Shown here: positions 1 through 52,588 of the stretch, one piece after another
How the letters are laid out: every line of letters begins with the position of its first letter
How positions within the stretch are numbered: position 1 is the stretch's first letter
Position numbers and translations under genes: made by a program
Assembly (NCBI GenBank): GCA_024636585.1
Contig: JAGXGS010000038.1
Span: 1 to 52,588 of the forward strand
Origin: Thiogranum sp.
Lineage (GTDB): Bacteria; Pseudomonadota; Gammaproteobacteria; DSM-19610
Direction of reading: 5' to 3'
Length of the DNA stretch: 52,588 bases
The notes under the pieces: generated by a model
Told to the model about the DNA's origin: nothing
The model's database searches: none
Seen by the model: the letters and a program-made list of their open reading frames with translations, nothing else

Positions 1-88
1 TGGCGGAGAGGGAGGGATTCGAACCCTCGATACGTTACCGTATACACACTTTCCAGGCGTGCTCCTTCGGCCGCTCGGACACCTCTCC
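1..88 (-). tRNA. tRNA-Ser (GGA anticodon)
   Basis: Read on the minus strand this is a complete class II tRNA. The 5' GGAGAGG pairs with 3' CCTCTCC over 7 bp, the discriminator base is G as in serine tRNAs, and CCA is encoded. The T arm contains GGTTCGAATCC, and a long variable arm precedes it, as expected for serine. The anticodon GGA lies at 52-54 and reads UCC/UCU codons. The window begins exactly at the CCA end, so nothing can be said about what follows it. Confidence 0.97.
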
Positions 89-233
89 GGAAATCCGGCC
101 GTCGCAAAGGCGGGCGGAAAGCGCGGCAGGTTATACCAGATAGGTGCGGCTTGCAATGTTGGCGGGTGGCGCGGGGGCGGTAATCTGCTGTAACGTTATA
201 TTCAAGAAGAATACCAATCAGAAGGGGTACGGC

Positions 234-1214
234 ATGCGGATTTTAGCCGGGGATATCGGCGGCACCAATACGCGCCTGGCACTGCTGGAGTGGGACGCGG
301 GGACTGTCACGATCAGCTGTCGGCAGACGTTCTCCAGCCAGGCACACGACTCGCTGAATACAGTTGTCGCGAAGTACCTGGATGCCCAGGGGGATCTGCA
401 GCTGGATGCGGCGGCGTTCGGGGTGGCGGGGCCGGTACGCGGCGGGATCAGCAAGATAACCAACCTGCCATGGCGAATCGCGCAGGCGGAGCTCTCGGAC
501 CAGCTCGGGCTGTCTTCGGTCTATCTGCTGAATGATCTGGAGGCGCTGGCCTGGAGCGTTGAGACGCTGCAGGAGGACCAGCTGACGTCGTTGCAGGCCG
601 GTGTGCCTGGGCCGGGGAATCGCGCAGTGATCGCTGCGGGCACCGGGCTGGGTCAGGCGGGGCTGTTTTTCGATGGCGAGGGTTATCAGCCGTTTGCGAC
701 CGAGGGCGGTCATGCGGATTTCGCGGCGACCCAGCCGCAGGACTGGGAGCTGTGCGCGTTTCTGCAGAAGCGCTTCGGCCGCACCAGCTGGGAACGGGTG
801 GTGTCGGGTCCCGGCATGGTGCACCTGTATGAGTTCCTGCTCGAGCGGTCAGGCGATGCCGCGCCGGACTGGTGGCAGGACCCGGAACAGGATATAGCGG
901 CGGCCATTACCGAGCGCGGGCTGGCGAGCAGCGATCCGCTCTGTTACGACGCGCTGCACTGGTTCGTGCGCCTGTACGGCGCGGAGGCCGGTAATCTGGC
1001 CCTGAAGATAAAAGCGATCGGCGGTCTGTATATCGGTGGCGGGATTGCGCCGAAGATTCTTCCGGCGCTGCAGACGCCGGCTTTCATGCAGTCATTCCTG
1101 GACAAGGGCAAGATGCGCGGCCTGCTGGAGACGATGCCGGTGCGGGTGATCTGCTACGGCGATGCGGCGCTGCAGGGGCTGGCCAGTTACGCGGCGCGCC
1201 GGGCGGTCGGCTGA
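234..1214 (+). CDS. glk: Glucokinase
   Basis: Phosphorylates glucose to glucose-6-phosphate with ATP in the cytoplasm, feeding glycolysis and the pentose phosphate pathway. The protein is 326 aa, close to E. coli Glk. The N-terminal phosphate loop GDIGGTNTR is at residues 5-13. Further family blocks are AAGTGLG, EGGHADFA and VSGPG, and the C-terminal GGLYIGGGIAPK. An upstream in-frame start at 144 exists, but ATG 234 is preceded by GAAGGGG and puts the phosphate loop at the usual distance from the N-terminus. It converges on sspB with a gap of only 4 bp. A short-form 6-phosphogluconate dehydrogenase lies far downstream but is not linked to it. Confidence 0.93.
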   Translation: MRILAGDIGGTNTRLALLEWDAGTVTISCRQTFSSQAHDSLNTVVAKYLDAQGDLQLDAAAFGVAGPVRGGISKITNLPWRIAQAELSDQLGLSSVYLLNDLEALAWSVETLQEDQLTSLQAGVPGPGNRAVIAAGTGLGQAGLFFDGEGYQPFATEGGHADFAATQPQDWELCAFLQKRFGRTSWERVVSGPGMVHLYEFLLERSGDAAPDWWQDPEQDIAAAITERGLASSDPLCYDALHWFVRLYGAEAGNLALKIKAIGGLYIGGGIAPKILPALQTPAFMQSFLDKGKMRGLLETMPVRVICYGDAALQGLASYAARRAVG

Positions 1215-1218
1215 GCGC

Positions 1219-1599
1219 TTACTTGACGACTTTCAGCGACGGCGGTTTGACGTCGGGCTTGCCTTTCGGGCCGGGCTCGTCGGGTCCGTTCTCCCCTTCC
1301 TCGAACAACATGCCGCGCCCGTTTTCCTTGGCGTAGATGGCAAGTACCGCATGCACCGGCAGCGCGACCAGCTGCGATACGCCGCTGAAGCGCGCCATGA
1401 AGGTCACTTCTTCATTGTTGATGCTCAGGGCTTCTACGGCGGTCGGGCCGACGTTCAGAACGATCTTGCCGTCCTGGGCAAACTTCTGCGGCACTTCGAC
1501 GCCCTCTGCATTGGCATCGATCAACAGGTGCGGGGTGCACTCGTTGTCCAGCAGCCATTCATAGATAGCGCGAATCAGGTAAGGACGATTCGAAGTCAT
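1219..1599 (-). CDS. sspB: ClpXP adaptor / stringent starvation protein B
   Basis: SspB tethers ssrA-tagged and some other substrates to ClpXP for degradation in the cytoplasm. The 126-aa protein has the folded domain in the first ~110 residues (TSNRPYLIRAIYEWL, then LLIDANAEGVEVP). An acidic Gly/Pro linker follows. It ends in KPPSLKVVK, which matches the ClpX-docking tail (E. coli ends in LRVVK). It sits 55 bp downstream of sspA, the standard sspA-sspB pair. Confidence 0.94.
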   Translation of the reverse strand: MTSNRPYLIRAIYEWLLDNECTPHLLIDANAEGVEVPQKFAQDGKIVLNVGPTAVEALSINNEEVTFMARFSGVSQLVALPVHAVLAIYAKENGRGMLFEEGENGPDEPGPKGKPDVKPPSLKVVK

Positions 1600-1654
1600 G
1601 ACAACACTATAGCCTGCGCGACACCGCTGAACCGGGGGTCCAGCGGCAGCCGCG

Positions 1655-2278
1655 TCAGTCGCGCATTTCCCTTTCCGCTTCTGTCAGACTGGCGTGGAAG
1701 GCTTTGCGACCGAACAGTCGGGCGGCATATTCCAGTACCGGTTTGCCCTGCGGGGGCAGTTCGATGCGGTAGTGTTTGAGCCTCCACAGGATCGGACCGA
1801 TGGTGGCATCGACCAGCGAGAACTCGTCGCTGAGAAAATACGGTTTGGCGCTGAATACTTCGGCGCTGGACGTCAGGCTGTCACGCAATGCCTTGCGCGC
1901 TTTGGTCGCGGCTTTCTCACCCTTGTCCATTTCAGTCATCAGTGAATACCAGTCGCGCTCGATGCGGTACAGGGCCAGTCGGCTGCGCGCCCGTGACACC
2001 GGATCGACCGGCATCAACGGCGGGTGCGGAAACCGTTCATCGAGATATTCCATGATGACCTGGGCGTCATACAGCACCAGTTCACGGTCGATGAGCGTCG
2101 GTACGCTCTGGTAGGGATTCAGGTCGATCAGGTCTTCCGGAAGGTGATCCGGATCGACATTGGCGATCTCGACTGTAATGCCTTTTTCCGCCAGCACGAT
2201 CCGCACGCGATGACTCTGCGGGCAGGATGCATTGGAAAAAAGGGTCATCACCGAACGGCGGTTGGCGATTACAGCCAT
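1655..2278 (-). CDS. sspA: Stringent starvation protein A (GST-fold RNA polymerase partner)
   Basis: SspA binds RNA polymerase and affects transcription under starvation and acid stress. It has a glutathione-S-transferase fold but is not known to act as a transferase. The 207-aa protein begins MAVIANRRSVMTLFS, nearly the E. coli N-terminus. It has the thioredoxin-like half (CPQSHRVRIVLAEKG, then NPYQSVPTLIDRE) and a helical C-terminal half with FSLVDATIGPILWRL. It follows petC on the same strand by 70 bp, so bc1 genes and ssp genes may share transcripts, an arrangement common in gammaproteobacteria. Confidence 0.94.
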   Translation of the reverse strand: MAVIANRRSVMTLFSNASCPQSHRVRIVLAEKGITVEIANVDPDHLPEDLIDLNPYQSVPTLIDRELVLYDAQVIMEYLDERFPHPPLMPVDPVSRARSRLALYRIERDWYSLMTEMDKGEKAATKARKALRDSLTSSAEVFSAKPYFLSDEFSLVDATIGPILWRLKHYRIELPPQGKPVLEYAARLFGRKAFHASLTEAEREMRD

Positions 2279-2348
2279 TTATGTTCTCCAGTAACAATGA
2301 ATACGCCGGCAACGGCCGGGGCTGTCCCGACCGCTACCGGCGCAGGGA

Positions 2349-3089
2349 TCAGTGGACGTCTTTCCAGTACTCTTTCTTGAGCAAGTAAGCCAGGATGAAG
2401 AACACCAGCAGATACAGCAGCACCTTGATACCCAGGCGCTGGCGCTCCAGCTTGACCGGCTCGCCCATGTAGGACAGGAAGTTTACCAGATCCCGCACTG
2501 TACGGTCGTACTCGGCAGGCGTTTGTGAGCCCTGTGTCACCAGCTCGAGATCGGTCAGAACCTGGTGGTCCTTGCCATTCGCGTCCGCCTCGGTGTGGTA
2601 AACCGGCGCTTGCCAGCCCTGCAACTCCCAGAGCACGTGCGGCATGCCGACGTTCGGGAACACCCTGTTGTTCACGCCAAAGGGGCGCATCGGATCCAGG
2701 TAGAAGGTCCGCATGTAGGTGTACAGCCAGTCCACGCCGCGGACCCTTGCCACCAGGGTAAGATCCGGGGGCGCAGCGCCGAAGAACCGCTTGGCGTCGG
2801 CTTTGGTCAGAGCGACATCCATATGGCCGCCGATCTGATCGCCGGTGAACATCAGGTTGTCGATCACCGCCTGTTCCGGAATCTCCAGATCGCGTGCCAG
2901 GCGGTTGTAGCGCTGAAACTGCGCCGAGTGGCAGCTCAGGCAATAGTTGACGAATGTTTTCGCGCCACGCTGCATGCTTTCCAGATTGGTCCGGTCGATG
3001 TTGGCATGATCGAGGTGCACGCCAGCACCCGCAGCCAGCGTCAGTCCGGGAGATACAATCAACAGAAGTGCCAGTAGTTGTCTTTTCAT
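2349..3089 (-). CDS. petC: Cytochrome c1 subunit of the bc1 complex
   Basis: Haem-c subunit of ubiquinol:cytochrome c reductase; it carries electrons from the Rieske protein to soluble cytochrome c on the periplasmic face. The 246-aa protein starts with a signal peptide ending near LTLAA. The CxxCH haem site is C50-C53-H54 (CLSCH). A C-terminal membrane anchor (IKVLLYLLVFFILAYLL) with a basic end holds it in the membrane. It is the last gene of petA-petB-petC and follows petB by 6 bp. Confidence 0.95.
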   Translation of the reverse strand: MKRQLLALLLIVSPGLTLAAGAGVHLDHANIDRTNLESMQRGAKTFVNYCLSCHSAQFQRYNRLARDLEIPEQAVIDNLMFTGDQIGGHMDVALTKADAKRFFGAAPPDLTLVARVRGVDWLYTYMRTFYLDPMRPFGVNNRVFPNVGMPHVLWELQGWQAPVYHTEADANGKDHQVLTDLELVTQGSQTPAEYDRTVRDLVNFLSYMGEPVKLERQRLGIKVLLYLLVFFILAYLLKKEYWKDVH

Positions 3090-3095
3090 TGATCG

Positions 3096-4340
3096 TTACC
3101 CCGTTACCCGGTCAGGGACCGTCAAGGTCCTGTCGATGCGGGTGTAGAACGGCATCAGCAGGAAGAACGCGAAATACACGGCGGTGCCGATCTGCGCCAT
3201 CAGCGTCTTGGCGTCGGTGGTTGCCTGGGTGCCCAGCCAGCCGAGCACCACGAATGCGACCACGAACAGGGCCAGCATGATCTTGTAGATCGGTCCACGG
3301 TAGCGGATCGATTTCACCGGACTGCGATCGAGCCAGGGCAGGAAGAACAGGATCACCACGGCCGCACCCATCACCACCACGCCGAGGAACTTGGCAGTCA
3401 AGGGTCCGATGTCGATGGTCACCGCGCGCAACATCGCGTAGAACGGAGTGAAATACCAGACCGGTGCGATGTGGTTCGGTGTCTTCAATGGATCGGCCGG
3501 CTCGAAGTTGGGCTTCTCCAGGAAATAACCGCCGCCTTCGGGAATGAAGAACACGACGATGGAGAAGAACATCAGGAACACCACGACACCGACGATGTCT
3601 TTCACCGTGTAATAGGGGTGGAAGGGAATGGCGTCTTTGGGAATGCCGTTCTCGTCCTTGTTTTTCTTGATATCCACGCCATCCGGGTTGTTGGAACCCA
3701 CTTCGTGCAGCGCCAGGATATGCATGACCACCAGCGCCACCAGTACCAGCGGCACGGCGATGACATGCAATGCGAAGAACCGGTTCAGCGTGGCATCGGA
3801 AATAACGAAGTCGCCGCGTATCCACAACGCCAGCTCATCACCGACCACCGGAATCGCGCCGAACAGCGAGATGATGACCTGTGCACCCCAGTAGGACATC
3901 TGGCCCCAGGGCAGCAGATAACCGAAGAACGCTTCCGCCATCAGCATCAGGTAGATCAACATGCCGAAGATCCAGATCAGTTCGCGCGGACCTTTATAGG
4001 AGCCATAAAGCATGGCCCGGAACATGTGCAGGTAGACGACCAGGAAGAACGCCGAGGCGCCGGTGGAATGGATGTAGCGAATCAGCCAGCCCCACTCCAC
4101 GTCGCGCATGATGTATTCGACGGACGCAAAGGCATGCGCGGCATCCGGCTTGTAGTTCATGGTCAGGAAGATGCCGGAGACGATCTGGATTACCAGCACC
4201 AGCAGGGCCAGCGATCCGAAGAAGTACCAGAAGTTGAAGTTTTTTGGTGCGTAATACTTGGACAGATGCTCTTCGAACATTTTCGTCATCGGAAAACGTG
4301 CATCGATCCAGTCGCGCGTGCTCGATAACATACCCATCAC
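3096..4340 (-). CDS. petB: Cytochrome b subunit of the bc1 complex
   Basis: Membrane core of the bc1 complex, holding haems bL and bH and the Qo and Qi quinone sites. The 414-aa protein has about eight membrane segments. The haem-ligand histidines are visible as H91/H105 and H192/H207. The Qo-site motif normally written PEWY reads PVWY at residues 293-296, so the conserved glutamate is valine; from memory this variant occurs in other gammaproteobacterial complexes. Its start overlaps the petA stop by 4 bp, indicating translational coupling. Confidence 0.96.
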   Translation of the reverse strand: MMGMLSSTRDWIDARFPMTKMFEEHLSKYYAPKNFNFWYFFGSLALLVLVIQIVSGIFLTMNYKPDAAHAFASVEYIMRDVEWGWLIRYIHSTGASAFFLVVYLHMFRAMLYGSYKGPRELIWIFGMLIYLMLMAEAFFGYLLPWGQMSYWGAQVIISLFGAIPVVGDELALWIRGDFVISDATLNRFFALHVIAVPLVLVALVVMHILALHEVGSNNPDGVDIKKNKDENGIPKDAIPFHPYYTVKDIVGVVVFLMFFSIVVFFIPEGGGYFLEKPNFEPADPLKTPNHIAPVWYFTPFYAMLRAVTIDIGPLTAKFLGVVVMGAAVVILFFLPWLDRSPVKSIRYRGPIYKIMLALFVVAFVVLGWLGTQATTDAKTLMAQIGTAVYFAFFLLMPFYTRIDRTLTVPDRVTG

Positions 4341-4930
4341 ACGACTCCTTTATCTTCGCCGATCAGGATCAGGGTGTCGCTGATGTACTTGTGCGGCGGA
4401 ACTTCCAGATTGAGCGGTGCAGGCACGCCTTTATAGACGCGGCCGGCCATATCAAAACGCGAGCCGTGGCAGGGGCAGAAAAAACCGCCCTTCCAGTTCT
4501 GGTCGAACGGCTGCGGTTCCGCTTCCGGCACGAAACCCGGCGAACAGCCCAGATGCGTGCAGAGCCCTATCAGCACCAGAATCTCCGGCTCGATGGAACG
4601 GCCGAGGTTCTGCGCGTAAGGCGGTTGCTGGGGCTCGTCGGACTCCGGGTCGCGCAGCTGAGGGTTCAGTTCGCGCAGATCGGCGAGCATGCTCTGCGTG
4701 CGGCGCGCTACCCAGACCGGCTTGCCGCGCCATTGAACGCGGATCATCTGTCCGAGTTCCAGCTTGCTGATATCGGCCTCGACCGGCGCACCGGCCGCCT
4801 TGGCACGTTCACTGGGCATCCACGACGCCAGGAAAGGCACCATGGTATAAACTGCACCAACGCCGCCGACAACCGACACCGCGGCCGTCAGAAACCGGCG
4901 CTTGCTGGTATCTACACCGTCACCACTCAT
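4337..4930 (-). CDS. petA: Rieske iron-sulfur subunit of the bc1 complex
   Basis: Carries the [2Fe-2S] Rieske cluster that takes one electron from ubiquinol and swings to cytochrome c1. The 197-aa protein has an N-terminal KRRFLT twin-arginine-type motif followed by a membrane anchor (about residues 12-36). Cluster boxes are CTHLGC (C124, H126, C129) and CPCHGS (C152, C154, H155), both intact. It is first in petABC; the 192-bp gap upstream of it should carry the operon promoter. Confidence 0.96.
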   Translation of the reverse strand: MSGDGVDTSKRRFLTAAVSVVGGVGAVYTMVPFLASWMPSERAKAAGAPVEADISKLELGQMIRVQWRGKPVWVARRTQSMLADLRELNPQLRDPESDEPQQPPYAQNLGRSIEPEILVLIGLCTHLGCSPGFVPEAEPQPFDQNWKGGFFCPCHGSRFDMAGRVYKGVPAPLNLEVPPHKYISDTLILIGEDKGVV

Positions 4931-5122
4931 TCATTGGTCTCCGTAAAAAAACACCGGTTAATACCGATTAGTCACAAGCGGTTAGCGGAACGCAAACGCC
5001 AATGGATATCAGAATATTCTAAAATTCAAACCCTTGCTTGAACAGCGGGCATAGCATGTCGGAAGTCCCCGAACAGGTCAAGTAATCCGCAGCTAAAAAG
5101 CTTGATATGTCGATAAAAACGT

Positions 5123-5881
5123 CTACACGGGATTGTCGATGTCGCAGAACACGTGCTGCAGGCCAAAATGAGCCGCCAGGTGCTCGCCCAGCGCCCTGAC
5201 GCCATAGCGTTCGGTGGCGTGGTGGCCGGCGGCAAAATAGTGGATGCCATACTCACGGGCGATGTGCACGGTGGGCTCGGATATTTCGCCGCTCACGAAG
5301 GCATCAAGCCCGCGCCGGGCAGCCTCCTCCAGATATGACTGGGCGGCACCCGTACACCAGCCGAGCCGGTGGATCGATTCCGCTCGACCCGGAATCCATT
5401 GCGGTTCACGACCCAGTGCCTGGTGAATGCGCGCGCTGAAGTCGGCTGCGGCCAGCGGTTCCGGCAGGCAGCCGATATTCGCCAGCTCCGGACCGCCGGG
5501 CATGCCGAAACCGCTTTCCACCGTAACGCCGAGGCGCATGGCGAGCTGTGCGTTGTTGCCCAGGTCGGGATGTGCATCCAGCGGCAGATGATAGACCAGC
5601 AGGCTGATGTCGTTGGCCAGCAAGGTCTTGATACGGCGCTGCTTCATGCCGGTAACGCGCGGATCTTCGCCCTTCCAGAAATAACCGTGATGGACCAGCA
5701 GCAGATCGGCCTGCTCGGCCACCGCCGCTTCGATCAGGGCCTGACTGGCGGTGACCCCGCTGACCAGCTTTGTGACCGCGCCCGCGCCCTCGACCTGCAG
5801 GCCGTTCGGGCAGTAATCCTGGAAACGCGGCGCATCGAGAAGCCTGTCACAATAGGTTAAAAGGTCCTGCAGCGCAGCCAA
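5123..5881 (-). CDS. Nif3-like dinuclear metal-centre protein
   Basis: Member of the Nif3/YbgI/YqfO family. These are toroidal proteins with a two-metal site; GTP cyclohydrolase I-like annotation is common, but the biological role is unsettled. The 252-aa protein shows the metal-ligand blocks LLVHHGYFW near residues 59-67, YHLPLDAHPDLGNN near 96-109, FVSGEISE, and the C-terminal YFAAGHHATERYG. It is divergent from the DegS-type protease gene with a ~60-bp gap. This neighbourhood (petABC, nif3, degS/algW) is typical of gammaproteobacteria. Confidence 0.9.
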   Translation of the reverse strand: MAALQDLLTYCDRLLDAPRFQDYCPNGLQVEGAGAVTKLVSGVTASQALIEAAVAEQADLLLVHHGYFWKGEDPRVTGMKQRRIKTLLANDISLLVYHLPLDAHPDLGNNAQLAMRLGVTVESGFGMPGGPELANIGCLPEPLAAADFSARIHQALGREPQWIPGRAESIHRLGWCTGAAQSYLEEAARRGLDAFVSGEISEPTVHIAREYGIHYFAAGHHATERYGVRALGEHLAAHFGLQHVFCDIDNPV

Positions 5882-5941
5882 TGTTGGCCTCCTTGACTAT
5901 ATTCCGTGATAATCCCCGCGCTTCATAGAATGCGAGCTCCG

Positions 5942-7117
5942 ATGAATATACGTGATACGGTTTCTTTTTTCCTGCAGGCAGCAACTGTCGGTATCGCGGT
6001 CGCCGTCGGTATTGTTCTGTTCAAACCCGAGTGGCTGAACTGGCAATCGCCAATCGTTGAAGTTCATCAGGCGCCGCCACGCCTGGGAGTCGGTCAGCCT
6101 GCTTCGGCTACCGGCACACTTCCGGGGGGGCAACCGATATCCTACGCTGACGCCATCGAACCGGCGGCCCGCGCGGTAGTCAACATTTACACCGCCAAGG
6201 TGGTGATCCGCAAGCAGCACCCGCTACTCGACGATCCGCTGTTCGGACATTTTTTCGGCGACCAGTTACGTGGCTCGCGCAAGCGTCTACAGACCAGTCT
6301 CGGCTCCGGCGTGATCGTCTCTGATCAGGGCTACATCATGACCAGCAATCATGTCATCGATGGTGCCGACGAAATCCAGGTGATGTTGCAGGACGAGCGC
6401 CAGGCACGCGCCACGCTGGTCGGCGCCGACAAGGACACCGACCTGGCGGTGCTGAAAATCGAAATGGACGATCTGCCGGTTTTGACGCTCGCGTCGATGG
6501 ACAGGCTGCGGGTCGGCGACGTGGCGCTGGCGATCGGCAATCCCTATGGAGTCGGCCAGACCGTGACCATGGGCATCATCAGCGCCACCGGGCGCAATCA
6601 GCTCGGCATTAACCGCTATGAGGACTTCATCCAGACCGATGCGGCCATCAATCCGGGCAATTCCGGTGGGGCACTGGTGAATGCGCGCGGCGAACTGATC
6701 GGGATCAACAGTGCCATCTACAGTCGCAGCGGCGGTTTTCAGGGAATTGGCTTCGCGATTCCGGTGGCGCTGGCAGTCGAGGTCATGACGGAGATTATCG
6801 AACACGGTCACGTCGACCGCGGCTGGCTGGGCATCGAAGCGCAGGACCTGACGCCGCAGCTGGCTGACACCTTCGGCCTCGACGACACTCGCGGCATGCT
6901 GATCGCCGGCGTACTGCGCAACGGCCCGGCTGACACGGCCGGCCTGCAACCGGGTGACGTGGTGGTCAGCATCAACGGCAAAACTGTCACCGACGCCTAC
7001 AGTGCGATGTTTCTGATCGGCCGCTCAAGTCCTGGCAGCACGGTGCTGCTGGAAGGCATGCGGAACGGTAGCGCATTCCGGGCCAAAGCGATCAGCGGTC
7101 GCCCGCCGCTGGAATAG
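5942..7117 (+). CDS. DegS/AlgW-type membrane-anchored serine protease
   Basis: HtrA-family periplasmic protease. Single-PDZ members of this type (DegS, AlgW) sense misfolded outer-membrane proteins and cut the anti-sigma factor RseA/MucA to start the envelope stress response. The 391-aa protein has one N-terminal membrane anchor (residues ~8-27). The catalytic triad is H137 (SNHVID), D167 (TDLAVL) and S241 (GNSGG). One PDZ domain follows (~290-385, with GLQPGDVV). Start codons at 5906 (GTG) and 5930 are also in frame; 5942 places the anchor right after a short cytoplasmic tip. No rseA/mucA partner is in the window. Confidence 0.9.
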   Translation: MNIRDTVSFFLQAATVGIAVAVGIVLFKPEWLNWQSPIVEVHQAPPRLGVGQPASATGTLPGGQPISYADAIEPAARAVVNIYTAKVVIRKQHPLLDDPLFGHFFGDQLRGSRKRLQTSLGSGVIVSDQGYIMTSNHVIDGADEIQVMLQDERQARATLVGADKDTDLAVLKIEMDDLPVLTLASMDRLRVGDVALAIGNPYGVGQTVTMGIISATGRNQLGINRYEDFIQTDAAINPGNSGGALVNARGELIGINSAIYSRSGGFQGIGFAIPVALAVEVMTEIIEHGHVDRGWLGIEAQDLTPQLADTFGLDDTRGMLIAGVLRNGPADTAGLQPGDVVVSINGKTVTDAYSAMFLIGRSSPGSTVLLEGMRNGSAFRAKAISGRPPLE

Positions 7118-7118
7118 A

Positions 7119-7601
7119 TCAACCGTCGGTCGCTGCTTCCTGTTTTTTGCGCTCGATGTAGGCATCGAGTTGGTCACCGGTGATGGGGCCGACCTGGGTC
7201 GCCACTGGTTTTCCGGTCGGATCAATGATGAAGGTGGTCGGCAGACCGGGTATCGAGCCAAGTGGTGTGGCGAACGAAGGCTCCGTGCGCAGCACTGGAT
7301 AGGTCATCAAAAACGAGTCCACGAACGCTGATAACTGTTCGTGGCCGATGTCTTCGAAATTGACGCCAATCACCACCGCATCACCGGTCGGCTGATGCCG
7401 GTCATGGAAATCATTCAGTTCGGGAATCTCTTCCAGGCATGGCGGGCACCAGGTTGCCCAGTAATTCACTATGACCCATTTGCCGCGATAATCCGCCAGC
7501 GAGTGCACCTTGCCGTCCAGATCCGGCAAGCTGTACTCGACCGGCTCGGCCCATACCGCGCCCGCGAACAGGCCCAGAAAAACAATAATCCACATTCTCA
7601 T
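7119..7601 (-). CDS. TlpA-type exported thioredoxin-fold protein
   Basis: Periplasmic thiol-disulfide protein of the TlpA/ResA/DsbE group, likely a reductant for haem or copper protein assembly. The 160-aa protein has a signal peptide ending AVWA and the active site WCPPC (C52, C55) in NYWATWCPPCLEEIP. The cis-proline block PGLPTTF and a fold-typical end follow. ATG 7601 is preferred over the TTG one codon upstream because GGGA precedes it by 7 nt. It converges on the protease gene with only 1 bp between stops. The specific partner cannot be told from sequence. Confidence 0.88.
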   Translation of the reverse strand: MRMWIIVFLGLFAGAVWAEPVEYSLPDLDGKVHSLADYRGKWVIVNYWATWCPPCLEEIPELNDFHDRHQPTGDAVVIGVNFEDIGHEQLSAFVDSFLMTYPVLRTEPSFATPLGSIPGLPTTFIIDPTGKPVATQVGPITGDQLDAYIERKKQEAATDG

Positions 7602-7733
7602 CAAAATTCCCGTTTGGCTTGGTTTCGAGACTAACGCTAGGACCCGCGAATCCTGGAAAACGTTCCGTAACCGGTCCAGTTTTTCGTCCGACGTCCGCTA
7701 TAAGCGCCAGTTAATCCAACATTTTCAGCGATC

Positions 7734-9302
7734 ATGACCGAATTGCAGCTCACTATACCAGCGCAGGACCGCGACAGCGGGGGCGTCCGCCTGAAACCGC
7801 GTGAAGTGCGCGAATGGCTGCAAAACCTCCCCTACATGGATGCCCTGCGCACTCTGCAGCTCGCCAACCAGCAACTGCGCCTGCTCAATCGCCAGGTGAT
7901 CGCGCCGGGCGCGCGACTCGAAATACTGGATGAATTTCTGCGCACCTACCAGCGCCTCTCGGAGACTGCACCCGGCGACCCGGCCGACGCCGCGGCTTTA
8001 CAACCGCTGCTGAAGCAGCTGTCCCAGAACATCGGATTCGGCTACAAGATTCTCGTGCATGTTCTGGCGAACGGCAAAGCCGGCTTCTTCGATGCGCGGC
8101 ATCTGCCGGCGGCGATGCTCGGGGCCGTGCATGCGCTCGGCCAGCAGCTGGTCCACTGCTACATGCATTATAAACGAGTGCCGCGCGCGCTCTGGGGCGA
8201 ATGCCTGACCGTTTTCCGGCACGCGCAAAGCAGCAATCGCAGCGGCTATACAGCGCGTCTGGGAGGCAATGAGCCAATCGCTATCGATGCCAGCTTTCGC
8301 CTCATCGCACTGCTCAAACTGACTGATCCCTATCAGCTGCGCCCCGGCATGATGGCGGCTCTGCAACATTACTTCCGCAGTCACATCGATCTGACTCACA
8401 TGAGTAGTCTGGATCACGATCCGGATGCTGCAATACTCATGGTTCCGGCAGGCGATCAGCGCCTGCACAGCTCAGAAAGCGACGGTATTGCGATCGACAT
8501 CACTGCACTGCTCAAGCAGATACGGAACGACATCCTGAGACTGGAGAAGCAGCAGGATCAGACACGGATCGGAGGCATGGCGGCAGGCGTTCCCGGCGCG
8601 CTGTTGCTTGCGACTCTGAAAAAAATCCTCGGGTACTGGGAAGAACGACGCGAGCGAACCACATCGCGCGAAGATGCAGCGATCGGCATCGAGCTGGTCG
8701 TCGGACTGGAAGCCGCCTACTGCGCGATCAACGGAAACCGCCCCTTCGACGCGAAGCTGTACCTCACCGGCGACGAAGACAACCACATTAACATCGGCGC
8801 ACCCGCGGCGCCCGGCGCGACGCCGAGAAACCCGCCAGCGGCAAAATTCCAGTGCGTGACCACCAACCGCAACAGCGGCGGGCTCGGAATCTGTTACCGA
8901 GGGACTTCGCCATCACCGCGGGTCGGGCAACTGCTCGCGGCACGCCGCGCGCCGCCCACGCCGGGGAACTGGGTACTGGGAGTGTTTCGCTGGCTGGCGG
9001 AGTCAGAGTCGATGAACGGCTTTGATGCCGGGCTGCAATATCTGGCGGGCGAACCGGTGGCGGCGGTCATCAGACCGAGTGCCACCAATGAGACTGCGGG
9101 TGAGTTCCAGCCGGCCATCACGGCCGATCAAAAGCGGGGGGAACAAAGTGTCCGCACCATTATCGCGTGTGTAAACCAGCTACACACCGGCGCTGCGTTT
9201 GCGCTTTACGACAACCGCGGTGTTCAGCACCGCGCCCGCTGCATCGAACTGCTGGAATCAGGATCGGGTTTCGATCGTTTTATTTACCAGCTGCTTTCCT
9301 GA
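7734..9302 (+). CDS. Uncharacterised protein, possibly with a degenerate PilZ-like C-terminus
   Basis: 522 aa, no signal peptide or membrane segment, so probably cytoplasmic. The first ~330 residues look all-helical (REVREWLQNLPYMDALRTL at 23-41, then many Leu/Ala-rich helices). The C-terminal part (~360-520) looks beta-rich. It has FQCVTTNRNSGGLGICY near residue 370, which resembles the second half of a PilZ c-di-GMP motif (N/D-x-S-x-x-G) but does not match it exactly. I know of longer gammaproteobacterial proteins with a similar helical domain plus PilZ, and infer a relation, not a function. It stands alone, divergent from the tlpA-like gene. Confidence 0.6.
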   Translation: MTELQLTIPAQDRDSGGVRLKPREVREWLQNLPYMDALRTLQLANQQLRLLNRQVIAPGARLEILDEFLRTYQRLSETAPGDPADAAALQPLLKQLSQNIGFGYKILVHVLANGKAGFFDARHLPAAMLGAVHALGQQLVHCYMHYKRVPRALWGECLTVFRHAQSSNRSGYTARLGGNEPIAIDASFRLIALLKLTDPYQLRPGMMAALQHYFRSHIDLTHMSSLDHDPDAAILMVPAGDQRLHSSESDGIAIDITALLKQIRNDILRLEKQQDQTRIGGMAAGVPGALLLATLKKILGYWEERRERTTSREDAAIGIELVVGLEAAYCAINGNRPFDAKLYLTGDEDNHINIGAPAAPGATPRNPPAAKFQCVTTNRNSGGLGICYRGTSPSPRVGQLLAARRAPPTPGNWVLGVFRWLAESESMNGFDAGLQYLAGEPVAAVIRPSATNETAGEFQPAITADQKRGEQSVRTIIACVNQLHTGAAFALYDNRGVQHRARCIELLESGSGFDRFIYQLLS

Positions 9303-9313
9303 GCAATCAGGAA

Positions 9314-10063
9314 CTATCTGAGTTCGACCGTTCCGCCCAGATAGTTACGATCCGTTTCTTCAACGACACCGACCGACCAGGCACCACGATTGCGCGCGTG
9401 ATTCACTGCCGCGCTGGCCTCTGTGGAGGACGGATTGAGGTCCACGGAAAAGATCTGTTCAGGATAGATCAGGTCGGCATCGCTGATCTGATCGCGGTTG
9501 GCCTTGTAGATCAGTGGCCACTGGTAAGGATTGTTGTACACGCCTTCCTGCCCGGAAATAGACCACAGGCTATCGCCTCCCGCCACGTTGTACTGCATTG
9601 ATGCGGCGCCCAGTTCCGCCACCAGCGGAACCAGCAGATCATAGGCCTTGCGCCCTTCACCATTGCGGATGGCCTCGGCCGCTTCAACCATCGTGCTCTG
9701 CTGTGCAGCGCTCACGCCGTCGGCGGCGCTGGCTTTGGCATACAGTACTTTGGCCTTTTCCAGGTAGTGCTGGTTAACTGCCATTTCAGCTTCACTACGT
9801 GCCTTGTTGGCAAGCTTCAGGGCTGTTTCGTTATCGCCACTGGCTGCGGCTTCTTCCGCGCTTTTCAGGAAGTCTTCTGTGTCTCGCCACAATGCATCCA
9901 GCGCCGCCGCCTGGGCAATGGCCGCTTTGGCAGTATCGATGGCCTGCGCCACATCGTTGCGCGCCCCCGTCGGTTCGGTCGGCTTGGGTGTACCGGCACA
10001 ACCTGCCACCAGAAATGCAGCCAGAAAAGCGATCAGAAGATGTCTGGAAGATAAAAATGTCAT
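9314..10063 (-). CDS. LysM-domain lipoprotein with DUF4398-like N-terminal region
   Basis: 249-aa predicted lipoprotein, probably at the outer membrane and touching peptidoglycan. The signal peptide ends in the lipobox VAGC. An alanine-rich helical region (~30-150) contains repeated ALKLANKARSEAEMA-type helices like DUF4398. A LysM domain follows (about 167-220: YNVAGGDSLWSISG, then NPYQWPLIYKANRDQI, LIYPEQ). The start at 10063 is preferred over 10090 because GGAGA lies just before it and the signal peptide begins there. It lies downstream of another DUF4398-type lipoprotein on the same strand. Confidence 0.82.
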   Translation of the reverse strand: MTFLSSRHLLIAFLAAFLVAGCAGTPKPTEPTGARNDVAQAIDTAKAAIAQAAALDALWRDTEDFLKSAEEAAASGDNETALKLANKARSEAEMAVNQHYLEKAKVLYAKASAADGVSAAQQSTMVEAAEAIRNGEGRKAYDLLVPLVAELGAASMQYNVAGGDSLWSISGQEGVYNNPYQWPLIYKANRDQISDADLIYPEQIFSVDLNPSSTEASAAVNHARNRGAWSVGVVEETDRNYLGGTVELR

Positions 10064-10209
10064 TGGTTTCTCCATTAGTGGCTGATTCATATATAATTTT
10101 TACACTTTCGTTATTACCATGGATGCGGGGCGCTTAAACCCGCTGCCAAGGGTTGCGTCTCTGGCAAGACGCATCAGGCACAAATTCATTCCGTTGTACC
10201 GTGTTTCCG

Positions 10210-10515
10210 TTATGGCTCCTGGACCTGCTGCGCAACTTCCCGGGCAAGAATTGCCTCGTCACGTGCCTGCGTTGCGCTGCGGCGCGCATCGCGGAAACGT
10301 CGATCGTTGAGCAACTGCTGGGCGTCCTTGAGCAGTGTACGGGCATGTTCGAATCGCTCACCCGCATGCTGCTCGGCCCCCGCTATGCGCGCCGCTTCGA
10401 TCGCCTGACGGGCCTCACTCATTTCCTGTACCGGCGCCGTACCGCATGCGGCCATCGTCACCAGCAGCATTAACAGCAGTCCGCGACAACCGGAAAACGT
10501 TTTGGATAGTGACAT
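10210..10515 (-). CDS. Small DUF4398-type lipoprotein
   Basis: 101-aa predicted lipoprotein: signal peptide with lipobox MAAC, then a charged helical domain (ARQAIEAARIAG, then FEHARTLLKDAQQLL, RRFRDARRSATQARDEA) typical of DUF4398. Its helices resemble the N-terminal part of the LysM lipoprotein encoded 146 bp downstream, so the two may be paralogous partners. The start at 10515 gives a normal signal peptide; an upstream GTG would add 13 unlikely residues. Function unknown; an envelope or cell-wall role is inferred. Confidence 0.8.
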   Translation of the reverse strand: MSLSKTFSGCRGLLLMLLVTMAACGTAPVQEMSEARQAIEAARIAGAEQHAGERFEHARTLLKDAQQLLNDRRFRDARRSATQARDEAILAREVAQQVQEP

Positions 10516-10544
10516 ATACGCAGTAACTCGAGGAATTCCGCTAA

Positions 10545-10573
10545 ACGCTAGCACCCGCGACAGAGCGGGTCAA
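10545..10573 (-). promoter_or_regulatory. Candidate sigma-70 promoter for the DUF4398 lipoprotein
   Basis: On the minus strand TTGACC (10568-10573) is followed after exactly 17 nt by TAGCGT (10545-10550), 29 nt before the lipoprotein start. The -35 is close to consensus and the -10 is modest. The -10 lies in a motif that recurs upstream of the tlpA-like gene at 7631-7649. Confidence 0.45.
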
Positions 10574-10616
10574 GAAAGCCCTGTACGGACCGGTACGTAT
10601 CAAGGAAAATGACCGC

Positions 10617-11560
<944 letters not shown>

Positions 11561-11562
11561 AC

Positions 11563-11958
11563 GTGTCGCGTACCCGGCTGTTTTTTGTTGTGACGCTGTG
11601 CGGCTACTTTGGCATCATGGTGTTGCTGTTGCTCTGGTACGGGTGGCTGGCACCACCGCAGCTCATTTCCGCACCCTTCGCACTACTGCTGCTGGGACTG
11701 CCGCTGTTCGCGCCGCTGCGCGGGCTGTTGCACGCGCGCCGCTATACCGTGGCATGGAGCCTGTTCCTGTCGCTTCTCTATCTCACCCACGGCATCGTCG
11801 AAGCCTGGAGCAATCCAGCGGCGTTGTGGCCGGCGCTTGCTGAAGTGGTGTTGGCGCTGTGCTGGCTGGGCGGGGGCATCATGTTCATCCGCGCCAGCTC
11901 ACCGAACGCCGGCGCCGCCGTCACAGATCCAGCACCGCCTTCACAAACGGAACGGTAA
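11563..11958 (+). CDS. DUF2069 inner-membrane protein
   Basis: 131 aa with about four hydrophobic segments (LFFVVTLCGYFGIMVLLLLW, FALLLLGLPLFAPL, a segment around SLFLSLLYLTHG, and LAEVVLALCWLGGGIMFI). The short loops, GIVEAW and size match DUF2069, which usually lies between wrbA and hda. GTG 11563, 2 bp after the wrbA stop, is the chosen start. The 3' end overlaps the convergent hda gene by 38 bp. Function unknown. Confidence 0.82.
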   Translation: MSRTRLFFVVTLCGYFGIMVLLLLWYGWLAPPQLISAPFALLLLGLPLFAPLRGLLHARRYTVAWSLFLSLLYLTHGIVEAWSNPAALWPALAEVVLALCWLGGGIMFIRASSPNAGAAVTDPAPPSQTER

Positions 11959-12613
11959 GTTTGCGCTGTGCCGCCAGTGATGCCTGGTCCAGGCGTTCGA
12001 GCATGTCGAACAGGCTGGCAGTATCGCGCGGCAGGCGTTTCAGCAGATAGGCGGCCGTGTCATCGGGGATCTCGCAACCACGTTCACGAGCACGCGATTG
12101 CAGGGCCTGCAACAGCTGCTGATCGCGTAACGGCTGTAACTGATACACCACTCCCCAGCTCAGCCGCGAACGCAGATCGGCCAGATCGATATCAAGCCTG
12201 GCGGGCGCGCAGGCGGCGCTGATGATCAGCTGCGCGCCCCGTTCGCGGATGCGGTTATACAGATGAAACAGCGCCGTCTCCCACTGCGCATGTCCGGCAA
12301 TGGCATCGATGTCATCGATGCATACCAGGTCAAAGTTCTCCCAGCCCTCCAGCAGTTCCGGCTGCAGCGCCGCGTGTTCGCGCAGCGATACATAGGTGAC
12401 CGAGCGACCGGCATCGGCCGCGTGCTGACAGGCCGCCTGTAGCAGGTGACTCTTGCCGGAGCCGGGCGCGCCCCAGCAGGCAAAAAACGCCTCTCCCTGG
12501 CCACTGGCGCAACGCTGCAACTGGTCCACCAGTTCGGCACTGGATTCAGCAATAAAATTATCGAAGCGGGCCGAAGCTTTCAGCCACAGACCCAATGCCA
12601 GCTGACGGCTCAT
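11921..12613 (-). CDS. hda: DnaA inactivator Hda
   Basis: AAA+ protein that works with the sliding clamp to trigger DnaA-ATP hydrolysis and prevent re-initiation of replication. The 230-aa protein starts with the clamp-binding motif QLALGL at residues 4-9. It has Walker A GAPGSGKSH, Walker B LVCIDDIDAI, and a DnaA-like lid. The upstream in-frame start at 12709 would add 32 residues before the clamp motif and is rejected. The start overlaps the phosphatidyltransferase stop by 4 bp. Confidence 0.93.
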   Translation of the reverse strand: MSRQLALGLWLKASARFDNFIAESSAELVDQLQRCASGQGEAFFACWGAPGSGKSHLLQAACQHAADAGRSVTYVSLREHAALQPELLEGWENFDLVCIDDIDAIAGHAQWETALFHLYNRIRERGAQLIISAACAPARLDIDLADLRSRLSWGVVYQLQPLRDQQLLQALQSRARERGCEIPDDTAAYLLKRLPRDTASLFDMLERLDQASLAAQRKLTVPFVKAVLDL

Positions 12614-13161
12614 CGTGTCGCCCGTGCTCGCCGGCTCCAGGTGATCACGTAGTCGATACCACTCCACAGGGTAGTTGCGGTGACCAGATAGATCAGCGGA
12701 TCGAGCCACTCGCGCTGGCCCCAGCCACTGGCCTGCTGCACGATGACCGCGAGCACCAGCACGATCTGCATGAGGGTATTCAACTTGCTGACCAGCGTGG
12801 GCTCCGCATCCAGGCGGGCAATCCGGAAGTGATAAGTAACGGCGCCGGCCACGATCACTACGTCGCGCAACACCACCAGAACGAACAACCAGACGGGCAA
12901 CAATCCGGTCCAGCTCAATGCTGCGTAGCAGGCGATCAGCAGGGCCTTGTCCGCCAGCGGGTCGAGGATGCCGCCGAGACGGCTATGCCAGTCGAATTGC
13001 TTGGCCAGAAGACCATCCAGGCCATCGGATATCCCGGCCACCAGGAACAGCATCAGCGCCAGCGCATACTGGTGCTCCACCAGCGCCCAGGCGGTAGGCA
13101 CCACCAGCAGCGCGCGGGCAATGGTGATCAGGTTAGGAATATCGCGGGGGCGCAGAATCAC
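12610..13161 (-). CDS. CDP-alcohol phosphatidyltransferase (PgsA-like)
   Basis: Integral membrane enzyme that transfers a phosphatidyl group from CDP-diacylglycerol to an alcohol, most likely a step of phosphatidylglycerol or cardiolipin synthesis. 183 aa, about five membrane segments. The signature D-x2-DG-x2-A-[R]-x8-G-x3-D-x3-D is intact in DGLDGLLAKQF...GGILDPLAD except that the usual arginine after alanine is lysine. It overlaps the DUF2066 gene by 4 bp and hda by 4 bp, so the three minus-strand genes form a tight operon. The exact acceptor is not determined. Confidence 0.85.
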   Translation of the reverse strand: MILRPRDIPNLITIARALLVVPTAWALVEHQYALALMLFLVAGISDGLDGLLAKQFDWHSRLGGILDPLADKALLIACYAALSWTGLLPVWLFVLVVLRDVVIVAGAVTYHFRIARLDAEPTLVSKLNTLMQIVLVLAVIVQQASGWGQREWLDPLIYLVTATTLWSGIDYVITWSRRARATR

Positions 13162-14198
13162 GGATTTACGCTGAACCGCCAGGACCGGAGATCGTCAGTG
13201 CGCAACACTCTGCCCAGGTTGATCAGCTGCACCAGGTTGCTCTCCTGGGCATTGAGTTTGAGTTCGAACTCGATTTGCTGGTCCGCCACGCGCACGACCT
13301 GCACGCTATCCACCGGCGTCAGGGAAGACAGATAGTTGTACACGCGTCCGTAGTCATCGACGCCACGGATACCGTCCACGGTCAGCGCGCGTATGCTTTG
13401 CCCGGTAGTGGCGACTGCATACTTTGCGGCCAGCCATTCTGCTGCGTCGGCAACGCCCGCAGCGACAGCTTTGTCGAGTGTGGCGGCGTACCTGTTCCAG
13501 GTCTGGGTGTTACCGGCGGCCAGCAACGTCCAGCCGCCCTGCCAGCCGCTGGCGCCCGCGCGGCCAACTTTGCCGATCAGGATAACCTGCGGCCGGTAAC
13601 GTCGCGACGCAGTCTCGACGGCGCCCTGAAAGCCGCCCCATATATCGGTGAAGTCAACGGCGCGCTGGTCTTCCAGATCCAGCAACGGCAAGGTCACCGG
13701 TAAACCATATTCCCGAGCCGCTTCCCGCAGCGCCCCGGCAGCCTCGGTATCCGCACTTTCCGCCATCAGGTGACGTTGGCCGCGGTTGTCCACCGCCAGC
13801 CAGACCAGCGTATCAGGACGGTCGGGGCCCCAGTAACGCAGACCCGCTTTACGCACCTCACGCGCCAGGCTCACTCCGTCGAACCGGACCCACAGCCGCA
13901 GCGCCGCGTTGTCGGCATCCGGCGCCTCACGAACATGATACTGCTCGACGAAACGATCGGGCTGCGCCAGCAGCCTGTCTCCCGCGGCCTGCTGCACACC
14001 GGCACTGTCACCGGTGATTCTCACCAACACCTGCCGCAGAGCCTGTTGCATGGCACTCTCGCGCGCCGCTTCGTCACGGCCACCGACGGCCACTTCGGCC
14101 TCGAACAGGTTATCCAGACGCGCGGCATGCGCACCCGGCAATAGCAACATCAGGCCCAACAGACCAGCAAGGCAATAACGTAGAATCAAAGACTTCAC
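13158..14198 (-). CDS. DUF2066 exported protein
   Basis: 346-aa protein with a signal peptide (KSLILRYCLAGLLGLMLLLPGAHA). A domain around LRQVLVRITGDSAGV (residues ~50-70) and Arg/Trp/Asp-rich strands fit DUF2066. The C-terminal ~90 residues (VDGIRGVDDYGRVYNYLSSL) look like a repeated alpha/beta module. Two adjacent GTG codons (14201, 14198) are possible starts. It heads the DUF2066-phosphatidyltransferase-hda operon and is divergent from purM, the usual gammaproteobacterial order. Function unknown. Confidence 0.83.
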   Translation of the reverse strand: MKSLILRYCLAGLLGLMLLLPGAHAARLDNLFEAEVAVGGRDEAARESAMQQALRQVLVRITGDSAGVQQAAGDRLLAQPDRFVEQYHVREAPDADNAALRLWVRFDGVSLAREVRKAGLRYWGPDRPDTLVWLAVDNRGQRHLMAESADTEAAGALREAAREYGLPVTLPLLDLEDQRAVDFTDIWGGFQGAVETASRRYRPQVILIGKVGRAGASGWQGGWTLLAAGNTQTWNRYAATLDKAVAAGVADAAEWLAAKYAVATTGQSIRALTVDGIRGVDDYGRVYNYLSSLTPVDSVQVVRVADQQIEFELKLNAQESNLVQLINLGRVLRTDDLRSWRFSVNP

Positions 14199-14351
14199 CA
14201 CAACCCGCGGAATTTCGGCGCTACCATACCATAGGCGTCGCCCGCGGCTAAGCCCGGCAGCCTCCCTCGCTCCCGCCCGCCCCCCAACCGATCCATGCAA
14301 ACTGCCCGCAGTACGAGTACCATAGCTGCTTTTCCAGCGACGGAGCCTGCT

Positions 14352-15407
14352 GTGTCTGGGCACGATTCTTCTTCTCCCGATTCCATTAGTTATCGGGACG
14401 CCGGTGTCGACATCGACGCCGGTAATTCGCTCATCGAGCGGATCAAACCCGTGGTCGCCAAAACCCGCCGCCCCGGTGTCGTTACCGGGCTCGGCGGTTT
14501 CGGCGCACTGTTCGAACTGCCACTCGATCGTTACCGTCAGCCGCTGCTGGTATCGGGGACCGACGGCGTCGGCACCAAGCTGAAGCTCGCCATCGACAGC
14601 GGACGCCACGACACCATCGGCATCGACCTGGTAGCCATGTGCGCCAATGATATTGTGGTGCAGGGTGCGGAGCCGCTGTTCTTTCTCGATTACTACGCCA
14701 CCGGCAAACTGGACGTCGATATCGCGGCTGACGTGATTGCCGGCATCGGTCGCGGCTGCGAACTGGCCGGCGCCGCGCTGATCGGCGGCGAGACTGCGGA
14801 AATGCCCGGCATGTACAAGACCGAAGACTACGACCTGGCCGGTTTTTGTGTCGGCATCGTCGAGAAGGATAAAGTGATCGACGGGCAGTCGGTGCAGGCC
14901 GGAGACACGCTCATCGCCATGGCGTCCTCGGGTCCGCATTCCAACGGCTATTCCCTGATCCGCAAGATCGTCGAGCGGTCGGGTGTCGGCATGGAATACG
15001 AACTGGATGGCAAGCCGCTGCTGGACTGGCTGATGGCACCCACGCGCATTTATGTAAAGTCGTTGTTGAAGCTGCTGGAAACCGTCGAGGTACGCAGTCT
15101 CTGTCACATCACCGGAGGCGGCCTGCCGGAAAACCTGCCGCGCATGTTGCCCGACAACACAGTGGCGCGTATCGACACAGGCAGCTGGACCTGGCCGGCC
15201 ATCTTCACCTGGCTGCAGCAACAGGGCAATGTTGCGCTGCCGGAAATGTATCGCACTCTCAACTGCGGCATCGGTATGGTGGTCTGTGTACCGGACGACC
15301 AGGCCAGGCAATGCCTGGCGATACTCGAACAACAGGGTGAGAGCGCCTGGATACTCGGCCGGGTGGAAGCCGGCGACGGAAAGCCGCGCATCGAACTGGA
15401 TGGCTGA
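14352..15407 (+). CDS. purM: Phosphoribosylformylglycinamidine cyclo-ligase
   Basis: AIR synthetase: closes FGAM to aminoimidazole ribonucleotide with ATP in purine synthesis. The 351-aa protein has [13 protein letters not shown] near the N-terminus, [22 protein letters not shown] and [14 protein letters not shown], all family blocks. GTG 14352 is chosen: GGAG precedes it by 6 nt and it gives an E. coli-length N-terminus; ATG 14295 would add 19 low-complexity residues. It overlaps purN by 8 bp. Confidence 0.94.
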
Positions 15408-16065
15408 GCAAACGCCGCTGTCGCTGGTGGTTCTGATATCGGGACGCGGTTCGAACCTCAGGGCGATCCTCGATGCCATTGCCAGCGGCCGGTTGCCGGC
15501 CACCGTCAGCGCGGTCATCAGCAGCAATACCACCGCGAGCGGCCTCGAATACGCACGCAGCAACAACATCGACATTCTGGCACTGGACCCCGCCGACTAT
15601 CCAGAGCGGATACAGTACGATCGCGCACTGCAAGGACTGATTGAACGTTTCAGCCCGGATCTGGTGGTGCTGGCGGGATTCATGCGGGTACTGTCGGCGG
15701 AATTCGTGCAGCATTTCCGCGCTCGGCTGATTAACATCCATCCTTCATTACTGCCCGCCTTTCGCGGCTTGCACACTCACCGCAAAGTGCTGGAAGCGGG
15801 CGCCACGGAACACGGCGCCAGCGTTCATTTCGTCACCGAGAAACTGGACGGCGGACCAGTGATCGCCCAGGCGCAGGTGCCGATACTGGCGGATGATACA
15901 GCCGAGACGCTGGCGGCGCGGGTCCTGGAACAGGAGCACCGGCTGTATGTGCAGGTGATCCACTGGATCGCCGAAGGCCGGATACGCTGCGAAGGGGAAC
16001 AGGTGTTGTTTGACGAACAGCCGTTGCAACAGCCCCGTCAGCTGTACACCCCGGCGGAGCAATAA
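15400..16065 (+). CDS. purN: Phosphoribosylglycinamide formyltransferase
   Basis: Transfers formyl from 10-formyl-tetrahydrofolate to GAR, giving FGAR. The 221-aa protein has the nucleotide loop [21 protein letters not shown], the catalytic block [16 protein letters not shown], then [15 protein letters not shown] containing the conserved Asp. Its ATG lies inside the end of purM, so the two are translationally coupled. Confidence 0.95.
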
Positions 16066-16069
16066 GCAC

Positions 16070-16843
16070 ATGCGACAGACTTTCCGGAATCCTCTGAGCA
16101 GGGCATTGTGCAGCGCTTTATCCGCTGCGTTGCTGTTGTTCGGCGTCGCCGCGCTGGCGGATGGCGCTGATCCCTATCCGGAGTTCAGCGCTGGCTATGA
16201 TGTGCGCGTCAATGGCGTCAAGGTCGGCTATGCGCGGTTCAGTCTGCAGCACTTGCAGGCGGACGAATACCTGTATGAGTCAGAGGCTGGCACCAGCGGA
16301 CTGGCAAAATGGATCACTGCCGATGTTGCCCGCGAAAGCAGCCGCTGGCGCTATGTCGACAACCGCATCCAGGTGATCGAATACGCTGCCGAGCGCGAAA
16401 AGGGCGATGCCGATGACAATGCCAGGCTGGTGTTCGACTGGGAGCACCTGCGGGTGGCCAATCGCGGCGCCGGCGAGCATTGGGAGATCGATATTCCGGA
16501 GGACACCCTGGACCCGCTGGTGATGCAGCTGGCCATGCTGCTGGATCTGCGGGACGGCGCGCGCAGATTCCGGTATCCGGTCGCCGTGCGGGGTCGTATA
16601 AAACATTATGAATTTGCGGTCGCCGGAGGCGAGACCATAACTCTGCCGTTCGGCACCTATGAGACTCTCAAGCTGGAGCGTCTGGATGAAAGCAGTGATC
16701 AGAGCTGGATCTGGAGCGCACCGGAACTGGAATATTTTCCGGTGCGTTTCGTGAAGCAGAAAAGCAATGGCATAAAAACCGAAATCCTGTTGCACGACCT
16801 CGAGTTCAAGGGGCCACAGGAACTCGGCGCCGCTATTCCGTAG
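16070..16843 (+). CDS. DUF3108 exported protein
   Basis: 257-aa exported protein: signal peptide ending VAALADG, then FSAGYDVRVNGVKVG (beta-rich DUF3108 pattern), PLVMQLAMLLDLRDG and LPFGTYETLKLERL. It starts 4 bp after purN and is probably co-transcribed, as in many gammaproteobacteria. Function unknown; a periplasmic or outer-membrane role is inferred. Its last 11 bp overlap the convergent mlaC gene. Confidence 0.84.
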   Translation: MRQTFRNPLSRALCSALSAALLLFGVAALADGADPYPEFSAGYDVRVNGVKVGYARFSLQHLQADEYLYESEAGTSGLAKWITADVARESSRWRYVDNRIQVIEYAAEREKGDADDNARLVFDWEHLRVANRGAGEHWEIDIPEDTLDPLVMQLAMLLDLRDGARRFRYPVAVRGRIKHYEFAVAGGETITLPFGTYETLKLERLDESSDQSWIWSAPELEYFPVRFVKQKSNGIKTEILLHDLEFKGPQELGAAIP

Positions 16844-17408
16844 CGCCTTCCAGTTTGCTGCCGAGCTTCGCCAGAAGTCCATCCAGTCCATCGGTTTTGA
16901 CCATCTGCTGATAACTGCTGCGGTAGTTGCTGATCATGCTGACGCCTTCGATGACCACGTCATAAACCAGCCACTCGCCATCCTTTAAACGCAACTTGTA
17001 GTTGACCGGAATTTCCTTGCCGGCGTCCAGAATCAGCGTGTCGACCTGCGCGTAGCGCTCCTTTTTGATTTGTTCATCCCGGTACTGAACGGCCTGGTCA
17101 TTGTATTCCTCCACCATCACCAGGTAAGTGTCCTGCACCGTGCGCGCATGCAGGGCAATGAAACGCTGTTGCTGCTCCGGCGTAGCCTGTTTCCAGTTCT
17201 GCGCCAGCGTCGACCGGGACATGGTTTCGTAATCGAAGCGGTTATTGATAAGGCCGCGGACCTTCTCCCGCTTTATACTCTTCTCCATCTGCGCATCGTG
17301 CAGAACGACCAGCACGTCATCGATAGTCGCGCGCAACATCTGGGTGGGCGAGCCCGCCGTAACCGACAGCGGCAGACACAGCAGCATTATCAGCATCAGA
17401 TTTTTCAT
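16833..17408 (-). CDS. mlaC: Periplasmic phospholipid shuttle MlaC
   Basis: Carries phospholipid between the outer membrane and the MlaFEDB inner-membrane complex, keeping outer-leaflet lipid asymmetry. The 191-aa protein has a signal peptide (LIMLLCLPLSVTAG). The DUF-type MlaC fold shows FDYETMSRSTLAQNWK, FIALHARTVQDTYL and LVYDVVIEGVSMISNYRSSY near the C-terminus. It overlaps mlaD by 4 bp. No mlaB follows. Confidence 0.92.
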   Translation of the reverse strand: MKNLMLIMLLCLPLSVTAGSPTQMLRATIDDVLVVLHDAQMEKSIKREKVRGLINNRFDYETMSRSTLAQNWKQATPEQQQRFIALHARTVQDTYLVMVEEYNDQAVQYRDEQIKKERYAQVDTLILDAGKEIPVNYKLRLKDGEWLVYDVVIEGVSMISNYRSSYQQMVKTDGLDGLLAKLGSKLEGATE

Positions 17409-17857
17409 TCTTTACCCCCCTCGAAAATGTACTTGCTCACCAGCTCCTCGATACTGATCGAGGATTCGGTTTCAATAATTTCGTCACCCGTTTCCAGGAT
17501 CAGCTCCGACCCGCCGGGCGACAATTTCACATAGCGGTCGCCGATAATGCCGGCAGTGCGAATCGAGGCAACGCTGTCTTCCTGCAGTTCCACGCGCCTG
17601 TCGAGACTCATATGCACGACCGCCTCGTAAGTGTCGGGGTCCAGCACGATACTCCTGACCTTCCCGACCCGCACCCCGGCGAGTTCGACCAGGCCGCCTT
17701 CTTTCAGCCCGGAAACCGACGTGAAACGCGCCTCGACAGTCCAGGTCTCCGGCTCGAATGCGCCGACCCCGCCCATCCTGGTCGCCAGAAAAAACAGTCC
17801 GGCGAGACCCGCCACTACGAACAGACCCACACCGGTTTCTACTGACCAACGATTCAT
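17405..17857 (-). CDS. mlaD: MCE-domain protein MlaD
   Basis: Hexameric ring subunit that channels phospholipid between MlaC and MlaE. The 150-aa protein has one N-terminal membrane helix (GLFVVAGLAGLFFLA, residues ~11-25) and one MCE domain (~38-120). The MCE blocks are FTSVSGLKEGGLVELAGVRVGKV and RTAGIIGDRYVKL; the acidic tail ends EGGKE. It is a little shorter than E. coli MlaD, with the difference at the C-terminus. Confidence 0.93.
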   Translation of the reverse strand: MNRWSVETGVGLFVVAGLAGLFFLATRMGGVGAFEPETWTVEARFTSVSGLKEGGLVELAGVRVGKVRSIVLDPDTYEAVVHMSLDRRVELQEDSVASIRTAGIIGDRYVKLSPGGSELILETGDEIIETESSISIEELVSKYIFEGGKE

Positions 17858-17864
17858 AATGACC

Positions 17865-18653
17865 TCATAACATTAGTGCGCTGATCAGGTAGTCCACGCA
17901 CAGCACAGAGATGGAAGCGGCGACTACGGCATCGGTAGTCACGCGACTGACGCCTTCGGCACCATAGGCACCGCAGCGCTCCAGGTGCAGAAAAAACCCT
18001 TTGGCCGAAGTGATCCAGACGATCAGCAGACCGAACACCAGCGATTTCGTAAAGCCCATGTAGATATCATGCATGACTACCGTCTCGTACATGCCCTGAA
18101 AATAGGCGGCTTCACTGAGACCGAACAAGACCACTGCCACGAACCAGCCACCGCCAATACCAATCATAATGAACAGGCTGGTCAACAACGGAACCGAGAT
18201 CACACAGGCCAGCAGCTTCGGCACCAGCAGGTAACGGTAGGGATCGATGGCCATGCATTCCAGCGCATCGATCTGTTCTTCACTGCGCATAATGCCCAGC
18301 TCCGAACAGATCGCCGAACCAGCACGACCGATCACCACCAGCGCGGTCAGGACCGGCGCCAGTTCGCGGATCATTGCCAGCGCCACCGCCGACCCGAGCA
18401 GGCTTGTGGAGCCGAAGCGCACCAGCGTGTCGTAAAACTGCAGAGCCAGAACCATGCCGGTAAAGAGTCCGGCCACCAGAATCACCAGCGTCGAACGGGC
18501 GCCAATGAAATGAATCTGATGCAGTACCCGGCGCCAGCAGTACGGCGGCCGCAGCGCCTTTGCGAGCACCCGGATCAGAAACAGCAACAGGCGCCCGGCC
18601 TGTTCGAGAAAACCGAAACTGCTGTCACCGATGCGATTGAGCAGGCGGATCAC
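17865..18653 (-). CDS. mlaE: Phospholipid ABC transporter permease MlaE
   Basis: Inner-membrane permease of the Mla system. 262 aa with about five to six hydrophobic segments. Family blocks are GARSTLVILVAGLFTGMV, a middle region REL-type (AMIRELAPVLTALVVIGRAGSA), and EQIDALECMAIDPYRYLLVP. It overlaps mlaF by 4 bp and is followed 7 bp later by mlaD. Confidence 0.95.
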   Translation of the reverse strand: MIRLLNRIGDSSFGFLEQAGRLLLFLIRVLAKALRPPYCWRRVLHQIHFIGARSTLVILVAGLFTGMVLALQFYDTLVRFGSTSLLGSAVALAMIRELAPVLTALVVIGRAGSAICSELGIMRSEEQIDALECMAIDPYRYLLVPKLLACVISVPLLTSLFIMIGIGGGWFVAVVLFGLSEAAYFQGMYETVVMHDIYMGFTKSLVFGLLIVWITSAKGFFLHLERCGAYGAEGVSRVTTDAVVAASISVLCVDYLISALML

Positions 18654-19480
18654 GGAGCGTCGTGCCGATAGCCGGTGAGTCGGTGCAGGTAGGCGTCACG
18701 ATCGACAGCTTCATTGCGCGGACGCCGGTGGAACAGATCCTGGACGCGCTCGTTATCAGTCGCACGCACCTCATCAACGCTTCCGGTCACGATCAACCGC
18801 CCTTCGTCCAGCACCGCGATCCGGTCGGCGATATTGAAGGCACTCTCCAGTTCGTGAGTCACCACCACGATGCTCATACCCAGGGTGTCGCGCAGATTCA
18901 GAATCAAATCGTCCAGTTCGGCTGCGGTCACCGGATCCAGACCCGCTGACGGTTCATCGAAAAACAGAATGCTCGGATCCATCACCAGTGCGCGCGCCAG
19001 ACCGGCGCGTTTCAACATGCCGCCGGACAGTTCCGACGGCATCAGCATGTCGAAACCCGCCAGGTTCATCATTTCCAGCTTCATACGCGCCATCACGCGG
19101 ATGGTGCTGGCATCCAGGTCAGTGTGCTCCCGCAGTGGCAGTTCGACGTTCTCGCCAACGGTGAGCGAACCAAACAGGGCGCCGTTCTGGAATGCCACGC
19201 CAATTTTCCTGCGCAGCTTGAACAGCTGTTTCTGATCGAGTCGGGTGAGATCTTCGCCGAGTACCCGGATCTGCCCACTGCTGGGCTTCTTCAGGCCCAA
19301 CAGATGCCGCAGCAAGGTGCTCTTGCCGGAGCCGCTGCCGCCCATGATGACGAGAATTTCACCAGGAAATACCTGTAGATCGATTCCATCGAGTATCAGG
19401 CGGTCGCCATAGTGCGCGACCAGACCAGACACTTCGACAACGGGGGAATCAGCACAATTGTCGCTCACAGCACTCATCAT
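18650..19480 (-). CDS. mlaF: Phospholipid ABC transporter ATPase MlaF
   Basis: Cytoplasmic ATPase that powers the Mla system. The 276-aa protein has Walker A GGSGSGKST, the signature ELSGGMLKRAGLARAL, and Walker B ILFFDEPSAGLDP followed by a switch His in VVTHELESAF. Two ATG codons lie in tandem at the start (19480 and 19477). It is first of mlaF-E-D-C. Confidence 0.95.
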   Translation of the reverse strand: MMSAVSDNCADSPVVEVSGLVAHYGDRLILDGIDLQVFPGEILVIMGGSGSGKSTLLRHLLGLKKPSSGQIRVLGEDLTRLDQKQLFKLRRKIGVAFQNGALFGSLTVGENVELPLREHTDLDASTIRVMARMKLEMMNLAGFDMLMPSELSGGMLKRAGLARALVMDPSILFFDEPSAGLDPVTAAELDDLILNLRDTLGMSIVVVTHELESAFNIADRIAVLDEGRLIVTGSVDEVRATDNERVQDLFHRRPRNEAVDRDAYLHRLTGYRHDAP

Positions 19481-19630
19481 TCTCAGCCAGATCGGGGAGC
19501 TGACCGCGGCCTGTTCCCGGCCCGGTCACACAGTCCATGTAGCGCCTTTTAACGGCAGGACAGCGGGACAGTTAACCAGTCCGTACGGGCGCCTCAGGAC
19601 ACCTGCGGGTAGTCGGTAGAGGTGGAGAGA

Positions 19631-20200
19631 TCAGGCTTTCGGGAGTGTGACGCCGGTCTGGCCCTGGTACTTGCCGCCGCGGTCACTGTAGGAGGTTTCG
19701 CAGACTTCGTCCGATTCCAGGAACAGCATCTGGGCGACGCCCTCATGCGCGTAGATCTTGGCCGGCAGCGGTGTGGTGTTGGAAAATTCCAGGGTCACAT
19801 GCCCCTCCCACTCCGGCTCCAGCGGTGTAACGTTGACGATAATGCCGCAGCGGGCGTAGGTGGACTTGCCGAGACAGATGGTCAGCACCGAGCGCGGGAT
19901 GCGGAAGTATTCGACGGTGCGCGCCAGCGCGAATGAATTGGGGGGAATGATGCAGACATCGGATTTGAGATCCACAAAGCTGCTGGCATCGAAGTTCTTG
20001 GGATCGACGATAGCGGAGTTGATATTGGTGAAAATCTTGAACTCATCGGCACAACGGACATCGTAGCCATAGCTGGAGGTGCCGTAGGAGATCAGTCGTC
20101 CGACCTTGCTGTTATTACGTACCTGGCCGGCCTCGAAAGGCTCTATCATGCCATGCTGCTCGGCCATGCGGCGTATCCAGCGATCGGATTTTATCGACAT
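19631..20200 (-). CDS. dcd: dCTP deaminase
   Basis: Deaminates dCTP to dUTP, the precursor route to dTMP. The 189-aa protein has [15 protein letters not shown] and the catalytic block [20 protein letters not shown], holding the conserved glutamate. It ends [15 protein letters not shown] as in E. coli Dcd. It follows mrp on the same strand after a 134-bp gap that contains a hairpin. Confidence 0.94.
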
Positions 20201-20275
20201 TCTTTATCCCGCCAAAAATTGAAGCGGCAACGATACCGGGAACGGTGACATAAGAAAAGCAGTCACGGCAGGACC

Positions 20276-20310
20276 GGCCGTTCCCGCGCTGCAGCAGCGA
20301 AGAAACGGCC
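20276..20310. terminator. Two-level hairpin between mrp and dcd
   Basis: GGCCGTT (20276-20282) pairs with AACGGCC (20304-20310), and inside it CGCTG (20287-20291) pairs with CAGCG (20295-20299). It follows mrp on the minus strand. No clear T run follows on either strand, so a factor-independent terminator is uncertain; it could be an mRNA processing or stability hairpin. Confidence 0.4.
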
Positions 20311-20334
20311 TGTTGGCCCCGGCGTGAGACTGGA

Positions 20335-21426
20335 TCAGTTGTTCTGGATGACGATTTGCGGGAATTTGGCCGCGTAGTTTTTCGCCTGCATGGCCAGTTT
20401 GGCTGCGGTACGACGGCCAATGTCACGGTAGATCTGGGCAATGCGCCCATCCGGATTGGCAACAACCGAAGGCCTGCCGTTGTCCACTTCCTCGCGAATC
20501 GACCGGTCCAGCGGCAATGCACCGAGGAAGTCGACTTCGTACTGGTCGGACATCCGCTGACCGCCGCCTTCACCGAAGATGTGTTCTTCGTGGCCGCATT
20601 CGCTACAGATATGGATGCTCATGTTTTCGATAATGCCAAGCACCGGTACCTCGACCTTCTCGAACATCTTGAGACCCTTGCGGGCATCCAGCAGGGCAAT
20701 GTCCTGCGGCGTGGTGACGATCACCGCGCCACTGACCGGCACCTGCTGAGCCAGCGTCAGCTGCACATCACCGGTACCCGGCGGCAGGTCGATGACCAGG
20801 TAGTCGAGATCGCTCCAGTTGGTGTCATTCAGCAGCTGCTGCAGGGCCTGGGTGACCATCGGACCACGCCAGATCATGGGCGTTTCCTCGTCGACCAGGA
20901 ACCCGATCGACATGGTCTGCACGTGATAACTCATCATCGGTTCGAGCGTTTTGCCGTCCTTGGACTCCGGTTTGCCCGTGATACCCATCATGCGCGGCTG
21001 GCTGGGACCGTAGATATCCGCATCCAGGATACCGACCTTGGCACCATCGGCTGACAGCGCCAGCGCCAGGTTGGTCGCAGTAGTGGATTTACCGACGCCA
21101 CCCTTGCCTGAAGCCACGGCAATAATGTTCTTGATGCTGCTGATCATCTTCACGCCTTTCTGCACGGCGTGTGCCTCGATCTGGAAATTGACGTTCACGC
21201 GCGCCTTGGCGACGCCGTCCAGCGACTCGAGCATTTCCTTGAGCTTTGCCGACAGTTCCTCCCGATAGCCACCGGCGGGAAATCCCAGCACCACGTCGAC
21301 GACCACCTGGTCACCCTCGATCATGATGTTGCGTACGGTCCTGGTCGTAACCAGATCCTTTTCCATATAGGGATCAATGTATTCCTTCAGCTTGGTTTCG
21401 ATCTGCTGCTGGGTTACCTCAGCCAT
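20335..21426 (-). CDS. mrp: Mrp/ApbC-type iron-sulfur cluster carrier ATPase
   Basis: P-loop ATPase that carries Fe-S clusters to target apoproteins. The 363-aa protein has an N-terminal MIP18/DUF59-like domain (~1-90), Walker A GKGGVGKST, ADIYGPSQPRM, and a CxxC pair (CSEC) that holds the bridging cluster. The start has AGGAACC before it. It is divergent from metG over a 209-bp gap, the usual order in this group. Confidence 0.94.
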   Translation of the reverse strand: MAEVTQQQIETKLKEYIDPYMEKDLVTTRTVRNIMIEGDQVVVDVVLGFPAGGYREELSAKLKEMLESLDGVAKARVNVNFQIEAHAVQKGVKMISSIKNIIAVASGKGGVGKSTTATNLALALSADGAKVGILDADIYGPSQPRMMGITGKPESKDGKTLEPMMSYHVQTMSIGFLVDEETPMIWRGPMVTQALQQLLNDTNWSDLDYLVIDLPPGTGDVQLTLAQQVPVSGAVIVTTPQDIALLDARKGLKMFEKVEVPVLGIIENMSIHICSECGHEEHIFGEGGGQRMSDQYEVDFLGALPLDRSIREEVDNGRPSVVANPDGRIAQIYRDIGRRTAAKLAMQAKNYAAKFPQIVIQNN

Positions 21427-21635
21427 GGTCAGGTTCCTCTGGATATTCTTAGTAACGTAACCGGGAGTCCGGCATGAAAAAACTGTGAAAAACTAACCGA
21501 TTATTCTACACAAGCGGCCCGCGCGGGTCTTCAACGGGTTTTGTGCGGTTTAGATACCCTGTTGCCGGCATGTGCCCGTTGGGGCCTGCATCTGGCATAA
21601 TGCGCCGCTATCTATAAGTGCTGTCAGGAAATTTG

Positions 21636-23684
21636 ATGTCCGATCAGAAACGCACCATGCTGGTAACCAGCGCCCTGCCCTACGCCAACGGTTCCATCCA
21701 CCTGGGGCATCTGGTTGAGTACATCCAGACCGATATCTGGGTGCGTTTCCAGAAGATGCGCGGCCATGACTGTACCTATGTGTGCGCGGACGATGCCCAC
21801 GGCACGCCGATCATGTTGCGTGCCCAGCAGGCGGGCGTCGAACCGGAGCAGCTGATCGCCGATGTCGCCCGGGAGCATCGTGCCGACTTCGCCGAGTTCC
21901 TGATCGAGTTCGATAACTACCACAGCACCCATTCGCCAGAAAACCGTGAGCTGTCGGAGCTGATCTACTGCCGCAACCGCGATGCCGGACATATCACCAC
22001 CCGCACCATCACCCAGGCCTATGACCCGGAAAAGCAGATGTTTCTGCCGGATCGCTTCATTCGGGGCGAATGTCCGCGCTGCGGCGCAGCCGATCAATAT
22101 GGTGACAACTGCGAAGCCTGCGGCGCGACCTATGCGCCCACCGAGCTGAAAAATCCGCGTTCGGCGGTCTCCGGAGCGACACCGGTGGCAAAGGAATCGC
22201 TGCAGTATTTCTTCAACCTGGGCAACTTCGAGACCCTGTTGAAGAAGTGGACCCGCGCCGGACACCTGCAGTCTGAAGTCGCCAACAAACTCGACGAATG
22301 GTTTGCAGAAGGCCTTCAGGAGTGGGACATCTCCCGCAATGCCCCCTACTTCGGCTTTGAGATTCCGGATGCGCCGGGCAAGTTTTTCTACGTGTGGATG
22401 GATGCCCCGATCGGCTACATGGCCAGTTTCAAAAACCTGTGCGAGCGCACCGGCATGGATTTCGATGCCTACTGGCGTGCCGGCAGTGCCACCGAGCTGT
22501 ACCACTTCATCGGCAAGGACATTATCCGTTTTCACGCGCTGTTCTGGCCGGCCATGCTGTCGGGCGCGGGCTTCCGCACTCCGACGGCGATTTTCGCGCA
22601 CGGCTTCCTCACTGTAAACGGTCAGAAAATGTCCAAGTCACGCGGCACCTTCATCAAGGCGCGTACTTACCTCGAGCATCTGAATCCGGAATACCTGCGT
22701 TACTATTTTGCCGCCAAACTCGGCAGTGACATCGACGACCTCGATCTCAACCTCGACGACTTCGTCAAACGCGTCAACAGCGATCTGGTCGGCAAGTACG
22801 TCAACATCGCCAGTCGTACCGCCAACTTTATTGTCAAACAGTTCGATGGCGAACTGCTCGGCGTGGCGGAATTTTCCGCCAGCCCCGACCGGCAGGCGCA
22901 GTATATGGCTGATGTCTCCGCCGCGGCACAACAGATCGCCGAACATTACGAGGCGCGTGAGTACAGCCAGGCAGTGCGCAAGATCATGGAAATGGCTGAT
23001 GGCATCAATCAGGACTTTGATGAGCAGGAGCCCTGGAAGCTGGCCAAAGATCCGGAGCGCAAGGACGAACTGCAACGCATCTGCTCACGCATTCTGCATG
23101 GTTTCTACTGCCTCTCGATCTGTCTTGCGCCTATACTTCCAGCCATGAGTGCGCGCGTGGCGCGTGAACTGTTCGGCATGTCGCGTGATTTCAACTGGGA
23201 CGATCTGAACAGTTTCCCGGCGCGCATCGCGGCGTTCAAACATCTGGCCACGCGTGTGGAGGCGAATGCCATCAGCGCGCTGCTGGAGGCATCGAAGGAG
23301 AGTATGGCTGAGGCACAACAGGCGCCCGCCGGCCCGCTGGCCGAGGACCCGCTGAGCCCGATCATCGACTATGATGATTTCGCCAGACTGGATCTGCGCG
23401 TGGCGCGCATCGTGAAAGCAGACGCCGTCGAGAAAGCCGACAAGCTGTTGCGCCTGACACTCGATCTGGGCGGCGAAACCCGCAATGTATTTGCAGGCAT
23501 CAAGAGCGCCTACGCACCCGAAGACCTGGAAGGACGGCTCACTATCATGGTCGCCAACCTGGCGCCGCGAAAAATGCGCTTCGGCGTATCCGAAGGCATG
23601 GTGCTGGCGGCCGGCCCCGGCGGCAAGGACCTGTTCATACTGGAGCCGGATGACGGCGCGCAGCCGGGGATGCGGGTCAAATAA
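21636..23684 (+). CDS. metG: Methionyl-tRNA synthetase
   Basis: Attaches methionine to tRNA-Met, initiator and elongator. The 682-aa protein has the class I motifs HLGH (22-25) and KMSKS (331-335). The CPRC...CEAC zinc knuckle is near residues 147-162. A C-terminal Trbp111-like tRNA-binding domain runs from ~580 to 682 ([14 protein letters not shown]). AGGAA precedes ATG 21636 by 5 nt, better than 21618. Its stop overlaps the rnfA start. Confidence 0.96.
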
Positions 23685-24265
23685 TGGGCGAGTTTGCCCT
23701 CATACTGGTCAGCACGGTACTGGTGAACAACTTCGTACTGGTGAAGTTCCTCGGCCTGTGTCCGTTCATGGGCGTCTCGCGCAAGCTGGAGACTGCAACC
23801 GGCATGGCACTGGCGACCACCTTCGTGCTTACGCTGTCTTCGATCTGCAGTTATCTCGCCAATGAATACCTGCTGGCGCCGCTGGGTCTGGAATACCTGC
23901 GCACGATCACGTTTATTCTGGTCATTGCAGTAGTGGTACAGTTCACCGAAATGGTCGTTCACAAAACCAGCCCGCTGCTCTATCAGGTGCTGGGAATCTT
24001 TTTGCCGCTGATCACCACCAACTGCGCGGTACTCGGGGTGGCGCTGCTGAATGTACAGACGGAGCACGGCTTCCTGGAATCGGCGTTGTACGGTTTCGGT
24101 GCGGCGGTCGGATTTTCTCTGGTGATGATTCTGTTCGCTGCAATGCGCGAACGCATCGCGGTAGCCGACGTGCCGGACGTATTCAAGGGCTCGTCGATCG
24201 CACTCATCACGGCCGGCCTGATGTCACTGGCCTTCATGGGCTTCTCCGGACTGATCAAGGGCTGA
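23684..24265 (+). CDS. rnfA: Rnf complex membrane subunit A
   Basis: Membrane subunit of the Rnf ferredoxin:NAD oxidoreductase, which moves ions across the inner membrane. 193 aa, about six membrane segments, with [16 protein letters not shown] at the N-terminus and [15 protein letters not shown] holding the conserved cysteine. It starts inside the metG stop as TAATG and heads rnfABCDGE, here in complete order. RnfA and RnfE resemble each other and have opposite topology. Confidence 0.95.
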
Positions 24266-24277
24266 AGCGAGGATGCC

Positions 24278-24841
24278 ATGCTGACCGCCATACTCGCTAT
24301 CGGTATCCTCGCCGCCCTGTTCGGACTGCTGCTGGGTTACTCGGCTATCCGTTTCAAGGTCGACAGTGATCCGGTGGTGGACCAGATCGATGCAATCCTG
24401 CCGCAGACCCAGTGCGGCCAGTGCAGCTATGCCGGATGCCGGCCATATGCCGAGGCGATTGCGGCCGGCGAAGCCGATATCAACCAGTGCCCGCCCGGCG
24501 GTGAAGCGACGATCCAGGCGCTCGCCGATCTGCTGGGTCGCGATCCCAAACCACTGAATGCCGAACACGGCCTGCATACCGAAAAGCGTGTCGCGGTAAT
24601 TGATGAAGAAATATGCATCGGCTGCACGCTGTGCATCCAGGCCTGTCCGGTCGACGCCATACTCGGCGCCGCCAAGCAGATGCACACGGTTATCGCCAGT
24701 GAATGCACAGGCTGCGAACTGTGCGTGCCGCCCTGCCCGGTCGACTGCATCGACATGGTGCCGGTAGAAACGGACATCCGACACTGGAAATGGCCCTATC
24801 CCGAAGACCAGCAGCGTCGGATCGCACATGGCGAAAACTGA
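24278..24841 (+). CDS. rnfB: Rnf complex ferredoxin subunit B
   Basis: Iron-sulfur subunit feeding electrons into Rnf. The 187-aa protein has an N-terminal membrane anchor. The Fe-S box [16 protein letters not shown] is near residues 46-61, with its last Cys in NQCPPGG. Two ferredoxin-type [4Fe-4S] motifs follow ([12 protein letters not shown] and [12 protein letters not shown]). It overlaps rnfC by 14 bp. Confidence 0.95.
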
Positions 24842-26513
24842 GCCGGCCGACCTGCCACTGCCCGACGCACCGCAACGGGTGACTCTCCTTAAAACACCGG
24901 CACAGTTCCCCGGCGGCGCGGATCTCGACGCCCGCAAGGCACAGTCGCTGCAGGAGCCGATTCGCATCGCGCGGGTGCCAAAACGCCTGTACGTGCCGCT
25001 CAGTCAACACATTGGCGAGCCCACCCAGGCGCTGGTCAGCGTCGGTGACAAAGTGCTCAAGGGGCAGCAGATAGCACGCTCGCTGAGTTACATCAGCGCA
25101 CCTGTACACGCGCCGACTTCCGGCACCGTCAGCGATGTTGGCTCTTACCCGGTACCGCACACCGCCGGCCTCTCGGCCGGCTGCATCGTGATCGACAGCG
25201 ACGGCGAGGACCGCATGGCGGACACCGGCCTCAGGCTTGCCTCGGTCCTCGACGCCGACCCGGCGGAAATACGCCAGCGGGTGCGTGACGCCGGTATCGT
25301 CGGTCTCGGTGGAGCGGGCTTCCCGACGTCCGTCAAAGTCAATCCCGGTCCCGGGCGCAACATCGATCTGCTGATCATCAACGCCGCCGAGTGCGAACCC
25401 TATATCAGCTGCGACGAGGCGCTGATATGCGCACGGCCGCAGGATGTCATTGACGGCATCCACATCATCCGCCATGCGGTGCACGCCAGACAGGTGGTAA
25501 TCGGCATCGAGGACAACATGCCGAACGCTATCCGTTGCCTTCAGCAGGCGCTGTCAGACGGTGATGAGCATGACATTTCTGTGATTACCGTACCGGGTCG
25601 TTACCCGGCCGGTGGCGAGAAACAGCTGATCTATGCACTCACCGGGCTTGAGGTACCGAGCCAGGGTCTGCCCATCGACATCGGCATCGTCTGTCATAAC
25701 GTAGGCACCACGGCGGCAGTGGCACGCGCACTGATGCATGGCGAGCCATTGATCTCGCGCATCGTGACGGTGAGCGGCGCCGGGATAAAGCGGCCCGGCA
25801 ATCTGGAAGTGCGGATCGGCACCCCGATCGCTGAACTGATCGAGCAATGCGGCGGCTACACAGAAGGCGTGGCGCGGCTGGTGATGGGCGGTCCGATGAT
25901 GGGCTTTTCCCTGCCCAGCGATCAATTGCCGATTATCAAGACCAGCAATTGTATTCTTGCCACCACCTGGGAGGAGACTCCACCGCCGCCACCGGCCGTC
26001 GAATGCATCCGCTGTGGCAAGTGCGCTGAGGTCTGTCCCGCTATCCTGCTGCCGCAACAATTGTACTGGCACGCGCGCGCCCGCGATTTCGACAAAATAC
26101 AGGACTATGACTTGTTCGATTGCATCGAATGCGGCTGCTGCTCGTATGTATGTCCCAGCCATCTTCCGCTGGTGCAGTATTACCGTTTCGCCAAAACCGA
26201 AATCTGGAATCTTGAACGTGAGCGGCAGCAGGCGGATATCGCCCGTCAGCGCCACGAATTCCGCCAGCAACGCCTGGAGCGCGAAAAACAGGAGCTGGAG
26301 GCGCGGCGCGCCAAAGCCAAGAAAGCCCTGCGCCCGAAACAGGGTGATGCTGACGCCAAGAAGGCGGAAATAACCGCTGCGCTGGAACGCGTGAAGGCGA
26401 AAAAAGCCGCCCGGACGCAACCGCCGGGCAACACCGATAATCTGACTCCGGAGCAGCAGGCGAAAATCGCCGAGGCTGACCGGCGCCGCCAGTCGCAACG
26501 CAACGAACCCTGA
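24828..26513 (+). CDS. rnfC: Rnf complex NADH-binding subunit C
   Basis: Peripheral subunit that binds FMN and NAD(H). The 561-aa protein has [12 protein letters not shown] near residue 162, the Nqo1-like region, and two [4Fe-4S] motifs ([12 protein letters not shown] and [12 protein letters not shown]). The C-terminal ~120 residues are a Lys/Glu/Ala-rich helix, likely a coiled coil, of the kind found at the end of many gammaproteobacterial RnfC proteins. Confidence 0.95.
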
Positions 26514-26518
26514 GAGCC

Positions 26519-27559
26519 ATGGAATTTCCCACCCAGAGTTCACCTTACCTGCCGCCGCGCAATGATGTCGGACGCCTGATGCTGACCGTCATACTGGCGC
26601 TGATCCCCGGAGCCCTGTGCCTGATGTGGTTCTTCGGCTGGGGCGTCCTGTTCAATCTGGTGATCGCGACCGCGACCGCGGTGGCCGGGGAAGCGCTGAT
26701 CCTGCGGCTGCGCCACCGGCCGGTGCGCCGCACGCTGATGGACGGCAGCGCAGTGCTAACCGGTCTGTTGCTGGGGCTGGCATTGCCACCACTGGCGCCC
26801 TGGTGGATTCCGGTGGTCGGAGCTCTGTTCGCAATCGTGGTCGCCAAACACCTGTATGGCGGACTCGGCTATAACCCGTTCAACCCGGCGATGGTCGGCT
26901 TCGTGGTGCTGATCATCTCATTCCCCCTGCAGATGACCCAGTGGTCAGCCCCTGCCGGAATGGGCCAGGAGAGCCTGTCTTTTGTCGAAACCTTCCGCAT
27001 GACGATGCTGGAAACACTGCCCGCCGACACGCCGCTGGACACGATCACCATGGCGACACCGCTGGACCGGGCCAAGAGCGATCTCAGTCAGGATCTGACC
27101 TGGACTGAAATCAAAACCAATCCTCTGTTCGGAAGCTTTGGCGGCCTCGGCTGGCAATGGATCAATGCAGCGTTCCTGCTCGGCGGCCTGGCACTGTTGC
27201 AGCAGCGTGCTATCGCCTGGCAGATCCCCGCGGGCATGCTCGGCGGGCTGTTCCTGATGTCACTGTTCTTCTATATCGGTGATTCGGATACCTTCGCCTC
27301 TCCGGCTTTTCACCTGTTCAGCGGTGCAACCATGCTGGGCGCATTCTTCATCGCCACCGATCCGATATCGGCAGCGACCACGCCGCGCGGACGCCTGTAT
27401 TTCGGCGCCGGCATCGGCGTGCTGATCTATATCATTCGCACCTGGGGCGGCTATCCTGACGGCGTGGCCTTCGGCGTACTGCTGATGAACATGGCAGCGC
27501 CGACTATCGACTATTACACCCGGCCACGTGTGTTTGGTCATGCGAAGTCAGACGAGTAG
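26519..27559 (+). CDS. rnfD: Rnf complex membrane subunit D
   Basis: Membrane flavoprotein subunit. 346 aa with about nine to ten hydrophobic segments. The motif HLFSGATMLGAFF carries the S/T-GAT site for covalent FMN, and ATDPISAATTPRG is a family block. It starts 5 bp after rnfC. Confidence 0.95.
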   Translation: MEFPTQSSPYLPPRNDVGRLMLTVILALIPGALCLMWFFGWGVLFNLVIATATAVAGEALILRLRHRPVRRTLMDGSAVLTGLLLGLALPPLAPWWIPVVGALFAIVVAKHLYGGLGYNPFNPAMVGFVVLIISFPLQMTQWSAPAGMGQESLSFVETFRMTMLETLPADTPLDTITMATPLDRAKSDLSQDLTWTEIKTNPLFGSFGGLGWQWINAAFLLGGLALLQQRAIAWQIPAGMLGGLFLMSLFFYIGDSDTFASPAFHLFSGATMLGAFFIATDPISAATTPRGRLYFGAGIGVLIYIIRTWGGYPDGVAFGVLLMNMAAPTIDYYTRPRVFGHAKSDE

Positions 27560-27562
27560 AGC

Positions 27563-28210
27563 ATGCGCTACCGGTCGATCCTGATTTCCGCCGGCTTTCT
27601 GTTCCTGTTCGCCGTGCTCGGGACTGGCATGGTCGCCTATACGTACGACACCACAGCCGAACGCATTGCCGATAACGAGCGGCGCGCGCTGTTGCGCAAA
27701 CTGAATGAAGTGGTTGATACCGACAGCTACGACAACGATATCTTTACCGACGTTATCCTGGTACAGAGTCCGCTGCTCGGAACCCGCGCGCCGGCGCCGG
27801 TCTACCGGGCGCGCCAGAACGGCTGGCCGGTGGCCGCAGTGCTGTCGCCGGTGGCACCGGACGGCTATAACGGGGCGATCCAGCTGCTGGTCGGCATCAA
27901 TCTGGAAGGCACCGTCACCGGCGTACGGGTGCTGCGTCATCAGGAGACGCCGGGGCTTGGCGACGCCATCGAGGCGGAGCGGTCTGACTGGATTCGCCGT
28001 TTCACCGGCAAATCGCTGAACAATCCGGACCTGGACGGCTGGAAAGTCCGCCGCGACGACGGTGAGTTCGACCAGTTCACCGGCGCCACCATTACACCGC
28101 GCGCCGTGGTGAAAGCCGTGCGCAATGCTCTGATATACTTCAAAGCCAATCGTCACCAACTTTTCGCACAGGACCCGGAGCAGGAGCAGGAGCAGGAAAC
28201 GCCATCATGA
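27563..28210 (+). CDS. rnfG: Rnf complex FMN subunit G
   Basis: Periplasm-facing subunit with covalently bound FMN. The 215-aa protein has one N-terminal membrane anchor, GVRVLRHQETPGLGD and the flavinylation motif FTGATITPRAV (Thr in TGAT). The C-terminus is Gln/Glu-rich. It starts 3 bp after rnfD and overlaps rnfE by 4 bp. Confidence 0.95.
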   Translation: MRYRSILISAGFLFLFAVLGTGMVAYTYDTTAERIADNERRALLRKLNEVVDTDSYDNDIFTDVILVQSPLLGTRAPAPVYRARQNGWPVAAVLSPVAPDGYNGAIQLLVGINLEGTVTGVRVLRHQETPGLGDAIEAERSDWIRRFTGKSLNNPDLDGWKVRRDDGEFDQFTGATITPRAVVKAVRNALIYFKANRHQLFAQDPEQEQEQETPS

Positions 28211-28893
28211 CGTCTTACCCGAAACTCGTGCGCGATGGCTTCTGGAGCAACAACGTTGGTCTGGTGCAACTGCTCGGGCTGTGTCCGCTGCTGGCGGTTA
28301 CCGGCACCTTCATCAATGGCCTGGGGCTCGGGCTGGCAACCCTGCTGACGCTGGTTGCCTCCAACACTATTATTTCAATGATCCGCACCCTGGTGCGCCC
28401 GGAAGTTCGCATTCCGGTGTTTGTGCTGGTGATCGCCTCGATTGTCACGGTCATCGAGCTCAGCATGAGCGCATATTTTCATGAGCTCTACAGCGTACTC
28501 GGCATCTTTATTCCGTTGATCGTCACCAACTGCGCAATCATCGGCCGCGCTGAAGCCTTCGCCTCGAAAAACACCGTCGGCCGCGCGATGGTCGATGGAT
28601 TCAGTATGGGTTTCGGCTTTCTGCTGGTGCTGGTGGTGCTGGGTGGAATGCGTGAAATCATCGGCGCAGGGACCTTGTTTGCGCAGGCACATATGATGTT
28701 TGGTGAAGCAGCGCGAACGCTGACTTTCGTGCTTATCGAAGACTACAGTGGTTTTCTGCTGGCGGTTCTGCCGCCGGGTGCCTTCATCGGTCTGGGCCTG
28801 CTCATCGCGGTCAAGAACCTCATCGACAGACGTTTGGAGCGCAGGAGTGTCCGGCAGGCTGCGCCATCCACGCAGATCGCTCACGCCAGCTAA
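28207..28893 (+). CDS. rnfE: Rnf complex membrane subunit E
   Basis: Membrane subunit paralogous to RnfA. 228 aa, about six membrane segments; NNVGLVQLLGLCPLLAVT near the N-terminus parallels RnfA, and FIPLIVTNCAIIGRAEAFAS carries the conserved cysteine. It is the last gene of the six-gene rnf run. nth follows 45 bp later, as in many gammaproteobacteria. Confidence 0.95.
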   Translation: MTSYPKLVRDGFWSNNVGLVQLLGLCPLLAVTGTFINGLGLGLATLLTLVASNTIISMIRTLVRPEVRIPVFVLVIASIVTVIELSMSAYFHELYSVLGIFIPLIVTNCAIIGRAEAFASKNTVGRAMVDGFSMGFGFLLVLVVLGGMREIIGAGTLFAQAHMMFGEAARTLTFVLIEDYSGFLLAVLPPGAFIGLGLLIAVKNLIDRRLERRSVRQAAPSTQIAHAS

Positions 28894-28938
28894 CAGTCCC
28901 GACAGCAGGCTCCAGCCCTGCACCCGGGCGTCAGTGTT

Positions 28939-29574
28939 ATGAATCAGAAAAAACGCATTGAAATATTCGAGCGTCTGCGCAGGGAAAATCCGCACCCGAC
29001 CACCGAACTTAAATACGACAATCCTTACCAGCTACTGGTAGCGGTAACCCTGTCTGCACAGTCCACCGATGTGGGTGTGAACAAGGCGACTGCTGCATTG
29101 TTCAAAACCGTCACGACACCGCAGGCGATGCTGGCGCTGGGCGAAGCGGGTCTCAAGCAACACATCAAGACCATCGGCCTGTTCAACACCAAGGCCAGGA
29201 ATGTCATCGCAGCCTCTCGCCTGCTGGTGCAACAGCACGCCGGGGAGGTCCCGGCGCAACGCGAAGCTTTGGAAGCGCTTCCCGGCGTCGGACGAAAAAC
29301 TGCCAATGTAATTCTGAATACCGCTTTCGGTCAGCCCACCATCGCCGTGGATACACACATTTTCCGGGTTGCCAACCGCACCGGCATCGCGCCCGGCAGG
29401 AACGTCAGGGAAGTGGAATTGAAGCTGTTGAAAGTGGTGCCAAAGAAATTTCTCCACGATGCTCACCACTGGCTGATCCTGCACGGGCGCTACACCTGCA
29501 TTGCGCGGACCCCGCGCTGCGGCAGCTGCATCATCGAAGACCTGTGCGAATACCGTCACAAGACCGACACCTGA
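28939..29574 (+). CDS. nth: Endonuclease III
   Basis: DNA glycosylase and AP lyase for oxidised pyrimidines. The 211-aa protein has LPGVGRKTANVIL with the catalytic lysine, and VDTHIFRVANR with the catalytic Asp. The [4Fe-4S] ligands are C-x6-C-x2-C-x5-C (CIARTPRC, then C, then C at the C-terminus). Co-location with rnf is conserved. Confidence 0.96.
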   Translation: MNQKKRIEIFERLRRENPHPTTELKYDNPYQLLVAVTLSAQSTDVGVNKATAALFKTVTTPQAMLALGEAGLKQHIKTIGLFNTKARNVIAASRLLVQQHAGEVPAQREALEALPGVGRKTANVILNTAFGQPTIAVDTHIFRVANRTGIAPGRNVREVELKLLKVVPKKFLHDAHHWLILHGRYTCIARTPRCGSCIIEDLCEYRHKTDT

Positions 29575-29642
29575 ACAGCCGGCGCTTGCAATCGATACCC
29601 CGGACTGAGTAATCTGCGTTCCCACATTCGCCGGGAAACCCG

Positions 29643-30092
29643 ATGCTGTTTGGACAGGACCGCAACAAGCTGCGCCAGTTTTACTGCGACACCTGGGCCG
29701 CCCGCCGTCAGGGCCTGCCGCTGGAGCCGCTGCAACTGCAGATCGCCGAGGTGATCGAGCAGCACCCGGAATATCAGCCGCTGGTGGAAAACCCTGATCA
29801 GGCGCTCGCCAGGGACTATCTGCCGGAACTGGGCGAATCCAACCCGTTCCTGCACATGGGCATGCACCTGGCCATACGCGAACAGGTCGCCACCAATCGT
29901 CCGGCCGGTATGCGTGAGTCCTATCAGCGCCTGTTGATGGCGACCGGCGACAGTCACCAGCTGGAGCACCAATGTATGGATTGCCTGGCCGAGATGATCT
30001 GGAATGCACAAAAACAGGGCGCCGAGCCGGACGAAAATGCCTATATCACCTGTATAAGATCGTTACTCGATACTGAGCCGCATACCCGCTAA
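29643..30092 (+). CDS. DUF1841 family protein
   Basis: 149-aa cytoplasmic protein beginning MLFGQDRNKLRQFY, with LPELGESNPFLHMGMHLAIREQ and HQCMDCLAEMIWNAQK. These match DUF1841, a small gammaproteobacterial and betaproteobacterial family with no assigned function. It ends 40 bp before a hairpin and 98 bp before the copper-peptide gene. Confidence 0.85.
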   Translation: MLFGQDRNKLRQFYCDTWAARRQGLPLEPLQLQIAEVIEQHPEYQPLVENPDQALARDYLPELGESNPFLHMGMHLAIREQVATNRPAGMRESYQRLLMATGDSHQLEHQCMDCLAEMIWNAQKQGAEPDENAYITCIRSLLDTEPHTR

Positions 30093-30132
30093 TACAGTTG
30101 GGCGGCCGGGGCACTGCAACTTTTCTCCATCC

Positions 30133-30150
30133 CTCAGGTCTACGCCTGAG
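30133..30150 (+). terminator. Hairpin with weak T tract in the leader of the EGKCG-peptide gene
   Basis: CTCAGG (30133-30138) and CCTGAG (30145-30150) form a 6-bp stem with loop TCTACG, followed by AGTTTGTTTAG. It could end the DUF1841 transcript or act as an attenuator of the peptide operon. It lies inside a wider pair, GTTGGG (30097-30102) and CCCAAC (30163-30168). Confidence 0.45.
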
Positions 30151-30189
30151 AGTTTGTTTAGTCCCAACGCCTTAAGGAGGCTTGATTAC

Positions 30190-30531
30190 ATGTCCAGAAA
30201 AAATGTATTAAAACCTGTGGCAGCTGCAATCGGCGCAGCATTTGTAACGTCTTTGGCCGGAACTTCGGTCGCTAATGCAACCGAAAATCCGTTCGCCATG
30301 ACCGAGCTGAGCAGCGGCTATACCGTTGCGGATGCACATATGGCGGAAGGCAAATGCGGTGAAGGCAAGTGTGGCGAAGCCGCTGCTGCAACGGATGCGG
30401 ACCACAAGGAAACGGCTGAAGGCAAGTGCGGCGAAGCCATGAAGGACGGCGAGGCCATGAAGGACGGCGAGGCCAAGGAAATGACTGAGGGAAAATGCGG
30501 TGAGGGCAAGTGCGGTGGGGCGGCTAACTAG
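30190..30531 (+). CDS. EGKCG-repeat copper-peptide precursor (HvfA/bufferin type)
   Basis: 113-aa secreted precursor. It has a signal peptide with predicted cleavage after SVANA (residue 30), then a low-complexity tail. The tail has five EGKCG motifs, with cysteines at 56, 61, 80, 103 and 108: a pair, a single and a pair. The central spacer contains a tandem MKDGEA, encoded by an 18-bp direct repeat (30439-30456, 30457-30474). AAGGAGG lies 9 nt before ATG 30190, an unusually strong ribosome site. Known family facts: MNIO enzymes convert cysteines in EGKCG motifs into copper-binding groups (HvfA of Haemophilus; related bufferins). The next genes supply that enzyme and its partner. The copper role here is inference, strengthened by copA-copZ downstream. 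Confidence 0.88.
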   Translation: MSRKNVLKPVAAAIGAAFVTSLAGTSVANATENPFAMTELSSGYTVADAHMAEGKCGEGKCGEAAAATDADHKETAEGKCGEAMKDGEAMKDGEAKEMTEGKCGEGKCGGAAN

Positions 30532-30586
30532 CCGACCTCCTGTCCAGCGGTAAATTCCGGCAACTGTGACAAAGGAAATTCGGCGC

Positions 30587-31444
30587 ATGAAAAATCCGTC
30601 TTACCCTGTGCACGGTGCCGGTCTCGGACTGCGGCGGACCCTGTTGGGCCCGCTCGCGGACCGTCCGCCCGAGCAGGTTGATTTCTATGAAGTCGCGCCG
30701 GAGAACTGGATCGGCGTAGGTGGCCGCTATGGCAAGCAGTTTCGCGCGTTTACAGAACGCTATCCGTTCGTCTGCCACGGTCTGTCGCTGTCCATCGGCA
30801 GTCCCGCTCCACTGGATGAAACATTTCTACAGCGCCTCAAACGCTTTCTCGACCAGCACCGGATCCGCGCCTATACCGAACACCTGAGTTACTGCAGCGA
30901 TCATGGTCATCTGTATGACCTGCTGCCAATTCCGTTCACCGAAGAGGCCGTGCATTATGTCGCGGCACGCATCCGACGCACCCAGGAAATACTCGAGCGA
31001 CGTATCGCCATGGAGAACGTGTCTTATTATGCAGCACCCGGCCAGGAGATGCCGGAAATCGATTTCATCAACGCCGTACTCGAGCAAGCCGATTGCGATC
31101 TGCTGCTCGATGTCAACAACATCTATGTTAACAGCATCAATCATCGGTACGACGCGGAACAGTTTCTGAAGGCTTTGCCCGCCGAGCGGCTGAGCTATTT
31201 CCACATTGCCGGTCATTACCGGGAAGCCGAGGATCTGGTCGTCGATACACACGGCGCCGCAGTCGTGGAAACCGTGTGGGATCTGCTGGACAAGGCCTAC
31301 GCACATTTTGGTGTGGTGCCGACGTTACTGGAACGCGACTTCAACATTCCGCCAGTACCGGAACTGCTGACGGAAGTCGATCGCATTGTCGAGGCGCAGC
31401 ACCGACAGGCGCAAACCGATCTCCGGAGACAGACGCGTGGCTAG
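30587..31444 (+). CDS. MNIO (DUF692) multinuclear iron oxidase, HvfB/BufB type
   Basis: TIM-barrel non-haem iron enzyme that modifies cysteines of a RiPP precursor using oxygen. The 285-aa protein shows the metal-ligand pattern of the family: H64 (CHGLSLS), E98-H99 (TEHLSYC), E143-N144 (AMENVSY), D175 with N177/N178 (DVNNIYVN), H206 and H210 (YFHIAGH), D220 and H222 (VDTHG), E249 and D251 (LERDFN). ATG 30587 is preferred (AAAGGA upstream) over GTG 30566. It overlaps the DUF2063 gene by 8 bp. The substrate is presumed to be the peptide encoded just upstream. Confidence 0.92.
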
Positions 31445-32198
31445 GCCGGTATTCACACAGCGGCAATACGAGTTCGCCGCGCATATTCGCGACCCGGCCG
31501 TCAATCCTGCGCCCACCGACGTTGAAGACCGGCGCATGAAAATCTATCGGGAATTGTTTTACAACAATGTCGAAAGCTTCATCGCCAATGGCTTTCCGGT
31601 GCTGCGGGCACTGACCGGCGATACTGAGTGGCACGCGATGGTTCGCGATTTCTTCTCCCGCCATTCCTGCCATTCCCCACTGTTCCTGGATATCTCTCGG
31701 GAGTTTCTCGGCTATCTCGAAGAGGAACGCGGCGAGCGCGCGGATGATCCGCCGTTTCTGCGTGAACTGGCCCATTACGAGTGGGTGGAACTGGCGCTGG
31801 CGACTGCTGAAACCGATCCCGCTGCAATCGCAGCCGATCCGCAGGGCGACCTGTTGCAGGGTCGTCCGGTGTTGTCTCCGCTGGCATGGATGTGCAGCTA
31901 CCGGTTTCCGGTACACCGCATCGGACCGCAGTTTCAGCCACACGATGCGGGCGAACAGCCAAGCCACCTGCTGGTGTATCGCAACAGCGAAGATGACGTC
32001 ATTTTTATCGAACTGAATCCGGTCAGCGCACGGCTGTTTTCGCTGCTGGAGAATGATCCACAGTGCACTGGCCTGCAGGCACTGGAACAGATCTGCGGCG
32101 AGCTTGCGCATCCCGCACCGGAAACTGTCATCGCCGGCGGCCTACAGATCCTCGAACAATGGCGGCAACGCGGCATTGTTCAGGGCGTTCAACAATAA
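31437..32198 (+). CDS. DUF2063 partner protein, HvfC/BufC type
   Basis: 253-aa cytoplasmic partner of the MNIO enzyme. The N-terminal DUF2063 domain ([40 protein letters not shown]) recognises precursor peptides in studied systems. The C-terminal half ([26 protein letters not shown]) resembles a winged or RRE-like fold. GTG 31437 lies within the MNIO stop region, giving tight coupling. Name and role come from family knowledge. Confidence 0.9.
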
Positions 32199-32216
32199 AT
32201 CACAAAGAAGGCTGGC

Positions 32217-32795
32217 ATGTACCCATTCGTGCAACTGCAGAAACTGCTGGACCGCACCCGAGCACTGGATTTTCTCGCGCCGCTGGCATTGCGCCTGTAC
32301 CTGGTGCCGATATTCTGGATGGCCGGCAATCAAAAACTGGCGGGCATGGACAGTACCATCGCCTGGTTCGATCAGGGGCTGGGACTCCCCTATCCTGAAT
32401 TTATGGCCTGGGCAGCCGCGCTGACCGAGATCGGCGGTGCAATTTTGCTGCTGATCGGTCTGGCAGTGCGCTGGGTCTCGATCCCGTTGATGATCACCAT
32501 GGCGGTGGCTGCAGTTACCGTGCATCTGCAGCACGGCTGGCTGGCGATAGCCGGCGGCGGTTTGTTCGCCACCGAACGTACCGAGGGTGCGCTGATGCGA
32601 CTGGACCGCGCCAGGGACATTCTGCGCGAACACGGCAACTATGAATGGCTGACTGAGTACGGCAATTTCGTGGTGCTGAATAATGGCATCGAATTCGCCG
32701 CGACTTATTTCATCATGCTGCTGACACTGTTTTTCATCGGCGCGGGTCGTTTTGTCAGCATGGACTACTGGCTTCGCTGCGCGTTCCTGCGCTGA
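32217..32795 (+). CDS. DoxX-family membrane protein, HvfD type
   Basis: 192 aa with about four membrane segments (ALRLYLVPIFWMAGNQKL; AAALTEIGGAILLLIGLAV; WVSIPLMITMAVAAVTV; FIMLLTLFFIGAGRFVS). Features and size fit DoxX. Such proteins accompany MNIO/DUF2063 pairs in hvf and bufferin operons. The exact role is unknown; involvement in redox or export of the peptide is inference. It starts 18 bp after the DUF2063 gene. Confidence 0.87.
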   Translation: MYPFVQLQKLLDRTRALDFLAPLALRLYLVPIFWMAGNQKLAGMDSTIAWFDQGLGLPYPEFMAWAAALTEIGGAILLLIGLAVRWVSIPLMITMAVAAVTVHLQHGWLAIAGGGLFATERTEGALMRLDRARDILREHGNYEWLTEYGNFVVLNNGIEFAATYFIMLLTLFFIGAGRFVSMDYWLRCAFLR

Positions 32796-32802
32796 GTCAG
32801 CG

Positions 32803-32818
32803 GCGCGGGGGCCCGCGC
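32803..32818 (+). terminator. GC-rich palindrome after the DoxX gene
   Basis: GCGCGG and CCGCGC form a 6-bp stem with a 4-nt loop between the DoxX stop and copA, followed by GTGTTATGCTTTT. The T run is weak and offset, so termination is uncertain. It may lower read-through into copA without stopping it. Confidence 0.3.
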
Positions 32819-32878
32819 GTGTTATGCTTTTAACGCAAGTCTCACTGACTGCCGCGAGGCGGCGAGGGCTGAAAAAGC

Positions 32879-35632
32879 ATGGCTTCTCAAGATACACTCT
32901 CCACAACCCCGACATCCTCGAATCATCTTGAAGTAACCATCGAGGGCATGACCTGCGGGCACTGTGTGGCGCGCGTTGAATCAGCGCTGCGAACAGTTCC
33001 GGGAGTGGATGCCGTCGAGATCGATCTCGACAGCGGCCACGCGCAGGTGCAGGGCGGCAGTGCGGAGGCCGTGATTACCGCCATCGAAGCTGCCGGCTAC
33101 CACGCCAGCGTGGCAGAGGCAGCGGGTCAGTCCTGCGACATTCCACCGGCCCCGCCATCCACCCCACCCGCCGTAGCGGCTGGCGAAGGCTACCGCATCG
33201 ACATCGGGAATATGACCTGCGCCAGTTGCGTGGCGCGGGTGGAGAATGCTATCCGTGCGGTTCCGGGGGTGCAGGAGGCGTCGGTCAACCTGGTGGAAGG
33301 CGCCGCCTATGTAGTGGGTGGCGATGCGGCACAGGTAGCCGATGCGGTCAGTGATCAAGGCTACCCTGCCCGCCCCGCTCCGCGCGCGCCAGCCACTGCC
33401 ATCGACCTGCGCTTCGATCAGCCTCTGGATGAAGCCCGGCGTCAGCAGGCCGGGGCCATTCTCGCCAGCGTTCATGCTGACCTCGCCATTAACTGGGACG
33501 ATCCCCAACAGGCCCGCTTCCTGCCGAAGCAGCATCCGGCGGACTATCTGCTGGCGCTGCGCGAGGCCGGCTTTACCGCGCACATCCTGGAAGCCACCGA
33601 AGATCCTTACCACCAACAAACACAGCAGGCGCGTACCTTGCTGCACCGCGCGGCCCGGCGCGCGGCGCTGGCCGGCGTCGCGGGTTTCGCGCTGATGTTC
33701 GCGACCATGGGTGGAATGCTGCCGTCCATCGAAGCCGCTTCACCGCTGACCGACCTGCAGGGGCGCGGACTCTGGCTGCTCATCACGATGCTGGCCCTGG
33801 GGGTCATGACCTACAGCGGCTACAGCTATTACACCGGCGCCTGGAAGCAGGCCCGCCATGGCCAGGCGAACATGGATACTCTGGTGGCGGTGGGAACCGG
33901 GGCCGCCTGGCTGGCGTCGTTATTGTTGGTCCTCGCCCCTGATTTCGTACCGCTGGAGCAGCGCCACCTGTACCTCGAAGCCTCAATGGTGATCCTGGCA
34001 TTCCTGCAGGTCGGGCATGTGCTGGAAATCCTCGCCAAGGCCCGCACCGGTCGCGCTATCGGTGCACTGGTCGAACTGGCTCCCCGTAATGCCGTACTGC
34101 TGCGTGGACAGGAGCAGCTGGAACTGCCGGTGACATTGCTGCAGCCCGGCGACGAGTTTCTGGTGCGTCCCGGGACCGCCGTGGCAACCGACGGCGTTGT
34201 CAGCAGCGGAAGCTCCAGCGTCAATGAGGCCATGCTCACGGGCGAGGCGCTGCCGGTAGCAAAACAACCCGGCGACAGCGTGACCGGCGGAACCATGAAC
34301 GCCTCCGGAACCCTGACGATTCGCGTCACCCGGGTCGGCGAAAACACGACGCTGGCACATATCATCCAGGCTGTGAAACGGGCACAGATGAGCAAGCCGC
34401 CGATCGGCAGGCTGGTCGACCAGGTCGCTGCGGTGTTCGTGCCGGTGGTGATGGTCATTGCGGTGCTGACATTTTTTGGCTGGCTGCAGCTTGGCCCTTC
34501 ACCGTCGCTGCCGTTCGCACTGACTGCCTCCATTGCGGTGCTGGTGATCGCCTGTCCCTGCGCCCTGGGGCTCGCCACACCCATCGCCATCATGGTCGGG
34601 ATGGGCCGTGCCGCGCAACTGGGCGTGTTGATCCGCAACGGCGATGCCCTGCAGGCGGCCGCCGGCATCAGCCATCTGGTGGTGGACAAAACCGGCACCC
34701 TCACCGAAGGTCGACCACGCGTAACCCACCTGCACTGCCTCGCCGGGATTGACGAAACCCAGGCGCTGCAATGGGCCGCGAGCCTGGAATACGCATCCGA
34801 ACACCCGCTGGCGCAGGCGCTCGTGCAAAGCGCGGAACAACGCCAGCTGGAGTTGCTACCGGTGCAGGATTTCCTGGCGGAAGCCGGCCACGGCGTTACC
34901 GCTACCCTCGACGGACGGAGTTTGTTGATCGGCCGGCTGGAATGGCTGCAGGCGCAGGACATCGCCATCGACCCGGGCCTGCTGGCACAGGAGCGCGTCA
35001 TTGCCAGCGCTGCCGCAACGCCGGTATGGCTGGCGGACCAGCACAATGCGCTGGCGGTGCTGGGACTGAGCGATCCATTACGCGAGGACAGCCTCGCCGC
35101 GGTTGCGGAATTGCAGGCGCGCGGGATCGAAGTGGTGATGTGCACCGGCGATCATGCCGAGACCGCTCTGGCAATCGCTCGCGAACTTCACATTCACGTA
35201 GTGCACAGCCGCGTGCTGCCGGCACAGAAGGCCGACATCGTAATGCAGTTACAACAGCAGGGTCACAACGTCGGGATGGTCGGCGATGGCATCAATGATG
35301 CGCCTGCACTCGCGCAGGCTGATATCGGTTTCGCCATTGGCAGCGGCACCGACGTCGCGATCGAAACGGCGGACGTGACGCTGGCCAGCAACTCCCTTTC
35401 GAGTGCCGCCACAGCAGTGGCTCTGTCGAAGGCGACTCTGCGCAACATCCGCGAAAACCTGTTCGGCGCCTTTATCTATAATACGCTGGGCATCCCGCTG
35501 GCTGCCGGGCTGCTGTATCCTGTTACTGGCTGGCTGCTGAATCCCATGTATGCCAGCGCTGCGATGGCACTGTCTTCGGTTACCGTGGTCAGCAATGCCA
35601 ACCGCCTGCGCCTGTTCAAACCTGTGGAGTAA
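32879..35632 (+). CDS. copA: CopA-type copper-exporting P1B ATPase
   Basis: Inner-membrane ATPase that expels Cu(I) from the cytoplasm. The 917-aa protein begins with two heavy-metal domains: GMTCGHC at 23-29 and NMTCASC at 111-117. A third, HMA-like segment (~172-240) has no CxxC. The core has the membrane CPC motif (559-561), the TGE loop (454-456), the phosphorylated Asp in DKTGT (603-607) and GDGINDAPAL. It is longer than many CopAs because of the extra N-terminal segment. CopZ follows 4 bp later. No CueR-type dyad was seen in the 83-bp gap before it. Confidence 0.96.
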   Translation: MASQDTLSTTPTSSNHLEVTIEGMTCGHCVARVESALRTVPGVDAVEIDLDSGHAQVQGGSAEAVITAIEAAGYHASVAEAAGQSCDIPPAPPSTPPAVAAGEGYRIDIGNMTCASCVARVENAIRAVPGVQEASVNLVEGAAYVVGGDAAQVADAVSDQGYPARPAPRAPATAIDLRFDQPLDEARRQQAGAILASVHADLAINWDDPQQARFLPKQHPADYLLALREAGFTAHILEATEDPYHQQTQQARTLLHRAARRAALAGVAGFALMFATMGGMLPSIEAASPLTDLQGRGLWLLITMLALGVMTYSGYSYYTGAWKQARHGQANMDTLVAVGTGAAWLASLLLVLAPDFVPLEQRHLYLEASMVILAFLQVGHVLEILAKARTGRAIGALVELAPRNAVLLRGQEQLELPVTLLQPGDEFLVRPGTAVATDGVVSSGSSSVNEAMLTGEALPVAKQPGDSVTGGTMNASGTLTIRVTRVGENTTLAHIIQAVKRAQMSKPPIGRLVDQVAAVFVPVVMVIAVLTFFGWLQLGPSPSLPFALTASIAVLVIACPCALGLATPIAIMVGMGRAAQLGVLIRNGDALQAAAGISHLVVDKTGTLTEGRPRVTHLHCLAGIDETQALQWAASLEYASEHPLAQALVQSAEQRQLELLPVQDFLAEAGHGVTATLDGRSLLIGRLEWLQAQDIAIDPGLLAQERVIASAAATPVWLADQHNALAVLGLSDPLREDSLAAVAELQARGIEVVMCTGDHAETALAIARELHIHVVHSRVLPAQKADIVMQLQQQGHNVGMVGDGINDAPALAQADIGFAIGSGTDVAIETADVTLASNSLSSAATAVALSKATLRNIRENLFGAFIYNTLGIPLAAGLLYPVTGWLLNPMYASAAMALSSVTVVSNANRLRLFKPVE

Positions 35633-35636
35633 AGAC

Positions 35637-35846
35637 ATGAATGACAGCACTACTCTGATTGTCGATGGAATGACCTGTGATCATTGTGTGACTGCGGTCC
35701 GTGAGGCGCTTGCCGAAGTGCCGGGCGTCTATGAAGTTGTGGACGTGCAACTGCAATCGGGACGCGCCATTGTCAGAGGCAGTGCGGCGCCGGAAACACT
35801 GATCGAAGCGATCGTCAGGGCCGGTTACCAGGCGCGCGAGGCCTGA
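35637..35846 (+). CDS. CopZ-like copper chaperone
   Basis: 69-aa soluble heavy-metal domain with GMTCDHC (CxxC) at residues 11-17, which binds Cu(I) and hands it to CopA. The LIEAIVRAGYQA end completes the ferredoxin-like fold. ATG 35637 is 4 bp after the copA stop, so it is surely co-translated. A longer in-frame read from 35550 lies inside copA and is rejected. Confidence 0.93.
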   Translation: MNDSTTLIVDGMTCDHCVTAVREALAEVPGVYEVVDVQLQSGRAIVRGSAAPETLIEAIVRAGYQAREA

Positions 35847-35875
35847 TCAAATACAAGATACCACGAGGAGACGCT

Positions 35876-36889
35876 ATGCAATTGGGCATGATTGGTTTGG
35901 GACGCATGGGTGCCAACATGGTACGGCGCCTGATGAAGGCGGGACACGAGTGCGTGGTGTATAACCGCAGCCCCGGCCCGGTACAGGAACTGGCCAGTGA
36001 AGGCGCGATCGGCGCCAGTGATCTGGATGGCTTCATCGCCAGGCTCGACCGACCGCGCGCGGTGTGGCTGATGGTGCCGGCCGGAGTCGTCGATCAGCAG
36101 ATCGCCGAACTGGTGAAGCGGCTGGAGCCGGGCGACATCATCATCGATGGCGGCAACTCCTACTACAAGGATGACATCACGCGCGCCCATGCGCTTGAAG
36201 CGAAGGGCATCATCTATCTCGACGTCGGCACCAGTGGCGGCGTCTGGGGTCTGGAACGCGGTTACTGCCTGATGATCGGTGGTGACACCGGGGCGGTCAC
36301 GCATCTGGAACCGGTATTCGCGGCACTGGCACCGGGCCTCGGCGCGATCGAGCGCACTCCCGGTCGCAGTGGCGAAGCAGCGGCTGCAGAACAGGGCTAC
36401 TTGCATTGCGGTCCGCCCGGCGCCGGGCACCTGGTGAAAATGGTGCACAACGGTATCGAGTACGGCCTGATGGCCGCCTACGCGGAAGGCTTCAATATTC
36501 TCAAGCACGCCGGGATCGGTCGGAAGGATGCCGAGATCGATGCCGAGACCTCACCCGTCCGTAACCCGGAAGAATACCAGTACGACATCAATGTGGCAGA
36601 CGTCGCAGAAGTCTGGCGGCGCGGCAGCGTGGTCAGTTCCTGGCTGCTGGATCTGACCGCGGTAGCTCTGCAGGAAGATCCGGGCCTTGCCCGATTCAGC
36701 GGACGGGTGTCGGATTCCGGCGAAGGCCGCTGGACCAGCATCGCCGCTATCGAAACCGGTGCGCCGGCTCCGGTGCTCACTACCGCCCTCTACAGCCGTT
36801 TCATGTCACGCGGCGAAGCCGAATTCGGCGACAAGCTGCAGTCCGCCATGCGCTACCAGTTCGGCGGACATCACGAAAAGAAAAGCTGA
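35876..36889 (+). CDS. 6-phosphogluconate dehydrogenase, short form
   Basis: Oxidatively decarboxylates 6-phosphogluconate to ribulose-5-phosphate. The 337-aa protein is the short, likely NAD-preferring type (YqeC/GntZ-like), not the ~470-aa form. It has the Rossmann loop GLGRMGANM (8-16), IIDGGNSYYKDD, DVGTSGGVWG with the substrate serine, and the GHLVKMVHNGIEYG catalytic block. It starts 29 bp after copZ. A MITE-like repeat begins right after its stop. Confidence 0.9.
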   Translation: MQLGMIGLGRMGANMVRRLMKAGHECVVYNRSPGPVQELASEGAIGASDLDGFIARLDRPRAVWLMVPAGVVDQQIAELVKRLEPGDIIIDGGNSYYKDDITRAHALEAKGIIYLDVGTSGGVWGLERGYCLMIGGDTGAVTHLEPVFAALAPGLGAIERTPGRSGEAAAAEQGYLHCGPPGAGHLVKMVHNGIEYGLMAAYAEGFNILKHAGIGRKDAEIDAETSPVRNPEEYQYDINVADVAEVWRRGSVVSSWLLDLTAVALQEDPGLARFSGRVSDSGEGRWTSIAAIETGAPAPVLTTALYSRFMSRGEAEFGDKLQSAMRYQFGGHHEKKS

Positions 36890-37029
36890 TGTCATTGCGA
36901 TGCCTTGACCCGGAGGGTAAGGGTACCCGTAATGAACCACGGAGGGGTTCTATGGGCGCAGCTCGGCAATCTCGAGACGGCGCGGCCTCTGTAAAAGATT
37001 GCCGCGTCACTGCGTTCCTCGCAATGACA
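36890..37029. repeat. 140-bp MITE-like palindromic repeat
   Basis: TGTCATTGCGA (36890-36900) is mirrored exactly by TCGCAATGACA (37019-37029). Inside, GGCAATCT pairs with AGATTGCC (near 36964-37003) and a GGGTAAGGGTACCC segment lies near the left end. The sequence type, with GCAATCTCG and GCGTCACTGCGTTCCTCGCAATGAC, is that of a palindromic element seen in many unrelated bacteria. It occupies the gap between the stops of two convergent genes. No transposase is present. Confidence 0.75.
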
Positions 37030-37033
37030 GTCC

Positions 37034-38257
37034 CTAAAAATATCGCGCCAGACGCACACTGATGTAACTGTCGTCCGCGAATGCCGCGACTACATCGCTG
37101 TCATCGGTGTTGAGGAACCAGCGGCTTTCGAGCACGGCACTCCAGTGATTGGTCAGGCGCCGTTCCGCCTCGACCGACAACTGTATCGAGCGCTCATCGG
37201 TATCAACCACGAAACCCGCCAGCATGGATGTACCCTGCACATCGTTCAGCACCACACGCATACCCGCAAACAGGTCATTTTCGAACAACGTCGGCGGCGC
37301 CTCGGTAAAATCATCGTCGCGGCCATCGTATGAATACTCGAGTAACAGCCCGAGGTCGGCATCCGATTTGAACAGCTGATAGAGCGTGTATTCAAAGCCG
37401 GCGGTGGTGGCGAAAAAGTGGTCCCCATGCCGGGCGCGCCACAGGCCTTCGAATTTCCACAGCCAGCTGCCCCGGGTATATTGAATATCCGTGCCGGCCT
37501 GATCTATCAGATCATAGGTCGGCACCAGGCGAGTCGAGTCTGCGTTGGGAATAAAACGCGGTTCACGTCCGGTACCTTTGAAGTAATGCAGCCCGATATC
37601 CCAGGCACCAAGGTAATGTGCATAGCGCAGCGCCACATCGACGTGGCGCTGTTCCGCATCCGCCTCGTATTCAGCGTCGCTGTCGGTAACCAGAGGAAAC
37701 CGCAGGCGTCCTTCCGCGCCCGGGAATGTTCGTTCGCGGAATCCAGGCAGCACAAACAGGCTGACCGCTCCCCAATCCTGCTGGTATGACAACCTGAGCA
37801 TCGGCTGACCCAGTTTGTCTTCGCCATCGATGTCCTCAACCAGATCTGTCTGATTGATGATATCCACCAAATGACGTGACTCGGTCACGCCCCAGAACAC
37901 CCGGTTGACGCCGACCAACAGATCCCAGTTGAAACCGAAATGCTGCCACCAGAGTTCGCGCAGATCGGCATGGGTGCGGCGGCTGTCGCGCCCATCGAGG
38001 CGCACAAAAGGTATCAGCGAGAACTGGTTGTTGCGGTCTTCGCTTTCGAACCCGAACTCCGGCTGCAGCACCAGGCCCGGCTCCAGACCCCGGAACTGAT
38101 CCTCGAACTGCGGCGCTTCGACGAAAGCCCGCAGATCAGCCGCAATGAATCCGGAAATCCTGCGCTCGTAAGCCTGTGCCAGCGGCTGAATCAGTAACAG
38201 GACAATCAGCAATTGCAGGCGGCACCGCGCGCCGGAGCCATACGCGTTACATCCCAC
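37034..38257 (-). CDS. Probable outer-membrane beta-barrel protein
   Basis: 407-aa exported protein of unknown function. The signal peptide is LQLLIVLLLIQPLAQA. Then come alternating polar/aromatic stretches typical of barrel strands and a terminal phenylalanine (VRLARYF), a hallmark of BAM substrates. Acidic loops contain DGEDKLG and DGRDDDFTE. GTG 38257 overlaps the MFS stop; a longer frame to 38431 would run over the MFS gene. Co-location with an HcaT-like transporter suggests a shared uptake role, which is inference. Confidence 0.72.
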   Translation of the reverse strand: MGCNAYGSGARCRLQLLIVLLLIQPLAQAYERRISGFIAADLRAFVEAPQFEDQFRGLEPGLVLQPEFGFESEDRNNQFSLIPFVRLDGRDSRRTHADLRELWWQHFGFNWDLLVGVNRVFWGVTESRHLVDIINQTDLVEDIDGEDKLGQPMLRLSYQQDWGAVSLFVLPGFRERTFPGAEGRLRFPLVTDSDAEYEADAEQRHVDVALRYAHYLGAWDIGLHYFKGTGREPRFIPNADSTRLVPTYDLIDQAGTDIQYTRGSWLWKFEGLWRARHGDHFFATTAGFEYTLYQLFKSDADLGLLLEYSYDGRDDDFTEAPPTLFENDLFAGMRVVLNDVQGTSMLAGFVVDTDERSIQLSVEAERRLTNHWSAVLESRWFLNTDDSDVVAAFADDSYISVRLARYF

Positions 38258-39392
38258 GATCAGGCTCCTCTTCGATACCGCGCCAGGCAATCCAGCTGGC
38301 CAGCGCCGCAATGACCGCCGCAGCGATATACATCCACTGGGCGCCCACACCGTCCCAGAGATAACCGGCCGCCAGGCTGCCGACCGCGCCGCCCGCACCA
38401 AAACTGATACTGCTGTAGAGCGCCTGACCACGACCCTGATGCCGTCCGGTGAATAAATGATGAATCAGGTGTATCGCCACCGCGTGATAGACGCCGAAAC
38501 TGGCGGCGTGCAGTGCCTGGGCCAGGATCAGTATCCAGAGCTGCTCGACAAACACCGCGATCAGCAGCCAGCGCACCACGGTCAATGCGGTGGCGATCAG
38601 CAACAGGCGCCGTGCACCGATGCGCGGCAGCCAGTCCTGCATCTTGAGGAACACGCCGATTTCGGCAACCACACCCAGCGCCCAGAGTTGCCCGACAGCC
38701 GCTTCCGTGTAGCCATAGTCGACCAGGTACAGACTGTAGAAGGTGTAGTAAGGGCCATGGCTGGCCTGGATCAGGAAACACAACAAGAGGACCGATACCA
38801 CCGCCGGGCGACGCAGCACCGTCATCAGAGGTTCATCGTCGAGAGATGGATGGGCGGCAGCGCTTTCCGGCACCGCCAGACTGCTGATCCAGATACCACC
38901 AAAGAGCGCCAGCACGACCAGCGGCAACAGGCTGATCCCGACCCACTGGAACGCAAAGCCGAGACCCACAACGGCAATGATAAAACCGATCGAGCCCCAG
39001 AGCCGAACCGTGCTGTAGCGGTGCGGGTCGGCGCCAAGGTGATTGAGTGTGGTGGCTTCGAACTGCGGCAGCGCGGCATTCCAGAAAAAGCTGAACAGCA
39101 CCATGACAAATGCCATCCACCAGTAACTGCTGCCGAGGAACACACCGGCAAAGGTCAGCGTCGCCAGCAGCGACGCAATGCGCACGATCTTCATGCGTCG
39201 CCCGGTGTGATCGGCGATCCAGCCCCACACATTGGGTGCGACGATCTTGGTCGCCATGATGATAGCGATCAGCTCGCCGATCTCGACGATGCTGAACCCC
39301 AGAGTCTTGAGATACAGGCCCCAGTACGGCACCAGCGCACCGAGCGCGGCGAAATAAAACAGGTAGAACGCGGACAGGCGCCAGTAATACAT
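38247..39392 (-). CDS. HcaT-like MFS transporter
   Basis: 381-aa inner-membrane major-facilitator protein, about twelve hydrophobic segments. It resembles the HcaT (3-phenylpropionate permease) family: FYLFYFAALGALVPYWGLYLK, KIVAPNVWGWIADHTGRR (the A-loop motif) and GRHQGRGQALYSS. The substrate cannot be told. It overlaps the barrel-protein gene by 11 bp, so they are probably co-expressed. Confidence 0.88.
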   Translation of the reverse strand: MYYWRLSAFYLFYFAALGALVPYWGLYLKTLGFSIVEIGELIAIIMATKIVAPNVWGWIADHTGRRMKIVRIASLLATLTFAGVFLGSSYWWMAFVMVLFSFFWNAALPQFEATTLNHLGADPHRYSTVRLWGSIGFIIAVVGLGFAFQWVGISLLPLVVLALFGGIWISSLAVPESAAAHPSLDDEPLMTVLRRPAVVSVLLLCFLIQASHGPYYTFYSLYLVDYGYTEAAVGQLWALGVVAEIGVFLKMQDWLPRIGARRLLLIATALTVVRWLLIAVFVEQLWILILAQALHAASFGVYHAVAIHLIHHLFTGRHQGRGQALYSSISFGAGGAVGSLAAGYLWDGVGAQWMYIAAAVIAALASWIAWRGIEEEPDRGM

Positions 39393-39477
39393 CAGCAGGT
39401 CAGATCAGCACTGGCACCAGCGATTTCAGGATCAGCGTAACGATCCTGCCGGGCACTGCCCCTGCCGGCGCAGGCCA

Positions 39478-40578
39478 TCACGCCGGACTGGCGGGGATCA
39501 CCGGGGTGCCGGATTGCGTGTCGGCATTCTGGGCACGCTGGCGCAGATAGTGATCCATCAGCACCAACGCCAGCATGGCTTCCGCAATCGGTGTGGCGCG
39601 GATTCCGACGCACGGATCGTGGCGACCGGTGGTGATGACTTCCACCGGCTCGCCCGCAGTATTCACTGTCCGGCCCGGAATGCGCAGGCTCGAGGTCGGC
39701 TTGAGGGCAATGCTGACCAGCACGTCCTGACCGGAGGAAATACCACCAAGGACGCCGCCGGCCTGATTGCTGAGGAAACCCTCTGGCGTGATTTCATCGC
39801 GGTGTAATGTGCCCTTCTGCGCGACACTGGCGAAACCGGCGCCGATCTCCACACCCTTGACGGCATTGATGCTCATCATGGCATGGGCGATGTCGGCATC
39901 CAGCCGATCGAAAATCGGTTCGCCAAGTCCCGGCGGCACACCGATCGCGACGACATTGACGCGCGCGCCCACCGAATCGCCTTCCTTGCGCAGCGCGTCC
40001 ATATAGGTTTCCAGTTCGGCGACCTTGCCCGGATCGGGACAGAAAAACGGATTCTGTTCCACGCTACCCCAATCCTTGAGCTCGAGTTCAATCGGGCCAA
40101 GCTGCGCCAGGTAACCTCGGACTTCGATACCCAGCCGCTCGCGCAGATACTTTTTGGCAACCGCACCCGCGGCCACGCGCATGGCGGTTTCGCGAGCCGA
40201 TGAACGACCGCCACCCCGGTAATCCCGTAAACCATATTTCTGCTGATAGGTGTAGTCCGCGTGACCGGGCCTGAAGCGGTCCATGATCTTCGAGTAGTCC
40301 TTGGAACGCTGGTCAGTATTCTGGATGATCAGACCGATGGGTGCGCCGGTGGTTTTACCCTCGAACACACCGGACAGAATCTGCACCTCATCGCCCTCGC
40401 GGCGTTGCGTGGTGTGACGCGATTTTCCCGGCTTGCGCCGATCGAGGTCGAGCTGCAGATCGGCTTCGGACAGCGCCATGCCTGGCGGACAGCCGTCTAC
40501 GATGCAGCCAATGGCCGGTCCATGGCTTTCGCCGAAACCGGTGACCGTGAAGAGTTTTCCGAAGCTGTTTCCTGACAT
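39478..40578 (-). CDS. aroC: Chorismate synthase
   Basis: Makes chorismate from EPSP with reduced FMN, the last shikimate step. The 366-aa protein has [15 protein letters not shown] at the N-terminus and [36 protein letters not shown] and GISSGQDVL are further FMN/substrate blocks. The nearest neighbours on the minus strand are the MFS and barrel genes, 85 bp downstream. Confidence 0.96.
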
Positions 40579-40710
40579 AGGCGGCTATTGTACAGGAGTT
40601 TCGTCCGCTGAGAATGCGCCCGCGTCGATTCTAAAGCCTGATCAGGCGACGCCGTTAAGCACCCCGATCAAGTTACATTCTCCAGTACGTACAATCGCAA
40701 GGGGGCTATC

Positions 40711-40899
40711 GTGAGCCATCACGGTCAGAGGATCGGCAACTACATGGGCAAGCCGATTTTTGAATCAATCGAGCTAAGCGAGGACATCTACGTGTTCGAT
40801 CGCATTGCACAATACGAAGATGACGAGTTCCCGCTCGATCGTCTGAGTGAAAACGAACTGTTGATAGAACCAGGATTGATTTACCGGCACAAGGATTGA
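40711..40899 (+). CDS. Small conserved-looking protein
   Basis: 62 aa, soluble and acidic. MGKPIFESIELSEDIYVFDR then NELLIEPGLIYRHKD looks like a real small protein that I recall in similar form from related bacteria. GTG 40711 has GGGGG 6 nt upstream; ATG 40744 (51 aa) is the alternative start, with AGAGGA 12 nt upstream. It lies between aroC and hemN. Function unknown. Confidence 0.6.
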   Translation: MSHHGQRIGNYMGKPIFESIELSEDIYVFDRIAQYEDDEFPLDRLSENELLIEPGLIYRHKD

Positions 40900-40932
40900 T
40901 GCCGACTGCCATGGATGGCGGCCCGCAGGGGC

Positions 40933-42312
40933 CTATATCATCTTCGAGAATTTCTCTTCCGTCGGCACGCGATAGCGATCAAATATTTTGCAGATATTCC
41001 GGATCAACAGGCGTCCTCTGGCACTGATGTCCACGCGCCCGGCATCCAGTTGCACCAGGCCATCCGCTTCCATCTCGCTCAGCTGCGCAAGCTCACCGGA
41101 AAAATAGCGGTCGAAATCGACGCCGAACTGATTCGCAATCTGTGCCTTGTCGAGAGTGTTGTTGCAGATCAGCTGCTGGATCACTTCGCCACGTAAACGG
41201 TCATCGTCATTGATCGCAACACCCCGCACGATCGGCAGGCGCGATGCATCGAGTTCGCTATAGTAGTCATCGAGAACCGGAGTATTCTGCGCAAAGCCGC
41301 CAGGCATGGAGCTGATCGCACTTACTCCCATAGCCACCAGATCCGAATCCGAATGGGTGGAATAGCCCTGAAAATTACGGTGCAGCGTGCCGTTCTGCTG
41401 CGCCAGAACCAGTTCATCCTCGGCTACCGCAAAATGATCCATGCCGACATAGCGGTAGCCGGCGGCGGTCAGTTTCTCGATCGTCAGCGACAGGATGGCA
41501 AGCTTTTCATCGGCGCTCGGCAACTCTTCCACATTGATGCGACGCTGCGGTTTGAATCGCTCAGGAAGATGCGCATAGTTGAACACTGAAAGACGATCGG
41601 GCCGCACCTCGATCACCGCATCGAGCGTCTGTGCAAAACTTTCGGTGGTCTGCAGCGGCAAACCGTACATCAGGTCGATATTGATTGAACGAAATCCAAG
41701 CTCCCGCGCTTCGCGCATGGCGCCGAGTGTCTGCTCGGCGGACTGCAGTCGATGCACTGCCTTCTGCACACCGGGATCGAAATCCTGCACTCCCAGACTC
41801 ACCCGGTTGAAGCCGATCTCCCGCAACACCGGCAGCGTGCCGTCACGCACTTCACGCGGGTCGATTTCTATCGAGTATTCGCCCCTGTCATCGTCGCGAA
41901 GATTGAAGTGCCGGCGCAAGCGGCCCATCAACTCGGCCATCTGCTGCTCACTGAGAAAAGTCGGCGTACCGCCACCCCAGTGCAACTGCTCGACGGTACG
42001 CGCGGAATCCACCAGCGCTGACTGCAGTTCGATTTCGTGATACAGATGGTCGAGGTAAGGCTGCGCCTTGTTCCGGTTGCCGGTAATGATCTTGTTGCAG
42101 GCACAGAAAAAACACACATGGGCGCAAAACGGGATGTGCACATACAGCGACAGCGGCCGTCCGGTGGCGTTGCTCTCGCGCACCCAGTTGATGTAGTCCT
42201 GCGCCTGCACCCCGGGCGAAAACTCCATAGCGGTCGGATAGGAGGTGTAGCGCGGACCGCTGCCCTCGTAGCGCCGGATCAGATCAATATCGAATTCGAC
42301 TGAATTCACCAT
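40933..42312 (-). CDS. hemN: Oxygen-independent coproporphyrinogen III oxidase
   Basis: Radical-SAM enzyme that converts coproporphyrinogen III to protoporphyrinogen IX without oxygen. The 459-aa protein starts YEGSGPRYTSYPTAMEF-like and has HIPFCAHVCFFCACNKI, with cluster cysteines C63, C67 and C70 plus C72. The GGTPTF block and a C-terminal HemN domain follow. AGGGAG lies 6 nt before the start, and a perfect FNR box lies 53 bp upstream. Confidence 0.96.
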   Translation of the reverse strand: MVNSVEFDIDLIRRYEGSGPRYTSYPTAMEFSPGVQAQDYINWVRESNATGRPLSLYVHIPFCAHVCFFCACNKIITGNRNKAQPYLDHLYHEIELQSALVDSARTVEQLHWGGGTPTFLSEQQMAELMGRLRRHFNLRDDDRGEYSIEIDPREVRDGTLPVLREIGFNRVSLGVQDFDPGVQKAVHRLQSAEQTLGAMREARELGFRSINIDLMYGLPLQTTESFAQTLDAVIEVRPDRLSVFNYAHLPERFKPQRRINVEELPSADEKLAILSLTIEKLTAAGYRYVGMDHFAVAEDELVLAQQNGTLHRNFQGYSTHSDSDLVAMGVSAISSMPGGFAQNTPVLDDYYSELDASRLPIVRGVAINDDDRLRGEVIQQLICNNTLDKAQIANQFGVDFDRYFSGELAQLSEMEADGLVQLDAGRVDISARGRLLIRNICKIFDRYRVPTEEKFSKMI

Positions 42313-42338
42313 GGTTTTCTCCCTATACGTCCGCGAAG

Positions 42339-42378
42339 CTTATACAGCCACCGGATTGAGTGCGTTGATTTGTATCAA
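42339..42378 (-). promoter_or_regulatory. FNR/Anr box and -10 of the hemN promoter
   Basis: TTGATTTGTATCAA at 42365-42378 matches TTGAT-N4-ATCAA perfectly. On the minus strand TATAAG (42339-42344) follows after 20 nt, close to the 22 nt of a class II activated promoter. This predicts induction of hemN at low oxygen. Confidence 0.8.
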
Positions 42379-42386
42379 TGTGCTGT

Positions 42387-42557
42387 TCACTGCGTGTCGA
42401 CATCCAGACCCTTGATGTGGGTTTCGTTGATCTTCAACAACAACTGCTTGAACGGCAGACTACGCTCCTCCCGGGGCTCGACCACTTTCACGAAGCGCAG
42501 ATCTTCTTTGCCGAAGCGACAGCTGCCATCGCCATGGAAGCCCGCAGTTTGCGCGCG
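42387..42557 (-). pseudogene. Possible frameshifted relic or small ORF upstream of hemN
   Basis: An open frame of 56 codons between prmB and hemN reads protein-like (FGKEDLRFVKVVEPREERS, ending in LDVDTQ) but has no ATG. The only likely start is an internal GTG. A neighbouring frame just upstream reads ATEFLSELERDARKLR and could join it by a single shift near 42555. It may be a decayed gene, a coding error in the source, or chance. I do not recognise a family. Confidence 0.3.
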
Positions 42558-42581
42558 TCACGTTCCAGTTCGCTCAGAAAT

Positions 42582-43508
42582 TCAGTCGCCGCGCCCAGCG
42601 ACCTGTGTAAATAGTGTCTTGCACTGCTCGAGCTGTTGCGCCTCGAGCAGAAACACCCCTTGCCCGCCGCGCTCGAATTCGAGCCACAGGAACGGGACGT
42701 CAGGGAAACATTCTGTCAGCATCTCCTCGCTGTTGCCGACCTCCACCACCAGAATACCGTCCGGCGCCAGATAATCCCCGGCCTGCGCGAGAATGCGCAC
42801 CACCACATCGAGGCCGCTACTGCCGGCCGCCAGACCAATTTCCGGCTCATGGCAATATTCGGCAGGTAATTGTGCCATTTCTTCTTCCGATACGTAGGGC
42901 GGATTACTGATAATGAGCTGGTAGCGCTGTGCGGGCAAGGCATCGAACAGGTCCGATTTTATCACCGTCACCCAGTCCTGGAGGCCATGCTGCTCGACGT
43001 TCCGCTGCGCCACGGCGACTGCTGCGTCGGAGATATCCGCTGCATCGACATGGGCATTTTCAAAATTGACGGCACAGGCAACTGCGATGCAGCCACTCCC
43101 CGTGCACAAATCCAGCACCTGTTCGACGCGTTCCGGCTGCAACCATGGCTCGAAACCGCGCTCGATCCATTCAGCCAGTGGCGAACGCGGCACCAGCACC
43201 GTCTCATCGACATAAAACGGCATGCCGGCAAACCAGGCTTCGTGCGTCAGGTAGGCCGCCGGTTTGCGCGTGTCGATGCGCGTCGCGATGATGTCCAGCA
43301 CCTGCGCGCGCTCTTCCGCCGTGACGCGCGCATCGAGATAGTGCTCGGGAAATCCCGTCGGCAGATGCAGTACGTGGCTGACCAGCACCAGCGACTCGTC
43401 GAACGCATTATCGGTGCCGTGCCCAAAAGTCAGGCCGGCCTCGCGAAAACGGCTTGCGCCCCAGCGCACCAGGTCGCGCAGGGTCTGTAATTCCGGATGA
43501 TCCAGCAT
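42582..43508 (-). CDS. prmB: Ribosomal protein L3 glutamine methyltransferase
   Basis: SAM-dependent enzyme that methylates a glutamine of ribosomal protein L3. The 308-aa protein has the helical N-domain (VRWGASRFREAGL), SAM loop LDLCTGSGCIAVA and the glutamine-binding NPPY at 202-205. Start 43508 gives a family-like length; starts up to 43583 would add an unlikely N-terminus. It is divergent from the Sco gene. Confidence 0.93.
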   Translation of the reverse strand: MLDHPELQTLRDLVRWGASRFREAGLTFGHGTDNAFDESLVLVSHVLHLPTGFPEHYLDARVTAEERAQVLDIIATRIDTRKPAAYLTHEAWFAGMPFYVDETVLVPRSPLAEWIERGFEPWLQPERVEQVLDLCTGSGCIAVACAVNFENAHVDAADISDAAVAVAQRNVEQHGLQDWVTVIKSDLFDALPAQRYQLIISNPPYVSEEEMAQLPAEYCHEPEIGLAAGSSGLDVVVRILAQAGDYLAPDGILVVEVGNSEEMLTECFPDVPFLWLEFERGGQGVFLLEAQQLEQCKTLFTQVAGRGD

Positions 43509-43560
43509 AGTTTGATGAAGCCCTATCGTTGACGCAGCGTCGATGGGATAATACCCACCC

Positions 43561-44208
43561 ATGAAAATATCCATATCAGGCACTTTGAATCAGGCCCTGC
43601 GGCGGATTATACCGTTGTTATGCGCCGCGGCGCTGCTCGCCGCCTGCACACCACCGCCGGAGCCCCCGCAACTCAGCCGTGGCACACTGCTGCCGTCGCC
43701 CAAACCATTGCTCGATTTTACGCTCACGGATCACACCGGAGCGGCATTTACCCGCGCAAATCTCACGGATGGCTGGACATTTGCCTTTTTCGGCTATACC
43801 CACTGCCCGGATGTCTGTCCCACCACGCTGGCTTCGCTGGTGCAACTGCGGCGTCAACTGGAAGGCACAATGCCCAGCGGAGAATTGCCCGGGACGGTGT
43901 TCATCAGCGTCGATCCGGAGCGCGACACGCCCGAACAACTGGCCGAATTCATGCCGTATTTTCATCCGGAGTTCCTCGGTGTAACGGGAGATGAAGAACA
44001 GATTCTCACCGTCACAAGACAGCTCGGCATTCTGCACGCCAAAGCCGAGGATGCCGGCGCTGATGATTACCTGGTGGACCACAGCGCCGCTATTATTCTT
44101 TTCGATCCGGACGGTGCTTTTCACGCCGTATTCGGCGTACCTCACGATCCCGTGGCCATGGCCGGGGATTTTCTGGCGCTCAAACACTACTACGAGGCAA
44201 TTCAATGA
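43561..44208 (+). CDS. Sco-family copper chaperone lipoprotein
   Basis: Delivers copper to, or reduces cysteines of, the CuA site of cytochrome oxidase. The 215-aa protein has lipobox LAAC (C29) and the thioredoxin-like fold. The copper site is C82-x3-C86 (CPDVC) with H174 (DYLVDHSAA). Its stop overlaps the PCuAC start by 4 bp (ATGA). With PCuAC this is a periplasmic copper relay. Confidence 0.93.
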   Translation: MKISISGTLNQALRRIIPLLCAAALLAACTPPPEPPQLSRGTLLPSPKPLLDFTLTDHTGAAFTRANLTDGWTFAFFGYTHCPDVCPTTLASLVQLRRQLEGTMPSGELPGTVFISVDPERDTPEQLAEFMPYFHPEFLGVTGDEEQILTVTRQLGILHAKAEDAGADDYLVDHSAAIILFDPDGAFHAVFGVPHDPVAMAGDFLALKHYYEAIQ

Positions 44209-44627
44209 AACGCATTCTGCTCGCATGTACGCTCCTCGTTTTCGGCGGGTCAGTTACCGCCGAGTCCTCTATCAATGTGACCAATGCCTGGGTGCGTGAA
44301 GCGCCTCCCTCGGCACGGATGCTGGCCGCTTACATGACGATCGAGAATTCCGGTGACGAAGAGCGCGTACTCAGCGCCGTCACCAGCCCCGATTTTGGTC
44401 ACGTCATGCTGCACAAGAGCGAAGTCGTCGATGGCGTGGCGCGCATGAGTCATGTCGGTGAGTTAGCGATTCCGGCACAGGGCCGGCTGGAACTCGCGCC
44501 CGGCAGCTATCACCTGATGATGCCGGCGCCGAAGGAACGTTTGACCGAAGGTGACCAGGTGACGTTTGAGCTGGTTTTTGGCGATGACAGGCTTTCCGTG
44601 CAGGCGGACGTTCGAAAAAAGCCTTGA
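44205..44627 (+). CDS. PCuAC-type copper chaperone
   Basis: Periplasmic Cu(I) carrier that works with Sco. The 140-aa protein has a signal peptide. The copper motif is exact: H70, ten residues, M81, twenty-one residues, then H103-x-M105. A Met also precedes the first site (M68). It overlaps both neighbours by 4 bp, so Sco, PCuAC and Psd are translated as a unit. Confidence 0.94.
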   Translation: MKRILLACTLLVFGGSVTAESSINVTNAWVREAPPSARMLAAYMTIENSGDEERVLSAVTSPDFGHVMLHKSEVVDGVARMSHVGELAIPAQGRLELAPGSYHLMMPAPKERLTEGDQVTFELVFGDDRLSVQADVRKKP

Positions 44628-45526
44628 ACGGTCGCGGCGAACAACCGGATGCAAGCTGGTCTGACTACCTGAAGTCCCTGCCACTGTATCTGCTGCCGCA
44701 GCATGCAATATCCCGTGCCACCTATTGGCTGACACGCATCGAGGCGCCCTGGTTCAAGAACCGGTTTATCGCCTGGTTTGCGCAGCACTATCAGGTGAAC
44801 TGGAGCGAGGCCGAATACCGGCGACCGGAAGACTACCGTCACTTCAACGAGTTTTTTACCCGGCCGCTGCGGGCAGGCGTGCGACCGATCGAGGGTGATG
44901 CGGCAACGGTCATCAATCCGGTCGACGCCGGCATCAGTCAACTGGGTGACATTCACCAGGACGCCATATTCCAGGCCAAGGGACACTCATTTGGCGTCGT
45001 CGATCTGCTGGGCGGTGATCCGGAACGGGCCAGGCCATTCCAGAACGGCAGCTTCATTACCTTATATCTTTCACCCCGTGAGTATCACCGGGTGCACATG
45101 CCGTTGACCGGCAGGCTGCGCGAGACTGTCTACGTGCCCGGCCGGTTGTTCAGCGTCGCACCACATACCACACGCGCCATACCTGATCTGTTCGCCCGCA
45201 ATGAACGACTCGTGGCGCTGTTCGACACCGATGCCGGGCCAATGGCTGTGGTGCTGGTGGGCGCAATCAACGTCGCCGCCATTGAAACAGTATGGTCGGG
45301 ACTGGTCACGCCGCCGCGCCGCAGCACCGTAGAGGTGCAGCCGATGCGGGAGCAAAACCTGAGCTTCGAGCGCGGCGAGGAAATCGGCCGTTTCAACATG
45401 GGTTCGACAGTCATCCTGCTGTTCGGCCCCGATCTTGTCGACTGGCGGGAAACACTGCCGACCGGCCAGGTGCTGAACATGGGCCAGGCATTGGGAAGCG
45501 TCAGAAATCCGCAGCCCGCAGAATAG
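44624..45526 (+). CDS. psd: Phosphatidylserine decarboxylase
   Basis: Pyruvoyl enzyme that makes phosphatidylethanolamine in the inner membrane. The 300-aa proenzyme has YRRPEDYRHFNEFFTRPLR, HRVHMPLTG and the self-cleavage site MGSTVILLF near residue 266, where the serine becomes the pyruvoyl group. The start is TTG 44624, overlapping the PCuAC stop; no better upstream or downstream start fits the family N-terminus. It is unusual to find psd tied to copper delivery genes. Confidence 0.93.
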   Translation: MNGRGEQPDASWSDYLKSLPLYLLPQHAISRATYWLTRIEAPWFKNRFIAWFAQHYQVNWSEAEYRRPEDYRHFNEFFTRPLRAGVRPIEGDAATVINPVDAGISQLGDIHQDAIFQAKGHSFGVVDLLGGDPERARPFQNGSFITLYLSPREYHRVHMPLTGRLRETVYVPGRLFSVAPHTTRAIPDLFARNERLVALFDTDAGPMAVVLVGAINVAAIETVWSGLVTPPRRSTVEVQPMREQNLSFERGEEIGRFNMGSTVILLFGPDLVDWRETLPTGQVLNMGQALGSVRNPQPAE

Positions 45527-45528
45527 GA

Positions 45529-45549
45529 TTTCCGGGACTGTACCGGAAA
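45529..45549 (+). terminator. Hairpin after psd
   Basis: TTTCCGG (45529-45535) and CCGGAAA (45543-45549) form a 7-bp stem with a 7-nt loop, 2 bp after the psd stop. No T run follows, so it is a weak terminator candidate or a 3' stabilising hairpin. Confidence 0.35.
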
Positions 45550-45630
45550 ACCGCAGCAGCCCATCGATGCCTGTTAACCTTTCGGAGCATGCCGCGTTAG
45601 CTGTCCCTGTAGGCCAAACAGGAAATCGTC

Positions 45631-46020
45631 ATGCGAATCATCAGCCAGTCCATTTCAGCACTGATACTGGGGCTATCCAGCCTCACCCTTGGCACCACCG
45701 CACAGGCGGATACCTTGTCGCTGGCGTTCTCCACCGCCAGCCACGGCAGCGCACATGTGCAACGGCGCCTGCACCAATATCCGCCGCCGCCGGCATTTCC
45801 CTCCCGTGGCCATAGATACAATCGCCATCATGACGATCGGAAACATGCCTGGATCGACCGGCATGGCTACCATCGCCGGGACGGCCATGGCTATCAGGAC
45901 AAACAGCGGCACGGATACCGCCACCATCGCGAGGAGCAGCAGCGGCACTCACATCACGGAAAGCACCGGTCCCCTCCCCGCACCAACCACGGCTACGGCC
46001 ACCGCGGCGGGCGGTTCTGA
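45631..46020 (+). CDS. His-rich exported protein
   Basis: 129-aa protein with a signal peptide ending TTAQA. The remaining ~103 residues have about 19 histidines plus many Arg, Gly and Tyr, with YHRRDGHGY-type blocks and HH pairs. The composition suggests metal binding (Cu, Ni or Zn), but no family is recognised. It lies between the copper delivery operon and an ECF sigma gene 33 bp downstream. Confidence 0.6.
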   Translation: MRIISQSISALILGLSSLTLGTTAQADTLSLAFSTASHGSAHVQRRLHQYPPPPAFPSRGHRYNRHHDDRKHAWIDRHGYHRRDGHGYQDKQRHGYRHHREEQQRHSHHGKHRSPPRTNHGYGHRGGRF

Positions 46021-46053
46021 ACGAGTCGCAGCACCTTGTGTGACAGCGTCCTC

Positions 46054-46689
46054 ATGGAGAACGGACTATTGAAGCGATTCGATGCAGAAGTGCCTGCCCG
46101 CGGACAGGTGAGTTCGCACAAGCCGCTGAATCACTTCCTCGCGGAGGCACAGCACAAGGCTTATCATGTTGCCTACGGTGCTTTGTGGGATCGGGAAACC
46201 GCACTCGACGTGGTGCAGGAAAGCATGTTGCGACTGGTTGAGTACTATCACGGAAAACCTGCAGAAGACTGGCCGGCCTTGTTCCGCAGCGTACTCAACA
46301 GTCGCATCAACGATGAGCGGCGCAAACGCATGCTGGCGCAAACCAAACGCAAACTGCTGTCGTTGACGATGCTGGGGCTGACGAATGCCGGCCCGGATGA
46401 ACAGGCAGTCGAGGCTGATTTGCCGGACAAGCGGCACGACGGTGGTTACAGTGACCCCGAAGCGAGCGTCGCCGGCAGCGAGCTGAAGCAACATATCGAA
46501 GGGGCACTCGGCACCCTGTCCGATCGCCAGCGGCAGGTGTTCCTGCTACGCGAACAGCTCGGGCTCAGCATTCGTGAAACCGCCGAAACGCTGGGCTGTT
46601 CCGAGAACAGCATCAAACAACACCATTTTCGTGCTCTGCAGGCGATGCGGGGCTTACTTTCGGAGGTATGGGACCATGAACACGTCTAA
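46054..46689 (+). CDS. ECF-type sigma factor
   Basis: 211-aa extracytoplasmic-function sigma factor. Region 2 includes ALDVVQESMLRLVEYY, the usual DVVQE block. Region 4 is GTLSDRQRQVFLLREQ then LSIRETAETLGCSENSIKQHHFRAL, a clear helix-turn-helix. ATG 46054 is chosen; GTG 46036 is possible. It overlaps the anti-sigma gene by 14 bp. Target promoters are not visible. Confidence 0.9.
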   Translation: MENGLLKRFDAEVPARGQVSSHKPLNHFLAEAQHKAYHVAYGALWDRETALDVVQESMLRLVEYYHGKPAEDWPALFRSVLNSRINDERRKRMLAQTKRKLLSLTMLGLTNAGPDEQAVEADLPDKRHDGGYSDPEASVAGSELKQHIEGALGTLSDRQRQVFLLREQLGLSIRETAETLGCSENSIKQHHFRALQAMRGLLSEVWDHEHV

Positions 46690-47116
46690 CGCCCACCCGG
46701 ATGTGGAATTACTGGACCGGCTGCGCGCAGGTTTGCTGGACGATGAATCGCGCCGGCGGGAACTCGAGCAACACCTGAGAGACTGCCCGGTCTGTCGGCA
46801 GCGCTATGACTGGCAGGGCCTGATGAAGGCGGCAGATCTCGCAGCTCCGGCTCTTGAACAACGACTTGATCATGCCCGCGAACAGGCACTGCGGGCGCCA
46901 CGCCGATCGCGGCTGTCGCGCCGACTGGTTCCGCTTGCCGCGGCGGCTTCGATCGCACTGCTGGCGGTGGTACTGGTGAATCCCTTGCAACAGGCGCCTG
47001 ATCCCGACACCCAACTGGCCAGGGACAGCCGGGCAGCACCGGAGCTATATGAAGAACTGGACTTCTATCTGTGGCTGGCAGACCATAAGCGCACCAATGA
47101 AGATTCTGCGACCTGA
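46676..47116 (+). CDS. Zinc-type anti-sigma factor
   Basis: 146-aa inner-membrane protein. The cytoplasmic N-domain has H33-x3-C37-x2-C40 (HLRDCPVC), the zinc motif of ZAS anti-sigma factors. A membrane segment follows (LVPLAAAASIALLAVVL, ~83-99), then an acidic periplasmic tail. It overlaps the ECF gene by 14 bp, the usual regulator pair. Which signal it senses is unknown. Confidence 0.82.
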   Translation: MNTSNAHPDVELLDRLRAGLLDDESRRRELEQHLRDCPVCRQRYDWQGLMKAADLAAPALEQRLDHAREQALRAPRRSRLSRRLVPLAAAASIALLAVVLVNPLQQAPDPDTQLARDSRAAPELYEELDFYLWLADHKRTNEDSAT

Positions 47117-47120
47117 CACC

Positions 47121-47474
47121 ATGAGAAGCTGTTTTATTGCGCTGGCGCTTGTGAGTTCACTTCTGGTGACGCTGCCGGACACCGCGCAGGCTGACCGTGC
47201 TCGCCATGACAATCGCCTCTATCTGGCTGATCGTGGAGAGGTTCCCTGGCAGTCACTGAGTCCGCAGGAACAGGACGCGTTGCGTGAGTACCGCGGCAAC
47301 TGGGAGCAGTACGGGGGGGATCGCCAGGAGCGAATTCGCAAGGGTGCGCAACGTTATCTCGAACTGCCCCCGGATGAACGTCGCAAGGTTGAGCAGAAGC
47401 GACGCGAGTATCAACAGCTTTCTCCGCAGGAACGTGAGCGGCTGCGCGAGGAATACCAGCGGCGCCGTAACTAG
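47121..47474 (+). CDS. DUF3106 exported protein
   Basis: 117-aa exported protein with a signal peptide ending AQA. The body is PWQSLSPQEQDALREY and LSPQERERLREEY, repeated Pro/Gln/Glu/Arg helical units as in DUF3106. It sits 4 bp after the anti-sigma gene, completing a common ECF, anti-sigma, DUF3106 trio. The role is unknown; a periplasmic stress or metal role is inferred. Confidence 0.82.
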   Translation: MRSCFIALALVSSLLVTLPDTAQADRARHDNRLYLADRGEVPWQSLSPQEQDALREYRGNWEQYGGDRQERIRKGAQRYLELPPDERRKVEQKRREYQQLSPQERERLREEYQRRRN

Positions 47475-47553
47475 GAGCTGACAGAGCAGTTCACAGGCCT
47501 GTGATGAACGGGTACAATCGCTTCCCCGTTTGTCGTCATAACCCGGACTTCCT

Positions 47554-48354
47554 ATGCATCCCATGCTGAATATCGCGGTGCGCGCAGCGCGCAACGCTGG
47601 TGACATTATCGTTCGGCATATGAATCGCATCGACCTGCTAACGGTCGCGACCAAGGAACGTAATGATTTTGTTTCCGAAGTCGACCGGCAGGCCGAAAAT
47701 GAAATAATCGCGATCATCCGCAAAGCCTACCCGAGTCACGGCATTCTTGCCGAGGAAAGCGGCCTCCACGAGGGCAAGGACGAATATCAGTGGATCATCG
47801 ATCCGCTCGACGGCACAACCAATTACCTGCACACGTTTCCCCAGTTTTCGGTCTCGATCGCATTACAGCACAAAGGACGCCTGGAACAGGCTGTCGTGTA
47901 CGATCCGGTGCGCCAGGAACTGTTTACCGCCAGTCGCGGTAACGGAGCCTTCCTCGACAATCGCCGTATCCGTGTCAGCAAGCAGAAAGATCTTCACGGC
48001 GCCCTGCTCGGCACCGGTTTCCCCTACAAGGAACAGCAGTATCTGGATGCCTATCTCGCAATGCTCAAGGCCCTCATAAAGGACACTGCGGGAATACGAC
48101 GACCGGGATCGGCAGCGCTCGATCTGGCTTATGTGGCTGCCGGACGCTTTGACGGTTTCTGGGAAATCGGCCTGCGTCCCTGGGACATAGCAGCGGGCGT
48201 TCTGCTGGTTCGCGAAGCCGGCGGTCTGGTCGGTGATTTCGGTGGCGCTCATGATTATATGGAAACCGGGAATATCATTGCCTCCACGCCGAAGCTTTTT
48301 CCTGCCATTCTGCGCGAAATTCGTCCGCACCTGGTTCCTGGACTGGAACACTAG
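47554..48354 (+). CDS. suhB: Inositol-1-monophosphatase
   Basis: Mg-dependent phosphatase that also acts with Nus factors in rRNA antitermination. The 266-aa protein has ILAEESG, the DPLDGTTNYLH metal site near residues 86-96, and WDIAAGVLLVREAGG. The N-terminal MHPMLNIAVRAARNAG is nearly that of E. coli. Confidence 0.96.
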   Translation: MHPMLNIAVRAARNAGDIIVRHMNRIDLLTVATKERNDFVSEVDRQAENEIIAIIRKAYPSHGILAEESGLHEGKDEYQWIIDPLDGTTNYLHTFPQFSVSIALQHKGRLEQAVVYDPVRQELFTASRGNGAFLDNRRIRVSKQKDLHGALLGTGFPYKEQQYLDAYLAMLKALIKDTAGIRRPGSAALDLAYVAAGRFDGFWEIGLRPWDIAAGVLLVREAGGLVGDFGGAHDYMETGNIIASTPKLFPAILREIRPHLVPGLEH

Positions 48355-48469
48355 ATCGCACTCAAGAACGCCCCCGCACCGCCGTTACAAATCCTGCTTT
48401 CATAATGCATAACAAACTATTTTAAAAGAATTTTTTTCATTATCACTTCACTCTGAAGATTCCCCTTAT

Positions 48470-48652
48470 ATGAAATTGAGCGATAGAGCGTTGCGCAGGA
48501 TTGGACGAGACATCGTAGCAGGGAAGAAGAAACAGGCGCACAACCCGCGATCGGTTACCAGAGATCCGGCCCCGGCGGCGAAACTACGTCCAATCGGCCC
48601 CAAAGCGCCGGTTCTGGTGTTCCGCAACAAATCCGCCAAAACGAAGGATTGA
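48470..48652 (+). CDS. Small basic ORF, doubtful
   Basis: 60-aa basic product (LSDRALRRIGRDIVAGKKKQ), soluble, no known motif. The 5' side is an AT-rich stretch (48405-48470) with many A/T runs that may carry a promoter. The ribosome site is weak. It could be real or chance. Confidence 0.4.
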   Translation: MKLSDRALRRIGRDIVAGKKKQAHNPRSVTRDPAPAAKLRPIGPKAPVLVFRNKSAKTKD

Positions 48653-48732
48653 GTCAGGCCAGCCTGCCGTGCTTTTCTCCCTCCCGCCGCTGTGGTATAG
48701 ATGACAGACATCAGCGCGTTTCGAGGTAGCAC

Positions 48733-49071
48733 ATGATTCGAGCAGTTCTTACTATTTCCATCCCGCCGGTGGCAGCCTGCCGTTACGGCTGCGCCGGCTG
48801 TTGCGCGGCACCAATTGGCGTGTTCTGGTTAACCGGAATCGTTGCCATCCTCTATGGCCTGGCCGGCGGTTATGCGAATCTCATGGCACCCAGCTGGGAT
48901 ACGGTGAGCCTCGGCATTGCATTGTGGATAATTGCATCTGTATGGGCGGCGATCACGCTGCGCAATGCCGATGATGAAAAATGCGCACGCAAGAAAAGCA
49001 AACTGTGCAGTCCGCAAGCGCGTTCCGCGGATGAATCGGATCCGTTTGAAGAAGTACGCAAAGCCCGCTAG
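48733..49071 (+). CDS. Cys-rich small membrane protein
   Basis: 112 aa. The N-terminus has a compact CRYGCAGCC cluster (residues 16-24), then two membrane segments (WLTGIVAILYGLAGGYANL and VSLGIALWIIASVWAAITL) and a basic, cytoplasmic-looking tail with two further cysteines. GAGGT precedes the start. The cluster could bind metal or a cofactor. The family is not recognised. Its end overlaps the convergent hydrolase gene by 4 bp. Confidence 0.6.
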   Translation: MIRAVLTISIPPVAACRYGCAGCCAAPIGVFWLTGIVAILYGLAGGYANLMAPSWDTVSLGIALWIIASVWAAITLRNADDEKCARKKSKLCSPQARSADESDPFEEVRKAR

Positions 49072-49904
49072 TCAGCCTCTGCAAGAATACCCGCTAACAG
49101 GACACCGTCCTGCGCATGCAAGCTGTGCCCGCCAGGGGTATAGATCACCCTGACACGACCGGTAAGGCCGGGAACGTTATTCAGATTCTGGCTGTAAGCA
49201 GACACCAGCTCGTCACCCGCCGCATGGGGCGTCTGGCGAATCACGGCATAATAATCGATATCCGGATGCATCTGGCCATTCAACCAGTGCAAGGCATTGC
49301 CTCGCACCCCGGGCAGCAAATCGATGAGGATGCCGCGCGAGTCTTTCAGGTACTGGTAATCGCTACCACCCACCGCTGTCCTGAGAAAATCGATACCCGG
49401 ACCCGGGCAGAAAAACGGTCTGGCGTCGACGACATCCAGCGCCTGTGCTGCCCGAATGGTTCCGAGATGCGGGGCCGCAATAGTGATCAGAGCATCCACC
49501 TTATAGGGATTTCCTCCCAGCAACGCGAGCCTCGCGACCACGCCACCGGCGGAATGCCCCGCCAGCGTGAGCTTTTCGTTCGGATAACGCACCCGCAGCG
49601 CACCAAGCATGCGCCGCAGGTAATCGGCCTGCAGCAACAATGGCGCCTGGGCCGGCAGGTTCGCACTGTAACTCCTGTTTCGCCGCGCAGGCGCTACCGA
49701 GGTGGGCATTAATCCTGAGTAAGCAGGCGCCATGATTCCCGCCCGTACCCAACCGCGCGCCTGCAATTCATTATTGATACCGCTGAATTCCCAGGACTGG
49801 GCGCTGGAGGCGTAGCCGTGCACAAGCAACAGGATATCCGCTGACGTGGTTTGAACCGTCAGCAACGCAAGCAAACCGCATAAACGCTGCACATATCCTG
49901 ACAT
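49068..49904 (-). CDS. Exported alpha/beta-hydrolase (lipase-like)
   Basis: 278-aa predicted exported hydrolase. The signal peptide ends near TTSA, then VHGYASSAQSWEF, the nucleophile elbow GHSAGG, and HSLHAQDG with a likely catalytic His near the end. Two cysteines are few for an extracellular enzyme. It may act on lipids or esters; the substrate is not known. Confidence 0.75.
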   Translation of the reverse strand: MSGYVQRLCGLLALLTVQTTSADILLLVHGYASSAQSWEFSGINNELQARGWVRAGIMAPAYSGLMPTSVAPARRNRSYSANLPAQAPLLLQADYLRRMLGALRVRYPNEKLTLAGHSAGGVVARLALLGGNPYKVDALITIAAPHLGTIRAAQALDVVDARPFFCPGPGIDFLRTAVGGSDYQYLKDSRGILIDLLPGVRGNALHWLNGQMHPDIDYYAVIRQTPHAAGDELVSAYSQNLNNVPGLTGRVRVIYTPGGHSLHAQDGVLLAGILAEAD

Positions 49905-50002
49905 GACAGGAAGCCAGATGTCGTGCGCGGAAACACCCGCGCACCAAAATACTAGACAGGAAGAATGTTGACCGCTTTGACTTCGGTCAAATGATTACAG
50001 GA

Positions 50003-50515
50003 TCAGCTGAACATGCCATCAAAAGCAAAACCGGCGGTACGCTCGGCAGCACTGGCTTCCCTGATTTCCAGCACTTCAAAATCGAAGCACAGGTTTTTTC
50101 CAGCAAACGGATGATTGCCGTCGACGACGATTTGCTCACTGGAAACAGCAGTAACAGTGAATGTCATTGAGTCACCATTGGGCAGCTGACCTTCGACAGC
50201 TTCGCCGATCTGCGGCAGCTCGTCCCCGAACTGCCCTGGCGGCAACACCAGTACCTGAGAAGGATCGCGCTCGCCGTAGCCATCTTCGGGAGTCAGCAGC
50301 ACAGTCGCACTATCACCGACTGTAGATCCTTCCAGAGCACGTTCTACCACCGGAAAAGCACCGCCATACCCGCCGTGCAGGTAGAAAAGATCATCCCCAT
50401 ACTGCAACAGATCATTGCTGGCCTGCTGTTTGATCGAGAACCGGAGACGTACGACTTTGTTCCTCGTAATCACCGGCTTATGCTGTACTGCACTGACCGC
50501 GTCCTTGACCTTCAT
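50003..50515 (-). CDS. SlyD-type FKBP peptidyl-prolyl isomerase
   Basis: 170-aa FKBP-type prolyl isomerase and chaperone. YGDDLFYLHGGYGGAFPVVERALEGSTVGD is the catalytic part, LLTPEDGYGERDPSQV leads into the insert-in-flap chaperone domain, and VDGNHPFAGKNLCFDFEVLEIREA closes the fold. There is no His/Cys-rich metal tail as in E. coli SlyD. It is divergent from the SCP2-like gene. Confidence 0.9.
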   Translation of the reverse strand: MKVKDAVSAVQHKPVITRNKVVRLRFSIKQQASNDLLQYGDDLFYLHGGYGGAFPVVERALEGSTVGDSATVLLTPEDGYGERDPSQVLVLPPGQFGDELPQIGEAVEGQLPNGDSMTFTVTAVSSEQIVVDGNHPFAGKNLCFDFEVLEIREASAAERTAGFAFDGMFS

Positions 50516-50605
50516 CGGAATTATTCACCTGCTGCCGTGGCTCTCGCCGGAATAGCTCCGATATCGGCAATGCCCTCGGGAACTGGATCGAACCCGTTCA
50601 GGTGA

Positions 50606-50633
50606 TTGCGTCGATGCGCGTATATGCTAGATT
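50606..50633 (+). promoter_or_regulatory. Candidate sigma-70 promoter for the SCP2-like gene
   Basis: TTGCGT (50606-50611), 16-nt spacer, TAGATT (50628-50633), the -10 carrying an upstream TGC (extended -10). It lies 83 bp before the start of the SCP2-like gene. Confidence 0.5.
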
Positions 50634-50716
50634 ATGTCTATAAGACCAAGGTACAAAGTTCCGTTGCAAGCGGTTCATACAACAACGAGACCAAACCAAC
50701 GTAGAGGAGAATCACC

Positions 50717-51109
50717 ATGGCTGAAATGTTTTCGGACGAATGGATGAATGGCTTCAAGGATAGATGGAATGCTGATCCAGAACTTGCCGGCGCACTGGAA
50801 AAAATCGGTTTCAAATCTACTATCGCCTACGGTTTTGAGGGCGAAGATGATCCGCGGGGCTTCCTTCGCGTTGAAAACGGTCACGCTGTCGAGGCAGGCA
50901 GCTGGACGGGACAAACAGTCAACTGGGACCTGCGGGCTACGCCGGAAAACTGGAAAAAATGGATGAGCAAACCACCAGGAATGATGGGATTGGGTATAGC
51001 CTACACATCCAGGAAGCTGAAATTCAACGTAGGAGACTACACTGCGATGATCAAGGATCCGCGTATGGCCGGACCTTTCATTCGCAGCTTTGCAGTAATG
51101 GGGAGCTAG
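50717..51109 (+). CDS. SCP2-like sterol-carrier fold protein
   Basis: 130-aa soluble protein with an SCP2-like pattern (alternating strands, WDLRATPENWKKW then KLKFNVGDYTAMIKDPRMAGPFIRSF). It may bind a lipid or small hydrophobic molecule. AGAGGAG lies 8 nt before ATG 50717. The family match is by pattern and not proven. Confidence 0.6.
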   Translation: MAEMFSDEWMNGFKDRWNADPELAGALEKIGFKSTIAYGFEGEDDPRGFLRVENGHAVEAGSWTGQTVNWDLRATPENWKKWMSKPPGMMGLGIAYTSRKLKFNVGDYTAMIKDPRMAGPFIRSFAVMGS

Positions 51110-51117
51110 ACAATAAC

Positions 51118-51144
51118 AGCGGTGGCTGCTTACCGGCCACCGCT
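51118..51144. terminator. Bidirectional hairpin between the SCP2-like gene and secF
   Basis: AGCGGTGGC (51118-51126) pairs with GCCACCGCT (51136-51144) over 9 bp with a 9-nt loop. Both convergent genes end nearby, 9 bp and 28 bp away. The T/A-rich flank GTTATTGTC on the minus strand supports termination of secF. Confidence 0.6.
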
Positions 51145-51171
51145 AACTAACAATGGTGCTGCAGTGGCATT

Positions 51172-52107
51172 TCACTGCTTCTCTTCGACTTTGTCACCTT
51201 CTTTTTCAACCGGCATCAGATCCGCTTTACTCACTCCAAGCGCCAGTGCGACGGCGCTGGCTATGTAGATAGACGAATAGGTTCCAACCACAACACCGAT
51301 GATCAGCGCCAGTGCGAAGGCGTGAATGATCTCCCCACCGAGATAAAACAGCGCGACCAGCACCAGCAGCGTCGTCACGCCGGTCATCACAGTCCGCGAA
51401 AGGGTCTGATTAAGCGCAGTGTTCATAATCTGCTCTGCAGTTCCTTTGCGCATTTTGCGGAAATTTTCCCGGACCCGGTCGAACACCACAATAGTATCGT
51501 TCAGCGAATATCCTATAACAGCCAGCAGGGCCGCCAGCACAGTGAGGTCGAAATTGATCTGCAGGACCGAAAACACCCCAAGCGTCAGGATCACGTCATG
51601 CACCAGCGCAGCCACGGCACCGAGCGAAAAACGGTATTCGAATCGCAACGAAACATAGATCAGGATTCCCAGGATGGCATACAGCATCGCAAGCCCGCCC
51701 TGTTCCGCCAGCTCCTCGCCCACCTGGGGACCGACGAATTCGACCCGGCGTATTTCAATGGCCGCTTCCTGATTGCGCAATGCGGCAAGCACTTCTTCAC
51801 TGAGTTTTGCACTGTCGCGGTCTGCTCGTGGCGCAATGCGGATCAGCACATCACGGGCCGTGCCGAAATGCTGCACCTGCGCGTCAGCAAAACCCGCTTC
51901 AGTCAGGGTTTCGCGAATGCTCCCCAGCTCTGCCGTTCCGGGATACGCCACTTCGATGAGCGTGCCACCGGTGAAATCGATACCGAAGTTCAAACCCTTG
52001 GTGAGCAACGTTCCCAGCGACGCAAGGATAAGCACCGCCGACACGATCGCCGCGAGCCTGCGCTTACCCAGAAAGTCGTAATGAGTATTCTTGCCGATTA
52101 GTTCCAT
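51172..52107 (-). CDS. secF: Protein translocase subunit SecF
   Basis: RND-family partner of SecD that aids the Sec translocon from the periplasmic side with the proton motive force. 311 aa: FGIDFTGGTLIEVAYPG is the first-periplasmic-domain hallmark, and GYSLNDTIVVFDRVREN and ALNQTLSRTVMTGVTT are core blocks. The C-terminus is Glu/Lys-rich. ATG 52107 with AGGA upstream is chosen over 52158. It follows secD by 16 bp. Confidence 0.96.
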   Translation of the reverse strand: MELIGKNTHYDFLGKRRLAAIVSAVLILASLGTLLTKGLNFGIDFTGGTLIEVAYPGTAELGSIRETLTEAGFADAQVQHFGTARDVLIRIAPRADRDSAKLSEEVLAALRNQEAAIEIRRVEFVGPQVGEELAEQGGLAMLYAILGILIYVSLRFEYRFSLGAVAALVHDVILTLGVFSVLQINFDLTVLAALLAVIGYSLNDTIVVFDRVRENFRKMRKGTAEQIMNTALNQTLSRTVMTGVTTLLVLVALFYLGGEIIHAFALALIIGVVVGTYSSIYIASAVALALGVSKADLMPVEKEGDKVEEKQ

Positions 52108-52123
52108 TATTCTGTTCCTGCCA

Positions 52124-52588
52124 TTAGATCGACAAACGCTGTAAGCGGCGTCCGCCATAGACGAGGTTGATTACCGCCCGGGTTCCCATAATCGCGGTGA
52201 ACATGGAAGTAATAATGCCCAGCGACAGAGTGACCGCGAAGCCCTTGACCGGACCCGTACCGAAGCTGAACAGCACCACCGCCGCGATAAGCGTGGTGAT
52301 GTTGGCATCGGCAATGGTCGAAAACGCCTTGGCATAACCGGCGTGAATACTGGCTTGCGGCGTATTGCCATTGCGCAGCTCTTCCCGGATACGCTCGAAA
52401 ATAAGCACATTGGCATCGACTGCCATACCCACAGTCAGCACGATACCGGCGATACCCGGCATGGTCAGTGTTGCCTGCAGCATCGACAGCAGTGACACAA
52501 CCAGTATCACGTTGACGGTCAGCGCCAGGTCGGCAACCAGTCCAAAGGATTTGTAGTAAAGCGCCATGAACACCAGCACCAGCGCAAA
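52124..52588 (-). CDS. secD: Protein translocase subunit SecD, 3' part
   Basis: The window holds only the C-terminal ~155 residues, with membrane segments and the RND core blocks [43 protein letters not shown] and [14 protein letters not shown]. The reading frame runs off the window edge at 52588, so the start is not seen. It is upstream of secF in the usual order. Confidence 0.95.

Follow-up and report, generated by a model that had tools for sequence, protein, structure and literature searches.

A peptide cluster of the EGKCG type adjoining the copper exporter genes copA-copZ in one gammaproteobacterial family, a probable copper-detoxification locus

Introduction

When the genes for a copper-binding peptide lie directly in front of the genes for a copper exporter, do the two share a task, or are they simply neighbours? 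This question is raised by six genes at positions 30190-35846 of the window, the whole stretch of 52,588 nucleotides from Thiogranum sp. (Gammaproteobacteria) that was analysed. All lie on the + strand, in the order hvfA, hvfB, hvfC, hvfX, copA and copZ. A first-pass annotation, made from the sequence alone, had read them as an hvf/bufferin-type RiPP cluster linked to a complete copper-export module. Our analysis indicates that they probably form a copper-detoxification locus with two adjoining halves, a peptide trap and an export pump.

Gene content and layout

The genes of the locus and their immediate context are as follows.

28939..29574, + strand: nth, named by eye (upstream context)
29643..30092, + strand: DUF1841 protein (upstream context)
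30190..30531, + strand: hvfA, precursor of 113 amino acids with an N-terminal signal-like segment, a conserved NPF.MTELSSGY and five EGKCG motifs
30587..31444, + strand: hvfB, MNIO (DUF692) maturase (NCBIfam 450.5, cut-off 360; Pfam PF05114 357.7, cut-off 25; PDB 3bww, E 4.8e-75)
31437..32198, + strand: hvfC, DUF2063/RRE partner protein (PME1) (NCBIfam 329.5, cut-off 142; Pfam DUF2063 and NGO1945_C)
32217..32795, + strand: hvfX, DoxX-family membrane protein (NCBIfam 216.2, cut-off 80; Pfam DoxX)
32879..35632, + strand: copA, Cu(I) P1B-type ATPase (TIGR01511 579.6, cut-off 397; two N-terminal HMA domains)
35637..35846, + strand: copZ, HMA copper chaperone (NCBIfam CopZ_AFE_1862 87.2, cut-off 85; Pfam HMA)
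35876..36889, + strand: gnd-type 6-phosphogluconate dehydrogenase (downstream context), which lies directly 3' of hvfX, without copA-copZ, at locus L117 of a relative

The reading frames bear out the order, the overlap and the common direction described in the first-pass annotation. Between hvfA and hvfB lie 55 bases, hvfB and hvfC overlap by 8 (the GTG start of hvfC being inside the end of hvfB), and the remaining gaps measure 18 bases (hvfC-hvfX), 83 bases (hvfX-copA) and 4 bases (copA-copZ). Upstream, nth and DUF1841 are the neighbours of hvf in many relatives too. The precursor is as had been proposed, with five codon-level EGKCG motifs at 30346-30515 and none in 100 shuffles; its signal peptide, judged by eye, looks Sec-type. 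The assignments as MNIO enzyme, DUF2063 partner and DoxX protein likewise hold, all three exceeding their NCBIfam cut-offs. HvfB aligns with PDB 3bww over query positions 9-213 and 203-274, and the motifs within this alignment (HGLS, HLS, EN, NN, HIAGH, VDTHG and LERD) presumably include the MNIO metal ligands.

CopA and CopZ follow as claimed, each passing at least one curated cut-off. CPC and MxxSS motifs mark Cu(I) pumps, and the CopA translation shows ACPCAL and MALSS; it scores below the E. coli-type CopA equivalog model (792.1, cut-off 1316). The label of a complete copper-export module is fair as far as these two proteins go, yet a copper regulator was not found alongside them.

Class of the peptide cluster

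The peptide half is of a known kind and belongs to the oxazolin / Buf_EGKCG / captophorin branch. HvfA exceeds the cut-off of the KCGExKCG_twice domain model (36.1 bits against 19.5) and falls under that of the strict HvfA equivalog (38.8 against 95), which places it in the wider HvfA family, outside the strict equivalog. The clusters of this branch (hvf of Haemophilus, fon of Fontimonas, ngo of Neisseria and mmr of Microbulbifer) have an EGKCG precursor, an MNIO and a DUF2063 partner in common with the window cluster, which additionally shares the DoxX protein with hvf of Haemophilus and differs from them all by the copA-copZ genes directly downstream. The bufferin label, in contrast, had to be given up. 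Bufferins (Buf1/Buf2) have MNIO, DUF2063 and DoxX proteins in common with the locus, along with the copper buffering proposed here, but a bufferin in the strict sense was rejected because the maturase scores below the BufB cut-off (272.8 of 310) and the precursor gave no Pfam match to DUF2282 (Buf1).

Passages of PMC12452194 describe about 2,000 Buf_EGKCG precursors, mostly from Pseudomonadota, with most such clusters containing RiPP, MNIO, DUF2063 and DoxX genes in varied combinations. In passages of PMC13097082, the modification in the fon, hvf and ngo products is given as 5-thiooxazole, the fon product was found to be lighter by 4 Da per Cys, and copper binding was demonstrated for the fon and ngo products. 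The same passages present EGKCG-type pathways as commonly responding to gold, to oxidative stress or to an excess of copper with induction, and call for further studies of any physiological role of EGKCG peptides.

Distribution of the hvf-copA-copZ linkage

The family search covered 20 genomes, identical to the set from the order search, and CopA was searched in these. HvfB exceeds its cut-off in 18, and 10 of the 20 have copA-copZ directly after hvfX in the same orientation (G000, which is the window genome, G003, G005, G009, G010, G014, G015, G016, G017 and G018). Because the order and strand recur in half of the family genomes, the direct linkage noted in the first-pass annotation is not a one-off. 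The other genomes with HvfB over the cut-off comprise six that are unlinked (G001, G002, G004, G006, G007 and G011) and two cut by contig ends (G012 and G019, in or just after hvfX). At the hvfA end, two of the 10 linked loci reach or cross a contig edge: G018 is without hvfA on its contig, and that of G017 has 103 bases before hvfA. G001 has a divergent HvfB copy over the cut-off (63% identity) and another, next to DUF1841, that a contig end truncates. Second HvfB-type copies also occur elsewhere in G015 (L129) and in G016 (L024; C118, with a stop inside the frame).

In G004, a single contig scored 100% complete, gnd lies about 50 bases after hvfX, and gnd follows copZ in G000 and G010. With gnd next to hvfX in this complete genome, copA-copZ was either added or lost at the hvfX-gnd junction. 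Among the best 80 of 356 relatives' loci, not all of them with much sequence downstream, five have CopA after hvf, and these are the contigs of G005, G009, G010, G017 and G018; a weak match at L108 (30% over 200 amino acids, on the other strand) was not counted.

HvfC was found in 118 of 369 sampled genomes of the class. Outside the family, 117 HvfC loci from 114 genomes were inspected, with at least 4 kb of downstream sequence in 99, and none had copA-copZ within the fetched stretch. A P-type ATPase match of any sort occurs at three of these loci. The one at L207 was rejected as copA because it is CcoI-like by its N-terminus, and those at L223 and L282 because, by eye, they are without CPC (IPEGLP instead) and resemble other cation pumps; the L282 gene lies 3' of hvfC on the same strand, yet is no CopA. 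A neighbourhood search for hvf loci next to copA, which had been put forward with the first annotation, is thus positive within the family but negative at the 117 HvfC loci inspected elsewhere in the class, where the two halves lie apart. This rules out a general hvf-copA linkage in Gammaproteobacteria; within the genomes examined, the two halves adjoin in this family alone. Resolution in the HvfBC tree is low and the linked label needs four changes (3-5), so one gain followed by losses and several gains are indistinguishable.

The pairing was not found in the main texts of the publications searched, although it may be noted in their supplements or in other publications. In the main texts of PMC12452194, PMC13097082 and PMC12538549, the terms CopA and ATPase have no match, and CopZ has none in those of PMC12452194 and PMC13097082. 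What appears new is that, in a single family, a copper exporter is joined to a peptide cluster of a familiar type. As a separate observation on gene context, many Gammaproteobacteria carry their hvf genes downstream of rnf-nth; 42 of the 117 class loci are flanked by an nth match, and one is also near hvf in many of the best 80 relatives' loci.

The linked CopA and copper regulators

In a CopA tree of 29 rows, nine of the 10 linked CopA proteins and that of G008 form one clade (100/98). Together with the G003 protein and four unlinked CopA of other families, this clade makes up a group (100/99) that is separate from a second CopA type (100/100), which nine family genomes have at other places. 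In the tree, the CopA of G003 groups with those unlinked proteins from other families (97/90), so the linkage in that genome may be a separate one. Identity between the window CopA and the other linked CopA is 56-67% (9 compared). In G008, whose genome is a single contig and gave no HvfB match, the linked-clade CopA is split over two distant places (L131 and L162), reflecting either a real rearrangement or an assembly fault; the second piece was left out of the tree.

In the window genome (83% complete), the linked CopA is the sole one of four matches with more than 40% identity and alone shows ACPCAL plus MALSS. Other possible copper genes in this genome are a heavy-metal RND pump, its metal unassigned, and a PcoA-type oxidase. 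Its best match to CueR reaches 28.9 bits (cut-off 147.4), although at this level of completeness absence is not proof; there are three MerR-family matches in all, the third not matched by the CueR model. A scan for CueR operators before copA gave at best 7-9 of 14 positions in the 10 linked regions, against 8-10 of 14 in eight comparison regions before other copA genes, which serve as a poor positive control. A MerR-type gene lies within about 0.4 to 5 kb of the second CopA type, on the same contig, in seven of nine cases (G003, G004, G006, G007, G010, G011 and G019, not G005 and G016), these genes scoring 56-70 bits against the CueR model, under the cut-off of 147. CueR-like genes do occur on other contigs in some linked genomes, and the one in G010 exceeds the cut-off (169.8 bits).

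Known cue/cop export loci (CueR-CopA-CopZ), such as copZA of H. influenzae, likewise keep CopA and CopZ together, but they differ from the window, where no CueR adjoins and no clear CueR box was found. Passages of PMC10187127 describe H. influenzae copZA as controlled by a divergent CueR, and the term hvf does not occur in that article.

The promoter before hvfA

One promoter-like feature precedes the peptide cluster.

30118..30140, + strand: ECF-sigma-type promoter core (AACTTT-N14-GTC), the sole match on both window strands

Alignment of the stretch before hvfA from 14 family genomes shows a common GGAAACTTT-N13-GGTCGTA, which we take to resemble RpoE-type (ECF sigma) promoters. A reduced core is present in 14 of the 16 family upstream regions with enough sequence, a pattern picked after 14 of those 16 regions had been seen. 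G002 and G001 are without it within 400 bases and show, by eye, GGAACTTT-N15-GTCA, which falls outside the pattern; the second hvf copy of G015 is also without the core, and the contig of G017, which is not among the 16, starts within it, its outermost bases being GGTCGTA. In the 20 whole family genomes, a stricter pattern tolerating one mismatch gave 11 sites, 10 of them before hvfA, against six sites for its reversed control; the copy in the window deviates from this consensus and is outside the 11. With a slightly different pattern, seven of 63 loci matched (0.11 expected), five from this lineage and two from outside, although the lineage loci L035 and L040 were missed by the pattern and the L062 stretch was wrongly cut out. 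The core is therefore a feature of the lineage and not of hvf clusters at large. It also occurs before hvfA in unlinked relatives, and it is absent before copA in all 10 linked genomes.

Two plasmid-borne MNIO-DUF2063-DoxX clusters adjoin an ECF sigma and zf-HC2 gene. Plasmid precursors were inspected on these two best-matching plasmids, which come from genera other than Escherichia, and their Cys repeats are of a related but different make (KEGSCG and AKCG). Among the ECF-type genes of the window genome, RpoE is nearest to the two plasmid sigma factors (34% and 28% identity). Passages of PMC8224329 describe SigF as controlling related clusters in Caulobacter. Given the promoter core, the plasmid clusters beside an ECF sigma and RpoE as the nearest match, hvf is probably under ECF control here.

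The junction between hvfX and copA

The gap between the two halves contains one candidate structure.

32803..32820, + strand: GC-rich hairpin, a weak terminator-like match, between hvfX and copA (gap fold z -1.64)

Terminator-like sites number six in 7 kb against 4.7 expected, no more than chance, and RNA folding of the gap, calculated for eight of the 10 linked genomes, gave z below -2 in G003 and G005 only. The gap is not conserved in length, ranging from 10 to 188 bases across the linked genomes, with start codons uncertain. TATACT lies six bases before the presumed copA start in G009, G014, G015 and G016, a count not above shuffles, and in sigma-70 scoring before copA, G003 alone stands clearly above simple shuffles (11 of 500). 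An Rfam search returned nothing but a tRNA; a tRNA-Ser (gga) lies at the window edge (1-88).

Transcription of copA may start from a promoter of its own. Two features caution against assuming a single operon: the 83-base gap carries a GC-rich hairpin, and no hvfA-type promoter signal is seen at copA. That hvf and copA-copZ make up one copper locus is well supported; they may or may not share one transcript.

Proposed role and alternative explanations

By analogy with the Haemophilus, Neisseria and Fontimonas relatives, HvfB with HvfC would convert the five EGKCG Cys of HvfA to 5-thiooxazoles, and the modified HvfA would be secreted through Sec and bind Cu(I) in the periplasm. CopZ, as its family predicts, would hand cytoplasmic Cu(I) to CopA, and CopA would pump it into the periplasm, where the peptide may buffer the copper so delivered, both steps being held in one inheritable block. 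The analysis establishes what the genes are, their order and strand, their recurrence in the family and an ECF-type promoter signal at hvfA; modification, copper binding, hand-over between the halves and shared induction are what we infer, and cooperation between the neighbours is suggested by the conservation of their pairing. The presence of the pairing in half of the family genomes, set against its absence from every more distant relative examined, suggests a common task in copper detoxification. Speaking against a detoxification locus are the lineage-bound nature of the linkage (0 of 117 HvfC loci elsewhere), the missing core before copA (10 of 10), the unconserved hvfX-copA gap and the other possible copper genes of the genome. 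A more elaborate version strikes us as improbable: the pump and chaperone would have left CueR and joined an envelope-stress (ECF sigma) operon, making export and thiooxazole trap one relay, perhaps with CopA handing copper directly to the peptide or HvfX.

The two halves may also be neighbours and nothing else, an hvf cluster beside a separate copA-copZ transcription unit, each regulated and acting independently, and to this we give a substantial chance, if short of an even one. The complete relative with hvfX directly before gnd (locus L117) implies that the copA-copZ block was added or lost, and independence would fit the variable gap with its GC hairpin in the window, the want of an hvfA-type core before any linked copA and the TATACT just before copA in four of the 10. 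Such independence is harder to reconcile with an order and strand kept in 10 genomes of two genera, whose CopA have diverged to 56-67% identity (9 compared), while the genes beyond copZ differ in the genomes looked at; the absence of the pairing from the 117 loci elsewhere shows that it is not generic, and its persistence suggests selection.

Two further alternatives concern the purpose of the peptide. That it serves envelope oxidative stress first, with copper binding secondary, seems unlikely to us, though it deserves weight, given the ECF-type promoter core before hvfA, the plasmid clusters beside an ECF sigma and zf-HC2 gene, and the RpoE2 regulon of Haemophilus, which in passages of PMC7907618 includes an uncharacterised DoxX-containing gene set, here taken to be hvf; the copper pump adjoining the cluster in 10 genomes points instead to copper. 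Copper acquisition or cuproenzyme delivery, in which CopA supplies the periplasm and the peptide holds copper for assembly, is very improbable. CopA-type pumps can feed periplasmic enzymes, and the MNIO superfamily includes the methanobactin maker MbnB, a weak match here, but the MbnB model stays far under its cut-off (49.7 of 325) and no importer is among the eight proteins classified at 29643-36889. Moreover, passages of PMC13097082 and PMC8224329 describe both EGKCG and bufferin clusters as reacting to oxidative stress and to copper in excess.

A peptide cluster adjoining a copper exporter provides genome-context evidence for a role of EGKCG peptides in copper detoxification, and this lineage offers a natural system for asking whether exported copper is caught by the peptide.

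Other MNIO and ECF sigma genes

On plasmids, 256 records carry an MNIO less than 60% identical to the window HvfB, 71 of them named Escherichia, and the E. albertii plasmid MNIOs listed are about 42% identical to it. The stretch 46036-47474 of the window encodes a further ECF sigma factor, which scores 143.8 bits and falls short of the PRK09047 cut-off of 173, followed, by eye, by an HxxxCxxC frame like a zinc anti-sigma factor and then by a small secreted-looking frame; the sigma factors beside hvf on the plasmids have a closer match than this one.
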